The notes beneath the pieces are model-generated. The model worked only from the letters and a program-made list of their open reading frames with translations, did not search any database and was not told the DNA's origin. A stretch of 47,025 nt of DNA from Acidobacteriota bacterium (GTDB lineage Bacteria > Acidobacteriota > UBA4820 > DSQY01): assembly GCA_040752915.1 (NCBI GenBank), contig JBFMHB010000017.1, positions 1 through 47,025 on the forward strand. The letters run 5' to 3'. A program made the translations under genes and the position numbers. Position 1 is the first letter of the stretch, and every line of letters starts with the position of its first letter. Of this stretch, positions 1 to 47,025 are shown piece by piece.

Positions 1-1
1 T

Positions 2-1012
2 CGGAGCGCCTCCCTCTTTCTTCCGCCGCCGTCCGGGACATGGGTCGCCCTTTTCGCGGGCGCCTTCGTTCTTCTCGCGCGGAAGGGCCGGTGGCGCCGG
101 GCGGGATGGATCCTGCTGGTCTTCTCCGCCGTCGGAGCCCTGGTCCACCCTCAACTTCACCCGAAGGACCTCCCTCCGTCCATGGCCGTCCTCGACGTGG
201 GCCAGGCCTCCTGCCAGGTCCTCCTGGACGGGGAGGACGCCCTGCTCATCGATGCGGGGACCTCTTCCTCCCGGGGCCCCACGAGCGCCCGCTCGGTGAT
301 CGAGCCGTTCCTCGCCGCCTCGGGGTTGCGGCGGGTCCGCGGGATGCTCTTGACCCATTGGGATGCGGACCACGCCGGAGCCGCGCCGGAACTGCTTCTG
401 GATCTTCCCGTCGGCTTTCTTGGGTATCCGGCAACGGATCCGCCCCGCGAAAACCTCCCGCGTCGGATCGCGGATCGGGCCCAATCGGCGGGCGTCCCCC
501 TTGTGCCTCTGGCTTCCCCGGACGAGTTAGGGATCGGACGCTGGAGGATCCGCGTGGCCAATCCAGGCCGGACCTCCGCGGAGGAAAAGGAGGAGAACGA
601 TCGGTCTCTCGTGCTGATCGTCCAGGGGCCCCTGCGCTCCATCCTCTTCACGGGTGACATCGGCCGCCGGACCGAAGCACGCCTCCTGAGGACCGGGGCG
701 CTCCCGCGCGCGGAGGTGCTCGTGGCCCCCCACCACGGAGCTTCCTCCGCCAATTCCCCCGAATGGGTCGAGGCCCTCCGTCCCCGGGCCGCCGTCTTCA
801 GCGTGGGGCGCTCCAACCGGTTTGGACATCCCGCTGACTCGGTGCTTCAGGCCTACGGAAGGGCGGGTTCCAGGATCTTGAGGACGGACCGGGACGGGGC
901 GATCCTTCTGACGGCCCCCCAGGGCCGCACCCTCTTCCACCGGCACAGGGACGGAGACTGGCTGACCCACCTGACCCGCGCCGGCCAGGGGGCGGGACCG
1001 GAACCTCCCTGA
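2..1012 (+). CDS. comEC: ComEC/Rec2 DNA-uptake channel, C-terminal part (5' truncated by window)
   Basis: The reading frame is already open at base 2, so the gene starts before the window; 336 residues are visible. About the first 50 residues are hydrophobic stretches broken by an arginine-rich loop, as at the end of a ComEC membrane domain. From the internal ATG at 182 onward there is a metallo-beta-lactamase-like domain: it opens with LDVGQASCQVL, carries the metal-binding THWDADHAG motif, then FTGDIG, VAPHHGASS and a late GHP. Family knowledge: ComEC forms the inner-membrane channel for single-stranded DNA in natural transformation, and the beta-lactamase domain is thought to act on incoming DNA. 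dprA, another transformation gene, lies 1.7 kb downstream. The ATG at 182 could be mistaken for a start, but the continuous upstream hydrophobic frame argues against it. Confidence 0.88.
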   Translation, partial: RSASLFLPPPSGTWVALFAGAFVLLARKGRWRRAGWILLVFSAVGALVHPQLHPKDLPPSMAVLDVGQASCQVLLDGEDALLIDAGTSSSRGPTSARSVIEPFLAASGLRRVRGMLLTHWDADHAGAAPELLLDLPVGFLGYPATDPPRENLPRRIADRAQSAGVPLVPLASPDELGIGRWRIRVANPGRTSAEEKEENDRSLVLIVQGPLRSILFTGDIGRRTEARLLRTGALPRAEVLVAPHHGASSANSPEWVEALRPRAAVFSVGRSNRFGHPADSVLQAYGRAGSRILRTDRDGAILLTAPQGRTLFHRHRDGDWLTHLTRAGQGAGPEPP

Positions 1013-1026
1013 GGCGGGAGGGCCCC

Positions 1027-1539
1027 CTACCCCTTCGGCAGGTAGGTCTGGAGCAGGGTCCGGAGGGATTCGTCCAGGTAATGCTGACGATAGCGGATCA
1101 CCCCTTCGGGGTCCACGAGAATCACGGTGGGAATTCCCGCCACGCCGTACACCTCGGATACCCGGTTCTCCTCGTCCCAGAGAACCGGATACGGAAGCTC
1201 ATAGTCCTTCTTGAAGCGGACCACGTCCTCCTTGCTCTCCCGGAAGGCGACGGCCACGGCGAGGAGGTTCAGACCCTTGGGTCCGAATTCCCGGTGGAGG
1301 GCCTTGAGGTCGGGGATTTCCTTTCGGCACGGGGGACACCACGTGGCCCAGAAGACTACGAGGGTGGGCTTCCCCTTGAGGTCGGCCAGACGCACGGATT
1401 GGCCTCCCTCGACGGAGGTGAGCGTGAACCCCTCGGCGGGCTGGCCCACCTGGGTGCCGGCCCCAGCCGGCGAGGCCAGGACGAGGCCGAGGGCCGCCGC
1501 GAGCAACCATCGCCCCAGAATTCGGGAAGGATGCGCCAT
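1027..1539 (-). CDS. TlpA/ResA-like exported thiol-disulfide oxidoreductase
   Basis: This 170-residue thioredoxin-fold protein has an N-terminal signal sequence (hydrophobic run LLAAALGLVLASPAGAG, about residues 12-28), so it should work outside the cytoplasmic membrane. The redox motif FWATWCPPCRKEIP lies near residue 67, and the cis-proline region reads GVAGIPTVILVD. Both are typical of the AhpC/TSA-TlpA group that reduces disulfides, for example during cytochrome c maturation. The start is an ATG at 1539 with AGGAGA seven bases upstream. It is the last gene of a minus-strand set with a zinc anti-sigma factor (28 bp upstream) and an ECF sigma factor, which suggests the unit responds to thiol stress. 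The substrate cannot be told from sequence. Confidence 0.9.
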   Translation of the reverse strand: MAHPSRILGRWLLAAALGLVLASPAGAGTQVGQPAEGFTLTSVEGGQSVRLADLKGKPTLVVFWATWCPPCRKEIPDLKALHREFGPKGLNLLAVAVAFRESKEDVVRFKKDYELPYPVLWDEENRVSEVYGVAGIPTVILVDPEGVIRYRQHYLDESLRTLLQTYLPKG

Positions 1540-1567
1540 GGAGCCATCTCCTGTGCAAGGGTTCAGT

Positions 1568-1867
1568 TTACTGGACCGCGTCCGGCTTCACAAGCCTCAG
1601 CTTGAAGCGCAGGCGAGGGCAGACCAGACGGCCCGGGTGGTCCATGCACTCCATGCACACCCGGATGCTGCCTCGGAGTTCTTCCGGGGCGGACCGGTTT
1701 TCGAGGACCCCGGTGGAAACCGACTCCCGGAGGGAACGCCGACCCTTGAGGGTATTGTGGCAAAGGAGACAGGAAGCCTCGTGGGACTGGAACTCCTGCC
1801 TCGGACCCTCGTCCAAGTGCCCGGCCAGGTACCGGGGAATCAGCGATCGGAAAGTTCGGCAGTCCAA
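1568..1867 (-). CDS. Small soluble zinc-finger anti-sigma factor (ZAS/RsrA-like)
   Basis: A 99-residue protein with the zinc anti-sigma signature H-x3-C-x2-C (SHEASCLLC, about residues 28-36) and an earlier Cys at position 3. A second cysteine group, CMECMDHPGRLVC, lies toward the C-terminus. There is no membrane segment, so it should be cytoplasmic like RsrA rather than membrane-anchored like RseA. The start is a TTG at 1867 with GGGAGG five bases upstream; no better ATG exists in frame. It follows the ECF sigma gene by 87 bp and precedes a TlpA thioredoxin, the usual order for a sigma / anti-sigma pair. Inference: it holds the neighbouring sigma factor and releases it when its cysteines are oxidised or lose zinc. 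Confidence 0.75.
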   Translation of the reverse strand: MDCRTFRSLIPRYLAGHLDEGPRQEFQSHEASCLLCHNTLKGRRSLRESVSTGVLENRSAPEELRGSIRVCMECMDHPGRLVCPRLRFKLRLVKPDAVQ

Positions 1868-1954
1868 GTGGCCCTCCCCCGGTCCGGAGAGCCCTGGAGG
1901 GCGCCCCGGAACATCAGAGGAGTAACTCCCGGCACGCCGAAATATTTCTGCCGG

Positions 1955-2542
1955 TCAGGCTCCCGCCTGAGCCATTCGCTCGGAGACGGAGGGCGCGGCC
2001 CAACTGTGGTCCGCGGCGTGGACCGCGAGCTGTTTCTGCATGAGCTTCCGGGCCCGGTGGATCCTGGACATGATGGTGCCGATGGGGCAGCCCATCATCT
2101 CGGCGATCTCCTTGTAGGACAAATCCCCGATGAGCGAGAGGGCCAACGCTTCCCGGTATCCCTTGGGCAGACTCAGGAAGGCCTGCCGCACGTCGTCCCG
2201 CAAGACGGAGTTGAGGAGCGTTTCCTCGGGGTCCGGAATCTTCATCCCCTGGGGCTCCAGCTCCCGCTCGTGGATCTCCTCGATGGCGTCAAAGTCCACC
2301 TCGTTGGGACGGCGATGGACTTTCCGGTAGTGGTTGATGAAGGTGTTCTTCAGGATGCGGTAGAGCCACGCCTTGCAGTTGGTTCCCGGCTCGTACTTGT
2401 CGAAGAAGCGGTACGCCCGGAGGAAGGTTTCCTGGACGAGGTCCTGGGCGTCGTCCTCGTTCCTCGTGATCTTCAGAGCCAGGTTGTAGAGGAAATCCAG
2501 GTGAACGAGGGCGGTCTGCTCAAAATAGGTGCGAGAAACCAT
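1955..2542 (-). CDS. ECF (RpoE-type) RNA polymerase sigma factor
   Basis: Region 2 is clear: [25 protein letters not shown] is followed by [19 protein letters not shown]. Region 4 carries [13 protein letters not shown] and the helix-turn-helix [28 protein letters not shown]. At 195 residues it has normal ECF length, and it lacks regions 1 and 3 of housekeeping sigma factors. I chose the ATG at 2542 because AGGGG sits seven bases upstream; a TTG nine codons earlier is possible. A zinc anti-sigma gene and a TlpA thioredoxin gene follow on the same strand, so this is a stress sigma factor with its own inhibitor. It is transcribed away from dprA. The regulon is not visible in the window. Confidence 0.93.
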
Positions 2543-2618
2543 GGAGTATCCCCTTATGTGTGAGGTCAATGGCTAGGAGGTGGATTCGGATTCGACTTGG
2601 GAAACGGCCGCCGCCGCG

Positions 2619-2648
2619 TTGCCGACGGGGAGAGGAGTGTGGTATAGC
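2619..2648 (+). promoter_or_regulatory. Candidate promoter of dprA-topA
   Basis: A TTGCCG -35 box and a TATAGC -10 box lie 18 bp apart, with TG one base before the -10 (extended -10). This would start transcription about 20 bases before the dprA ATG at 2674. Boxes are imperfect, so this is only a candidate. Confidence 0.35.
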
Positions 2649-2673
2649 CAGGTGGACCTGGAATGGATGGGCC

Positions 2674-3786
2674 ATGGACATTCGGTATCTCTACAGCGCG
2701 CTCAACCGCGTCCACTCGGTATCCACATCGTCCAAGGCCAGTCTTCTCGACCATCCCGATCTCCTCCTCCGGATGCGGTCCGGCGGTTCCGTTCCGGAGG
2801 TCCACCCAAGTCTTAGCAAAGCAGTTGCCAATCTAAATTGGGAGGCCGCCCTTGAGGAGGATAAAGACCTCGAATCAAAGGGGATTCGCATCTTGTCCTG
2901 GGCCGATGAAGAGTACCCGGAGCGCCTTCGGAGCCTCCCCGATCCACCACCGGCCCTGTACGTGAGGGGGCGTCTTGAAACCCTGAAACCTCCGGCCATC
3001 GCCGTGGTGGGTTCGCGGCTCTCGACGGTGTACGGTCTCGGGGTGGCCCGCTCGCTGGCGGGAGACCTGGTCCGCGCCGGCCTCTGCGTGGTGAGCGGCC
3101 TGGCCCGTGGCATCGACACGGCCGCCCACGAGGGGTCCCTCTCCGTCCCAGGACGGGCCCTGGCCGTCCTGGGAACGGGACCCGACAGGGTCTATCCACG
3201 GGAGAACGAGGGGCTTCACCGGCGGATTCTGGAATCGGGTGGCGCGGTGCTGACGGAATTCCCTCCCGGCACACCTCCCCACCCCCGGAATTTCCCCCAG
3301 CGCAACCGGGTTATTGCGGGCCTGGCCTGGGGTGTCTTGGTGGTGGAAGCCACCGAGCGTTCGGGATCTCTCATCACGGCACGTTTCGCGGCTGAAACGG
3401 GTCGAGAAGTGTTCGCGATCCCCCACAACCTGACCTCGCGAACCGGAATCGGACCCAACTCGCTCATCCAACGGGGCGCCAAACTCGTGCTCCAGGTCTC
3501 GGATGTCGTGGAGGAGTTGCCCGAAGGGATCCGGGCGGCCCTGAAACCTGAAACATCGGAGTCGGATCGCGCCTCCACGCCTGCGGACCTCTCCGAGGAG
3601 GGCCGCAAGGTCCTGGCCCACCTGTCCCCGGACTCCGCCCGCTCGGTGGACACCCTTTGCGCCGCCACCGGCCTGCCGGCCGCCGAGGTCCTGGCGCGGC
3701 TCTTCGAGTTGCAAATGGGGGGGTACTGTGTAGAATTGCCGGGAATGCGCTACGCCCTCAAGCGCGCGCTCCGGGAGCCCACCTGA
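2674..3786 (+). CDS. dprA: DNA processing protein DprA
   Basis: The 370-residue protein shows the Rossmann-like DprA core: IAVVGSRLSTVYG, SGLARGIDTAAH, LGTGPDRVYPREN, EFPPGTPPHPRNFPQRNRVI, SGSLITARFA and GIGPNSLIQRGAKLV. A C-terminal winged-helix domain follows (about the last 65 residues, PDSARSVDTLCAATGLPAAEVLARL). Known role: DprA binds incoming single-stranded DNA in the cytoplasm and loads RecA during natural transformation. The open frame begins upstream at 2560, but the ATG at 2674 (MDIRYLYSALNRV) fits the family start and lies after the candidate promoter. Its stop TGA overlaps the topA ATG (TGATG), so the two are translationally coupled. With comEC nearby this supports competence, though the pairing with topA is also common in non-competent bacteria. 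Confidence 0.95.
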   Translation: MDIRYLYSALNRVHSVSTSSKASLLDHPDLLLRMRSGGSVPEVHPSLSKAVANLNWEAALEEDKDLESKGIRILSWADEEYPERLRSLPDPPPALYVRGRLETLKPPAIAVVGSRLSTVYGLGVARSLAGDLVRAGLCVVSGLARGIDTAAHEGSLSVPGRALAVLGTGPDRVYPRENEGLHRRILESGGAVLTEFPPGTPPHPRNFPQRNRVIAGLAWGVLVVEATERSGSLITARFAAETGREVFAIPHNLTSRTGIGPNSLIQRGAKLVLQVSDVVEELPEGIRAALKPETSESDRASTPADLSEEGRKVLAHLSPDSARSVDTLCAATGLPAAEVLARLFELQMGGYCVELPGMRYALKRALREPT

Positions 3787-6137
3787 TGCCGGAAACCCTG
3801 CTCATCGTCGAATCCCCCGCCAAGGCCCGCGCCATCCAGAAGTACCTCGGACGCGGATTCACCGTGAAGGCCTCCATGGGCCATGTTCGGGACCTGCCCT
3901 CGAACAAGATCTCCGTGGACGTGGAGAAGGACTTCCGACCGACCTTCGTCGTCCTTCCCAAGAAGAAGGCCGTGGTCAAGGAGATCCGCGACGCCGCCCG
4001 GAAGGTCAAGGAGATCCTCCTGGCGGCGGACCCCGACCGGGAAGGGGAGGCCATCTGCTACCACCTCGCCGAGATTCTCAAAGAGGACGGAAAGCCGATC
4101 CGACGGGTCCTTTTCCACGAAATCACTCGCGACGCCGTCCAGCAGGCCGTGGGCGCGCCCACCGAGGTGGATCCCCGCAAGGTGAACGCCCAGATCGCCC
4201 GCCGGGTCCTCGACCGCCTTGTGGGCTACCGCATTTCTCCCCTTCTCTGGGACAAGGTCAAGAAGGGCCTGTCCGCCGGGCGGGTCCAGACGGTGGCCCT
4301 CCGCATGGTCTGCGAGCGCGAGGAGGCCATCGAAGCCTTCCGCCCCGAGGAGTACTGGACCTTGACGGCCCGGCTCGAGGGGACGGCCCGAAAGCCCTTC
4401 GAAGCGCGGCTTACCCAGTGGAAGGGCCGAAAGGCCGACATCCGAAACGCCGAGCAGAGTGAGGAGGTGCTGCGGTCCTTAGAGGGAAGGCCCTGGTCCG
4501 TCGCGCAGGTGGAGAAGAAGGTCCAGAAGCGCTCGCCGCCGCCTCCGTTCATCACCAGCAAGCTGCAGCAGGAAGCCGCCCGCCTCCTGAAGTTCACCGT
4601 GAAGAAAACCATGAGCGTCGCCCAGCGCCTTTACGAAGGCGTGGACCTTCAGGGCGGCGAGACGGTGGGCCTCATCACCTACATGAGGACCGACTCGACG
4701 CGCGTCGCCCCGGCGGCCGTGGAGGCGGCCAGGCAGCATGTCCTGGAGGTGTACGGCGCCGAGTACCTTCCGCCCAAGCCCCGCTTCTACTCCCCCGCCA
4801 AGGCGGCTCAGGACGCCCACGAGGCCATCCGGCCGACGGACCCGGCCCGCACCCCCGAGTCGGTCAAGGCCTCCCTGGGAAAGGACGAGTACTCCCTCTA
4901 CCGCCTCATCTGGAGGCGCTTCGTGGCCAGCCAGATGGCCGAAGCCCTCTTCGACGCCACCAAGGTCCAGGTCGTCTGCGGCGACGGGACCTTCTCGGCC
5001 TCCGGGTCCGTCTGCCGCTTCCAGGGATTCCTGGCCGCCTACGAGGTGGAGGAGGACGAGGAGAAGGGGAGCCTTCCCCCCTTGAGCCAGGGCGAGGCCC
5101 TGACCCTGCTCGGCCTGAAGCCGGAACAGAAATTCACCGAGCCCCCGGCCCGGTATTCCGAGGCCTCCCTGGTGAAGGCCCTGGAGGAGAACGGGATCGG
5201 CCGGCCGTCCACCTACGCCGCCATCATCTCCACGATCCAGGACCGGGAGTACGTCCAGAAGGAGAAGGGGCTCCTTCACCCGACGGACCTGGGACGCCTC
5301 GTGAGCCGAATCCTCGTCCAGCACTTCCCCGCTCTTTTCGACGTGGGCTACACCGCCCGTCTCGAGGAGGACCTGGACGGGGTGGAACAGGGTTCCGAGG
5401 ACCGGCTCACCCTGCTCTCCCGCTTCTGGGCGTCCTTTCACAAGGAGCTCGCGAAGGCCGAAGCGGAAATGGTGGACCTGCGGCGGGAAGGACAGCCCAC
5501 CGAGGAAGTCTGCGACAAGTGCGGAAAGCCCATGGTCCTGAAAATGGGCCGATTCGGCCGGTTCCTGGCCTGCACCGGGTATCCCGACTGCAAGGGCACC
5601 CGGCCCCTTCCCGACGAGACGCCGGTGGAGGTCCCCGCGGAGGCCTCCACCTGCCCTACCTGCGGGAGCCCCATGACCGTCCGCACGGGCCGGTTCGGAC
5701 CGTTCCTGGCCTGCGCCGAGTACCCCAAGTGCAAGACCACGATCAAACTCCGGCGGGACCGTTCGGGCGCCGTCGTGGTGGCCAAGGACGAGCTCCTCGA
5801 GGAAAAGTGCCCCCAATGCGCCTCGCCGCTGGTGAAAAAGCAGGGGCGGTACGGTCCCTTTGTGGCCTGCTCCAACTACCCCACCTGCAAGTACATCCAG
5901 CGCGAATCGTCGGAGGTCCCGTGCCCCAAGTGCGGAAAGCCCCTGGCCAAGCGATTCACGAGGGGCCGCAAAGCTTTCTTCGGGTGCACGGGCTACCCGG
6001 AGTGCGACTTCGTCTCCTGGGACCGCCCCCTGCCCGGCCCCTGTCCCGCGTGCGGCAACCCGTATCTCGTGGAGCGCCGCAAGGCGGACTCCTCTTTCAA
6101 GGCCTGCCCGAAAAAGGAGTGCGGCTGGACCGAGTGA
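3786..6137 (+). CDS. topA: DNA topoisomerase I (type IA) with five C-terminal zinc ribbons
   Basis: This 783-residue enzyme relaxes negative supercoils by passing strands through a transient single-strand break. The N-terminal TOPRIM domain reads LLIVESPAKARAIQKYLG with the metal triad region DPDREGEA. The catalytic tyrosine is in LITYMRTDSTRV, about residue 300. The C-terminus (about residues 570-783) carries zinc ribbons of the CxxCG...C-x4/5-C type, beginning CDKCGKP, CPTCGSP, CPQCASP, CPKCGKP and CPACGNP. The last one has an altered C-terminal pair. The ATG at 3786 overlaps the dprA stop; an open stretch 43 codons upstream is the shadow of dprA. There is no terminator immediately after; the next gene is convergent lpxC. 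Confidence 0.97.
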   Translation: MPETLLIVESPAKARAIQKYLGRGFTVKASMGHVRDLPSNKISVDVEKDFRPTFVVLPKKKAVVKEIRDAARKVKEILLAADPDREGEAICYHLAEILKEDGKPIRRVLFHEITRDAVQQAVGAPTEVDPRKVNAQIARRVLDRLVGYRISPLLWDKVKKGLSAGRVQTVALRMVCEREEAIEAFRPEEYWTLTARLEGTARKPFEARLTQWKGRKADIRNAEQSEEVLRSLEGRPWSVAQVEKKVQKRSPPPPFITSKLQQEAARLLKFTVKKTMSVAQRLYEGVDLQGGETVGLITYMRTDSTRVAPAAVEAARQHVLEVYGAEYLPPKPRFYSPAKAAQDAHEAIRPTDPARTPESVKASLGKDEYSLYRLIWRRFVASQMAEALFDATKVQVVCGDGTFSASGSVCRFQGFLAAYEVEEDEEKGSLPPLSQGEALTLLGLKPEQKFTEPPARYSEASLVKALEENGIGRPSTYAAIISTIQDREYVQKEKGLLHPTDLGRLVSRILVQHFPALFDVGYTARLEEDLDGVEQGSEDRLTLLSRFWASFHKELAKAEAEMVDLRREGQPTEEVCDKCGKPMVLKMGRFGRFLACTGYPDCKGTRPLPDETPVEVPAEASTCPTCGSPMTVRTGRFGPFLACAEYPKCKTTIKLRRDRSGAVVVAKDELLEEKCPQCASPLVKKQGRYGPFVACSNYPTCKYIQRESSEVPCPKCGKPLAKRFTRGRKAFFGCTGYPECDFVSWDRPLPGPCPACGNPYLVERRKADSSFKACPKKECGWTE

Positions 6138-6310
6138 CACCTCCTTCCGGCAGCGCCGCTTCCCGCCCCGGAACCTTCCCCGGGGACGCGGGACCTGTCC
6201 AGAGTCCCCTTTCCGCCCGTCGGCGCCGAATCCCTCGTTCCGGGCGAAGGGGGCCGGCCTGAACCGCAAGCCGCCCGGCGCGCCGTTTCAGGGGACGATT
6301 TGGGGTGGGG

Positions 6311-6336
6311 AAAAAAAGGAGGGCCGAACGGCCCTC
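6311..6336 (-). terminator. Rho-independent terminator of lpxC
   Basis: Read on the minus strand, a 7-bp GC stem (GAGGGCC / GGCCCTC) with a four-base loop is followed within two bases by seven T residues. It lies 33 bases beyond the lpxC stop. On the plus strand there is no T tract, so it should serve lpxC and not topA. Confidence 0.85.
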
Positions 6337-6368
6337 GATGGTTGGAGGAAGGAAGTTGAGTAAGGAGG

Positions 6369-7259
6369 CTAGGCGAGTGGGGGCGAGAGCCCCAGGACGG
6401 CGGCGTCCTCCGGTCCGGACTCGATGGCGTGCATGCCCCGAGAGATGTGGAGCAGTTTGGCCATTTCCGCGTGCAACCGGTGTCCGCCCTTGTGAACCAT
6501 GACGTGGCCCTTGACGTGGAATCCGCAGAGGGAGAGGTCCCCCAGGACGTCGAGGACCTTGTGCCGGACGAATTCGTTGAGGAAGCGGAGGTCGGGGTTG
6601 AGCGCCCGGCTCTCTCCCAAGACGACCGCGTTGTCCACCGACCCCCCAAGAGCCAATCCCTTGACCCGAAGGGCCTCCACGTCTTTCATGAAGCCGAAGG
6701 TGCGGGCCGGGGCGATCTGGTCTTCGAAGGTGGACGGGTGGATGGGAAGGGTAAGGGTCTGCTGGTGAATCAGCGGGTGTCGGAAATCGATGGTGTACGA
6801 GACCCTTAGATCTTCGGACGGTACGATCCGGATCCAGCGGTCCGCCTCCTGCACCTCCATGGGGCGGGACACCTTGTAGTACCGCCGCGCCCGCGCCTGG
6901 TTGACGGCTCCCGCTTCGCGGATCAGATAGATGAAGGGGGCCGCCGACCCGTCCATGATGGGGATCTCCGAGGCGTTGATCTCCACCAGGGCGTTGTCGA
7001 TTCCCATTCCGTAAAAGGCCCCGAGAAGGTGCTCCACGGTCTTGATCTGGACGCCGCCGGCGCCCAGGGTGGTGGCGAAGTCCACTTTCTGCAGGTACGA
7101 GATGTGCGCGGGAATTTCGAATCCGTCCTGATCCACGCGGCGGAACACGATTCCCGTATCTTCGGGAGCCGGTAGCAGGCGCAGGGTGACCTTCTTGCCG
7201 GAATGCAGGCCGATTCCGCTGCATCCGAGCGCCTGTTTCAGCGTCCGCTGGTAGTACAC
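6369..7259 (-). CDS. lpxC: UDP-3-O-acyl-N-acetylglucosamine deacetylase LpxC
   Basis: LpxC performs the committed, zinc-dependent deacetylation in lipid A synthesis. The 296-residue product begins YYQRTLKQALGCSGIGLHSG, matching the family N-terminus. It has TVEHLLGAFYGMGIDN (first zinc histidine), IMDGSAAPF, RHKVLDVLGDLSL (zinc His and Asp) and HKGGH near the C-terminus (catalytic His). I chose the GTG at 7259: the family motif begins directly after it, and GGGAGG lies five bases upstream. The open frame continues 102 codons further but into the regulatory region of the divergent sigma gene. A sigma-54-like promoter lies just upstream and a terminator downstream, so it is probably monocistronic. 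It proves a lipopolysaccharide-type outer membrane. Confidence 0.95.
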   Translation of the reverse strand: MYYQRTLKQALGCSGIGLHSGKKVTLRLLPAPEDTGIVFRRVDQDGFEIPAHISYLQKVDFATTLGAGGVQIKTVEHLLGAFYGMGIDNALVEINASEIPIMDGSAAPFIYLIREAGAVNQARARRYYKVSRPMEVQEADRWIRIVPSEDLRVSYTIDFRHPLIHQQTLTLPIHPSTFEDQIAPARTFGFMKDVEALRVKGLALGGSVDNAVVLGESRALNPDLRFLNEFVRHKVLDVLGDLSLCGFHVKGHVMVHKGGHRLHAEMAKLLHISRGMHAIESGPEDAAVLGLSPPLA

Positions 7260-7280
7260 GCACACCTCCCGGGCGCTTTT

Positions 7281-7296
7281 AGCAAGAGAGGTGCCA
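7281..7296 (-). promoter_or_regulatory. Sigma-54-like (-24/-12) promoter upstream of lpxC
   Basis: The minus strand reads TGGCAC, five bases, TTGCT, which matches the -24/-12 consensus exactly in spacing. The implied transcription start, near 7270, falls at the first base of the GGGAGG ribosome site of lpxC, giving a very short leader. A second site with the same geometry precedes the pilin operon. Confidence 0.5.
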
Positions 7297-7419
7297 GCGG
7301 GACGGCACGGCATTGCAACGACTTGGTCGTTCCATTGTGTCCTCTGTGACACACCCCTGTGGCCTTCTCTTCCATTAAACGCTTCCGGCCCTAGAATGGT
7401 CTCCATGTCGGAGCGACGG

Positions 7420-7965
7420 ATGGCGGAGGACCGCGAGCCATGGCTGGAATCTCTCAAGAACGGCGACGAAGGGGCCTTTCGGGAACTCGTGAAGGGCTTC
7501 GCCGGGCCGCTAAAGCGGTACCTATCGGGACTTCTGAGGGATCCGGCGGAAGCGGAGGACCTCACCCAAGAGACGTTTCTCCGATTTGCCCAGAGCCTTT
7601 CCGACTTCCGGGGGGACTGCTCCGTCCGGAGCTATCTGTACCGGATCGCCCACAATTTGGCCCTCAACCATCTTGCCTCCGCCTCCGCCCGACGGGAGGA
7701 GGTGGGGGATCCGCCGGACGGGGCTTCGCCCTCCTTGTCGCCCCAGGCCCAAGCCCTTCAAAAACAACGGGCCGAATCCCTCCGGCGCGCCCTGCTTTCC
7801 CTCCCTCCCCAGCAGAGGGCCGTCGTGATCCTGAAGACCTGGGAGGACCTCACCTTTCGGGAAATCGCGGGGGTTCTTTCCGTGGCCGAGGGAACGGCCA
7901 AGGCCCACTATTTCTTCGCCCTGAGGAACCTGCGAGGGCGCTTGGAGGCCTCCCATGAGCCATGA
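7420..7965 (+). CDS. ECF RNA polymerase sigma factor
   Basis: A 181-residue ECF sigma factor. Region 2 reads AEAEDLTQETFLRFAQSLSDF followed by SVRSYLYRIAHNLALNHL. Region 4 reads LPPQQRAVVILKTWEDL and FREIAGVLSVAEGTAKAHYFFALRNLR. Several in-frame ATGs exist (7396, 7405, 7420). I prefer 7420: GGAG is six bases upstream and a possible -10 (TAGAAT, 7392-7397) lies just before it. The gene overlaps the anti-sigma gene by 11 bp and is divergent from lpxC. The set sigma / anti-sigma / periplasmic CpxP-like protein resembles the metal-responsive CnrH-CnrY-CnrX arrangement, which is inference from gene order and domain type only. Confidence 0.92.
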   Translation: MAEDREPWLESLKNGDEGAFRELVKGFAGPLKRYLSGLLRDPAEAEDLTQETFLRFAQSLSDFRGDCSVRSYLYRIAHNLALNHLASASARREEVGDPPDGASPSLSPQAQALQKQRAESLRRALLSLPPQQRAVVILKTWEDLTFREIAGVLSVAEGTAKAHYFFALRNLRGRLEASHEP

Positions 7966-8455
7966 GGAATTTCTGACGAAGGCCTTGGCCGGGGAGACCG
8001 GTCCCTGGACCGAGCACCTCTCCTCCTGCGAAACCTGCCGAGAAGAGCTCGAGGGCCTCCGGCGCCTGGAGGAGGACCTGGTCGAGGCGGCCCCCGCCGC
8101 CCCGCAGAACGAGATCTGGGAGGCCCGGATCGCGGCCCTGGCCCGGCCGATTCCTGGACGGTCGGGCCGGCACCCCAAGGCCTCCGCGCGCTGGAGTTCC
8201 CTGGCGGCATCCTTCCTTCTCTGCGCCGCGCTCGCCGCCGGCCTGCGCCTTCTTCCGGCCCGGGAAGGGGAATCACTTCCGCAATCGGTGCCCCCGATCT
8301 CCTCCATGGCGGCCCTCGGATGGGACCTTTCGATGGAGAACGCCACCCTTGCCCTGTTGCAGGAAGCCGAGGCCGTTGCGGAAGAGGCCCTGGAAGACGA
8401 AGATGGGAGCGGAGATGGGCTCGAGGCTTCGCTCTTCGGAGGGGAGAATGGCTAG
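7955..8455 (+). CDS. Membrane anti-sigma factor with zinc-finger N-terminus
   Basis: This 166-residue protein starts with a short zinc anti-sigma motif, H-x3-C-x2-C (EHLSSCETC, about residues 20-28), in a helical domain rich in Glu and Leu. One membrane segment (SLAASFLLCAALAAGLRLL, about residues 80-99) follows. The outer part is short and acidic (EEALEDEDGSGDG), with no known domain. It overlaps the sigma gene upstream by 11 bp and the next gene by 8 bp, so the three are co-translated. The likely role is to hold the ECF sigma factor at the membrane until a periplasmic signal arrives. The acidic tail could bind the CpxP-like partner or metal, which is speculation. Confidence 0.8.
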   Translation: MSHEEFLTKALAGETGPWTEHLSSCETCREELEGLRRLEEDLVEAAPAAPQNEIWEARIAALARPIPGRSGRHPKASARWSSLAASFLLCAALAAGLRLLPAREGESLPQSVPPISSMAALGWDLSMENATLALLQEAEAVAEEALEDEDGSGDGLEASLFGGENG

Positions 8456-8966
8456 ACGTTGGTTTCTCGCGGGTTCGATCCTTCTGGCGGGGAGCCTTTC
8501 CCTGGCGGCCCAGACCCTGCCCCCGCCTCCCGACCCGCCGGACGCCTCCGTGGGCCGGCAGCGCCGGGAAGTGGGTCGTCTCTACGTCGTCCAGCGCATG
8601 CGCGAAACCCTGGGCCTCTCGGATGCCCAGACCCTCAAGGTGATGGATTCCCTGAAGGCGATGGAGGACCTCCGCTCCGCCCATCAGACGGCCCTTCGAA
8701 CCATGGGGAGGACCTTTGAGGCGCATGTCCAGGACCCCGGCACGCCCGAAAAGGACCTTCGCGAAGACGTGGCCCAATTCCGCTCCGAGCAGGAGCGCTT
8801 CGAAGCGGCCCTGAAGGCCGAGGAGGGGAGGCTGATGGAGGCCCTTACCCCCCGGCAGCAGGTTCAGTTCCTCCTCCTCCGCCGCCAGCTCCTCGAACGA
8901 CTGGCGGACCGCGGCCCCGCCGCCCCGAGAAGGGGGCGCGGGGGCGGCCCGGAGCCGCTTCCGTAA
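8448..8966 (+). CDS. Periplasmic CpxP/Spy/CnrX-like helical protein
   Basis: A 172-residue exported protein: the signal peptide is RRWFLAGSILLAGSLSLAAQ. A charged, all-helical region follows with repeats of the LTxxQ type: LGLSDAQTLKVMD near residue 55 and LTPRQQVQFLLLRRQL near residue 130. These features belong to the Spy/CpxP/ZraP and heavy-metal-resistance (CnrX) group of periplasmic chaperones and metal sensors. The C-terminus is a Pro/Gly/Arg-rich tail. The start ATG at 8448 lies inside the end of the anti-sigma gene, preceded by GGAGGGGAGA. As third gene of a sigma / anti-sigma unit it is a good candidate for the signal-sensing partner. The signal (metal, misfolded protein) is unknown. 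Confidence 0.7.
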   Translation: MARRWFLAGSILLAGSLSLAAQTLPPPPDPPDASVGRQRREVGRLYVVQRMRETLGLSDAQTLKVMDSLKAMEDLRSAHQTALRTMGRTFEAHVQDPGTPEKDLREDVAQFRSEQERFEAALKAEEGRLMEALTPRQQVQFLLLRRQLLERLADRGPAAPRRGRGGGPEPLP

Positions 8967-8983
8967 GCGTGGGAGGATAATCC

Positions 8984-9400
8984 GTGTGGTCCTGGCTGCT
9001 TCGGGTCCTGGGGCTCCCGTGGGCCCGGTCTCGCGACCGCACGGCCCGGGAGGGAGAGCGTCTGGCCGGCCGCTACCTCGAATCCCACGGGTACCGGATC
9101 TTGGCGAGGAACTTCCGGATCCGGGGCGGAGAGGCCGATCTCCTCGTGGAGAAGGAGGGCTGGCTGGTCGTCGTGGAGGTCAAGACGCGGCGCTCGAGCC
9201 GTTTCGGTTCCGCCCTCGAGGCCGTCACCTCCGAAAAGGCCCGTCGAGTCCTGCGCGCCGGACGCGCCTTCGCCCGACGCAAGGGGTTCTCTCTGGCCCG
9301 GCTGCGTGCCGATGTGGTGGCGCTGGACTACCCCGAAGGCGGAGGAGCGCCCCGCCTGACCCACATCCAGGACGCCCTCCCCTTCGACCGGGGGAGATGA
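8984..9400 (+). CDS. yraN: YraN/UPF0102 family nuclease-like protein
   Basis: A 138-residue protein with the conserved UPF0102 core: GERLAGRYLESHGYRILARNFR, then GGEADLLVEKEGWLVVVEVKTRRSSRFG. The D...E-x-K pattern (EADLL / VEVKTR) is a PD-(D/E)XK nuclease-like active site. YraN proteins are widespread in bacteria and are proposed to act on DNA, but their role is not settled. The start is a GTG at 8984 with GGGAGGA upstream. It lies 17 bp after the CpxP-like gene and may be read with it, although function suggests no link. A 177-bp gap to the WYL regulator follows. Confidence 0.9.
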   Translation: MWSWLLRVLGLPWARSRDRTAREGERLAGRYLESHGYRILARNFRIRGGEADLLVEKEGWLVVVEVKTRRSSRFGSALEAVTSEKARRVLRAGRAFARRKGFSLARLRADVVALDYPEGGGAPRLTHIQDALPFDRGR

Positions 9401-9577
9401 CCCGGACCGAGGGAGCCCCCGGACCCTCCCCAAGCCGTATCGCGGACAGAACAACTCGTTCTGACGACGATCCATCCCGTCTACCGGACGCGGATTGCTC
9501 TTCTCGCTCCTTCAATGACTTGGCCCGCGCCTCCCCGGGCACGCCTCTTGCTATGATGGGGGCCGAGGGGGGAGACC

Positions 9578-10441
9578 GTGGCGCCCGAGAGATATCTGGC
9601 CACCCGGAAGCGCGTGCAGGCCATAGACGGAATGCTCCGGGCCGGCGGAAAGAACACCCTCGAGTCCATGGCCCATCGACTTTCGGTCACCGTTCGAACC
9701 CTCTGCCGCGACCTCCGGTACATGAAGGATGACCTCAAACTCCCCGTCGCGCACGACCGGCTCCACGGATACCACTACGCCCACCCCGTGCCGCTCCTGG
9801 ACCTCTTCGAAGAGGCCCGAGAACCCCTCCGCATGGCCGCAGGCCTCCTGCCTCCGCGGGAGGGTTTGAAGCAGGACATGGAGGTGCTCCATGAGGCGCT
9901 CTATGGCGGGAAGGCGGTGACCCTCAGCCTTGGCGAAGAAGGCGAGTCCTTTCCGTTTCACCCCTACTTTCTCTCCCGGTTTGGGGGCGAATGGGTCCTG
10001 TTCGGGTTCCGACCCGATACCGACAGCCTCGCGAACTTGCCCCTGGCGTCCCTCGCCCAGATCCGCTCCAGGGAGGAGACCTTTCCTCCCCCCGCCCCGG
10101 GCGAGCGTCTTATCCGTCAGGCTGGAGGCTGGATCCGAAAGGGGCAGGGCTTTCGCGTAAGTCTGCGGTTCAGCGCCGGAAAGCCCTGGGCCAGGGGGTT
10201 GTTGCTCACCGAAGACCAGGAGGTTCGAGAATCCGGCGGGGAAACCCGCATCCGCTTCACCACGGACAGCATGGAAGACGTCCGCCGCTTCCTCCACCTG
10301 GCGGGTGACGGGGTTTCCGCGGAGGAGCCCTCCCTCCTGCGCTCCCTCCTGAGGGACCATCTCCTGCACCGGGTCTGGGGTCAGAGGCCGCTTCCCCAGG
10401 AGTTCAGGGATCCCTCGGGCCTGGAAAGGCCCAGGAGGTAG
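9578..10441 (+). CDS. WYL-domain transcriptional regulator with N-terminal HTH
   Basis: A 287-residue protein. Residues 8-60 form a winged helix-turn-helix of the HTH_11/DeoR type (KNTLESMAHRLSVTVRTLCRDLRYM). Residues about 110-175 resemble a WYL domain (KAVTLSL, FHPYFLSRFGGEWVLFGFRPD), a ligand-sensing fold that binds nucleotides or single-stranded DNA in characterised members. The signature Trp-Tyr-Leu is replaced by WVLF. A WCX-like C-terminal region follows. The start GTG at 9578 has GGGGGAG close upstream. A TATGAT -10-like box is at 9552-9557, without a convincing -35. The last 61 bp overlap the convergent folC gene. Regulated genes are unknown. Confidence 0.8.
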   Translation: MAPERYLATRKRVQAIDGMLRAGGKNTLESMAHRLSVTVRTLCRDLRYMKDDLKLPVAHDRLHGYHYAHPVPLLDLFEEAREPLRMAAGLLPPREGLKQDMEVLHEALYGGKAVTLSLGEEGESFPFHPYFLSRFGGEWVLFGFRPDTDSLANLPLASLAQIRSREETFPPPAPGERLIRQAGGWIRKGQGFRVSLRFSAGKPWARGLLLTEDQEVRESGGETRIRFTTDSMEDVRRFLHLAGDGVSAEEPSLLRSLLRDHLLHRVWGQRPLPQEFRDPSGLERPRR

Positions 10442-11676
10442 CCGACGAGGTAGAGGCTCCCCGCCGCCACGACAACGCCCTCCCGCCCCGACCATTCCGC
10501 GGCGGCCTTCAAGGCCGCCGCGGGGTCGGGCATCTCCTCCAGTTCCCCCGGCCAGGCGGCCCGCACGCCGGCCGGGTCCAGGCACCGACCCATGGGAACC
10601 GACGTGGCCCACACCTTTCCGAAAAGGGGGAAGAGCCGGCTCGCCATGTCGGCCACGGGCTTGTCGCGCATGACGGCGAAGACGAGGGCCTTTCTCGGAT
10701 GGGGGAGTTCGGCCACGAACCGCGCCAACACCTCGCATCCGTCGAGGTTGTGGGCCCCGTCCAGGTACACGTCCGGCTCCCGCCCCACGAGTTCCAGGCG
10801 CCCGGGCCACCTTGCCTCCAGAATCCCCCGGCGGATGGCCTGGTCCGGGATGGCGAATCCGCACTCGTCCAGTTCCCACGCGCACCGGACGGCCAGGGCC
10901 GCGTTCCCCAACTGGTGCTCCCCCGGCAGAGCCGGATAGGGCAGGTCCAGGTGCCGGGTCCCGGCAGCCATGTGCCACCCGTCCCCGTGCTTTTCCACGC
11001 TCCAGTCCGGGAGGCCGAGCCGGGTCCCCCGCCGCCGCGCTTCCTGACGCAGGATCCTCAGGGCCCACGTGCCCCTTGCCCCGGTGAGGGCCGGCACGCC
11101 CGGCCGGAAGATCCCCGCCTTTTCCCGCGCGATGCTCAGGAGTCCCGGCCCCAGGTGCTCCTCGTGGTCCATGCCCACGTTCGTTACAGCGCAAAGGATC
11201 GCGGGCGCCACGTTCGTGCAGTCCAGGCGCCCTCCAAGCCCCACCTCCAGCACCGCGGCATCCACCCCCTGGCCTCGAAAATGAAGGAACGCGGTGAGGG
11301 TCAGGGCCTCGAAGTACGTGGGATCCGTTTCCACTTCGCGGTCCTTCAGGGCATTCTCGGCCGCTTCCCGGACCTCCGACAGGACCCGTGCGAATCCGTC
11401 CGGGGAGATCGCGGCCCCGTCCACCCGGATCCTCTCCCGGACGTCCACGAGGTGGGGCGATGTGTAGAGGCCGGTCCGCCGCCCGGAGGCCCGGAGGATG
11501 GCTTCCAGGAAGGCCGCCGTGGAACCCTTCCCGTTGGTTCCCGCCACGAGCACGCTGGGGAAGGCCCGTTCGGGGTGACCGAGGCGGCGGCAGAGGGTTC
11601 TTGTATGGTCCAATCCCGCCTTGATCCCGAACCACGTCAGCCGTTCGAGGTAGGCGAGGCTTTCGGCGTGGTTCAT
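10381..11676 (-). CDS. folC: Folylpolyglutamate synthase / dihydrofolate synthase
   Basis: FolC adds glutamate to dihydropteroate and folates using ATP. The 431-residue protein has the Mur-ligase-type P-loop [20 protein letters not shown] (about residue 45), [27 protein letters not shown] and [11 protein letters not shown]. The C-terminal domain carries [20 protein letters not shown]. All are diagnostic. Its ATG overlaps the accD stop (ATGA), so accD and folC form a coupled pair. The pairing is common and appears to have no direct biochemical logic. The 3' end runs 61 bp into the convergent WYL regulator gene, so the two transcripts would be antisense there. Confidence 0.96.
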
Positions 11677-12533
11677 GGGGCCGGTGAGGTCCCCGTCAGG
11701 AGCGCGATGAGACGAACGAGGGTCTCCCGAAGCTGGTTGCGGTGGATCACCAGGTCGAGAAAGCCCTTTTCAAGGAGGAATTCGGAGCGTTGGAACCCTT
11801 CGGGCAGCTTCTGGCGGATGGTCTGCTCGATCACCCGTGGGCCCGCAAAGCCGATGAGGGCCTTGGGTTCCGCCACGTTCACGTCTCCAAGCATGGCGAA
11901 GGAAGCCGTGACCCCGCCCGTCGTCGGATCGGTCATGACGGAGAGGTAAGGCAGCCCCTCCTCGTGAAGGCGGGCGAGGGCCGCCGACACCTTGGCCATC
12001 TGCATGAGAGAGAGGACCGACTCCTGCATCCGGGCCCCGCCCGAGCAGGAGACGACCACGAGGGCGGCCCGCTCGGCGGCGGCCCGCTCGGCGGCGCGCG
12101 TGATCTTCTCGCCCACGACGCTGCCCATGGATCCGCCCATGAAGGCGTACTCCATGCAGGAGAAGATGACGGGGAGCCCACCCATCTTTCCCCGGGCGTT
12201 GAGGACGGCGTCCTTCATGCCCACGGACTTCTGGTACTGGGCGAGGCGGTCCGAGTACTTCTTCAGGTCCTTGAATCCGAGGACGTCCTTGGGGCCGACC
12301 TCCGAATCCAGCTCCTCGAATTCGCCCCCGTCGCAGAGCATCTGGAGGCGCTGCCGGGCGGAGATGCGGAAGTGGTAGTCGCACTTCGGGCAGACGTTGT
12401 TGTTTTCCTCGACGGTCTGGGAGAAGAGGACCTGCCCGCAGTTCTCACACTTGCTCCACAGACCGGCCGGTACCTTGACGGAGCGCTCCTCCCCATCCTG
12501 CACTTCCGGCTTTTTCTTCTGCCGAAACCACAT
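11673..12533 (-). CDS. accD: Acetyl-CoA carboxylase carboxyltransferase subunit beta
   Basis: AccD forms, with AccA, the carboxyltransferase that makes malonyl-CoA for fatty acid synthesis. The 286-residue protein begins [11 protein letters not shown], followed by the zinc ribbon CENCGQ...[11 protein letters not shown] typical of bacterial AccD. The crotonase-fold core includes [30 protein letters not shown] and [18 protein letters not shown]. The start ATG at 12533 has GGGGAG eight bases upstream; the frame stays open far upstream, but that is the shadow of the PASTA gene. A candidate promoter lies just upstream. It overlaps folC by one codon. accA is not in the window. Confidence 0.97.
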
Positions 12534-12551
12534 CCCCTTGACTCCCCGGGG

Positions 12552-12581
12552 AGTATATCCAACGGGGTATGGCCGCGTAAA
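12552..12581 (-). promoter_or_regulatory. Candidate promoter of accD-folC
   Basis: On the minus strand a TTTACG -35-like box and a TATACT -10 box are 18 bp apart, placing transcription about a dozen bases before the accD ATG. The -10 matches consensus in five of six positions. Confidence 0.42.
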
Positions 12582-12687
12582 CCCCTCGTGGGTCGGCAGC
12601 GAAGGGAGGCCCGAGGGCAGTGCCCGGCGTGAACCCCGGCGCGGTCCCCTGCCTCCCCGTACCCCCCGACTCTTCTCCGGGTCCCTG

Positions 12688-12696
12688 TGGTACACT
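12688..12696 (+). promoter_or_regulatory. Extended -10 element upstream of the PASTA gene
   Basis: TGGTACACT is an extended -10 (TG, one base, TACACT). No clear -35 is visible. It would start transcription between the GTG at 12687 and the TTG at 12717, favouring the latter as the true start. The identical nonamer precedes the TatT-like gene on the other strand. Confidence 0.35.
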
Positions 12697-12716
12697 GCCC
12701 GGGCCTGGAGGCGGCC

Positions 12717-13424
12717 TTGCGTCTGGTGAAGTTCTTCGTTTACGCCGGCCTGTTCGGACTGGGCGTCCTGGCGGGGGTGGCTCTGCTGATCCGCGTGTCC
12801 CTTTTCGGGAGCGGAACCAGCGTCCCGCACGTCTCGGGCCTGACACGCGAGCAGGCGGAGTGGGAGACCCAGCGGGCCAAACTCGCCTTCCGGGTTCAGG
12901 AGGAGCGGTACGACCTCCGGATGGAGAAGGGCCGCGTCATCTCTCAGTCCCCCGCCCCGGGCATGTCCGTGCGGAAGGGGATGACACTTTCGGTGGTCGT
13001 AAGCCGGGGCATCGACCGCCTGGAGGTCCCGGACCTGAGAGGCCTTCGGCTGGAAGCCGCCCAGATTCAGGCCCAGCAGACGGGATTGACTCCCGCCTCC
13101 GCCAGCTACGTCCACTCCGCCGCGCCCGCTTCGACCGTCGTGGCCCAGACCCTTGCGCCGGGCGCGGCCGTTCCGCGTGACCAGGAAATCGGACTGCTCG
13201 TGAGCCTCGGCCCGTCGTCCCCCACCTTCGTCATGCCCGACTTGCGGGGCATGGACCTGGACCAGGCAACCGCCGGGCTCCAGGAGTACGGGATCCTGGT
13301 GGCCAGCGCCCGCACGGTGGCCCTTCCGGGAGTGGGAAGGAACACCATCGTGGACCAGGAGCCCCGCCCGGGGTTCCCGCTGGACCGCCGCAACGTCGTC
13401 CACCTCTCGGTGAGCCGGCCATGA
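12717..13424 (+). CDS. Membrane-anchored protein with three PASTA domains
   Basis: About 235 residues. One N-terminal membrane segment ([20 protein letters not shown]) is followed by three tandem PASTA domains in the periplasm. They begin [25 protein letters not shown] and [15 protein letters not shown], and each ends in a GxxV.L.VS-like strand. PASTA domains bind peptidoglycan fragments or beta-lactams in Ser/Thr kinases and penicillin-binding proteins; here no kinase or transpeptidase is attached. Start: TTG at 12717 has GGAGG five bases upstream, while the GTG at 12687 has no good ribosome site. Its stop overlaps the rpe ATG (ATGA). Stand-alone PASTA proteins beside rpe occur in other bacteria, but their role is unclear. 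Confidence 0.87.
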
Positions 13425-14095
13425 GGACCCCACCCAGCCGATGCCTCGCTCCGAGCATCTTGTCGGCCGATTTCGCCGCCTTGGGGGAAGCCGTCCGCCG
13501 GATCGAACCCCACGCGGGCCTCCTCCACGTGGACGTGATGGACGGCCATTTCGTTCCGAACATCACCCTGGGCCCTCCGGTGGTGGAGCGCCTCCGGTCC
13601 GCAACCGAACTGCCCATCGACTGCCACCTCATGATCGACGAGCCGGACCGGTACCTCGGGGCCTTCGCCTCGGCGGGGACGGACCTCCTCTCCGTCCATC
13701 AAGAGGCTTGCCCCCACCTGCACCGGACGGTCCAGGCGATCCGCGAGCTGGGGATGAGTCCCGGGGTCGCCCTCAACCCCTCCACTCCCGTCGAGACCCT
13801 CTCGGTGGTCCTGCCCGACCTGGACTTCGTCCTCATCATGAGCGTCAATCCCGGATTCGGCGGACAGAAGTTCATCCACTCGGCGCTGGAGAAGGTCCGG
13901 CGACTGGCCTCCCTCCGCCGGGAGCGGGCCCTCACCTTCGCCATCGAAGTGGACGGCGGCGTGGGACCCACCACCCTCCCGCCCCTGCTGGAGGCGGGCG
14001 CCGACTGGCTCGTGGCGGGTTCGGCCGTTTTCGGGGTCGCGGACCCCGCCGAATCGGCGCGCGCGCTGACGGAGACGATCCTTGGGGCGCCATAG
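13421..14095 (+). CDS. rpe: Ribulose-phosphate 3-epimerase
   Basis: Rpe interconverts ribulose 5-phosphate and xylulose 5-phosphate in the pentose phosphate pathway. The 224-residue TIM barrel has all family marks: [35 protein letters not shown] (metal-binding His/Asp), [25 protein letters not shown], and a phosphate-binding end [30 protein letters not shown]. Its ATG overlaps the PASTA stop codon, and its 3' end overlaps the thioesterase start by 14 bp, so translation is coupled through the run. Confidence 0.97.
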
Positions 14096-14495
14096 GACCA
14101 CGCTCCGCGTGAGGTACGCGGAGACCGACCAGATGGGCGTGGTCCATCACGCCGCCTACTTCGCCTGGCTGGAAGTAGGCCGCACGGAGTATTTGCGGGC
14201 CCGGGGAATCCCCTACGCGGCCCTCGAGGAGGCGGGCATCCGGATGCCCGTCCTTCGCGCCTCGGCCGAGTACCTCCTTCCGGCGAGGTACGACGACGAG
14301 GTGGAGATCGAGGCGGAACTGGCCGGCGCCACTCCGGTCCGCTTCGCGTTCGACTACTCGCTTCGAAGGGTCGCCGACGGCGCCCTCCTCTGCCGTGGCC
14401 GCACCGAACACGTGGCCACGGACCTTTCGGGGAGGCCCCGGCGCGTGCCGAAAGACCTGTTCGCCCTCATAGGAGAAGGCCTTGAGAACCCTTAG
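14082..14495 (+). CDS. ybgC: Acyl-CoA thioesterase, YbgC/4-hydroxybenzoyl-CoA thioesterase family
   Basis: A 137-residue hot-dog-fold protein. The catalytic region reads VRYAETDQMGVVHHAAYFAWLEVGRTEYLR; the Asp in ETDQMGVVHH is the family nucleophile. The later part, RPRRVPKDLF, is the usual C-terminus. These enzymes hydrolyse acyl-CoA or acyl-ACP thioesters; in proteobacteria YbgC associates with the Tol-Pal envelope system. Here the next gene is a bamD homologue, also an envelope gene. The start is TTG at 14082, inside the end of rpe, with GGAG seven bases upstream. Its own end overlaps the bamD start by 14 bp. Confidence 0.9.
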   Translation: MGRHRTTLRVRYAETDQMGVVHHAAYFAWLEVGRTEYLRARGIPYAALEEAGIRMPVLRASAEYLLPARYDDEVEIEAELAGATPVRFAFDYSLRRVADGALLCRGRTEHVATDLSGRPRRVPKDLFALIGEGLENP

Positions 14496-15354
14496 CGCTT
14501 TGGCCGCCGTGGCCCTCACCGCAGCGTTTCTTTCGACGTCCTGTGGCCACCGCCGGCCCAAGGACGTCCCGGACCAGGAGGTGGTGCCGGTCTCGGTCCT
14601 GTACGAGAAGGGCCAGGCCGCCATCAAGAAGAAGAAGCCCGGCACGGCCCGGAGGTACTTCGATCAGATCACGCTGCGGGAGGACGCGGGGGAGTACAAG
14701 GACAAGGCCGCCATCGCGACGGCCGACGCCTACATGATCGACCACACGATGGAATCTTACGCCGAGGCCATCAGCCGCTATCAGTCCTTCCTGGCCTTTC
14801 ACCCGACCCACCCCGACGCGCCCTACTGCCAGTTCCGCATCGGGGAGGCCTATCTGGAGTCCGTGGAAACTCCCGACCGGGACATGACCCCCGCCCGCAG
14901 CGCCCGGGACTCCTTCCAGGCCGTGGTGGACAACTACCCCAAGAGCGCCCAGGCCGAACCGGCCCGACAGAAGCTCGCGGCCATCAACGATCTTCTCGCC
15001 GCCCACGAGATCAAGGTGGGCGACTTCTACCTCAAGAACGAACACCCCAAGGGGGCCATCGCACGCTACCGAGGGGTCATCGAGAAGTACCCCAAGTACT
15101 GGAACCTCCCAGTCGTTTACTACCGCCTGGGGGACGCCCTGGCCATGGACGGACAGACGCAAGAGGCCACCCTCTACTACCAGAGGATCATCGAGACCGT
15201 GCCGGGCACGGTCCTCGCCAAGGACGCCCAGAAGCGCCTGAGCCAAGTGCAGAGGAAGGAGGAGCGGTCCCTCCGGAAGCAGAGGAAGGACGTCTTCGAG
15301 GAGCCCCTCCTGCCCAAGAAGAAGACGCGCCATTGGTGGCAGTTCTGGAAGTGA
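14482..15354 (+). CDS. bamD: BamD-like outer-membrane assembly lipoprotein (TPR)
   Basis: A 290-residue lipoprotein: the signal peptide ends in a lipobox (FLSTSC, Cys about residue 21). TPR-type helices follow with BamD-like wording: YAEAISRYQSFLAFHPTHPDA, DRDMTPARSARDSFQAVVDNYPKS, AAHEIKVGDFYLKNEHPKGAI and RYRGVIEKYP. BamD is the essential lipoprotein partner of BamA in folding outer-membrane beta-barrels. The C-terminus is longer than usual, very basic (KEERSLRKQRKD) and ends HWWQFWK. The start is TTG at 14482 with AGGAGAAGG upstream, overlapping the thioesterase gene. The call rests on motif resemblance; a generic TPR lipoprotein is the alternative. Confidence 0.85.
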   Translation: MRTLSALAAVALTAAFLSTSCGHRRPKDVPDQEVVPVSVLYEKGQAAIKKKKPGTARRYFDQITLREDAGEYKDKAAIATADAYMIDHTMESYAEAISRYQSFLAFHPTHPDAPYCQFRIGEAYLESVETPDRDMTPARSARDSFQAVVDNYPKSAQAEPARQKLAAINDLLAAHEIKVGDFYLKNEHPKGAIARYRGVIEKYPKYWNLPVVYYRLGDALAMDGQTQEATLYYQRIIETVPGTVLAKDAQKRLSQVQRKEERSLRKQRKDVFEEPLLPKKKTRHWWQFWK

Positions 15355-15445
15355 TCGCCCGGAGCGTTCCCGTGGTCCGCCTCTGAAGGCCGAACCCGCT
15401 CCCTTGCCCCCAAGCCGGAACTCCCCCTTGGGATAGGAGGTCCCC

Positions 15446-17482
15446 GTGAAGGAGCCGAACGAGGTCCAGCCTTCGCGCCAGCCGGTCGTCGCCGCGGACC
15501 AGCATCTGCCCGAAATCACCTTCAAGGCCATCGTTTTGGGGGTGATCCTCGCCGTCGTCCTGGCGGCCGCCAATGCCTACCTGGGCCTCTTCGCGGGAAT
15601 GACCGTGTCGGCCTCCATCCCCGCGGCGGTCATCTCCATGACCCTCTTCTCCTTTTTCCGGCGGAGCAACATCCTCGAGAACAACATCGTCCAGACGGCC
15701 GCCTCGGCGGGAGAAGCGGTGGCGGCCGCCGCCGTCTTCACGATCCCCGGCCTGGTCATACTCGGGTTTTGGAAGGATTACGACTACGTCCAGACGCTCC
15801 TCATCTGCGCCCTGGGCGGAACCATCGGCGTCCTCTTCTCCGTCCCCCTCCGCCGGGCGTTGGTCGTGCAGAGCGAAAAGGAAATCAAGTTCCCCGAGGG
15901 AATCGCCACCGGTGAGGTGCTCAAGGCCGGCCAGCGCGGCGAAAAGGGAAACCTCTCCGTCATCGTGGCCGCGGGTCTAACGGGAGGAATCCTCAAGCTC
16001 TGTCAGGAAGCCGGCCTCAAGCTGTGGAGTTCGGCCCTTGAACTGGGCGGGCGCGTGGGCGGCTCCGTGGCCTACCTGGGCATGGACCTCTCCCCCGCCC
16101 TGCTCGGCGTGGGATTCATCGTGGGACTGAGGATCGCCGTCCTCGTGTTCCTCGGAGGGGCCCTCTCCTGGTGGATCGCCATTCCGCTGTATGCGGCCCT
16201 GCACGGTCTACCCGATGGGGGCACGGCGGTGGCCTCGGCCACGTCCCTCTGGCGTGACCAGATCCGCTTCCTCGGCGTGGGGGCCATGTGCGTCGGCGGG
16301 TTCTGGGCCCTGATCCAGATGCGGCACCAGCTTCTGACGGGGGTGCGGAGCGGTCTCCAGGCGTTCCGCGACGAGAAGGCCGGCTCCGCCGTGGATCGGA
16401 CCGATCGGGACATCCCCATGGTCTGGGTCCTGGTCTTCTCGGCCCTCTCGGTGATTCCGCTCTTCTTTGTCTACCGGCTTGTGGTGGAGAGCACCGCCGT
16501 CAGCCTCGTAATGGCCGTCATCATGCTCGTGGCGGGGTTCCTTTTCTCCGCGGTGGCGGGCTACATGGCGGGTCTCGTGGGCTCCTCGAACAACCCCATT
16601 TCGGGGGTGACGATTTCCACCATCCTCTTCGCCTCCCTCGTCCTCCTGCTGTTCATGGGGCACGGAAACCCCTCGGGGCCGGCGGCGGCCATTCTCATCG
16701 GCGCCGTGGTCTGCTGCGCCGCCTCCATCTCGGGCGACAACCTCCAAGACCTGAAGGCCGGCTACATCGTGGGCGCGACGCCGTGGAAGCAGGAGTTCAT
16801 GCTGATCGTGGGGGTCCTCTCCTCCGCCTTCGTGATCGCCCCTATCCTCCAACTCCTGAACCTCAAGTACGGGGTCGGGGTCCCCATGGACGCGGACGCC
16901 GCCTGGATGGCGGCGCACCCCACACCGCTCCCGGCGCCCCAGGCCACCCTCATGGCCTCCGTTTCGAAGGGCGTGTTCATGGGCGGCCTGCCCTGGACCA
17001 TGGTGGCCATCGGCGCCTGCATCGCCGTGGCCATCATCTCCCTGGATCTGTACCTGAAGGCTCGCGGAAGCGCCTTCCGAACCCCCGTTCTGGCCGTGGC
17101 GGTGGGAATCTACCTGCCGTTCCGGCTCTCCACGACGATTCTCGTGGGGGGCCTGGTGGCCTACGCCGTTTCGAGGGCCGCGGAGGCCCTGGGAAAGAGC
17201 GGCCTGGAGGACGCGACCCGCAAGACGGCCGAAGCGGCGGGCGAGAAAAGGGGGCTCCTCTTCGCCTCGGGCCTCATCACGGGCGAAGCGCTCATGGGGA
17301 TCCTGCTGGCCGTTCCGATCACCCTGGCGAGCTTCTATCCCTCCCTGGGGGGCGACTTCCTGGCCCTCTTTCGGGAGCCGCCCTTGGGGGCGTGGCCCGG
17401 CGTGATCGCCCAGGCCTGCGTCATCGCGGCCCTGTACTCGGTGGTGGCCCTCGCCCTCCGCAGGGCGTCCCGCGAGCGCTGA
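15446..17482 (+). CDS. OPT family oligopeptide transporter
   Basis: A 678-residue polytopic membrane protein with some 14-16 hydrophobic segments. Family marks include ITFKAIVLGVILAVVLAAANAYLGLFAGMTVSASIPAAVI at the N-terminus (residues about 28-68), SEKEIKFPEGIATGEVLKAG, and a central GSSNNPISGVTIST loop followed by SISGDNLQDLKAGYIVGATPWKQE. These belong to the bacterial OPT group (proton-coupled peptide or metal-chelate uptake). The GTG start at 15446 has AGGAGG five bases upstream. It is 91 bp after bamD and may be the last gene of that run. The next gene is convergent only 9 bp away, without a visible terminator. The substrate is unknown. Confidence 0.93.
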   Translation: MKEPNEVQPSRQPVVAADQHLPEITFKAIVLGVILAVVLAAANAYLGLFAGMTVSASIPAAVISMTLFSFFRRSNILENNIVQTAASAGEAVAAAAVFTIPGLVILGFWKDYDYVQTLLICALGGTIGVLFSVPLRRALVVQSEKEIKFPEGIATGEVLKAGQRGEKGNLSVIVAAGLTGGILKLCQEAGLKLWSSALELGGRVGGSVAYLGMDLSPALLGVGFIVGLRIAVLVFLGGALSWWIAIPLYAALHGLPDGGTAVASATSLWRDQIRFLGVGAMCVGGFWALIQMRHQLLTGVRSGLQAFRDEKAGSAVDRTDRDIPMVWVLVFSALSVIPLFFVYRLVVESTAVSLVMAVIMLVAGFLFSAVAGYMAGLVGSSNNPISGVTISTILFASLVLLLFMGHGNPSGPAAAILIGAVVCCAASISGDNLQDLKAGYIVGATPWKQEFMLIVGVLSSAFVIAPILQLLNLKYGVGVPMDADAAWMAAHPTPLPAPQATLMASVSKGVFMGGLPWTMVAIGACIAVAIISLDLYLKARGSAFRTPVLAVAVGIYLPFRLSTTILVGGLVAYAVSRAAEALGKSGLEDATRKTAEAAGEKRGLLFASGLITGEALMGILLAVPITLASFYPSLGGDFLALFREPPLGAWPGVIAQACVIAALYSVVALALRRASRER

Positions 17483-17491
17483 GGCGGAGGG

Positions 17492-18253
17492 TCAGCTCAG
17501 CTTCTTGAGCAGCGCCTCGGCCTGGGACCGGATGGCGGGATGCTCGGCTTTCCACCTGGGGTCCGGCGTCATGGCCAGGATGGTGCGAAGTTGCTCGCGG
17601 GCCTTCTCGTCCATGTCCTCGGCGCGGTACGTCTCGGCCAGGTACAGGCGGCTCAGGGCGTTCAGAGGCTCCCCCTGGACGGCCCTCTCCAAGTGCTCGA
17701 TGGACTTCCGGTTGTCTCCGCCCTTGAAGCCGGGGAGCTTGTAGTAGAGTCGCCCCAGGAGCCGGTCGGGGCCGTATCCTTCCACCGCCCGGTCGATCTT
17801 CAGGCACTCGGCCATTTCGCTCTGGATGCCCGGAACCATGGCCAGCGATTTGAAGATGCCCTTGGTCTCTCCGTAAACGCCGTAGAGCACGCCGAGCCAG
17901 AAATGGCCCTCTGCCCCTTTCGGATTCAAGGCCACGGCCGCCTTGGCCCGCTCGATCCCGTCTTGAAAGAGGGCGAGCTTCTCTTCATCTTCCATCTCCG
18001 GCCTCGCCCACGTACCCAGGAAATAGCAGGCTCTCGCGCCCTCCCACCGCGCCTCGTAGGAGGCCGGATCGGCGGCGGCGGCCCGGCCGAACAGGTCCAC
18101 GGCTTTCTGGGCCTGAGCCGCGGCGCCCCTCTGCTGGTAGGCCGCGCGGGCCTGTTCCAGAAGCGGTGCGTCTGTGGGGGATTGGGCGATCGTTGCCGTT
18201 CCCAGGGCAACCCCCAGGAAGATGGCCAGCCACGGGCGGGGCATGGTGTGCAT
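17492..18253 (-). CDS. Exported TPR protein of the TRAP TatT-like family
   Basis: A 253-residue protein with a signal peptide (PRPWLAIFLGVALGTATIAQS). Helical repeats include AAADPASYEARWEGARACYFLG, GIERAKAAVALNPKGAEGHFWLGVLYG and LLGRLYYKLPGFKGGDNRKS, ending with a TPR-like RLYLAETYRAEDMDEKAREQL. The pattern of long TPRs plus GVYGETKGI and LPGFKGGD resembles TatT, the periplasmic trimer linked to TRAP transporters in Treponema. No TRAP transporter genes are nearby, so the role is open. Start: ATG at 18253 with GGAGG five bases upstream; the open frame continues far upstream into the porin control region. An extended -10 (TGGTACACT) precedes it. Confidence 0.72.
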   Translation of the reverse strand: MHTMPRPWLAIFLGVALGTATIAQSPTDAPLLEQARAAYQQRGAAAQAQKAVDLFGRAAAADPASYEARWEGARACYFLGTWARPEMEDEEKLALFQDGIERAKAAVALNPKGAEGHFWLGVLYGVYGETKGIFKSLAMVPGIQSEMAECLKIDRAVEGYGPDRLLGRLYYKLPGFKGGDNRKSIEHLERAVQGEPLNALSRLYLAETYRAEDMDEKAREQLRTILAMTPDPRWKAEHPAIRSQAEALLKKLS

Positions 18254-18272
18254 GGGCGCCTCCTTCGAGACG

Positions 18273-18281
18273 AGTGTACCA
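18273..18281 (-). promoter_or_regulatory. Extended -10 element upstream of the TatT-like gene
   Basis: The minus strand reads TGGTACACT about 20 bases before the ATG at 18253. It is identical to the element before the PASTA gene. No good -35 is seen. Confidence 0.3.
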
Positions 18282-18413
18282 CCGGGCCGGCCGTGTTTCG
18301 CTCCCGAAAAACGTGCGAGAAGGGCCAGCAACGCCGCGCCGCCAGACTCGGCCTCTGACCAGCGGTTCGGCTCTCGAGAGATTCGTTCGGGACGGAAGGA
18401 GAAAGGAGGAACC

Positions 18414-19721
18414 ATGAGGAAAGCTTGGTTGGCAGCCGCATGCGCCCTTGGGCTCGCGGCGGGGTGGACGGTCCGGGCCCAGGAGATGGACCCGCTTCTG
18501 AAAATCCTGGTGGAAAACAAGGTCATCACCGAATCCCAGGCACGGGCCGTGCAGGAGGAATACGTCAAGCGCCAGGCGGCCACGGAAACCACGATGAAGG
18601 AGTCCATCGAAGGGGGTCTCGACGCCAAGATCAAGAAGAGCGCCCCCCAGATTCCCTCGGCCCTCAAGGACCTGAAGATCGGCGGCCTCTGGTATCTGTC
18701 CTACCAGAACGGGAACAAGTACGACGGCACGCCGGACGAGACCAGCGTCTACAGCAAGTTCACCGTCAAGCGCGGCTACCTCAACGTGGAGAAGAAGATC
18801 ACGCCCTGGTTCTCCGTGCGGTTCACGCCCGACGTGACCCAGGACTCCACCGGCGATCTCAAGGTCCGCATGAAGTACGTGTACGCCAAGTTCAGCGGCA
18901 AGGGGAACAACTTCTTCGGCAAGCCCTACACAGAGATCGGTATGGTCCACATGCCCTGGCTCGACTTCGAGGAGCACATCAACCGGTACCGCATGCAGGA
19001 CACCATGTTCATGGAGCGCAACGGCCTCTTCAATTCCGCCGACTTCGGCATCATGGCCGGGTCCAACTTCGGGCCCGAGCTCGACGAGGCCTTCAAGAAG
19101 GACGTGAACGACCACTACGCCGGAAAATACGGCTCCTGGCAGCTGGGCGTCTTCAACGGCGGCGGGTACCACGCTTCGGAGAAGAACCACAACAAGGTCA
19201 TCGAGGGCCGCGTGACCCTGCGCCCCCTGCCCGAGGTGATCCCCGGCCTCCAGGCCAGCTACTTCTTCATCAACGGCAAAGGCAACGTGGCCGAGCCCCA
19301 GCCCCCCAAGGAACTGCCCGACTACAAGGTCAACGCCTTCATGCTGAGCTACGAGCACAAGTACGTCGCGCTCACGGGCCAGTACTACACGGGCAAGGGC
19401 AACGCCAAGGGCGACGCGGTCTACGCCTCGGACGGCCCGGGCTGGAAGGCCGGCGACGCGCGCAAGATGAAGGGCTACTCCTACTTCGCCGAGGTCCGCT
19501 TCCCCGAGTCCGCCAAGTGGAGCGTCATCGGCCGTTACGACAACTTCGACAAGGACAAGGAAGACCCCGACAGCGACCGCCAGAAGAGGACTCTCTTCGG
19601 AGTGGCCTACCAGTTCCACAAGGGCAATTACGTCCTGCTGGACTACGAAAGCCTGGACCACAGAGACAAGAACATCCCCAACGAGAACCGCTTCCAGGTG
19701 ACCATGCAGGTGAAATTCTAG
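18414..19721 (+). CDS. Outer-membrane porin-like beta-barrel protein
   Basis: A 435-residue exported protein: the signal peptide is RKAWLAAACALGLAAGWTVRAQ. A short helical region (LKILVENKVITESQARAVQEE) precedes a barrel made of alternating aromatic strands with acidic/basic turns, ending in the aromatic C-terminal strand FQVTMQVKF expected for Bam-dependent barrels. Strands such as GGLWYLSYQNG, YVYAKFSG and YSYFAEVRFP fit the phosphate-selective porin O/P-like superfamily, but pore specificity cannot be read. Start ATG at 18414 has AAAGGAGGAACC, a near-perfect ribosome site, so expression is probably high. A strong terminator follows; the next gene, convergent, encodes a second porin. Confidence 0.82.
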   Translation: MRKAWLAAACALGLAAGWTVRAQEMDPLLKILVENKVITESQARAVQEEYVKRQAATETTMKESIEGGLDAKIKKSAPQIPSALKDLKIGGLWYLSYQNGNKYDGTPDETSVYSKFTVKRGYLNVEKKITPWFSVRFTPDVTQDSTGDLKVRMKYVYAKFSGKGNNFFGKPYTEIGMVHMPWLDFEEHINRYRMQDTMFMERNGLFNSADFGIMAGSNFGPELDEAFKKDVNDHYAGKYGSWQLGVFNGGGYHASEKNHNKVIEGRVTLRPLPEVIPGLQASYFFINGKGNVAEPQPPKELPDYKVNAFMLSYEHKYVALTGQYYTGKGNAKGDAVYASDGPGWKAGDARKMKGYSYFAEVRFPESAKWSVIGRYDNFDKDKEDPDSDRQKRTLFGVAYQFHKGNYVLLDYESLDHRDKNIPNENRFQVTMQVKF

Positions 19722-19748
19722 GTTGCGCCCACCAATCCTCTCTTAAAC

Positions 19749-19779
19749 GGGCGCCCTTCGGGGCGCCCTTCTTCTTTCT
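19749..19779 (+). terminator. Rho-independent terminator after the porin gene
   Basis: An 8-bp perfect stem (GGGCGCCC on each side) with a TTCG tetraloop is followed by a T-rich tract (TTCTTCTTTCT). It lies 27 bases after the stop and abuts the stop codon of the convergent porin gene. Confidence 0.8.
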
Positions 19780-21070
19780 AGAAGAGGACCTGGTATTGGA
19801 CGCGGAATTCGTGGCCCCGGGAGTCCTTTCGTTCGTCGCGGATGCGTCTCCAATCGGCCTGGAGCTTGCTGCTGAATCCGGCAAAGTAGAAGTTGGTCCC
19901 GAGGCCCCACTCCACCTTACGATCCCCCAGGGCGTTCCCCGCCGGATCGAGGACCCACCGCCCGGCGAAGATCTCCCAACGACTCGGCACGACCAGGAAT
20001 CCGATCTGCGCGTTCAGGCCGTCCGACTTCACGACCTCGCCCGTCGCGTGCCGGGAGTGGCGGTCGAAGTACTCTCCGTAGGCCGTCCAGCGGCCGTACT
20101 TGAACAGGAGGTCGTAGCCTCGGGTTTCGTGTTTCGCTCCGGATGCGTAAAGGCCCTGGCTGTCCTTCAGGCGGCGGTCGTTTTCCTCGTAAGCGGCGCC
20201 GAGGGAGAGGCGGGCGGAGGGGACGGGCTCGGGGCTAGCCTCGTCGTAGCCCGCCGAACCCCAGGGGCTCACCACGAGCCGGAGGTTTTTCTGGTAGTTC
20301 CCGTCCAGGTTCTCGTACTGGCTCCTTCCCTCTCCGTTGAAAAGCCCCACCGCGTATTCCACCAGGTCCGGCACGGCCTTCGGCCCCGTCTTGCCGTGGA
20401 CCATGAGGCCCACATCCCGGATGGAACAGAACGCGTAGGTGACGAAGGAGCGGTCGGCGAACATGTCGGTCCGGGTGGAGGCGAGGCTCTGGCGGCCGAA
20501 GGGCGTCTTGAATTGGCCCGCCTTGATCTGGAAGCGCCCCCGCCCTTGGGTGAAGTCGTAGTTGACCGCGGCGTCGTCGAGGATGCCCAGGCTCGTGTTG
20601 GAGTTGGCCCAATCGACCTGGAGGAGGAACGTCAGGTCGGGGGTGTAGGCCCAGCCTTGTATCTGGGTCTTGAACCGGCGGACCTTGAAGGCCCCGGTGT
20701 CTTCCTCGGCGGGGTCCGAGGAGTCTGTCCAGGTCCCTCGGAACTGGAGCCGGTTGGTCAGGCGCAGCTCCGCGAGAGGAAAGCTAAGTCGAGTCGTCCC
20801 GGCCTTCCACTCGGCCCGCGGGGGGACATCCTTGGAGGGCTTTGCGGCCGGTCCGCCCGCGGGGGGAGCAGGGGGATCCGCCGCCCGCGCTTCCAGGTCG
20901 GCCACACGACGTTGAAGTCCCTCCACGATGGCCTGCTGGGCCTTCAAGGATTCCTGGGCGGCGCGCAATTCGGCCTGGAGGGATTCCAGTTCACCCACAG
21001 GCGTCTGCGCCCTCAGAGAAAGGCAAGAGACAGTCGCGGTCATCAGCACCCACGCGGTCCAACGCTTCAT
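19778..21070 (-). CDS. Phosphate-selective porin O/P (OprO/OprP) family protein
   Basis: A 430-residue exported protein. After the signal peptide a coiled coil (about residues 24-62, ELESLQAELRAAQESLKAQ) and a Pro/Ala linker precede the barrel. The barrel has OprP-type wording: RLQFRGTWTD, FKVRRFKTQIQGWAYTPDLTF, GRFQIKAGQFKTPFGRQSL, RDVGLMVHG and YGRWTAYGEYFDRHS. It ends FRVQYQVLF, with the expected terminal phenylalanine. Family members form anion-selective trimers, often phosphate or pyrophosphate; selectivity here is unverified. The ATG at 21070 has GGAGGGG upstream. It converges on the other porin gene. No phosphate-regulation gene is in sight. Confidence 0.88.
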   Translation of the reverse strand: MKRWTAWVLMTATVSCLSLRAQTPVGELESLQAELRAAQESLKAQQAIVEGLQRRVADLEARAADPPAPPAGGPAAKPSKDVPPRAEWKAGTTRLSFPLAELRLTNRLQFRGTWTDSSDPAEEDTGAFKVRRFKTQIQGWAYTPDLTFLLQVDWANSNTSLGILDDAAVNYDFTQGRGRFQIKAGQFKTPFGRQSLASTRTDMFADRSFVTYAFCSIRDVGLMVHGKTGPKAVPDLVEYAVGLFNGEGRSQYENLDGNYQKNLRLVVSPWGSAGYDEASPEPVPSARLSLGAAYEENDRRLKDSQGLYASGAKHETRGYDLLFKYGRWTAYGEYFDRHSRHATGEVVKSDGLNAQIGFLVVPSRWEIFAGRWVLDPAGNALGDRKVEWGLGTNFYFAGFSSKLQADWRRIRDERKDSRGHEFRVQYQVLF

Positions 21071-21228
21071 GGCCCCCCTCCTGAAACCGGCGGTCCACCC
21101 CGGCTGACCCCAGGATAGGCCCGCCCCTCGACTGCGCCAGATAGAAACAGAGAAGAAGCCGGCCAGGGGGTGAAATGCCCCCCCCGCATCCGGTCATCCA
21201 GGCCCCCGTCCTCGGGCGTGGGGAGGAC

Positions 21229-21256
21229 TTGCCCCACCGGAGCATTGTCCTAGAAT
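21229..21256 (+). promoter_or_regulatory. Candidate sigma-70-type promoter of the YeiH-family gene
   Basis: TTGCCC and TAGAAT are separated by 16 bp. Transcription from about 21263 would exclude the ATG at 21255 and support the start at 21318. Confidence 0.5.
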
Positions 21257-21317
21257 GATGGAAAAGGCCCGTTCGAGACGAGTCGGATCCGGGACATGGG
21301 GAGAGGAGGCGGAGGAC

Positions 21318-22877
21318 ATGGGCAAGGAGTTCGAGAAACTCTGGAAGACCGAAGATTGGTGGTCCGTCTGGATGGGCCTGGGGATTGTCCTGATGGCCTT
21401 GGCGGCCTTCTGGGGGGGAGGATCCATCAAGGGTTGGGCGGTCATTCCGTCCAAGTGGTCCTCCTTCGCCGGCCTTCTCGCGGACACGGCCAAGAACGGC
21501 TGGGGGTACCTGGTCATCTTCGTCCTGTTCGCCGCGGCTTTCACCCTTTCCATGGCCATCATGGGGCGGTCCGTCCGGACCTTCCTTCCGGGCTTTCTCC
21601 TGCTCTTCCTGGGCGCCCTCCTCATTTTCGTGGCCGCCGGGTGGAAGGTCATGGAGGAATTCAACGTGGAGGCGCCCCTTCTGGCCCTCATCGTGGGTCT
21701 CCTCGTCTCCAATGCCGTCCCCCTTCCCGCCTGGTTCCGAGAGTGTCTTCTGACGGAGTACTACATCAAGACGGGCATCGTGCTCCTCGGCGCCACCCTG
21801 CCTCTCACCCTCATCTTCTCGGCGGGTCCCGTGGCCTTTCTGCAGGCCACCCTCGTCAGCGTGACCACCTGGCTGACCATCTACCTGGCCGGCACGCGGC
21901 TCTTCCAGCTCGAGCCCAAGTTCGGCGCCGTACTCGGCGCCGCCGGGGCGGTCTGCGGCGTGTCCGCCTCCATCGCCGTGGGGGGCGCCGTTCGGGCCAA
22001 GAAGGACCACATCTCCATCTCCATCGCGGTGGTCACGGTGTGGGCCATCGTGATGATCTTCGCCTTGACGATACTCCTCAAGTTCCTTGTTCCGGGCACC
22101 ATTTCTCCCGGAGAGGCGGGGGCGTGGGTGGGGAACTCGGAGTTCGCCGACGCGGCGGGGTTCGCCGTGGTGGCCGAGCTGGCCACCCGCTTCGGGGACG
22201 CGCCCATCAACGCCTTCACCTTGATGAAGGTCATCGGCCGGGACATCTGGATCGGCATCTGGTGCCTGATCCTCTCGGTGGTCTCGGTGCTGTTTTGGGA
22301 AAAGGGCGAAAGCGGGCGCCTCGGTCCGGGAATCGTCTGGGAGCGGTTCCCCAAGTTCGTTCTGGGATTCTTCGCCGCCTGCGTCCTGTTGAGCTTTGTC
22401 TCGGCCAGACCCCCTGAAGGCCACGTGGGCACCGCCTCCTGGTCCGGCAAGTACAAGGACGTCGGGTACGCGGCGGACTTTTCCACCTACGCCGTGCCCG
22501 AGGCCTACCGGGAACGGCTCACGGTGGATGTCGAGACGAAGTCCCTCTCCTACCGGGGAACCCTGTCCCGAGAGGATCTCAAGGTCCTCGGGGCGGGCGC
22601 GACGCCCGACCAGGTCTGGGCTTTGAACCAGCTCCAGGTCTCTTCCAACTGGTTCGAGGGCGTCCTCACCCCCAAGGTCATCTCCCCCATCAAGAAGCTC
22701 CGCTCCTGGGCCTTCGTCCTGTGCTTCCTGTGCATCGGCCTCTCGACGCGGTTCAAGGAACTCTCCACCTTCGGGCTCAAGCCCTTCTGGGCCTTCAGCC
22801 TGGGGGTGGTGGTCAACGTGCCCCTGGGCTACTTCCTCTCGACCGTCGTGTTCGCCCGTTTCTGGGAGAGGTTCTAG
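21318..22877 (+). CDS. YeiH/UPF0324 family putative sulfate/anion exporter
   Basis: A 519-residue integral membrane protein with about ten hydrophobic helices. Family marks: EAPLLALIVGLLVSN, IKTGIVLLGATLP, FGAVLGAAGAVCGVSASIAVGGAV, and a C-terminal FVLCFLCIGLSTRF. The family is called putative sulfate exporter; no transport has been shown here. Between the helices, about residues 375-460, lies a soluble insert (from RPPEGHVG to LTPKVISP) that is absent from short members such as E. coli YeiH (about 350 residues). Start: ATG at 21318 with a GAGGAGG eight bases upstream; the earlier ATG at 21255 falls in the promoter. It converges with pilY1 across a shared terminator. Confidence 0.85.
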   Translation: MGKEFEKLWKTEDWWSVWMGLGIVLMALAAFWGGGSIKGWAVIPSKWSSFAGLLADTAKNGWGYLVIFVLFAAAFTLSMAIMGRSVRTFLPGFLLLFLGALLIFVAAGWKVMEEFNVEAPLLALIVGLLVSNAVPLPAWFRECLLTEYYIKTGIVLLGATLPLTLIFSAGPVAFLQATLVSVTTWLTIYLAGTRLFQLEPKFGAVLGAAGAVCGVSASIAVGGAVRAKKDHISISIAVVTVWAIVMIFALTILLKFLVPGTISPGEAGAWVGNSEFADAAGFAVVAELATRFGDAPINAFTLMKVIGRDIWIGIWCLILSVVSVLFWEKGESGRLGPGIVWERFPKFVLGFFAACVLLSFVSARPPEGHVGTASWSGKYKDVGYAADFSTYAVPEAYRERLTVDVETKSLSYRGTLSREDLKVLGAGATPDQVWALNQLQVSSNWFEGVLTPKVISPIKKLRSWAFVLCFLCIGLSTRFKELSTFGLKPFWAFSLGVVVNVPLGYFLSTVVFARFWERF

Positions 22878-22898
22878 GCGGGGCCGGCCAGGAGCGCG

Positions 22899-22937
22899 GA
22901 CGAAAAAGGGCGGGCCGACGGCCCGCCCTTTTTCGTC
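22899..22937. terminator. Bidirectional Rho-independent terminator
   Basis: A perfect 17-bp inverted repeat (GACGAAAAAGGGCGGGC and its complement) surrounds a five-base centre. The arms carry A5 and T5 tracts, so it can act as a terminator on both strands: for the YeiH-type gene (plus) and for pilY1 (minus). Confidence 0.92.
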
Positions 22938-22954
22938 GAACCGGGATCGGGGTT

Positions 22955-25900
22955 TTATTTCAGTTCGCGCCACCAGTTGGGTTCGGGGTTGGATGTTCCC
23001 TGGCTCGGGTTGACGCCCGGCACCGTGCTGATGGTGGCCTTCTTGCCCTTGCCCACGCCCGATCGCGCCACGATGACGCGGTTGCCCGCGATGGCGAATC
23101 CCGAGCTGGCCCCCGAGCCCGCCTCATAGGTCGTGCTGGAGTCCAGGCTCGGAGCGCCCTCGGTGATGTCGAAGGTGATCCGCACGATGTAGGAGGTGCC
23201 CGCGCAGTCCGCCGTGTCGGGGTCGTACACCGAAAAGAGGGCCAGGGGCTTCACGTCGCTGTTGACGGGAACGAAGAGCATGGCCGTGGCGGTGAGCTGG
23301 GTCCTCCGGCCGAGGGTCTCCGTGTCGCTCCCGGGCTTGAGGAGGCTCTTGATGGGAATGCGGAGGATCTGATCGGACGTCGCGGCGGCGGCCGTCTGCT
23401 CCTTGGCCACGACATAAAGGGACGGTTCGAAGTACCCCGTGGTGCCCACGTTGGGCCCGGTCACCGCGGCGGACTTCTCGTAGAAGGTCCCGCTTCCGAA
23501 GGCGTAGAGGTCGTAGCCCGTGGAGCCCTTGTAGTAGCCGCTGGCGGCGGGCGAATAGTAGAGGGGCTGGCTCTGGCCGGCCACGGCGGAGGCGTCGATG
23601 CCCACCACGGGGGTGAAGGTGCTGTACGGCAGGAACCAGATGCGCCCGTTGAGGTCCGCCTGGAGGGCCAGGTCCACGAGGCTGTCGGGGTAGTAGGCTT
23701 CGGCCGTCATGGCGTACATGACTCCCGGAGCGAAGGCCTGGTTCCCCACGAGGGCGGGCGTCGTCACGCCCAGGACCTTGGTGGAAAAGGTCCCCGTCGC
23801 CGGATCGAAGATGAAGGCGCTCGGGGTCACCTGGGAGGCCGCGGTGGAGCTGGGATCGCGCCCCGATCCCACGATTCCCTTGGCCGTCCCCAGGCCGGTG
23901 TATCCGAACGCGGGGATGCTCCAGGTCTCCTTGAGGCCGGTCATGGCGAGGCTCGATGGGTACTGACCGGTCCGGGTCCAGAGAACCTTCAGGGGGATGT
24001 GGTTGTCGTCCGTGGATACGGGGGAGGTCACGTCCAGAGCGGCCAGGAGGTCGCCACCGGGACCCTCGGTGAGGAGCATGACGGTCCTCCACTCATCCAG
24101 ATTGCTGAAGTACACGTCCCCGTACCGGGGAGATCGGGCCACCGTGTAGACGTGGTCCGAGGGCATCTTGGGCTGGCCCACCGGGTTGGCCGTGGGATCC
24201 GCCTGGAAGGTGTTGTACAGGAGAACCTGTTTGGCCAGGAGGTTGGGCGGCAGGAGGGCCACCACCTCGGACCCGTCGGCCACCTTGAACGCGTGGAGCA
24301 TTCCGTCGTTGGATCCGATCCAGACGAGGGCCGTCCGGTCTTTCTGCCCTGCTTCGAAGGTCGTGTGGTCGGCCACCTTCCCTTGTTTGTAGGCGTCCGG
24401 TGCCTGCACGATGGCCGGAGCCGAATTGATGATGGGGCCGAGTTTCCAGGGCCGGGCCGTGCCGGAGCCGTTGTTCCCCCTCACGAAATCCACGACCTCC
24501 GCCGTCAGCTGGCTGGTGTCGAAGGCGGGGGTGAATTCCGCCGCGATGGTCCGGAGCGACGCGAGGTTGGTGGCCTTGACCTCCACGAGCTGGTTGCTCG
24601 AATTCCAGGTGTAGATGGACCTCCCGCTGGCGCTCGTCGCGGCGAGCACTTCTCCGGCGTCCCACTTGATGGTGGAGAGGTTGTTGATGTCGTAGCAGTA
24701 GAGGTGGCCCTTCCACGTGGGGAATTCGGCCGAGGCGAGCATGGCCACGTTGCCGTCGGAAATGGTGGAGCTGGCCACCGGCGCCGAGGTCGTGTAGTCC
24801 CCCGTCGCCACCGCGGCCACGATGGAGGCGAAGGCGTTCTTGAGGGCCCCCGAGGTGCTGGCGAAGTAGGCGTAGTTCGTGTGGGTGGAGTCGATCACGT
24901 AGTTGCTCTCGTCTCCCGTGGACGCGGGGAGGTAGGGATCGTTCTCGAAGTCGAAGCCGGCGTCGCCGTTGGGGCTGTCCGCGTCCGTGTGGCCCATGTA
25001 GGCGGTGAAATTGAGCTCGCACCGGCTCACGGCGTTGGAGACCCCGATGACCCAGGTGCGGACCTTGATGGGCTCGCTGCCGTTCTCGCTCAGATCGAGG
25101 TTCCAGATCTCCTCCGAGATCCCCGGCGGGAAGGCGTCGTAGTTCCGGTCCTTCCCGTTTCTCTCGTCGCAGTCGTAGCCCGAGGAACCGGCATCGCACG
25201 CGTAGGGGGGGGACCCGCAGGGGTCGATCCAGTTCTTGCCCGAGGGGTTGCAGTTGTTCGAGAGGCCGTCCGTCACGAGAATCGCCGCGTAGGTCCGGCC
25301 GCAGTTGTACTTCGGGTCGGCGTCATAGGTGGCCTGGAGTTCGGTCTTGGCGAAGGTCAGGGCGCCGCGGGTGGGCGTCGAGCCCCCAGCCCCGAGGCCG
25401 CCGGCGCTGTTGAGCCGCATGCGTTCCTCGATGCCGGTCACCACTCCGGTGTCGTTGGAGTCGATGGCCACCTGCCGGGTGTGGGTGGAGCAGTTGCTCC
25501 CCGAGTAAGTGATCAGTCCCCAGTTCACCACATCGGCGCTGTCGCCGATGAGGTCCAGGGGGGCCTGGGAGACGCCGCCCGTGCCCACCGTCGGCTTGCC
25601 CGCCGAATCGTAGGCGACGAACGGAACGCCTGGATCCGACTTGCGGGCGGAATAAGACACTTTCCACGTATACGTGTGGGAGCTGCCTGAATGGCTGATG
25701 GTCGGCCCGGTGATGGTCCCGGTCTGCCAGTCCGGGTCGGTGATGTACGCGTAGGATTCGTCCGCCTCCCACTCGGGAGGCTCGATCCATGGCGTGACGA
25801 TGGTGACGCTGTTCCCCAGCGCGTTCTTCACCGTGGTCATGCGGCTGGGGAAGGTCTGGGTCACCGTCAATCTGTAGGTGAAGGATTTGCACTTTCCCCT

Positions 25901-26164
25901 CGAACAATCACTCGAGGAGGTGAGGCTCCAGGAGGCCGTGGGAAGGGTGCCCCGCTCGTCCACCCCCACGTCGCTTCCGTAGAGGTCCCAGGCCATGGAC
26001 CCGCTCACGTCCATGACGATGTAGATGTTGGGGCGGGCGAACTGGTGGGTGATCTGGAGCATGGGGTCGTACCCTTCGTCCGCCCGGGCCGTCGTCCCGG
26101 CGGCAAAGGCGGCCAGAAGGGCCACGCCCAGCAGGGTCAGAAAGGGGTTCTTCTCAGCGCGCAT
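22955..26164 (-). CDS. pilY1: PilY1-like type IV pilus tip/assembly protein
   Basis: A 1069-residue exported protein (signal about residues 9-29). Directly after it comes a von Willebrand A-like domain with the MIDAS start DVSGSMAWD at residues 52-60. The domain contains many cysteines and reads ILVTDGLSNNC and DSTHTNYAYFAS. The C-terminal half is PilY1-type beta-propeller: PAIVQAPDAYKQG, RTALVWIGSNDGMLHAFKVADGSEV and VWTRTGQY, then GKKATIS near the end. Known role: PilY1 sits at the pilus tip, binds calcium, primes assembly and mediates adhesion and surface sensing. It is the last gene of a minor-pilin operon, 15 bp after pilX, with GAGGAGA upstream of its ATG, and ends at a strong terminator. 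Confidence 0.94.
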   Translation of the reverse strand: MRAEKNPFLTLLGVALLAAFAAGTTARADEGYDPMLQITHQFARPNIYIVMDVSGSMAWDLYGSDVGVDERGTLPTASWSLTSSSDCSRGKCKSFTYRLTVTQTFPSRMTTVKNALGNSVTIVTPWIEPPEWEADESYAYITDPDWQTGTITGPTISHSGSSHTYTWKVSYSARKSDPGVPFVAYDSAGKPTVGTGGVSQAPLDLIGDSADVVNWGLITYSGSNCSTHTRQVAIDSNDTGVVTGIEERMRLNSAGGLGAGGSTPTRGALTFAKTELQATYDADPKYNCGRTYAAILVTDGLSNNCNPSGKNWIDPCGSPPYACDAGSSGYDCDERNGKDRNYDAFPPGISEEIWNLDLSENGSEPIKVRTWVIGVSNAVSRCELNFTAYMGHTDADSPNGDAGFDFENDPYLPASTGDESNYVIDSTHTNYAYFASTSGALKNAFASIVAAVATGDYTTSAPVASSTISDGNVAMLASAEFPTWKGHLYCYDINNLSTIKWDAGEVLAATSASGRSIYTWNSSNQLVEVKATNLASLRTIAAEFTPAFDTSQLTAEVVDFVRGNNGSGTARPWKLGPIINSAPAIVQAPDAYKQGKVADHTTFEAGQKDRTALVWIGSNDGMLHAFKVADGSEVVALLPPNLLAKQVLLYNTFQADPTANPVGQPKMPSDHVYTVARSPRYGDVYFSNLDEWRTVMLLTEGPGGDLLAALDVTSPVSTDDNHIPLKVLWTRTGQYPSSLAMTGLKETWSIPAFGYTGLGTAKGIVGSGRDPSSTAASQVTPSAFIFDPATGTFSTKVLGVTTPALVGNQAFAPGVMYAMTAEAYYPDSLVDLALQADLNGRIWFLPYSTFTPVVGIDASAVAGQSQPLYYSPAASGYYKGSTGYDLYAFGSGTFYEKSAAVTGPNVGTTGYFEPSLYVVAKEQTAAAATSDQILRIPIKSLLKPGSDTETLGRRTQLTATAMLFVPVNSDVKPLALFSVYDPDTADCAGTSYIVRITFDITEGAPSLDSSTTYEAGSGASSGFAIAGNRVIVARSGVGKGKKATISTVPGVNPSQGTSNPEPNWWRELK

Positions 26165-26179
26165 GGCCGATCTCCTCGC

Positions 26180-26785
26180 TCAAGGCTTCTTCAGGCCGGC
26201 GGAGGACGTGCCGCCGGTGTTTCCAAGGTCCTGAGGGCCGCCCATTCCGCCGGCCCCGCCGCAGAACATCTGCTCTTCCAGAATTTTCTCCGCGAGGACC
26301 CGGCCCGAACGGTCCACCACCTGGCCCACGGAAATGATGTTCACCTTCAGGTCGCCGTCCACCGTCTCCTGTCGCGAGACGTCCTCCCGGTTGTTGCGGA
26401 CGTACAGGGAGTACACCACGCGGTCCGTCACGCCGGAGGCCACGGGGACGGCCACCTGGTGATACTCGACACCGGTCACCGGGTCGGCCAGGATGACCGC
26501 GTCCCAGCCGCCGCCCGGCGGCGTGAGGTCGGGGACGGTGGAGCTCGTGTAGGTGAAGAACTGGTTCAGCGTGGACGGATCGTTCAGGACCGCGTCGAAG
26601 ACCACGTTCTCGCCCACCCTCAGGCCCGCGTCGGCGCCGTAGAGGCCCGATTGCTGCATCTTGTCGTTGGTGGAGATCTTGTCCTCCACGGTCATGAAGA
26701 GGACTCCCGCGATCCCCACCATGGTGAGGACGAAGACCACGAGGATGATGGTGATGAGGGCGCTCCCTCTCTCTCTCGATCGCAT
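26180..26785 (-). CDS. pilX: PilX-like minor pilin/assembly protein
   Basis: A 201-residue protein with the N-terminus RERGSALITIILVVFVLTMVGIAGV: a short charged leader, the GSAL segment and a single hydrophobic helix. This is the PilX N-terminal type, lacking the usual Glu5 of major pilins. It continues QQSGLYGADAGLRVGENVVFD, as in PilX, where the family repeatedly reads A...AG...AE. The C-terminus is Gly-rich (CGGAGGMGG). Known role: with PilV, PilW and FimU/FimT it forms the priming complex for pilus assembly with PilY1. The ATG at 26785 is two bases after the pilW stop, with GGGGAG six bases upstream. The reading frame upstream of it is the pilW shadow. Confidence 0.82.
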   Translation of the reverse strand: MRSRERGSALITIILVVFVLTMVGIAGVLFMTVEDKISTNDKMQQSGLYGADAGLRVGENVVFDAVLNDPSTLNQFFTYTSSTVPDLTPPGGGWDAVILADPVTGVEYHQVAVPVASGVTDRVVYSLYVRNNREDVSRQETVDGDLKVNIISVGQVVDRSGRVLAEKILEEQMFCGGAGGMGGPQDLGNTGGTSSAGLKKP

Positions 26786-26787
26786 GG

Positions 26788-27972
26788 CTAGCTCCCCAGG
26801 ATGCGGTTGCGCAGCATGACGGTGGTGGTCAGCCGGTAATGGAAGCGGCGGTCCGCCGCCCCGGCGGCCCGGTCCTCGGCGGCGGGGCGGTTGTAGCGGG
26901 CCTGCTTGAGCAGGGTGGCGGGGAGTTCGTCGGACCGGGCCGTCACGGTCACGCGCAGACCGGAGACGTTGACCGCGTCCCGAACGTCCACGGCCGGGTT
27001 GTCCTGAGGCGGGATCGCGTTGGGGGTCGTCAGAACTTGGGTGGCCGTATTCCAAATGGTCCCGTCGTTGTACACGTAAGCAATCTGAAGGTCCTCCACG
27101 TCGTCGAGGAGCGGGACGTACCCCGCGTCGGGGTTGTTCAGATCGAAGAGTCCCTGTCGCTGTTGCAGCTGGCCGTTCTTCACCCGGAAGCTGATGTAGG
27201 AGATGGAGGCCAGTTTGGGATTGACCAAGTTGGGCTGACCCGCCGGCGGGTTGATCCCATCGGACTGGCCCGGGTTATTGGTCACGTGGATCTCGGGGCC
27301 CGTGGAGCCCTCCCACCCCGAGCCCGTGTGGGGCTCGCAGTTGTCGATGTTTCCCGATTCCAGGTAGTTCGTGATCTGGTAGTAGGCCCACTGGCCGGTG
27401 TCGTCCACCAGGGTGAGGAGGCCGCTCGCCGACGGGTTGGACCCTGGGATGTAGCCCGTCATCTCCTTGAAGAGCTCCATGTTCAGGTCGCTGTCCGGAC
27501 AGCCCAGGTCGAAGGAGAAGCGCACGTTGGCGGCGTGCTGAAAGCCCGGCCAGTCGATGATGGGGATCAGGAGGGTGCCCGTGGGCTTGGCCATGTTGAT
27601 GAGGTCCGTGCCCACGTCGGCGTAGGCCGCGTTCGTGACGTTGTTGAAGGTCGTCTGTTGGGGGATAAAGTTGGAGCCCGACTTGACCGAATAGTACATG
27701 CTCAGGGCGTTGGGGTTGCCCGCCCGGACGTTCATGTCCGTGGCGCCCCGCACGTAGTAGGAGACGTAGTCCATCGCGCGCCGGGCCGTCTGGCGCGGGG
27801 AGGCGAAGAGCTCCTGGCGCTGGGCGAAGGCCCGCATGGAGAAGAGAAAAGTGAGGGACAGGACGAGCACCACCACGAGGAGCGTCATGGAGATGGTGGC
27901 CTCGATGAGCGTAAAACCGCGTTCGGACTCACGCCTCCATCCCCCGTTGAAAGAAGGGCTGTGCCCCCCCAT
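26788..27972 (-). CDS. pilW: PilW-like minor pilin with prepilin leader
   Basis: About 394 residues. The leader MGGHSPSFNGGWRRESERG precedes a prepilin peptidase site G/FTLIEA with Glu5, followed by a hydrophobic helix (TISMTLLVVVLVLSLTFLFSM). The rest is a large beta-rich domain: QTARRAMDYVSYYVRGA is PilW-like, and LDDVEDLQIAYVYNDG is the usual late segment. It is nearly 400 residues, longer than many PilW proteins. The start is uncertain: ATG 27972 gives a 19-residue leader but has no ribosome site, and the frame is open for 100 codons more. The 223-bp spacer to pilV looks like inserted repeat DNA. Confidence 0.85.
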   Translation of the reverse strand: MGGHSPSFNGGWRRESERGFTLIEATISMTLLVVVLVLSLTFLFSMRAFAQRQELFASPRQTARRAMDYVSYYVRGATDMNVRAGNPNALSMYYSVKSGSNFIPQQTTFNNVTNAAYADVGTDLINMAKPTGTLLIPIIDWPGFQHAANVRFSFDLGCPDSDLNMELFKEMTGYIPGSNPSASGLLTLVDDTGQWAYYQITNYLESGNIDNCEPHTGSGWEGSTGPEIHVTNNPGQSDGINPPAGQPNLVNPKLASISYISFRVKNGQLQQRQGLFDLNNPDAGYVPLLDDVEDLQIAYVYNDGTIWNTATQVLTTPNAIPPQDNPAVDVRDAVNVSGLRVTVTARSDELPATLLKQARYNRPAAEDRAAGAADRRFHYRLTTTVMLRNRILGS

Positions 27973-28195
27973 GCGGCTGGTTTCGTCGTTTCGCCCCGAA
28001 GGCATTTCGTCGAACGAGGGATGGAGGGCCATCGAGCCGAAGGCGAAGAGGGCGTCCAAGGGTGGGGGTCCCTCCGTCTGGCTACGCCAGCGGAGGGGGA
28101 GGGAATGGCCCTCCCTCTTCAGGAGAAAGCGTGTCTCAGCCCGTCCTGGCACAACCACAGCCGGAGGCACGTGAGGTTCCGCCGCGCCGCTTGGG
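27973..28195. other. 223-bp non-coding spacer inside the pilin operon
   Basis: The other pilin genes are 1-15 bp apart, but pilV and pilW are separated by 223 bp. I see no gene, promoter or T-tract terminator. It has short inverted motifs (for example CCCTCCGTCTGGCTACGCC near 28067 against CCAGCGGAGGGGGAGGG) and composition like dispersed intergenic repeats. Its 3' part seems to supply the pilW start codon. Confidence 0.5.
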
Positions 28196-28729
28196 TTACT
28201 TGGGAATCTGCGCCACATAGTCCACCCTCTTCCTGCGAATCCCAATTCCCTGGTACCGCTGGACTCCCGCATCCAGCGAGGGGGTTGCGGTGACGGTGAC
28301 GATCCAGTGCTCGGCGACGCCGGCCGTGTCCCCGTCGTCCACCTGGATGGCCAGGCGGTAGGGCGCCTTGCCCCGGTCCACCACGTTGGCCTGGGCCGGC
28401 CCCCAATAGGAACCCGACAGCTCCGTGTCCTCGTAGGGCAGGTTGTAGGTGCCCGCCGCGAAGGTGAATCCCGTGCCCGAGGGCAGGGGGGTCCCTTCCG
28501 CCTGGAGGTAGCGGAAGAAGCGGATGTTTTCCATGACCTGCTCGCACTTGAAGGTCATCTCGGTTCGCGCCGCCGAACCGAGGTTCACGAGGTAGGCCAT
28601 GGCGAACATCTGCAGGACACCGATCATGAGGAAGAAGAGGATCATGAGGGCGATGAGCACCTCGATGAGGCTGCTTCCCCTCTCCCTCGCCGGGGCCACG
28701 CCGGGCGGAAGCCGTTTCTCCTTTTCCAT
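28196..28729 (-). CDS. pilV: PilV-like minor pilin
   Basis: A 177-residue prepilin. The leader EKEKRLPPGVAPARERG ends at the peptidase site G/SSLIEV with Glu5, followed by the helix LIEVLIALMILFFLMIGVLQM. It continues LVNLGSAARTEMTFKCEQVMENIRFFR, the pattern of the PilV/GspI-type family. The C-terminal half is beta-rich with one repeated Trp-containing segment (HWIVTVTATPS). The start ATG at 28729 is one base after the stop of the upstream fimT/gspH-like gene, so the two are translationally coupled. Known role: part of the tip priming complex. Confidence 0.85.
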   Translation of the reverse strand: MEKEKRLPPGVAPARERGSSLIEVLIALMILFFLMIGVLQMFAMAYLVNLGSAARTEMTFKCEQVMENIRFFRYLQAEGTPLPSGTGFTFAAGTYNLPYEDTELSGSYWGPAQANVVDRGKAPYRLAIQVDDGDTAGVAEHWIVTVTATPSLDAGVQRYQGIGIRRKRVDYVAQIPK

Positions 28730-28730
28730 C

Positions 28731-29315
28731 TCAGTACCTCGTCTTCGTGGTGGTGGGCCTCCACAGAGGCGTCACCCCGAGGGTGAAGTTGAACCTCGGC
28801 TTGAGCGTTCCCGATCCGGTCATTTCCACGTGGGTGAGCGTCACCTGGGCTTCGGATTGGATCTGCCGGTTGGTCGTCGGGTCCACGGCCCGTCCCATGG
28901 TGTCGCACAGGAGGGTGAGGGCGCCGCCCACCGTGGGCCACTGGTTCGCCGCCACCGCCGAATTGGAGAGAACGATGTCGGCCGTGATGGTTTCGGTGCC
29001 GAGGACCGTATCCGTGCTCTCGGGCGTTCCGTTGGAGTTCGTGTCCTCGACCAGGCTTACGGTTCGGGTGCCGTTGGCCTGGACGGCGCCGATCTGCACG
29101 AACACTCCCAGCCCGGTCTGGGAGGTTTCCACGTAGGCTCGGTCCACGAAGCTCTTGAGCTGTTGGGCGGCGGTCTCCAGCCGCTGGCGCTTCAAGGTCT
29201 TGCTGACGGCCACCGTGAGGATGACGGCGATGAGGCCCAAGATCGCCATCACGATGAGCATTTCGATGAGCGAGAAGCCTCTCTGCCCGCTCCCGAACCC
29301 CCGGGATCCCCGCAT
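28731..29315 (-). CDS. FimT/FimU/GspH-like minor pilin (first gene of the operon)
   Basis: A 194-residue prepilin: the leader RGSRGFGSGQRG is followed by the peptidase site G/FSLIEM with Glu5 and the helix LIVMAILGLIAVILTVAVS. The segment QRLETAAQQLKSFVDRAYVETSQTG is the usual GspH/FimT continuation. The rest is beta-rich with Thr/Ser/Asn-rich loops. Start: ATG at 29315 has GGAGG five bases upstream; an earlier ATG at 29387 lies before the promoter and is rejected. A near-perfect sigma-54 site ends 23 bp upstream. It heads the operon fimT-pilV-pilW-pilX-pilY1. Confidence 0.88.
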   Translation of the reverse strand: MRGSRGFGSGQRGFSLIEMLIVMAILGLIAVILTVAVSKTLKRQRLETAAQQLKSFVDRAYVETSQTGLGVFVQIGAVQANGTRTVSLVEDTNSNGTPESTDTVLGTETITADIVLSNSAVAANQWPTVGGALTLLCDTMGRAVDPTTNRQIQSEAQVTLTHVEMTGSGTLKPRFNFTLGVTPLWRPTTTKTRY

Positions 29316-29337
29316 CTTCACCTCCGGAAGAGAGTTG

Positions 29338-29352
29338 GCAAGCACCGTGCCA
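29338..29352 (-). promoter_or_regulatory. Sigma-54 (-24/-12) promoter of the minor-pilin operon
   Basis: The minus strand reads TGGCACGGTGCTTGC, an exact match to TGGCAC-N5-TTGC. Transcription should begin near 29326, immediately before the GGAGG ribosome site. RpoN control of pilin genes is well known in Pseudomonas and Myxococcus. No activator gene is in the window. Confidence 0.68.
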
Positions 29353-29453
29353 GAGATCCTATCTCGGCGCGGAGGCCATTTCAACATGGGTCACCCATCA
29401 ATTGTCGCATATTCGTTACTCTTGGTAACATACCCGGCTCCCTTTGGCCGGCG

Positions 29454-29481
29454 TTGACACCGTCGATTCCTCCCTCATAAT
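29454..29481 (+). promoter_or_regulatory. Sigma-70-type promoter of the microcompartment genes
   Basis: A perfect TTGACA -35 and a CATAAT -10 (five of six) are 16 bp apart. Transcription would begin around 29488, 18 bases before the shell gene ATG. It is the best housekeeping promoter in the window. Confidence 0.72.
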
Positions 29482-29505
29482 GTACTGGATCGCGAGGAGA
29501 GGGGA

Positions 29506-29838
29506 ATGATCCCGCTGGAAGCCTTGGGCATGATCGAAACGCGCGGGTTCGTGGCGGCCGTGGAGGCCGCCGACGCCATGGTGAAGGCCGCCCGGGTTCT
29601 CCTCGTGGGCAAGGAGTACGTGGGCAGCGGCTTCGTCACGGTGATGATCCGGGGCGACGTGGGAGCCGTCAAGGCCGCCGTGGACGCCGGCTCCGCCGCG
29701 GCGAGGCGGGTGGGGGAGATCGTCTCCGTCCACGTCATTCCCATGCCCTACGGACAGGTGGAATCCATCCTCCCCCAGCCCTCGTCGGCGAAGGGCCCGA
29801 CGCCCGCGGCGAAGGCGGGGGGCCGCCGGAAATCCTGA
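29506..29838 (+). CDS. Bacterial microcompartment shell protein, single BMC domain (PduA/BMC-H type)
   Basis: A 110-residue protein with one BMC domain covering residues 4-88: [21 protein letters not shown], then [27 protein letters not shown] and [14 protein letters not shown]. The central pore loop is GSG (residues 40-42), as in PduA-type hexamers that let small polar metabolites pass. The C-terminal 20 residues are a short basic tail ([13 protein letters not shown]). Such hexamers tile the facets of protein shells around metabolic enzymes. ATG at 29506 with GAGGAGAGGGG upstream. An acylating aldehyde dehydrogenase gene follows after 17 bp. No pentamer (BMC-P) or trimer shell gene is in the window. 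Confidence 0.95.
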
Positions 29839-29855
29839 TTCCATAGGGGTCCTCG

Positions 29856-31472
29856 ATGGCCCGACAAGACGTGGATCGGGTTGTGGGCTCCGTCCGAAGG
29901 GCCCAGGCCCTCTTCTCGGAGTTCTCCCAGGACCAGGTGGACAAGGTCCTGGACGCCATGCACGCATCCAGCCTCCCCCTCCTCGAGAAGTGGGCCCGGC
30001 TGGCCCACGAGGAGACGGGCTACGGAACGGTGGCCGACAAGACGGTGAAAAACCGCTTCGCCGCCGAGGACGTCTATCGCTACATCCGCCCCATGCGCAC
30101 CGTTGGGTTTCTGTCCGCGGACCCGGCCCAGGGCCTGTACGAGGTGGCCTCTCCGGTGGGCGTCGTGGCGGCGGTGGTCCCTTCCACCAACCCCACTTCC
30201 ACGGCCCTGTACAAGATCCTCATCTCCCTCAAGGCCCGCAACGGCATCGTGCTCTCCCCCCACCCGACGGCCAAGGCCTGCATCCAGGCCGTGGCCGACG
30301 CCCTCCACGACGCCGCCGTGTCGGCGGGGGCTCCCCGGGGCATCGTCGGGGTGCTCCCGAACCCTTCCATCGAGGACACCCAGGCCCTCATGCGCCACCC
30401 CGGAGTGAACGTCATCCTGGCCACCGGCGGGATGGGCCTCGTGATGGCCGCCTACTCCTCCGGGAAGCCCGCCTACGGGGTCGGACCGGGCAACGTGCCG
30501 GCCTTCATCGAGAGGACCGCCGTCTTGAAGAAGGCCGTGCGGGACGTGGTGGCCGGCAAGGCCTTCGACTGGGGGACCATCTGCGCCAGCGAGCAGTCGG
30601 TCATCGTGGACGCCCCCCTCGCCGAAAAGGCCCGGGAGGAGTTCGCCGCCGCGGGCGGGTATTTCGTGGACGACCGCGAGAAGGCCCTTCTCGAGGCCTT
30701 GGTGGTGGACAAGGATGGACGCCTGAACCCCAAAGTGGTGGGCCGGTCCCCCCAGGCCATCGCATCGATGGCGGGCTTCGACCTGCCGGCCGGGGTGAGG
30801 GCCCTCCTGGTCCCCGAGGCCGGGGTGGGGCGAGACTTCCCCCTGACTCTGGAAAAGCTCTCCCCCATCCTTTCTTATTTCGAGGCCGACGGGTGGGAGG
30901 CGGGATGCCAGCGGTGCATCGAGGTCCTCCAGTACGGAGGGTTGGGCCACACCCTGTGCCTCCATACGCAGGATCCCGAAGTGATCCGGCAGTTCGCCCT
31001 GCGCAAGCCCGTCTTCCGCATCGTGGTGAACAGCCCGGGAACCCACGGGGCCATCGGCTACACGACCAACTTGCCGCCCGCCCTGACCCTGGGGTGCGGC
31101 GCCCTCGGCAACAACATCACGAGCGACAACATCACGCCCCTCCACCTCATGGACCGAAAGCGCGTCGCGCTGGAGGTTCGGCCCCTCGAGGAACCGACGG
31201 CCGTCCCCTTGCCGCCTCTCGTGAAGGTGCCGGACGGTCTCGAGGACGCGGCGCGCAGGTTCCTGGCCCAGAAGCTCGGACCGGCCGGCCGTGGGGGGCA
31301 GGCCCCGTCGGCCCCCGCGCGGGAGCCCGAGCGCCCGTCCGATTTCGTGTGCGAGGCCGACGTTCGATCCGCCCTTCGGGACGGCCGGAGGATCCGGATT
31401 CATGCCCGGACCCTCCTGACCCCCTCGGCCCGGGAGCTGGGCGAACAGCACCGGGTCTTCGACCGGGACTGA
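29856..31472 (+). CDS. CoA-acylating aldehyde dehydrogenase (EutE/PduP-like) with EutT/EutQ-like C-terminal tail
   Basis: This 538-residue enzyme should convert an aldehyde, CoA and NAD+ to acyl-CoA and NADH. The N-terminal 460 residues are a EutE/PduP/AdhE-type dehydrogenase: SPVGVVAAVVPSTNPTSTALYK, PGNVPAFIERTA and the catalytic Cys243 in TICASEQSVIV, later VNSPGTHGAIG and LGCGALGNNITSDNITP. A Pro/Ala-rich linker (about residues 472-490) leads to a tail of some 45 residues, DFVCEADVRSAL...LLTPSARELGEQHRVF. The tail resembles the N-terminal motif of EutT and EutQ. Linker plus amphipathic helix is the usual form of a cargo-targeting tail in microcompartments. The gene lies 17 bp after the shell gene. 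The aldehyde substrate is unknown. Confidence 0.93.
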   Translation: MARQDVDRVVGSVRRAQALFSEFSQDQVDKVLDAMHASSLPLLEKWARLAHEETGYGTVADKTVKNRFAAEDVYRYIRPMRTVGFLSADPAQGLYEVASPVGVVAAVVPSTNPTSTALYKILISLKARNGIVLSPHPTAKACIQAVADALHDAAVSAGAPRGIVGVLPNPSIEDTQALMRHPGVNVILATGGMGLVMAAYSSGKPAYGVGPGNVPAFIERTAVLKKAVRDVVAGKAFDWGTICASEQSVIVDAPLAEKAREEFAAAGGYFVDDREKALLEALVVDKDGRLNPKVVGRSPQAIASMAGFDLPAGVRALLVPEAGVGRDFPLTLEKLSPILSYFEADGWEAGCQRCIEVLQYGGLGHTLCLHTQDPEVIRQFALRKPVFRIVVNSPGTHGAIGYTTNLPPALTLGCGALGNNITSDNITPLHLMDRKRVALEVRPLEEPTAVPLPPLVKVPDGLEDAARRFLAQKLGPAGRGGQAPSAPAREPERPSDFVCEADVRSALRDGRRIRIHARTLLTPSARELGEQHRVFDRD

Positions 31473-31578
31473 GGCGCGGGGGACAACGAACCGTCGGGCC
31501 TCCCTTCCGGTGCGGCCGGATCGTGTCCCGCGCGTGATCGAACCCCAGCGATGGGGCTTGTCAGGAATGGGGTGGCCG

Positions 31579-33177
31579 ATGGGCGAAGGCTGGGATTTCG
31601 TCGTCGTGGGATCGGGCTTCGGCGGCTCGGTGGCGGCCCTTCGCCTGGCCCAGAAGGGGTACTCCGTCCTGGTGGTCGAGCAGGGCCGGAGGTGGCGGCC
31701 CCAAGACTTCCCCTCCACCAACTGGAAGGTCTGGGACTCTTTCTGGTTCCCGAAGATCCTCTGCACGGGAATCCAGCAGCTTACGCTTCTGAGGGACTCT
31801 CTCGTCCTGCACGGAGCGGGCGTGGGGGGAGGCAGCCTGGTGTACGCCAACGTCCTCATGACCCCCACGGAGGAGGCCTTTCAGGACCCGAAGTGGCGAG
31901 ACTTGAGGGATTGGAAAAGGGTCCTCGAACCCCACTACGCGGAAGCGCGGCGCATGCTGGGAGTGGTCACCAACCCACGGCTCACGCGGGCCGACGAGGT
32001 CCTGCGGCAGGTGGCGGAGGAAATGGGCCGGGAGGGGACCTTCGAACCCACCCAGGTGGCGGTCTTTTTCGGAGAGCCGGACCGCACCGTGCCGGACCCC
32101 TACTTCGGAGGAGAGGGCCCCGACCGGACGGGATGCACCTTCTGCGCGGGATGCATGGTGGGGTGCCGCGTGGGGGCCAAGAACACCCTCGACCGGAACT
32201 ACCTTTACCTGGCCGAAAAGCAGGGGGCCCGCATCCTGTCCGAGACGCGCGTCACGCTCGTGGCGGCCCTGCCGGACGGCGGGTACCGCCTCGAGACGGA
32301 GCGCGCCACGCGGCCCCTGTTCAAGGGCCGGAGCGAGATCCGCGCGCGAAACGTGGTGGTGGCGGCGGGGGTCCTGGGGTCCGTCCCACTGCTCCTGGAG
32401 TCCAAGCGACGGGGCGCCCTGCCCCATCTGTCCGACCGCCTGGGCGACTATGCCCGGACCAACAGCGAGGCGCTCCTCGGGATCACCGGGGGGCGCAGGA
32501 GCCCCGACCTGTGCGAGGGCGTCGCCATCACTTCCCACGTCTTCCTGGACGACGTGACGCGGTTCGAGCCCGTCCGCTATCCCCGGGGCTCGGACGTCAT
32601 GTGCCTTCTCGGCACCCCTCTCACCGACGGCGGGACCCGGCTCACGCGGCCCCTGAAGTGGATCGGCAACTGCTTGAAGAACCCCGTCGGATTCCTCCGG
32701 ACCCTCTGGCCCCTCGGGCGCGCGCGGAAGACCGTGATTCTCCTGGTCATGCAAACTCTGGACAACCGCATGCGGCTCCTCCTGAAGCGAAGATGGTACT
32801 GGCCCTTCGGTAGGGCCCTCACCTCGGAGGACCCTCCGGGCCATCCCCGGGTTCCGGCCTACATTCCCCTGGCCAACGAGGCGGCGCGGAAGGTGGCCGA
32901 GCGCCTGGGGGCCACCCCGCAGAGTTCGCTCAACGAAGTTCTCCTCAACATTCCCACGACGGCCCACATCCTGGGCGGCTGCGCCATGGGGAAGGGCCCC
33001 GAGGACGGCGTGGTGGACGCGGAGTGCCGGGCCTTCGGCCACGAAGGCCTCTACATCTGCGACGGCTCGGTCATCGGCGCAAACCTGGGGGTGAACCCGA
33101 GCCTCACCATCGCGGCACTGACCGAATACGCCATGAGCCGGATCCCTGCCCGGGGCGACTCCCCCCGCGCGGGGTGA
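31579..33177 (+). CDS. GMC-family FAD oxidoreductase with four-cysteine motif
   Basis: About 532 residues. The FAD-binding start is DFVVVGSGFGGSVAALRLAQKGYSVLVVEQG; SLVLHGAGVGGGSLVYANVLM is the second FAD contact. The C-terminal GMC signature reads TAHILGGCAMG...LYICDGSVIGANLGVNPSLTIAALTE. This matches cholesterol-oxidase-like GMC enzymes that oxidise alcohols to aldehydes or ketones. Residues about 197-210 carry GCTFCAGCMVGCRVGAKNTLD, a C-x2-C-x2-C-x3-C group reminiscent of an iron-sulfur ligand set. Start: ATG at 31579 with GGGG six bases upstream; 31567 is possible. It is 106 bp after the aldehyde dehydrogenase and overlaps none; a link to the microcompartment is possible but unproven. Confidence 0.85.
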   Translation: MGEGWDFVVVGSGFGGSVAALRLAQKGYSVLVVEQGRRWRPQDFPSTNWKVWDSFWFPKILCTGIQQLTLLRDSLVLHGAGVGGGSLVYANVLMTPTEEAFQDPKWRDLRDWKRVLEPHYAEARRMLGVVTNPRLTRADEVLRQVAEEMGREGTFEPTQVAVFFGEPDRTVPDPYFGGEGPDRTGCTFCAGCMVGCRVGAKNTLDRNYLYLAEKQGARILSETRVTLVAALPDGGYRLETERATRPLFKGRSEIRARNVVVAAGVLGSVPLLLESKRRGALPHLSDRLGDYARTNSEALLGITGGRRSPDLCEGVAITSHVFLDDVTRFEPVRYPRGSDVMCLLGTPLTDGGTRLTRPLKWIGNCLKNPVGFLRTLWPLGRARKTVILLVMQTLDNRMRLLLKRRWYWPFGRALTSEDPPGHPRVPAYIPLANEAARKVAERLGATPQSSLNEVLLNIPTTAHILGGCAMGKGPEDGVVDAECRAFGHEGLYICDGSVIGANLGVNPSLTIAALTEYAMSRIPARGDSPRAG

Positions 33178-33181
33178 GCCC

Positions 33182-34156
33182 GTGACCGAACACGCCCGCC
33201 ACCTGTGGCGCACGGCCTTCATGGCGGCCTTCGTCGCCGGGGCCGCATGGGTGTTCACCTATCAGTGGCTCCGCCTGGATCCCAGGGCGGTCTTCGCGGC
33301 CCTGAAAACCCTTCCCCCCGGCCACATTGCCGCCGCGTTTCTCGCGGCGGCTCTCGGCCACCTCGCCATCACGGGGTACGACGCCGTGGCCTGTCGGGCG
33401 GCGGCCGTGCGCCTGCCCTATCCCAAGGTCGCCGCCGCCGCGTTCATCGGCTCCGCCTTCGGGATGAACGCCGGCTACCCCCTCCTCACGGGAACGCCGT
33501 TCCGCCTTCGGGTGTACGCCCTCTGGGGGCTTCCCGTCCCGGACATTCTCCGCGTGGTGGCCGGGAGCGCCCTCGCCTACTGGACCGGAAGCCTGGCCAT
33601 GGCGGGGGCGGCCCTCGCCTTCGTTCCCGCGGGAGGGCTCCTCCTGCGAACGGGCCTGGATCCCCGCTGGATCGGGACCCTTCTCCTGGGGGGCTGGCTG
33701 GTCTTTTTCCTGTGGACCCTCTTCCGTCGGACCCCCGTTCGGCTTCGCGGCTGGACCCTCCCTCCGCCCTCCGGGTCAAGGACCTTGGCCGCCTTGGCCG
33801 TATCGGCCCTGGACTGGTCGCTGGCCGCCGCCACGCTCCACCTGCTCCTCCCTCCAGACCCGGGCCTTCGCTTTTGGACGATCTTCGGCATCTACGTCCC
33901 GGCGGCCCTGGGCGTGTGGCTCCTTCAGATTCCGGCCGGCATCGGCGTCCTGGACACGGCGGTCCTCGTCCTTCTCCCGCCCCAGGCGCCCGAGGCCTCC
34001 GTCCTGGGCGGACTCCTCCTCTTCCGCGGCGTTTATTACCTCTTTCCCCTGGCGGTGGCGGCCCTGCTCTACTTCGCCCTCGAGGGAAGGGGTCACCTCC
34101 GCCGCCGCAGGAAGTACCTGCGCGCGCTCCTCGACCGGGCGCGCCACCGGGTTTAA
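33182..34156 (+). CDS. YbhN/UPF0104-like multi-pass membrane protein (MprF flippase-like)
   Basis: A 324-residue protein with about eight hydrophobic helices. It contains ITGYDAVACRAAAVRLPYPKVAAAAFIGSAFGMNAGYPLLTGTPFRLRVY (about residues 60-110), the signature of the lysylphosphatidylglycerol synthase transmembrane region, and late LLLFRGVYYLFPLAVAALLYF. It lacks the cytoplasmic synthetase domain of MprF, so it is a flippase-like or scaffold-like protein of the YbhN group; the substrate is unknown. The C-terminus is highly basic. The GTG start at 33182 is four bases after the oxidoreductase stop, so the two are in one operon. Confidence 0.8.
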   Translation: MTEHARHLWRTAFMAAFVAGAAWVFTYQWLRLDPRAVFAALKTLPPGHIAAAFLAAALGHLAITGYDAVACRAAAVRLPYPKVAAAAFIGSAFGMNAGYPLLTGTPFRLRVYALWGLPVPDILRVVAGSALAYWTGSLAMAGAALAFVPAGGLLLRTGLDPRWIGTLLLGGWLVFFLWTLFRRTPVRLRGWTLPPPSGSRTLAALAVSALDWSLAAATLHLLLPPDPGLRFWTIFGIYVPAALGVWLLQIPAGIGVLDTAVLVLLPPQAPEASVLGGLLLFRGVYYLFPLAVAALLYFALEGRGHLRRRRKYLRALLDRARHRV

Positions 34157-34307
34157 CCTTCGGGCTACTCTTGCGAATCTGTGCATCCCGAAGGGCGGCG
34201 CAACGGCTCGTAGGCCCGCACGGATTCTCCAGAAGAGACAACTTTCGCGTGCCGACGCGCCTTCCTCCGGAGGCGATTTGCTTTAAAATGGCGCCCGGAG
34301 GGGAGAG
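34157..34307. other. Intergenic region before pyruvate kinase with possible -10
   Basis: An 8-bp inverted repeat (CCTTCGGG at 34157-34164, CCCGAAGG at 34187-34194) directly after the previous stop has a 22-base loop and no T tract; it is at best a weak terminator. A TAAAAT -10-like box at 34284-34289 would start transcription about 12 bases before the pyk GTG. No gene is seen. Confidence 0.3.
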
Positions 34308-35714
34308 GTGGCGCGAACCAAGATCGTCTGCACCCTGGGCCCGGCGGCCCAGACCGAGGCGTGCATCGAGGCCCTGGCCCTCCAGGGCATGGACGTGGGC
34401 CGGCTGAACTTTTCGCACGGCACGTACGCGGACCACGCCCGACGCTACGAGGCCCTTCGCAAGGTGTCGCGGAAGATCGGGCGGCCTCTGGCGGCTCTCC
34501 AGGACCTCCAGGGGCCCAAGATCCGCCTGGGTTCGTTCCGCGATCCCGTCGTCCATTTGGAGGAAGGAGCCCCCTTCACCCTTACCATCAAGCCTTGCGA
34601 GGGCAGTACGTCCCGGGCCCACACCACCTACGCGCGCCTTCCGAAGGACGTCAAAAAGGGGGACCGGATCTACCTCGCCGACGGCACGATCGAGCTCCAT
34701 GTCGAGCGTCTCGCCGGGAGCGAGGTTCTTACCCAGGTGGCCCGCGGAGGCCCCCTCCGCTCCCACCAGGGGATCAACCTGCCCGGGGTTCAGCTGAGCA
34801 CTCCGTCCCTCACCGCCAAGGACAAGCGGGACCTCGCCTTCGGCCTCGAACTCGGCGTGGATTTCGTGGCCCTCTCCTTCGTCCGGCGTCCGGGAGACCT
34901 CCGAGCCCTGAAAGCCCTCCTCGGCAAGTCCCCCCACCCGCCGTGGATCGTGGCCAAGATCGAAAAGCCCGAGGCCCTCGACCACCTGGACGGGATCCTT
35001 TCGGAGGTCCATGGGGTCATGGTGGCCCGGGGCGACCTCGGCGTCGAACTGGGGTTGGAGAAGGTGCCCCATGCCCAGAAGACGATCATCTCCGAGGCCA
35101 ACCGGAGGGGGAAGTTCGTCATCACGGCCACCCAGATGCTCGAGTCCATGGTGGACCATCCGACCCCCACCCGGGCGGAGGTGTCGGACGTGGCCAACGC
35201 CATCTTCGACGGCACCGACGCCGTCATGCTGTCGGGGGAGTCCGCCGCGGGGAAATACCCCGTGGAGGCCGTCTCCTTCCTCCACCGCATCGCCGAGGAG
35301 GCCGAGCGGAGCCCCTTCTACCACCCGGAGCGTCAGCCTTTCACGGGCGTGGCCGACTTTCATCACGCCGCCAGCCACGCGGCCGCCAGCGCCGCGCGGG
35401 ACCTCGGGGCCGCGGCCGTGCTCTCCATCACGCCCACGGGCCGGATGCCCCGGCTCCTCTCCAAGTTCCACATGGCCTGTCCGGTCATCGCCTGTTCGGC
35501 CCACGAGGAGGTTCTGAGGCGGCTGGCCGTGGTGTGGGGCGTCGTGCCCCTGCGGGTGGAGCCCGCCTTCGACGCGGAGAAGGCCGTCACGGGAGCCCTC
35601 GAGGCCGCCAGCCGGGCGGGCCACATCCACGCCGGACAGACGGTCCTCGTCACCCTCTCCATGCTGGCGGGCGAATCGGAGATCACCAACGTGCTGAAAT
35701 TGCACCGGGTCTGA
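34308..35714 (+). CDS. pyk: Pyruvate kinase
   Basis: Pyruvate kinase makes pyruvate and ATP from phosphoenolpyruvate and ADP in glycolysis. The 468-residue protein opens RTKIVCTLGPA, then VGRLNFSHGTYADH (substrate Arg/Asn), LQDLQGPKIRLG, and the active-site block IVAKIEKPEALDHLDGIL, MVARGDLGVELG, ITATQMLESMVDHPTPTRAEVSDVANAIFDGTDAVMLSGESAAGKYP. A C-terminal regulatory domain is present (VLSITPTGRMPRLLSKF). Start: GTG at 34308 preceded by GGAGGGGAGAG. Both neighbours are on the same strand, but gaps of 151 and 87 bp suggest it may be separate. Confidence 0.97.
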   Translation: MARTKIVCTLGPAAQTEACIEALALQGMDVGRLNFSHGTYADHARRYEALRKVSRKIGRPLAALQDLQGPKIRLGSFRDPVVHLEEGAPFTLTIKPCEGSTSRAHTTYARLPKDVKKGDRIYLADGTIELHVERLAGSEVLTQVARGGPLRSHQGINLPGVQLSTPSLTAKDKRDLAFGLELGVDFVALSFVRRPGDLRALKALLGKSPHPPWIVAKIEKPEALDHLDGILSEVHGVMVARGDLGVELGLEKVPHAQKTIISEANRRGKFVITATQMLESMVDHPTPTRAEVSDVANAIFDGTDAVMLSGESAAGKYPVEAVSFLHRIAEEAERSPFYHPERQPFTGVADFHHAASHAAASAARDLGAAAVLSITPTGRMPRLLSKFHMACPVIACSAHEEVLRRLAVVWGVVPLRVEPAFDAEKAVTGALEAASRAGHIHAGQTVLVTLSMLAGESEITNVLKLHRV

Positions 35715-35801
35715 TACGGGTTTCCCCTCGCGCCCCAGGCACCAGCGGGGCCGTTGCGGGAGTAAGATGAAGGGCCCGGCGCCGGGATGTGGGAGGAAGA
35801 C

Positions 35802-37277
35802 ATGGATTCTCTCGTGCAGAACGTCCGCGAACTCGTCGAGAAAGTGGTGGAGAACAACCGCTGGCGCCAGAGGCGCTGCGTGAACCTGATCCCCTCCGAG
35901 AACACGCCGTCCCTCCTCGTCAAGCTCTGCGAGATCGGAGATCCCTCGGGGCGGTACGCCGAGCACAAGACGGCCCTCAAGAAGGAAGTGGAGTCCCTCC
36001 AGGGCTCGGGGGCCCTCAAGGGAGACCAGGTCTACTACTACCAGGGCACGGACTTCATCTACGAAGTGGAGCAGCGGCTCAAGGCCGAATTCGGCGCTTA
36101 CATCGGCGGCGAGGAGGTGGAGACGCGGCCCGTCTCGGGGCAGATGGCCAACGAGATCGTCTTCAAGGCGGTCCTGAAGTTCCTCTCGGCCAAGCCCGAC
36201 GGCTTCGCGCCGTTGAGCGCCTCGGGGCGCATCCCGGCGGTGATGAACAACGGCCTGAACGCCGGAGGCCACCTCTCGGCCCAGCCCTTCGGGGCCCTCT
36301 TCAACTTCGTGGACGGCGACGTCGTCAACTTTCCGCTGGAGCCGGGAAATCCGTACAAGATCGACGTGGAGAAGATGCTCGCCCTCGTGGACCGGCACCG
36401 CCCGCCCCTGGTGATCTTCGGGAAGAGCCTCTTCCTTCATCCCGAGCCCGTGACCGCCCTGAGGTCCCACGTGCAGTCCCTGGGCGGGTACCGCCCAATC
36501 GTCATGTTCGACGGGGCCCACGTGCTCGGAATCCTCGGCCCGCACTTCCAGGATCCGCTTTCGGAAGGGGCCGACGTGGTCACCGGCTCGACCCACAAGA
36601 CCTTTTTCGGTCCCCAGCGGGGCATCGTGGCGGGCCGCTTCCCCAAAGAGAGCCCCTTGAGAAAACTGTGGACGGAGATCCAGGGACGCGCCTTCCCCGG
36701 CTCCACCAGCAACCACCACCTCGGGACCCAGCTCGCCATGCTGGCCGCCACCCTCGAGATGAACGCCTTCCGGGAGGAGTACCAGCGGCAGGTGCTTTCC
36801 AACGCCCGGGCCTTCGCCGCCGCGCTCTCCCGCGAGGGAATCCCCGTGGAGGGCGGGGAGGCCGAGGGCTTCACGCACACCCACCAGGTCGTGGTGCGCG
36901 TCTCCCCCTTCGGCGACGGCAAGGAGATCGCCCACCGCCTGGAGCGAAACCACATCGTCGTCAACTTCCAGGCCCTTCCCGACGACGAGACCTTCTACCA
37001 CCCGAGCGGCCTGAGAACGGGCGTCCAGGAGATGACTCGCTTCGGCATGAAGGAAGGCGACTTCTCGGATCTGGCCCGGATTTTCGCCGACGTGGTGATC
37101 CGGAAGAAGGACGCGGCGGAGGAAGTGGCGGGCTTCCGCGCCAAGTTCACCACCATGGGATACTGCCTCGGCCCGGAGGAGACCCTCTCCGTGGCGCCGG
37201 CCCTCTTCGAGAGCCTCTTTCCCGCTCATCCCTTTTTCGAGCGCTTCGCCCAGGCTCTGAGGGCCGCCACGCCCTAG
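35802..37277 (+). CDS. Divergent serine hydroxymethyltransferase-like PLP enzyme
   Basis: A 491-residue fold-type I PLP protein, longer than canonical GlyA (about 420). SHMT-like segments are CVNLIPSENTPSLLV, GRYAEHKT, VETRPVSGQMANEIVF, FDGAHVLGILG and the PLP-lysine motif GSTHKTFFGPQRG (canonical THKTLRGPRGG). Near the end FYHPSGLRTGVQEMTRFGM corresponds to the GIRIGTPAxTTRG region. Several positions of the folate-binding loops seem altered, so the product could be a true SHMT variant or a related aldolase or lyase. Start: ATG at 35802 with GGGAGGA five bases upstream; 35787 lacks a ribosome site. A clear terminator follows. Whether a canonical glyA exists elsewhere would decide its role. 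Confidence 0.78.
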   Translation: MDSLVQNVRELVEKVVENNRWRQRRCVNLIPSENTPSLLVKLCEIGDPSGRYAEHKTALKKEVESLQGSGALKGDQVYYYQGTDFIYEVEQRLKAEFGAYIGGEEVETRPVSGQMANEIVFKAVLKFLSAKPDGFAPLSASGRIPAVMNNGLNAGGHLSAQPFGALFNFVDGDVVNFPLEPGNPYKIDVEKMLALVDRHRPPLVIFGKSLFLHPEPVTALRSHVQSLGGYRPIVMFDGAHVLGILGPHFQDPLSEGADVVTGSTHKTFFGPQRGIVAGRFPKESPLRKLWTEIQGRAFPGSTSNHHLGTQLAMLAATLEMNAFREEYQRQVLSNARAFAAALSREGIPVEGGEAEGFTHTHQVVVRVSPFGDGKEIAHRLERNHIVVNFQALPDDETFYHPSGLRTGVQEMTRFGMKEGDFSDLARIFADVVIRKKDAAEEVAGFRAKFTTMGYCLGPEETLSVAPALFESLFPAHPFFERFAQALRAATP

Positions 37278-37301
37278 CCCGTTTTCGCCCCGAAGGCGGG
37301 A

Positions 37302-37331
37302 GGGGGGAGGCCCGAAGGCCTCCCCCCTTTT
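37302..37331 (+). terminator. Rho-independent terminator of the SHMT-like gene
   Basis: An 11-bp perfect stem (GGGGGGAGGCC / GGCCTCCCCCC) with a CGAA tetraloop is followed by TTTT, 24 bases after the stop. The minus-strand side has no T tract. Confidence 0.85.
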
Positions 37332-37356
37332 CATGGACCGCGGAGCGATCTCTCGA

Positions 37357-39480
37357 TCACCGCACCTTCATCCCAAGGGTCCGGACGAGAAAGGCGAATC
37401 GGTCCGCGGCCTCCTCGATGCGCTTGGCCGTGGGCTTTCCCTGCCCGTGCCCCGCCTTGGTTTCGACGCGAAGGAGGAAGGGCCCTCCCTTGCCCTCGGC
37501 CTGCAGGAGAGCCGCCATCTTGCGCGCGTGGAGCGGGTCCACCCGGCTGTCGCTGGCCCCCGTCATGAGGAGGGTGGGGGGGTAGGTCACATCGCCCCGG
37601 ACGTTGTGGTAGGGCGAGTAGGCGCGGAGGTACTTGAACTGCTCCGGGTCCTCCGAAGAGCCGTACTCGGGGATCCAATAGCGGGCGATGGAGAAGCGGT
37701 GGTAGCGGAGCATGTCGAGGAGAGGCACCTCGATGACCACGGCGCCGAAGAGGTCCGGTCGCTGGGTCAGCGCGGCTCCCGTGAGCAGGCCTCCGTTCGA
37801 TCCGCCCTCCGCCGCGAGGCGTTCCTTCGAGGTGTATCCGTTGGCGACGAGGAATTCGGCCGCCGCGTAGAAGTCGTCGAAGACGTTCTGCTTCTTCTCG
37901 CGCATCCCGGCCCGGTGCCAGGCTTCGCCGTACTCTCCTCCGCCCCGCAGGTTGGGCAGGGCGAAGACGCCTCCCTGTTCGAGCCACCACAGGACGACGG
38001 GGGAGAAGAAGGGCGTCTCGGAGATCGTGAACCCGCCGTAGCCGGTGAGGTAGCAGGGGGCGGTCCCGTCCCTGCGCAAGTCCTTCTTGTGGGCCACGAA
38101 CATGGACACCTTCGTTCCGTCCCGGCTCGTCACCCACACCTGCTCGGTGGCGAAGTCGTCGGTGCGGAAGGGGACCCTCGGCGCGAAGAAGGTGGCGAGG
38201 CTTCCCTCCCCCACGTCGTACCTCAGGACGGTTTTCGGCAGGGTAAAGCCCGAGACCGTCAGGAAGACCCGGCGGCTGTCCCACCGGCCCGAGGTGCCTG
38301 AAACCGAGACCATGGGCGGGAGGGGGACGCTGCCCAGGTCCTTTCCGTCGAGCCCCCGGATGTCCACCCGGCAGGTGGCGTTGTGGAGCGACTCCACGAA
38401 GAGTCGTCCGCCGTAGATCGCGATGCTGTCCAGGGAGTCCTTCCCCTCGGGGATGATCTCCGTCCACTTCTCGCGACGCGGATCCACAAGGTCCACGGCG
38501 AAGACGCGCCCGTTGGGCGCGCCCTCCGTCGTGAGGCAGTAGAAGACCCCGTTGTAGATTTCGCCCTCGTACTGGTCGTGGAAGCCCCGCGTGATCTGGA
38601 CGAGGGCGCCCGACCGGAGGTCCTTCACCCAGATTTCCGTGCTGCGGTCCGAGCCCTCGTAGGCGGAGATGAGCAGGTGGTTCGCGTCGTTGGAGAGGGC
38701 CACGCCGAAGCCGATCTCCTTCTTGGCCGGGCAGGCGAGAACCAGCGTGTCCGCCTCCGGATCGTCGCCCAGCCTGTGGAAGAGGACCTTCCGGTTGTAG
38801 TTCCTCTCGTTCTCCGGGACCGTTCCCGGCTTGGGAAAACGGGTGTAGTAGAACCCCGTCTCGTCGGGAAGCCACGCCACCGAGGAGAACCGGCACCCGT
38901 CGATGACGTCGGAAAGGTCCCGGCCCGTGGCCGTCTCCCGGATCCGCAGGACGCTCTGCTCCGTGCCGTTCGGGGACGTGCCGTAGGCCACGTACTTCCC
39001 CTTTTCGCTCACGTACCACCAGTCCATGGCCACCGTGCCGTCGGCGGACAGGGTGTTCGGGTCGATGAGGACACGGGACGCGCCTTCGGGCCCCTCCTGG
39101 ACGTAAAGAGGAGACTGGTTCTGGAGGCCGTCGTTTTTCGTGTAGAAAAGCAGGCCACCGGCCTCGACCGGCGTGTCCATTTTCTCGTAGTTCCACAGCG
39201 CCTTGAGCCGCTTGGCGATGGCCGGCCGAGCCGGGACGGCGTCGAGGTAGCGCCGCGTGACGGCGTTTTGGGCCTCCGTCCAGGCGGCCACTTCGGGCGA
39301 TTCACCGTTCTCCAGCCAGCGGTAGGGATCCGAAATCGCCGTGCCGAAGTAGTCGTCGGTCACCTTTTCGGCGCGGGTGGCCGGGTACGAGATCCCCGCC
39401 CCGGGACTTTCCGCCCCCCCAGCCAGACAGACGGCCAGGGCCAGCGCTCCGAGGACCGTTTCCTTCGTGAATGTGCGCAT
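37357..39480 (-). CDS. Prolyl oligopeptidase (S9A family), exported
   Basis: A 707-residue serine peptidase with an N-terminal signal sequence (VLGALALAVCLAGGAES). The next part is the S9A seven-bladed propeller start, YPATRAEKVTDDYFGTAISDPYRWLE. The C-terminal alpha/beta hydrolase domain has the nucleophile in AAEGGSNGGLLTGA, the Asp in TGASDSRVDPLHARK, and the His in ETKAGHGQG. DARRGGEYGE-like surroundings (NLRGGGEYGEAWHRAG) are diagnostic. It cleaves short peptides after proline, probably in the periplasm. The ATG at 39480 lies 36 bp after the HD-GYP regulator, so they may share a transcript. It runs toward the SHMT-like gene. Confidence 0.95.
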   Translation of the reverse strand: MRTFTKETVLGALALAVCLAGGAESPGAGISYPATRAEKVTDDYFGTAISDPYRWLENGESPEVAAWTEAQNAVTRRYLDAVPARPAIAKRLKALWNYEKMDTPVEAGGLLFYTKNDGLQNQSPLYVQEGPEGASRVLIDPNTLSADGTVAMDWWYVSEKGKYVAYGTSPNGTEQSVLRIRETATGRDLSDVIDGCRFSSVAWLPDETGFYYTRFPKPGTVPENERNYNRKVLFHRLGDDPEADTLVLACPAKKEIGFGVALSNDANHLLISAYEGSDRSTEIWVKDLRSGALVQITRGFHDQYEGEIYNGVFYCLTTEGAPNGRVFAVDLVDPRREKWTEIIPEGKDSLDSIAIYGGRLFVESLHNATCRVDIRGLDGKDLGSVPLPPMVSVSGTSGRWDSRRVFLTVSGFTLPKTVLRYDVGEGSLATFFAPRVPFRTDDFATEQVWVTSRDGTKVSMFVAHKKDLRRDGTAPCYLTGYGGFTISETPFFSPVVLWWLEQGGVFALPNLRGGGEYGEAWHRAGMREKKQNVFDDFYAAAEFLVANGYTSKERLAAEGGSNGGLLTGAALTQRPDLFGAVVIEVPLLDMLRYHRFSIARYWIPEYGSSEDPEQFKYLRAYSPYHNVRGDVTYPPTLLMTGASDSRVDPLHARKMAALLQAEGKGGPFLLRVETKAGHGQGKPTAKRIEEAADRFAFLVRTLGMKVR

Positions 39481-39516
39481 GGGGCTTTACTCCTTCCGAT
39501 CGGACTTGGTCATGGA

Positions 39517-41061
39517 TCAGTGAACCTTCGGTGAATCCGCTGGAGAATCGGCGTCTCCCGACGGCGTGAGCGGAACATCGGCATAGGCGCGATGGAGGTC
39601 GAGAATCTCCCCTTCGTGGCCGAGGAAGCAGGCGAGCACCTCCGGGTCGAAGTGGCCCGGGCGGACGCGCGCGTCCCCGGCGGCGAGGATCCGGAGGGCC
39701 TCCGCGTGGCCCAGCGGCGGCTTGTAGGGACGCGCGCTGCGGAGGGCGTCGTACACGTCCACCACCTTCACGATGCGCGCCGAGAGGGGGATGGCCTCCC
39801 CGGAAAGACCGTCGGGATAGCCGGTCCCGTCCCAGTTCTCGTGGTGGCACAGGGCGATCTCCCTGGCCATGCCCAGCCGGGGCGAATCTCCCAGGATCAC
39901 GGCGCCGTAGCGCGGATGGCGCCGCACCCAGGACCACTCCTCCTGGGTCAAGGCACCCGGCTTCCTCAGGACGGCGGGAGGGAGGCTGAGCTTTCCCACG
40001 TCGTGCATCTGCGCGCTGTGGCCGATCCACTTGAGGAAATCGCCGCCGCATCCCAGGCGGCCGGCGAGCAGGACGGAGGCGGCGTTGACCCGCAGGATGT
40101 GGTTCCCCGTGTCCTGGTCGTTCAGCTCGGCGGCGCGGGCCAGGGCGGTCATCATGTAGACGAAGGAGGCCTCGGTCTCCCGGACCTGCTCCGAAAGGCG
40201 CTCCAGAAAGCCCCGCTCGAGGGCCAGGGTCCTCAGCACCTGGGCGTCGTGGATGTTCACCTCCTGGGAGTAGCCGGCGGCGAGGACCCAATGGTCCCCG
40301 TGGGAGAGGCCGGCGAGGCCCGCCAGGGTCCCAGGGGGGCCGAAAAGGGGCTCCAGGTCCGAGGGGAGCCTCCCGCCCAGCCAGAAGAGTCCCCCTTCCC
40401 GCCCCGCCGGCTCCAGGCCCCTTTCCAGGCAGGCGAGGGGGATGCGCGCCGGAGTGGACTCCAGGCGTCCCTCCACCAGGCGGAAGGCCGTTCCGGCCAG
40501 CGTTCCAGCCTGTTCGCTCCCCGCCCAGAGGCGGGACGGGCGGAGGGAGTCCGCGCCGCCTTCCCGCAGGAGGGCCGCGACGACGGCCTCTCCGAGCCGG
40601 TCCAGGGGCTCCCGGCTGAGGAACAGCCCTTCGGCGATGGCCCCCAGGTCCCCGATCTGCCGGTAGGCGTTGAGGAGCTGGTCGTTCATCCGCTTGAACC
40701 GGAGGAGGGAGCGCACCCGGGCGCGGAGCTCCAGGGGATCCACGGGTTTGAGGAGAAAATCGTCGGCCCCCAGTTCCAGGCTACGGATCCGCGACTCCCG
40801 GTCTTCCAGGCCCGTGATCACGACGATGGGGATGAAGCGGGTGCTCTCCTCCTCCTTGAGGGCCTTCAGGACGGAGAAGCCGTCCCCGCCCGGGAGTTCC
40901 AGGTCGAGCACGATGAGGTCCGGCGGCGAGAGGTTCACGTGGGCCAGGACCTCGGCGCCGGCGACGGCCTCCGAGAGGTCGTATCCCTCGGGCTCCAGGA
41001 CCCCCGAAAGGATGGCCCTCACCAGGGCGTCATCGTCGGCCACCAGGATCCGGTGCGTCAT
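39517..41061 (-). CDS. Response regulator with C-terminal HD-GYP domain
   Basis: A 514-residue protein. Residues about 4-120 form a receiver domain: ILVADDDALVRAIL, the phospho-acceptor Asp in LIVLDLELPGGDGF, and Lys in DDFLLKPVDP. The middle 190 residues have no motif I recognise. Residues about 330-495 are an HD-GYP domain: TGNHILRVN, GHSAQMHDVGKLSLP, HPRYGAVIL, CHHENWDGTGYPDGLSGEAIP and ARIVKVVDVYDAL. All key residues of cyclic-di-GMP phosphodiesterases are present. It should lower c-di-GMP when phosphorylated. Start ATG at 41061 follows a G-rich ribosome site. The partner kinase is not nearby. c-di-GMP commonly controls pili such as those encoded here. Confidence 0.94.
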   Translation of the reverse strand: MTHRILVADDDALVRAILSGVLEPEGYDLSEAVAGAEVLAHVNLSPPDLIVLDLELPGGDGFSVLKALKEEESTRFIPIVVITGLEDRESRIRSLELGADDFLLKPVDPLELRARVRSLLRFKRMNDQLLNAYRQIGDLGAIAEGLFLSREPLDRLGEAVVAALLREGGADSLRPSRLWAGSEQAGTLAGTAFRLVEGRLESTPARIPLACLERGLEPAGREGGLFWLGGRLPSDLEPLFGPPGTLAGLAGLSHGDHWVLAAGYSQEVNIHDAQVLRTLALERGFLERLSEQVRETEASFVYMMTALARAAELNDQDTGNHILRVNAASVLLAGRLGCGGDFLKWIGHSAQMHDVGKLSLPPAVLRKPGALTQEEWSWVRRHPRYGAVILGDSPRLGMAREIALCHHENWDGTGYPDGLSGEAIPLSARIVKVVDVYDALRSARPYKPPLGHAEALRILAAGDARVRPGHFDPEVLACFLGHEGEILDLHRAYADVPLTPSGDADSPADSPKVH

Positions 41062-41130
41062 CGCCCCCCCTTCGCCCTCGCAAACCAGTTTATACGAAGC
41101 CAGGAGCGCCGCGGTTTCGCCCGCCGCTCG

Positions 41131-41160
41131 TTGACCGCCCGCCGGCCGCGCGGCTATCCT
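41131..41160 (+). promoter_or_regulatory. Candidate promoter of thyX
   Basis: TTGACC and TATCCT are 18 bp apart; transcription would begin near 41167, ten bases before the thyX ATG. The -35 matches consensus in five positions, the -10 in four. Confidence 0.45.
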
Positions 41161-41176
41161 GGCGCCGGAGGTTCCC

Positions 41177-41989
41177 ATGGCCCACGTGGTGGTTCCCGAG
41201 GCGGAGGCCCTGCTCGACCGGGAATTCCCGGTTCTCGACAAGGGCTTCGTCCGCCTCGTCGATTACCTCGGCTCCGACGAACGCATCGTCCAGGCGGCGC
41301 GCGTCTCCTACGGTCGGGGCACGAAGACCGTCCGGGAAGACGCGGCCCTCATCGACTACCTCATGCGCAACCAGCACACCTCGCCCTTCGAGCAGGTGGT
41401 CCTGACCCTCCACGTGAAGCTTCCCATTTTCGTGGCGAGGCAGTGGGTGCGCCACCGCACGGCGCGCCTCAACGAGATCTCGGGACGCTACTCGGTCATG
41501 AAGGACGAGTTCTACGTCCCCACGGCTCAGACCTTGAGAACCCAATCGGAGGTGAACAAGCAGGGCCGCTCCGAGGAGAGCCTCTCGGAGGACGACGCCA
41601 GGGCCGTCGTGGAAGGGCTCGCGGCCGGCCAGGCGGAAGCCTACGCCCGCTACGAAGCCATGCTGGAAAAGAACCTGGCCCGCGAGGTGGCCCGCATCGG
41701 CCTTCCCCTGAGCCTGTACACCGAGTGGTACTGGCAGATGGACCTCAACAACCTTTTCCGCTTCCTCAAACTGCGGCTCGACGCCCACGCCCAGTGGGAG
41801 ATCCGCCAGTACGCGCGAGTCATCGCGGACCTCACGCGCGCCGTGGCGCCCCTGGCCTACGCCGCCTTCGAGCGCCACGTCCTCTACGCCGTGACCCTCT
41901 CCTCCGAGTCCGCCCGCTGGCTCAAGTCCCGCCTCGAGGGGCAGGGGGACCTTCCCAAGGAAGTTCGGGAGAAACTGGGCACGGAGTAG
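41177..41989 (+). CDS. thyX: FAD-dependent thymidylate synthase ThyX
   Basis: ThyX makes dTMP from dUMP with methylene-tetrahydrofolate and FAD, without producing dihydrofolate. The 270-residue protein has the ThyX signature RHRTARLNEISGRY at residues 92-105, preceded by NQHTSPFEQVVLTLHVKLPIFVARQWV. Later segments LPLSLYTEWYWQMDLNNLFRFLKLR and HAQWEIRQYA are family-typical. The ATG at 41177 has GGAGG five bases upstream. It is divergent from the HD-GYP gene and convergent with polA, 22 bp apart. Its presence suggests that ThyA is absent, as the two rarely coexist. Confidence 0.97.
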   Translation: MAHVVVPEAEALLDREFPVLDKGFVRLVDYLGSDERIVQAARVSYGRGTKTVREDAALIDYLMRNQHTSPFEQVVLTLHVKLPIFVARQWVRHRTARLNEISGRYSVMKDEFYVPTAQTLRTQSEVNKQGRSEESLSEDDARAVVEGLAAGQAEAYARYEAMLEKNLAREVARIGLPLSLYTEWYWQMDLNNLFRFLKLRLDAHAQWEIRQYARVIADLTRAVAPLAYAAFERHVLYAVTLSSESARWLKSRLEGQGDLPKEVREKLGTE

Positions 41990-42011
41990 GCGACCCGAGG
42001 GCAGAGGGCGC

Positions 42012-44516
42012 CTACTTGAGATCGCTCCAGCGCTTTCCCACGCTCGTCCCGGCCACGAGGGGGACCTTCAGCGGAAGGGCGGCCTCCATGGAGTCCTTCA
42101 AGATCTTCGCCACCTGAGGCGCCAGGGCCTCCGGGGCCTCCACGATGAGTTCGTCGTGGACCTGGAGCACCAGGCGCGCGCCCTGGGGCAGGCGGGGCTC
42201 CACCTCCACCATGGCCTTCTTGATGAGGTCCGCGGCGCTGCCCTGGACGGTGGTGTTCACGGCCTGGCGGATCAGGGCCTGCTGGAGGGGCTTGGCGGCG
42301 CGGGCGATGCCCGGGAAGAGCCGGCGGCGCCCGAGGATCGTCGTCACCTCCTCGGCCGCGAGGACCGACTCCACGACCCCGTCCACGTAGGCCCTCACCC
42401 GAGGGAATCGCGCGAAGTACCGTTCGATGAAGGCCTTGGCCTCCTTTTGCGAAACCCCAAGCTCCCGGGCCAGGCCGAAGGGCCCCATGCCGTAGAGGAC
42501 GCCGAAGTTCACCGCCTTGGCCTGGCGGCGCATGTCGGGCGTGACGAAGGGCGGGGCCACGCCGAAGACCTCCGAGGCCGTGGCCGTGTGGATGTCCCGG
42601 CCCTCCGTGAAGATCCTCGCCAGGGCCTCGTCCCCCGAGAGGTGGGCGAGCATGCGCAGTTCGATCTGGCTGTAGTCGGCCCCCGCCAGGAGGTGCCCCT
42701 CGGCGGCGAGGAAGCCGCGGCGGATGCGCGGCCCCCACTCGCCCCGCGCGGGGATGTTCTGGAGGTTGGGGTCCGAGGAGGAGAGGCGCCCCGTGGCCGC
42801 CACGGTCTGGTGGAAGGCCGCGTGGATGCGCCCCGTGGCCGGGTCCACCTGCTGGGGCAGGGTGTCCACGTAGGTGCCCTTGAGCTTGGCCAGCATCCGG
42901 TGGTCCAGGATCAGGCCCACCACGGGGTGGGCCTCCCGGAGGGCCTCGAGGACCTCGCTGTCGGTGGAGTAGCTCTTGGTCTTCGAGGTGCGCTTCTGGA
43001 CGGGCAGGTTCAACTTCTCGAAGAGGACCTCCCCCACCTGGCGGGGGCTCGCCACGTTGAACGACAGGCCCGCCGCCGCGTGGATCCGCCCCTCCAGATC
43101 CCTGAGGGCCCCGCCCATCTCCTCGCCCAGCCTCTGGAAATAGGCCGAATCCACCGCGACGCCGGCCGCCTCCATGCGAGCCAGAACGGGGATGAGCGGC
43201 CCTTCGATCTCCTCGTAGAGGCGTCCCATGCCCAGGCGCACCAGCTCGGCCCGCAGGGCCGGCGCCAGGCGGGCCAGGAGGAGGGCCTGGAGGGCGGGGG
43301 GGCCGCCTTCCGTCCGGAGGGAGAGGAACCGCTCCGAAAGGTCCGCCACCGAAGGCACCCGGGCCGAGGGGTCCAGGAGATACCCCACCACCGCCGCGTC
43401 CAGCGCCCCCGGTCCCGGAAGGAATTCGGAGGGCCCCATCCGCCGCAGGAGGCTCTTCAGCCCGTGAACGCACAGGGGCAGGCGGGCGAGGCGAGGCGCA
43501 TCCGGGGCTTGGGAGGAAAGGACCCACACGCCGGAGCCGTCCGAGAGGAAGATCTCCTCCTCGGTCCAGGCCATCCCGACATCGCCCGCGCGGGAGAGGG
43601 CCTCCCACCCGGGGCCGTCCAGCGGTCGCGCGGAGGGGGCCTCCGCGCCGGGCGGAGGGGCCTGGCCCGGATCGGGCACCACGAGAGAAGAGAATTCGTA
43701 CTCCCGAAAGAGGGCCTGGAGGCGCTCCCGATCGGGGGCGGCCAGCCGCAGGTCTTCCAGCGGAATGTCCACGGGCGCGTCCGTGCGGATGGTGGCGAGG
43801 TCCCGGGAGAGGCGGGCCTGGTCCGCGAACTGCAAGAGCCCCTCCCGGTAAGCCTTGCGGGTCACCTCGGCGGCGTGGCCCAGGACCGCCTCCAGATCCC
43901 CGTACTGGCGCACGAGTTCCTTGGCGCCCTTCTCGCCGATCCCCGGAACGCCGGGGATGTTGTCCGTGGGATCGCCCCAGAGGGCCAGCACGTCCACCAC
44001 GCGCTCGGGCGGCACGCCGAAGACCTCCTCCACTCCCTTCTCGTCGAGGAGGGCGTCCTCCTTCTTCGTGTGCAGGACGCGCACCCCCGGCCGGACCAGC
44101 TGGAAGAGGTCCTTGTCGGCGGTGACGATGACCGCCTCCATTCCCGCCTCCACGGCGCGCCGGGCCAGCGTCCCGATGAGGTCGTCGGCCTCGTACCCCG
44201 GCGTTTCGAGGAGGGGAAGGCCCATGGCCCTCAGGATCTCCTTCGCCGGCTCGATCTGCCTCGCCATGTCGTCGGGCATGTCGGGGCGGTTGGCCTTGTA
44301 GGCCTCGAAGGCCTCGTGGCGGAAGGTGGGCGCGGGCGTGTCGAAAACAAAGGCCACGCGCTCCGGGCGGTGGTCCTTCAGAAGCTTCTCCGCGATCTTG
44401 AGGGTGCCGTAGATGGCGTTCGTGGGCCGGCCGTCGCGCGTGGAGAGGCTCCGGATGGCGTAAAAGGCCCGGAACAGGATCGACGAGGCGTCCACGAGGT
44501 ACAAGGTCTGAGCCAT
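42012..44516 (-). CDS. polA: DNA polymerase I, apparently without active 3'-5' exonuclease
   Basis: An 834-residue family-A polymerase. Residues 1-290: 5'-3' exonuclease (LYLVDASSILFRAFYAI, DTPAPTFRHEAFEAYKANR, GYEADDLIGTLA, VTADKDLFQLV, GDPTDNIPGVPGIGEKGA). Residues about 450-834: polymerase with motif A ADYSQIELRMLAHLSGD, motif B RRQAKAVNFGVLYGMG and motif C QVHDELIVEAP. The middle domain has the fold outline of a 3'-5' exonuclease (VVGYLLDPSARVPSVADLSERFL), but the DxE start is replaced by AWTEEE and the second Asp position is missing. Proofreading is probably lost, as in Taq polymerase. Start ATG at 44516 with GGAG seven bases upstream. It converges with thyX. Confidence 0.96.
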   Translation of the reverse strand: MAQTLYLVDASSILFRAFYAIRSLSTRDGRPTNAIYGTLKIAEKLLKDHRPERVAFVFDTPAPTFRHEAFEAYKANRPDMPDDMARQIEPAKEILRAMGLPLLETPGYEADDLIGTLARRAVEAGMEAVIVTADKDLFQLVRPGVRVLHTKKEDALLDEKGVEEVFGVPPERVVDVLALWGDPTDNIPGVPGIGEKGAKELVRQYGDLEAVLGHAAEVTRKAYREGLLQFADQARLSRDLATIRTDAPVDIPLEDLRLAAPDRERLQALFREYEFSSLVVPDPGQAPPPGAEAPSARPLDGPGWEALSRAGDVGMAWTEEEIFLSDGSGVWVLSSQAPDAPRLARLPLCVHGLKSLLRRMGPSEFLPGPGALDAAVVGYLLDPSARVPSVADLSERFLSLRTEGGPPALQALLLARLAPALRAELVRLGMGRLYEEIEGPLIPVLARMEAAGVAVDSAYFQRLGEEMGGALRDLEGRIHAAAGLSFNVASPRQVGEVLFEKLNLPVQKRTSKTKSYSTDSEVLEALREAHPVVGLILDHRMLAKLKGTYVDTLPQQVDPATGRIHAAFHQTVAATGRLSSSDPNLQNIPARGEWGPRIRRGFLAAEGHLLAGADYSQIELRMLAHLSGDEALARIFTEGRDIHTATASEVFGVAPPFVTPDMRRQAKAVNFGVLYGMGPFGLARELGVSQKEAKAFIERYFARFPRVRAYVDGVVESVLAAEEVTTILGRRRLFPGIARAAKPLQQALIRQAVNTTVQGSAADLIKKAMVEVEPRLPQGARLVLQVHDELIVEAPEALAPQVAKILKDSMEAALPLKVPLVAGTSVGKRWSDLK

Positions 44517-44639
44517 TCCGGTCTCCCGCAGGGTCTCCATTGTAGCGCCAATCCAGGCCCTCCGGGCGGCCCCCCTTGGCCGCTCTCCTCGAAGTCCTCC
44601 ACGGAAGCGGCCTTTCTGACCTGCATGGGCCGGCATCTC

Positions 44640-44659
44640 GGCCGATGCAACCATCGGCC
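44640..44659. repeat. Palindromic repeat with GGCCGATG arms
   Basis: GGCCGATG, a four-base loop (CAAC) and CATCGGCC. The same arm sequence forms the palindrome at 46901-46920, so it looks like a dispersed element. Confidence 0.6.
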
Positions 44660-44792
44660 TATACCAAGGCCAGTTCGCGCCCCTTGACGCTCCCCGTGGA
44701 TCACCGGTGGGCGGATTCCCCTGTGCTTTCAAGGGGACCGCTCAACGTGTCCTTTAAAACCTAGACCACCGCGAGCGAAGGCTGTTACTAAT

Positions 44793-44826
44793 CCGAGAGG
44801 GAAGGGGTTGGCCCCTTCCCTCTCGG
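44793..44826. repeat. Perfect 15-bp inverted repeat
   Basis: CCGAGAGGGAAGGGG and its exact complement flank a TTGG loop. No T tract follows on either strand, so it is not a standard terminator. Confidence 0.7.
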
Positions 44827-44842
44827 CGCTCGGCTGGGTAAA

Positions 44843-44858
44843 GCCCACCGCGGTGGGC
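44843..44858. repeat. 16-bp perfect palindrome
   Basis: GCCCACCGCGGTGGGC is self-complementary over its full length. It lies 16 bases after the previous hairpin. Confidence 0.65.
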
Positions 44859-44961
44859 AGGTTTCGCAAACAGGCCCGCGGCTTCGGCCTCGCTGCTCTC
44901 CCATTCCCGCTTCGAAGGAGCCCCTTGCAAAGAGCCAACCTTGTTCATGTCGGAGTGGCAA

Positions 44962-44992
44962 GGGGAAATGTGTCAATACAAGACCTGACCCC
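44962..44992 (-). repeat. REP-like motif of the kind linked to IS200-type (RAYT) transposases
   Basis: The minus strand begins GGGGTCAGGTCTTGTATTGA and continues to a matching run ending in TTTCCCC, so the ends are complementary. From memory, very similar GGGGnCAGGTCTTG motifs accompany REP-associated tyrosine transposase genes in many genomes. No transposase is present here. The motif supplies the last codons of the membrane protein gene. Confidence 0.45.
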
Positions 44993-45323
44993 TTTTGCTT
45001 TTGTCTTCTTCGCTTGTACCCTTGATCTGCCTAAAATGAACTATTGAAAGTGCCAGGAAATAGCTGCCTAGAATCGCGGCGAGCAGAATACCTGTAATGT
45101 CTTTATGATGGAACAATAACGCCGATGAAATGGCGAGGCCAATCACCAAATTCAATAACGCTCCAACGTGATGACTGTATTTGGTTGAGCTTAGGCGCTT
45201 TGCTTTGTAGAAAGATGCGTAGGCCATAGGGCACAGCAGTACGAGAAGGACAACAACGGCCAGTATTGTCCAACCAACATTCATACCTGTTGAGACTTCG
45301 GTACCGACATTTAGGAGGACCAT
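44973..45323 (-). CDS. Small membrane protein, three predicted helices, unknown function
   Basis: A 116-residue protein I do not recognise. Three hydrophobic segments are evident: VGWTILAVVVLLVLLCPMAYASFY (residues about 17-40), VGALLNLVIGLAISSALLF (53-71) and ITGILLAAILGSYFLALSIV (76-95). A charged tail, EEDKSKRGQVLY, follows; its last six residues are encoded by a REP-like motif, so the original C-terminus is probably lost. The base composition is clearly more AT-rich than the flanking chromosome. The ATG at 45323 lies 22 bases after the attC-like site, with AAGGAG ten bases upstream, as expected for the next gene of an integron cassette series. No 3' attC-like site is seen. Confidence 0.6.
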   Translation of the reverse strand: MVLLNVGTEVSTGMNVGWTILAVVVLLVLLCPMAYASFYKAKRLSSTKYSHHVGALLNLVIGLAISSALLFHHKDITGILLAAILGSYFLALSIVHFRQIKGTSEEDKSKRGQVLY

Positions 45324-45344
45324 TTCTCTAACACTCCTTCACCG

Positions 45345-45422
45345 GCGTAACGTTGCGGTTGACCCGCCCGTGAAGGCGGGCGAAGCCCGCCGGAACGGGT
45401 CGGGTCGAGCCGCGGGTTAGGC
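45345..45422 (-). other. attC-like integron recombination site (78 bp)
   Basis: On the minus strand the site starts with the R'' box GCCTAAC (45422-45416) one base after the stop codon of the 385-residue gene, and ends with GTTACGC (45351-45345), a near match to the R' consensus GTTRRRY. Between them, GCGGCTCGACCCG pairs with CGGGTCAACCGC apart from a small bulge, and the centre is a hairpin GGCGGGC-TTC-GCCCGCC. Boxes, extrahelical bulge, length and position after a gene all fit attC. Confidence 0.72.
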
Positions 45423-45423
45423 G

Positions 45424-46581
45424 TCATTCTGGCCAATTCTCACTAAGACCAAGTACTTCGCGAAAGGTCTCTCCGGCGTTGTGCTGAATTCGATCGTTCA
45501 CGACTTTGGCATTGGGCATCCGTAGAAAGGAGTCAGGTAGCTGAAGGTTTGCCCAGGGGTTCACATAGAGCGTATGCCTTCTGCGCGCAAGTGTGTATGG
45601 GGAGAGATTGCTGAATAGCCACGCGCCACTACACCGAGTTCCGCGTGGGCCGGAAGGCCCTCGCCATGCGCCATTCGGGGCGCGCTCAAAGCGCGGTTCA
45701 TCCTGCTCTGCGCCGACGGTGAAAATGAACTGCTCCTGGCCGAATAGAGCCTGCGCTTCGTCGATTGGATCAAGGTTGAAGGTATCCACATTGACCGCCA
45801 CAACCAATGGCAAGTCAAGCACACCGTACCATCGTGCCTTAGACAGTACCGCTTCGCGAATCGGGGTCCAGGTGTCAATAAAGCCGGCGCCGAAGTTACG
45901 CATCCCAATCAGGCGCCGCGGTAACCTCCGAGCTTCAGGCTTCACAGGGATGGCGCGTACCCGGACTCGCCAGTCCTCGTGCTGCCACTGGAATTCGGGC
46001 AAGGCTGCGTAGTTATCGGCCGACTCGGCAATGACGAGGTCTGGGTCGAGCGTGTCAAGCCACCGAACAACCTCAGTCGCTAGGCGCCTGCCGCTAGGTT
46101 GTGTTGCGGGGTCGCCTGTGGAATCAACGGCCACCATGAAGGAATGGTGATAGGCGGAATCAAGCACCTGCAAAGCGACGGCCTTCCGGGCTTCCGACGG
46201 TACGTCCCGACCATCATCGTCCGACGCGCAGACTGCCTCTAGGTAGAGCTGACTGCCGTCGGGGCAGGTAATGCAAAAATCGGGTCGGGTTGACGATCCA
46301 TTCGGCAGCTCGGGGTGAGGTGTCAGCGCGAATCCCAATCGTCGCAGGTACTCGTGTATGAACAGTTCGAACGTCCCGGAGGCGAAGTGGCGAGGGTCAC
46401 CTGAGCGGAGACGCGCGATTAGTTCTGACTGTTCCGCAGTGGGGTAATTCTCCAAACAGACCTCCAGTAACGACCGAACCCTATCGGCGGCAGGCCAAGC
46501 GCATCGGTCTAAGAAAGCGAACTCAGTTTCTGTCGCGCGCTTAGGATTGTGATCGGTGCGAGCGGTTGTGCTGAATAGCAT
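45424..46581 (-). CDS. Unknown 385-residue protein with PD-(D/E)XK-like patch, in an integron-type cassette
   Basis: No family name can be given with confidence. Residues about 70-115 read ELFIHEYLRRLGF, HPELPNGSSTRPDF and then YLEAVCAS. The spacing PDF...YLEA resembles a restriction-endonuclease-like fold, although the usual E-x-K lysine is missing (EAV). The remainder is alpha/beta with VRVRAIPVKPEARR and a later NPWANLQLPDSFLR. Codon use and GC are lower than in neighbouring genes. The ATG at 46581 is only seven bases after an attC-like box, and the stop lies one base before another attC-like site. This is how integron cassettes are built. A role in defence or DNA handling is a guess. Confidence 0.65.
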   Translation of the reverse strand: MLFSTTARTDHNPKRATETEFAFLDRCAWPAADRVRSLLEVCLENYPTAEQSELIARLRSGDPRHFASGTFELFIHEYLRRLGFALTPHPELPNGSSTRPDFCITCPDGSQLYLEAVCASDDDGRDVPSEARKAVALQVLDSAYHHSFMVAVDSTGDPATQPSGRRLATEVVRWLDTLDPDLVIAESADNYAALPEFQWQHEDWRVRVRAIPVKPEARRLPRRLIGMRNFGAGFIDTWTPIREAVLSKARWYGVLDLPLVVAVNVDTFNLDPIDEAQALFGQEQFIFTVGAEQDEPRFERAPNGAWRGPSGPRGTRCSGAWLFSNLSPYTLARRRHTLYVNPWANLQLPDSFLRMPNAKVVNDRIQHNAGETFREVLGLSENWPE

Positions 46582-46588
46582 TTGTGAC

Positions 46589-46668
46589 GGCTAACTACCA
46601 ATAGACGGCCGTGATAGCCCGCTGACATGGCGGGCTATCACTGGCTTGCCGCCTATCAGAACATAGGC
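46589..46668 (-). other. Second, degenerate attC-like site (80 bp)
   Basis: Minus strand: GCCTATG (46668-46662) to GTTAGCC (46595-46589). Inside, TAGGCGGC pairs with GCCGTCTA (one G-T pair), and a perfect 12-bp hairpin, GTGATAGCCCGC and its complement, fills the centre. The R'' box is imperfect. Length matches the first site, and the start codon of the 385-residue gene follows at once. Confidence 0.5.
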
Positions 46669-46894
46669 TGATACTGGCAACTGTATGTGAGTCATGTAGA
46701 TAGCCCCCCTTCTGTCAGCCTCCCAGGATAAGCCCGCCAGGTTAGGCTGCCCTTTTCAAGGCCTAGACCCTTCACGCGGCCGGCCGACCCGTTGGCCTCT
46801 CTCCGTTGTTTTCCCCTGCCGGTGGCTTCGATTCTGCCCCGTTCGATTCGGCGTTTCAAGCCTCCTCCGTACTTACCGTCGCGGGGATTGTCTT

Positions 46895-47002
46895 CGTAGC
46901 GGCCGATGCTCGCATCGGCCGAAGGGCCGGCCCTTGGCGAGCAAGGGCCGCTACGGTGGAGGCCTTCGTGGGGGGAGGGCGCGGGGGCCCTCCCCTACGA
47001 AG
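46895..47002. repeat. Composite palindrome cluster
   Basis: An outer inverted repeat (CGTAGCGGCC at 46895-46904, GGCCGCTACG at 46946-46955) encloses the palindrome GGCCGATGC-TC-GCATCGGCC (46901-46920) and GGCCCTT...AAGGGCC. A second hairpin follows: CTTCGT (46964-46969) and ACGAAG (46997-47002) flank GGGGAGGGC / GCCCTCCCC-like arms. No genes are seen. Confidence 0.6.
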
Positions 47003-47025
47003 AAGGGAGGCCTTTGGAGAGAACA

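Follow-up and report, generated by a model that had tools for sequence, protein, structure and literature searches.

We identified a lone integron-type gene cassette at one end of the window analysed here, which is the whole of contig C17 (47,025 nucleotides) of a 3.07-Mb Acidobacteriota genome assembled in 153 contigs. Our main reading, to which we give a probability of roughly 0.6, is that an integron integrase placed this cassette in the spacer between hemD and polA and that the cassette encodes a distant PD-T7-5-like protein with a putative role in phage defence. The integrase would have integrated the cassette at a secondary chromosomal site, or within an array since lost, in a genome that carries its own integron on another contig. 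In the encoded protein, a PD-(D/E)XK-type core at the N-terminus would be followed by a conserved C-terminal half; the protein may act as a single-gene phage defence, in which the C-terminal half would sense infection and the core would cleave nucleic acid, stopping the phage through degradation of its DNA or death of the infected cell. Against this reading stand the upstream site of the cassette, which fails as an attC, the missing ExK lysine, the pLDDT of 42.7 of the structural model, and the join between C17 and contig C74, which falls in a repeat.

The cassette and its ends

The cassette gene is a 385-aa open reading frame on the - strand (45424..46581). As the sequence-only reading had correctly described, its start codon lies 7 bases past an R' box GTTAGCC (the junction reads GTTAGCC-GTCACAA-ATG on the - strand), and its stop codon TGA is followed by 1 base and then by an R'' box GCCTAAC. 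The same reading had remarked on a composition unlike the surroundings, and GC per kb indeed amounts to 0.55-0.60 in the cassette region versus 0.60-0.73 across the remaining window. Taking the cleavage point from general knowledge of integrons and the positions of the two R' boxes, we delimit a putative cassette of 1244 bp that runs from the TT of the upstream R' to the G of the attC R' (45351..46594, - strand). An Rfam search of the cassette region returned zero matches, and promoter and terminator scans gave no more matches than shuffled sequence.

Two attC-like sites, of 78 and 80 bp, had been proposed to bound the gene, and one of them held up. The 78-bp site that closes the cassette (45345..45422, - strand; R'' GCCTAAC, R' GTTACGC, with an extrahelical base in the 5' arm) is a genuine attC in the orientation of the cassette gene, as it passes both a covariance model and a separate box-plus-stem score. 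The model was trained on 16 other attC sites, drawn from plasmids with class 1 integrons, a plasmid of the cyanobacterium Kovacikia and the array on contig C11 of the same genome, with both window sites left out of training. Across the 47 kb the 78-bp site was significant at 20.0 bits (E=0.0034, - strand), and with filters off in 44-47 kb it reached 20.1 bits on the strand of the gene versus 4.9 on the opposite strand. Its box-plus-stem score of 40.4 falls among those of known attC sites (28.9-44.3), while R'-like sites elsewhere in the window, with both strands counted as a measure of chance, score at most 30.5.

The 80-bp candidate upstream (46589..46668, - strand) forms a strong hairpin (fold z=-5.6) with a degenerate would-be R'' box, GCCTATG, that lacks the AAC. 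It is not confirmed as an attC: its box-plus-stem score of 20.5 lies well within the chance range (<=30.5), and the covariance model gave no significant match there with filters off in 44-47 kb. This silence is weak evidence, since the model run without filters also gave no match at the known 115-120-bp attC sites, and the box-plus-stem score is the better test. A covariance model census of the whole genome was uninformative, as it too missed the attC sites of C11. We also scored the upstream site in a 159-bp version and discarded it.

The 5' end of the cassette is supported instead by comparison with a homologue from Rhodoferax (L009, 66% identical). The DNA upstream of the two genes is unrelated up to the R' box, after which GTTAGCCGTCACAA is identical, and matches per 10-nt block from -80 to the start codon number 2, 3, 4, 2, 1, 2, 7 and 10. 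Because identity begins at the GTTAGCC box, and not because of any upstream attC score, we consider this R'-like box, 7 bases 5' of the start codon (46589..46595, - strand), to be the probable 5' cassette junction. The box is identical in Rhodoferax, reads GTTGGCC at the same place in a Pseudomonadales copy (L010), and matches the end of one repeated attC site in this genome's own array. Upstream of the Rhodoferax copy, a GTCCAAC...GTTAGCC hairpin has a box-plus-stem score of 27.9, inside the chance tail, and is only suggestive as an attC. A homologue from the same phylum that is 33% identical (L033, G082:C345) carries a perfect R' box, GTTAGGT, ~10 bases ahead of the first ATG, but its upstream sequence yielded no convincing attC.

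The hemD-polA spacer

The left flank of the insertion is polA (42012..44556, - strand; the reading frame runs from 44732 and the start was chosen near 44556), which is 63-77% identical to homologues in the same family. At the other end, the last 89 bp of the contig (46937..47025, + strand) are 100% identical to C74:1-89, which leads to hemD and hemC. These three genes lie together in the same-family genomes G032 and G018, in which hemD and polA are adjacent without the cassette gene. Between the ends of the hemD and polA alignments lie ~143 bp in G032 and ~35 bp in G018, compared with about 2.86 kb here, and the cassette appears to sit within an insertion of ~2.7 kb between the two genes. As the join between C17 and C74 falls in a repeat with 31 genomic matches, this placement is carried by synteny and not by the overlap alone. 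The sequence-only reading had named more sites upstream as support, but no additional cassettes follow; C17 most likely continues into hemD and hemC.

The insertion contains further elements on both sides of the cassette. Beyond the 3' side of the attC lies a hydrophobic reading frame of 116 aa (44973..45323, - strand), possibly a second cassette, for which we found no attC of its own and no homologue among plasmids. At its 3' end is a dispersed repeat, GGGGTCAGGTCTTGTATTGACA (44971..44992, - strand), with 9 genomic matches at <=3 mismatches versus 0 in the control, which resembles transposase-associated REP elements. A dispersed palindromic repeat lies at the insertion's right edge (46880..46990, + strand), to which the 31 genomic matches belong, and a related inverted copy occupies 44568-44668. 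Several copies of GGGGTCAGGTCTTGTATTGACA occur within a few hundred bases of a repeat of the 46880-46990 type, and several of the 31 matches of the latter family lie at contig ends; this family probably causes assembly breaks.

These repeats raise the alternative that there is no cassette, that the gene was brought in some other way, for instance along with the palindromic repeats of the spacer, and that the attC-like hairpin is one more repeat. Dispersed repeats at both ends of the insertion and the failed attC score of the upstream site (46589-46668) speak for such a route. However, no chance site in the window scores as high as the 78-bp site, which lies in the orientation of the gene and 1 base past its stop codon, and the 5' junction is common to a homologue from another phylum. 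We regard a non-cassette route as improbable and favor integration of a cassette.

Distribution of the gene

Had homologues been present in relatives in the same chromosomal setting without an attC, the case for a mobile cassette would have suffered. The gene is instead absent from 8 other genomes of the same family and 4 of the same order, and occurs in 6 of 396 genomes of the phylum including its own, the other copies being 29-34% identical. Its best homologues come from Rhodoferax (66%), Pseudomonadales (64%), Acinetobacter plasmids (53%), Pseudomonas plasmids (51%) and Gallionella (47%), those of Rhodoferax and Pseudomonadales being from MAGs. Even there it is sparse, at 2 of 399 genomes in the order of Rhodoferax and 2 of 369 in the class of Pseudomonadales, and a search of viral contigs and phages gave no homologue of the protein.

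This patchy distribution across phyla fits a rare gene that was probably acquired by horizontal transfer. Absence from family and order, 64-66% identity in other phyla and the insertion between hemD and polA all point to mobility between genomes, and the 3' attC, the insertion relative to related genomes and the homologues in other phyla together support the proposal of a mobile gene cassette.

The integron on contig C11

The genome encodes a single IntI above cut-off, at C11:53368-54312 (450 bits; cut-off 265). As it lies on another contig, no integrase adjoins the cassette, in agreement with the sequence-only reading, and the locus is not a complete integron. That reading had further considered an integrase-less attC cluster (CALIN), for which the default rule is at least two attC sites (PMC9024848); here one of two sites passes, and the label does not apply. 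The locus resembles a CALIN or a single attC without integrase, as classified by IntegronFinder (PMC9024848), in combining an attC and a cassette gene without an adjoining IntI, but differs from a CALIN in having one confirmed attC and in belonging to a genome with an intact IntI on another contig.

Spread over ~10 kb, C11 carries six attC-like repeats, most of them 115-120 bp long, which differ from the 78-bp site of the window. It is a real chromosomal integron (L012 8600-18098 and L001; about 42.6-54.5 kb) of a less usual layout, in which the attC-like sites lie downstream of intI and on the same strand. Genes in its cassette region include DUF3644, two alpha/beta hydrolases, a bestrophin-like protein and DUF6794. 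A decayed second copy of intI lies at 45.9-46.5 kb of C11 (L005; L012 about 11930-12450) and includes a 181-bp stretch 96% identical to one that adjoins the intact intI. Of 13 genomes of the order, 6 have an IntI above cut-off, as do the genomes that carry the three nearest homologues.

The presence of this IntI, together with the tendency of draft assemblies to break integrons (PMC9024848), could mean that the cassette is a piece of a larger array split by assembly, with the C11 enzyme as its integrase. We consider this very unlikely, because C17 overlaps C74 with its hemD and hemC, as in the gene order of relatives, and the 115-120-bp attC sites of C11 are unlike the 78-bp site. An arrangement of C11 and C17 as the two ends of one array was rejected on account of the C17-C74 overlap, the position of the C11 array downstream of intI and its other type of attC. 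The window holds a lone cassette and not a hidden array.

The cassette protein and PD-T7-5

The cassette protein belongs to no Pfam or NCBIfam family, and PDB sequence searches returned chance matches only, with no solved relative; it appears to represent an unnamed protein family. The PADLOC profile of PD-T7-5 (PDLC04110) matched it weakly (E=1.2e-5) and weakly matched all family members tested (11/11). Comparison by hhalign of the cassette family with a PD-T7-5-like set, consisting of proteins from the class of the Pseudomonadales copy, gave 97.3% and E=2.2e-11. The unrealigned Viterbi path is colinear over residues 36-354, but confident realignment stops near residue 124, within the N-terminal third. 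BLASTP of the cassette protein against PD-T7-5 was not significant.

PD-T7-5 is said to have been presented by Vassallo et al. in 2022 as a single-gene anti-phage system. The cassette protein is like it in size and in an E...PD...EA nuclease core, and on the unrealigned path the C-terminal blocks of the two families run colinearly (K...Y, VVAVN/VIALA, ALFG/ALYG and NPWA/NPFA). They differ in their low identity and in extra residues of the cassette family after the core, between the core and the C-terminal half, and the activity of the cassette family is a predicted one. PD-T7-5 has been reported to contain a PD(D/E)XK domain (PMC10952713).

Family alignment revealed E72, E115, A116, R218 and K248, among others, to be invariant and D101 nearly so. 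E72, D101 and E115 make up a conserved PD-(D/E)XK-type motif from which the ExK lysine is absent, the position reading E-A-V/T/C in all members. The predicted order of helix 63-81 and strands 85-88, 102-105 and 111-115 fits a PD-(D/E)XK core in a low-confidence AlphaFold model (four sequences, pLDDT 42.7), which is too poor as a basis for a fold search.

The missing lysine is a real weakness of the nuclease reading, and the protein may have lost nuclease activity or never had it, with a PD-(D/E)XK-like fold that serves binding, a toxin, immunity or another function. The E-A-V/T/C of all members and the want of a solved relative speak for this alternative, which we nevertheless judge unlikely, though less so than a non-cassette route: E72 and E115 do not vary and D101 hardly varies, and the PD-T7-5-like set is missing the same lysine. 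K248, a conserved residue that aligns between the two families, could take its place. The best reading remains a horizontally acquired cassette that encodes a putative PD-T7-5-like PD-(D/E)XK defence nuclease, and the earlier suggestion of a PD-(D/E)XK-type protein with a possible anti-phage function is supported.

Gene neighbourhoods of homologues

In Acinetobacter the gene comes immediately after the nucC gene in a type III CBASS operon (cyclase, HORMA, TRIP13, NucC). NucC is itself of PD-(D/E)XK type, like the cassette protein, but belongs to another family, and the cassette protein has no cyclase partner here. This adjacency suggests that the protein could be a CBASS accessory component that has been split off in our genome, a reading that we consider highly improbable. 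No cyclase, HORMA or TRIP13 lies beside the copies of the window, Rhodoferax, Pseudomonadales, Gallionella or Pseudomonas, and many Acinetobacter plasmids retain only about 126 residues of the gene after the CBASS genes. A linked CD-NTase is likewise lacking in the window insertion and was found with Acinetobacter copies only. Because the linkage is seen on plasmids from only a handful of related lineages, it weighs hardly more than a single event.

In the other hosts, the Rhodoferax copy is followed by a type IIG restriction enzyme (restriction-modification), ordinary genes surround the copies in Pseudomonadales and Gallionella, and the Pseudomonas plasmid neighbours that were tested had no PADLOC match. 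No attC or known defence neighbour was seen in the surrounding sequence examined for L010, L011, L016 and several homologues from the phylum.

Integrons are already established as carriers of phage defence, as PMC12444791 indicates in citing Darracq, Getz and Kieffer 2025. Like those anti-phage cassettes of chromosomal and mobile integrons, the window cassette is an integron-borne likely defence gene without Pfam annotation; it differs from them in lying outside an array, in its non-Vibrio host and in a defence role that is putative. It gives integron-borne phage defence a concrete, testable candidate whose host is distant from Vibrio, exemplifies a cassette settled outside the array, and suggests a function for a Pfam-less family that hospital Acinetobacter and Pseudomonas carry on plasmids. 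There is a moderate chance that this is a new defence family. We propose more tentatively that it is an undescribed, stand-alone anti-phage nuclease family related to PD-T7-5, in which an insertion is added and K248 serves as a displaced catalytic lysine. The family would travel through environmental bacteria as an integron cassette and, independently of this, accompany CBASS and BREX on clinical Acinetobacter plasmids. On the latter (L081, NZ_CP090385.1, and similar Acinetobacter plasmids), the shortened copy of ~126 residues lies between the type III CBASS and BREX genes, and such shortened copies adjoin a chloramphenicol efflux gene.
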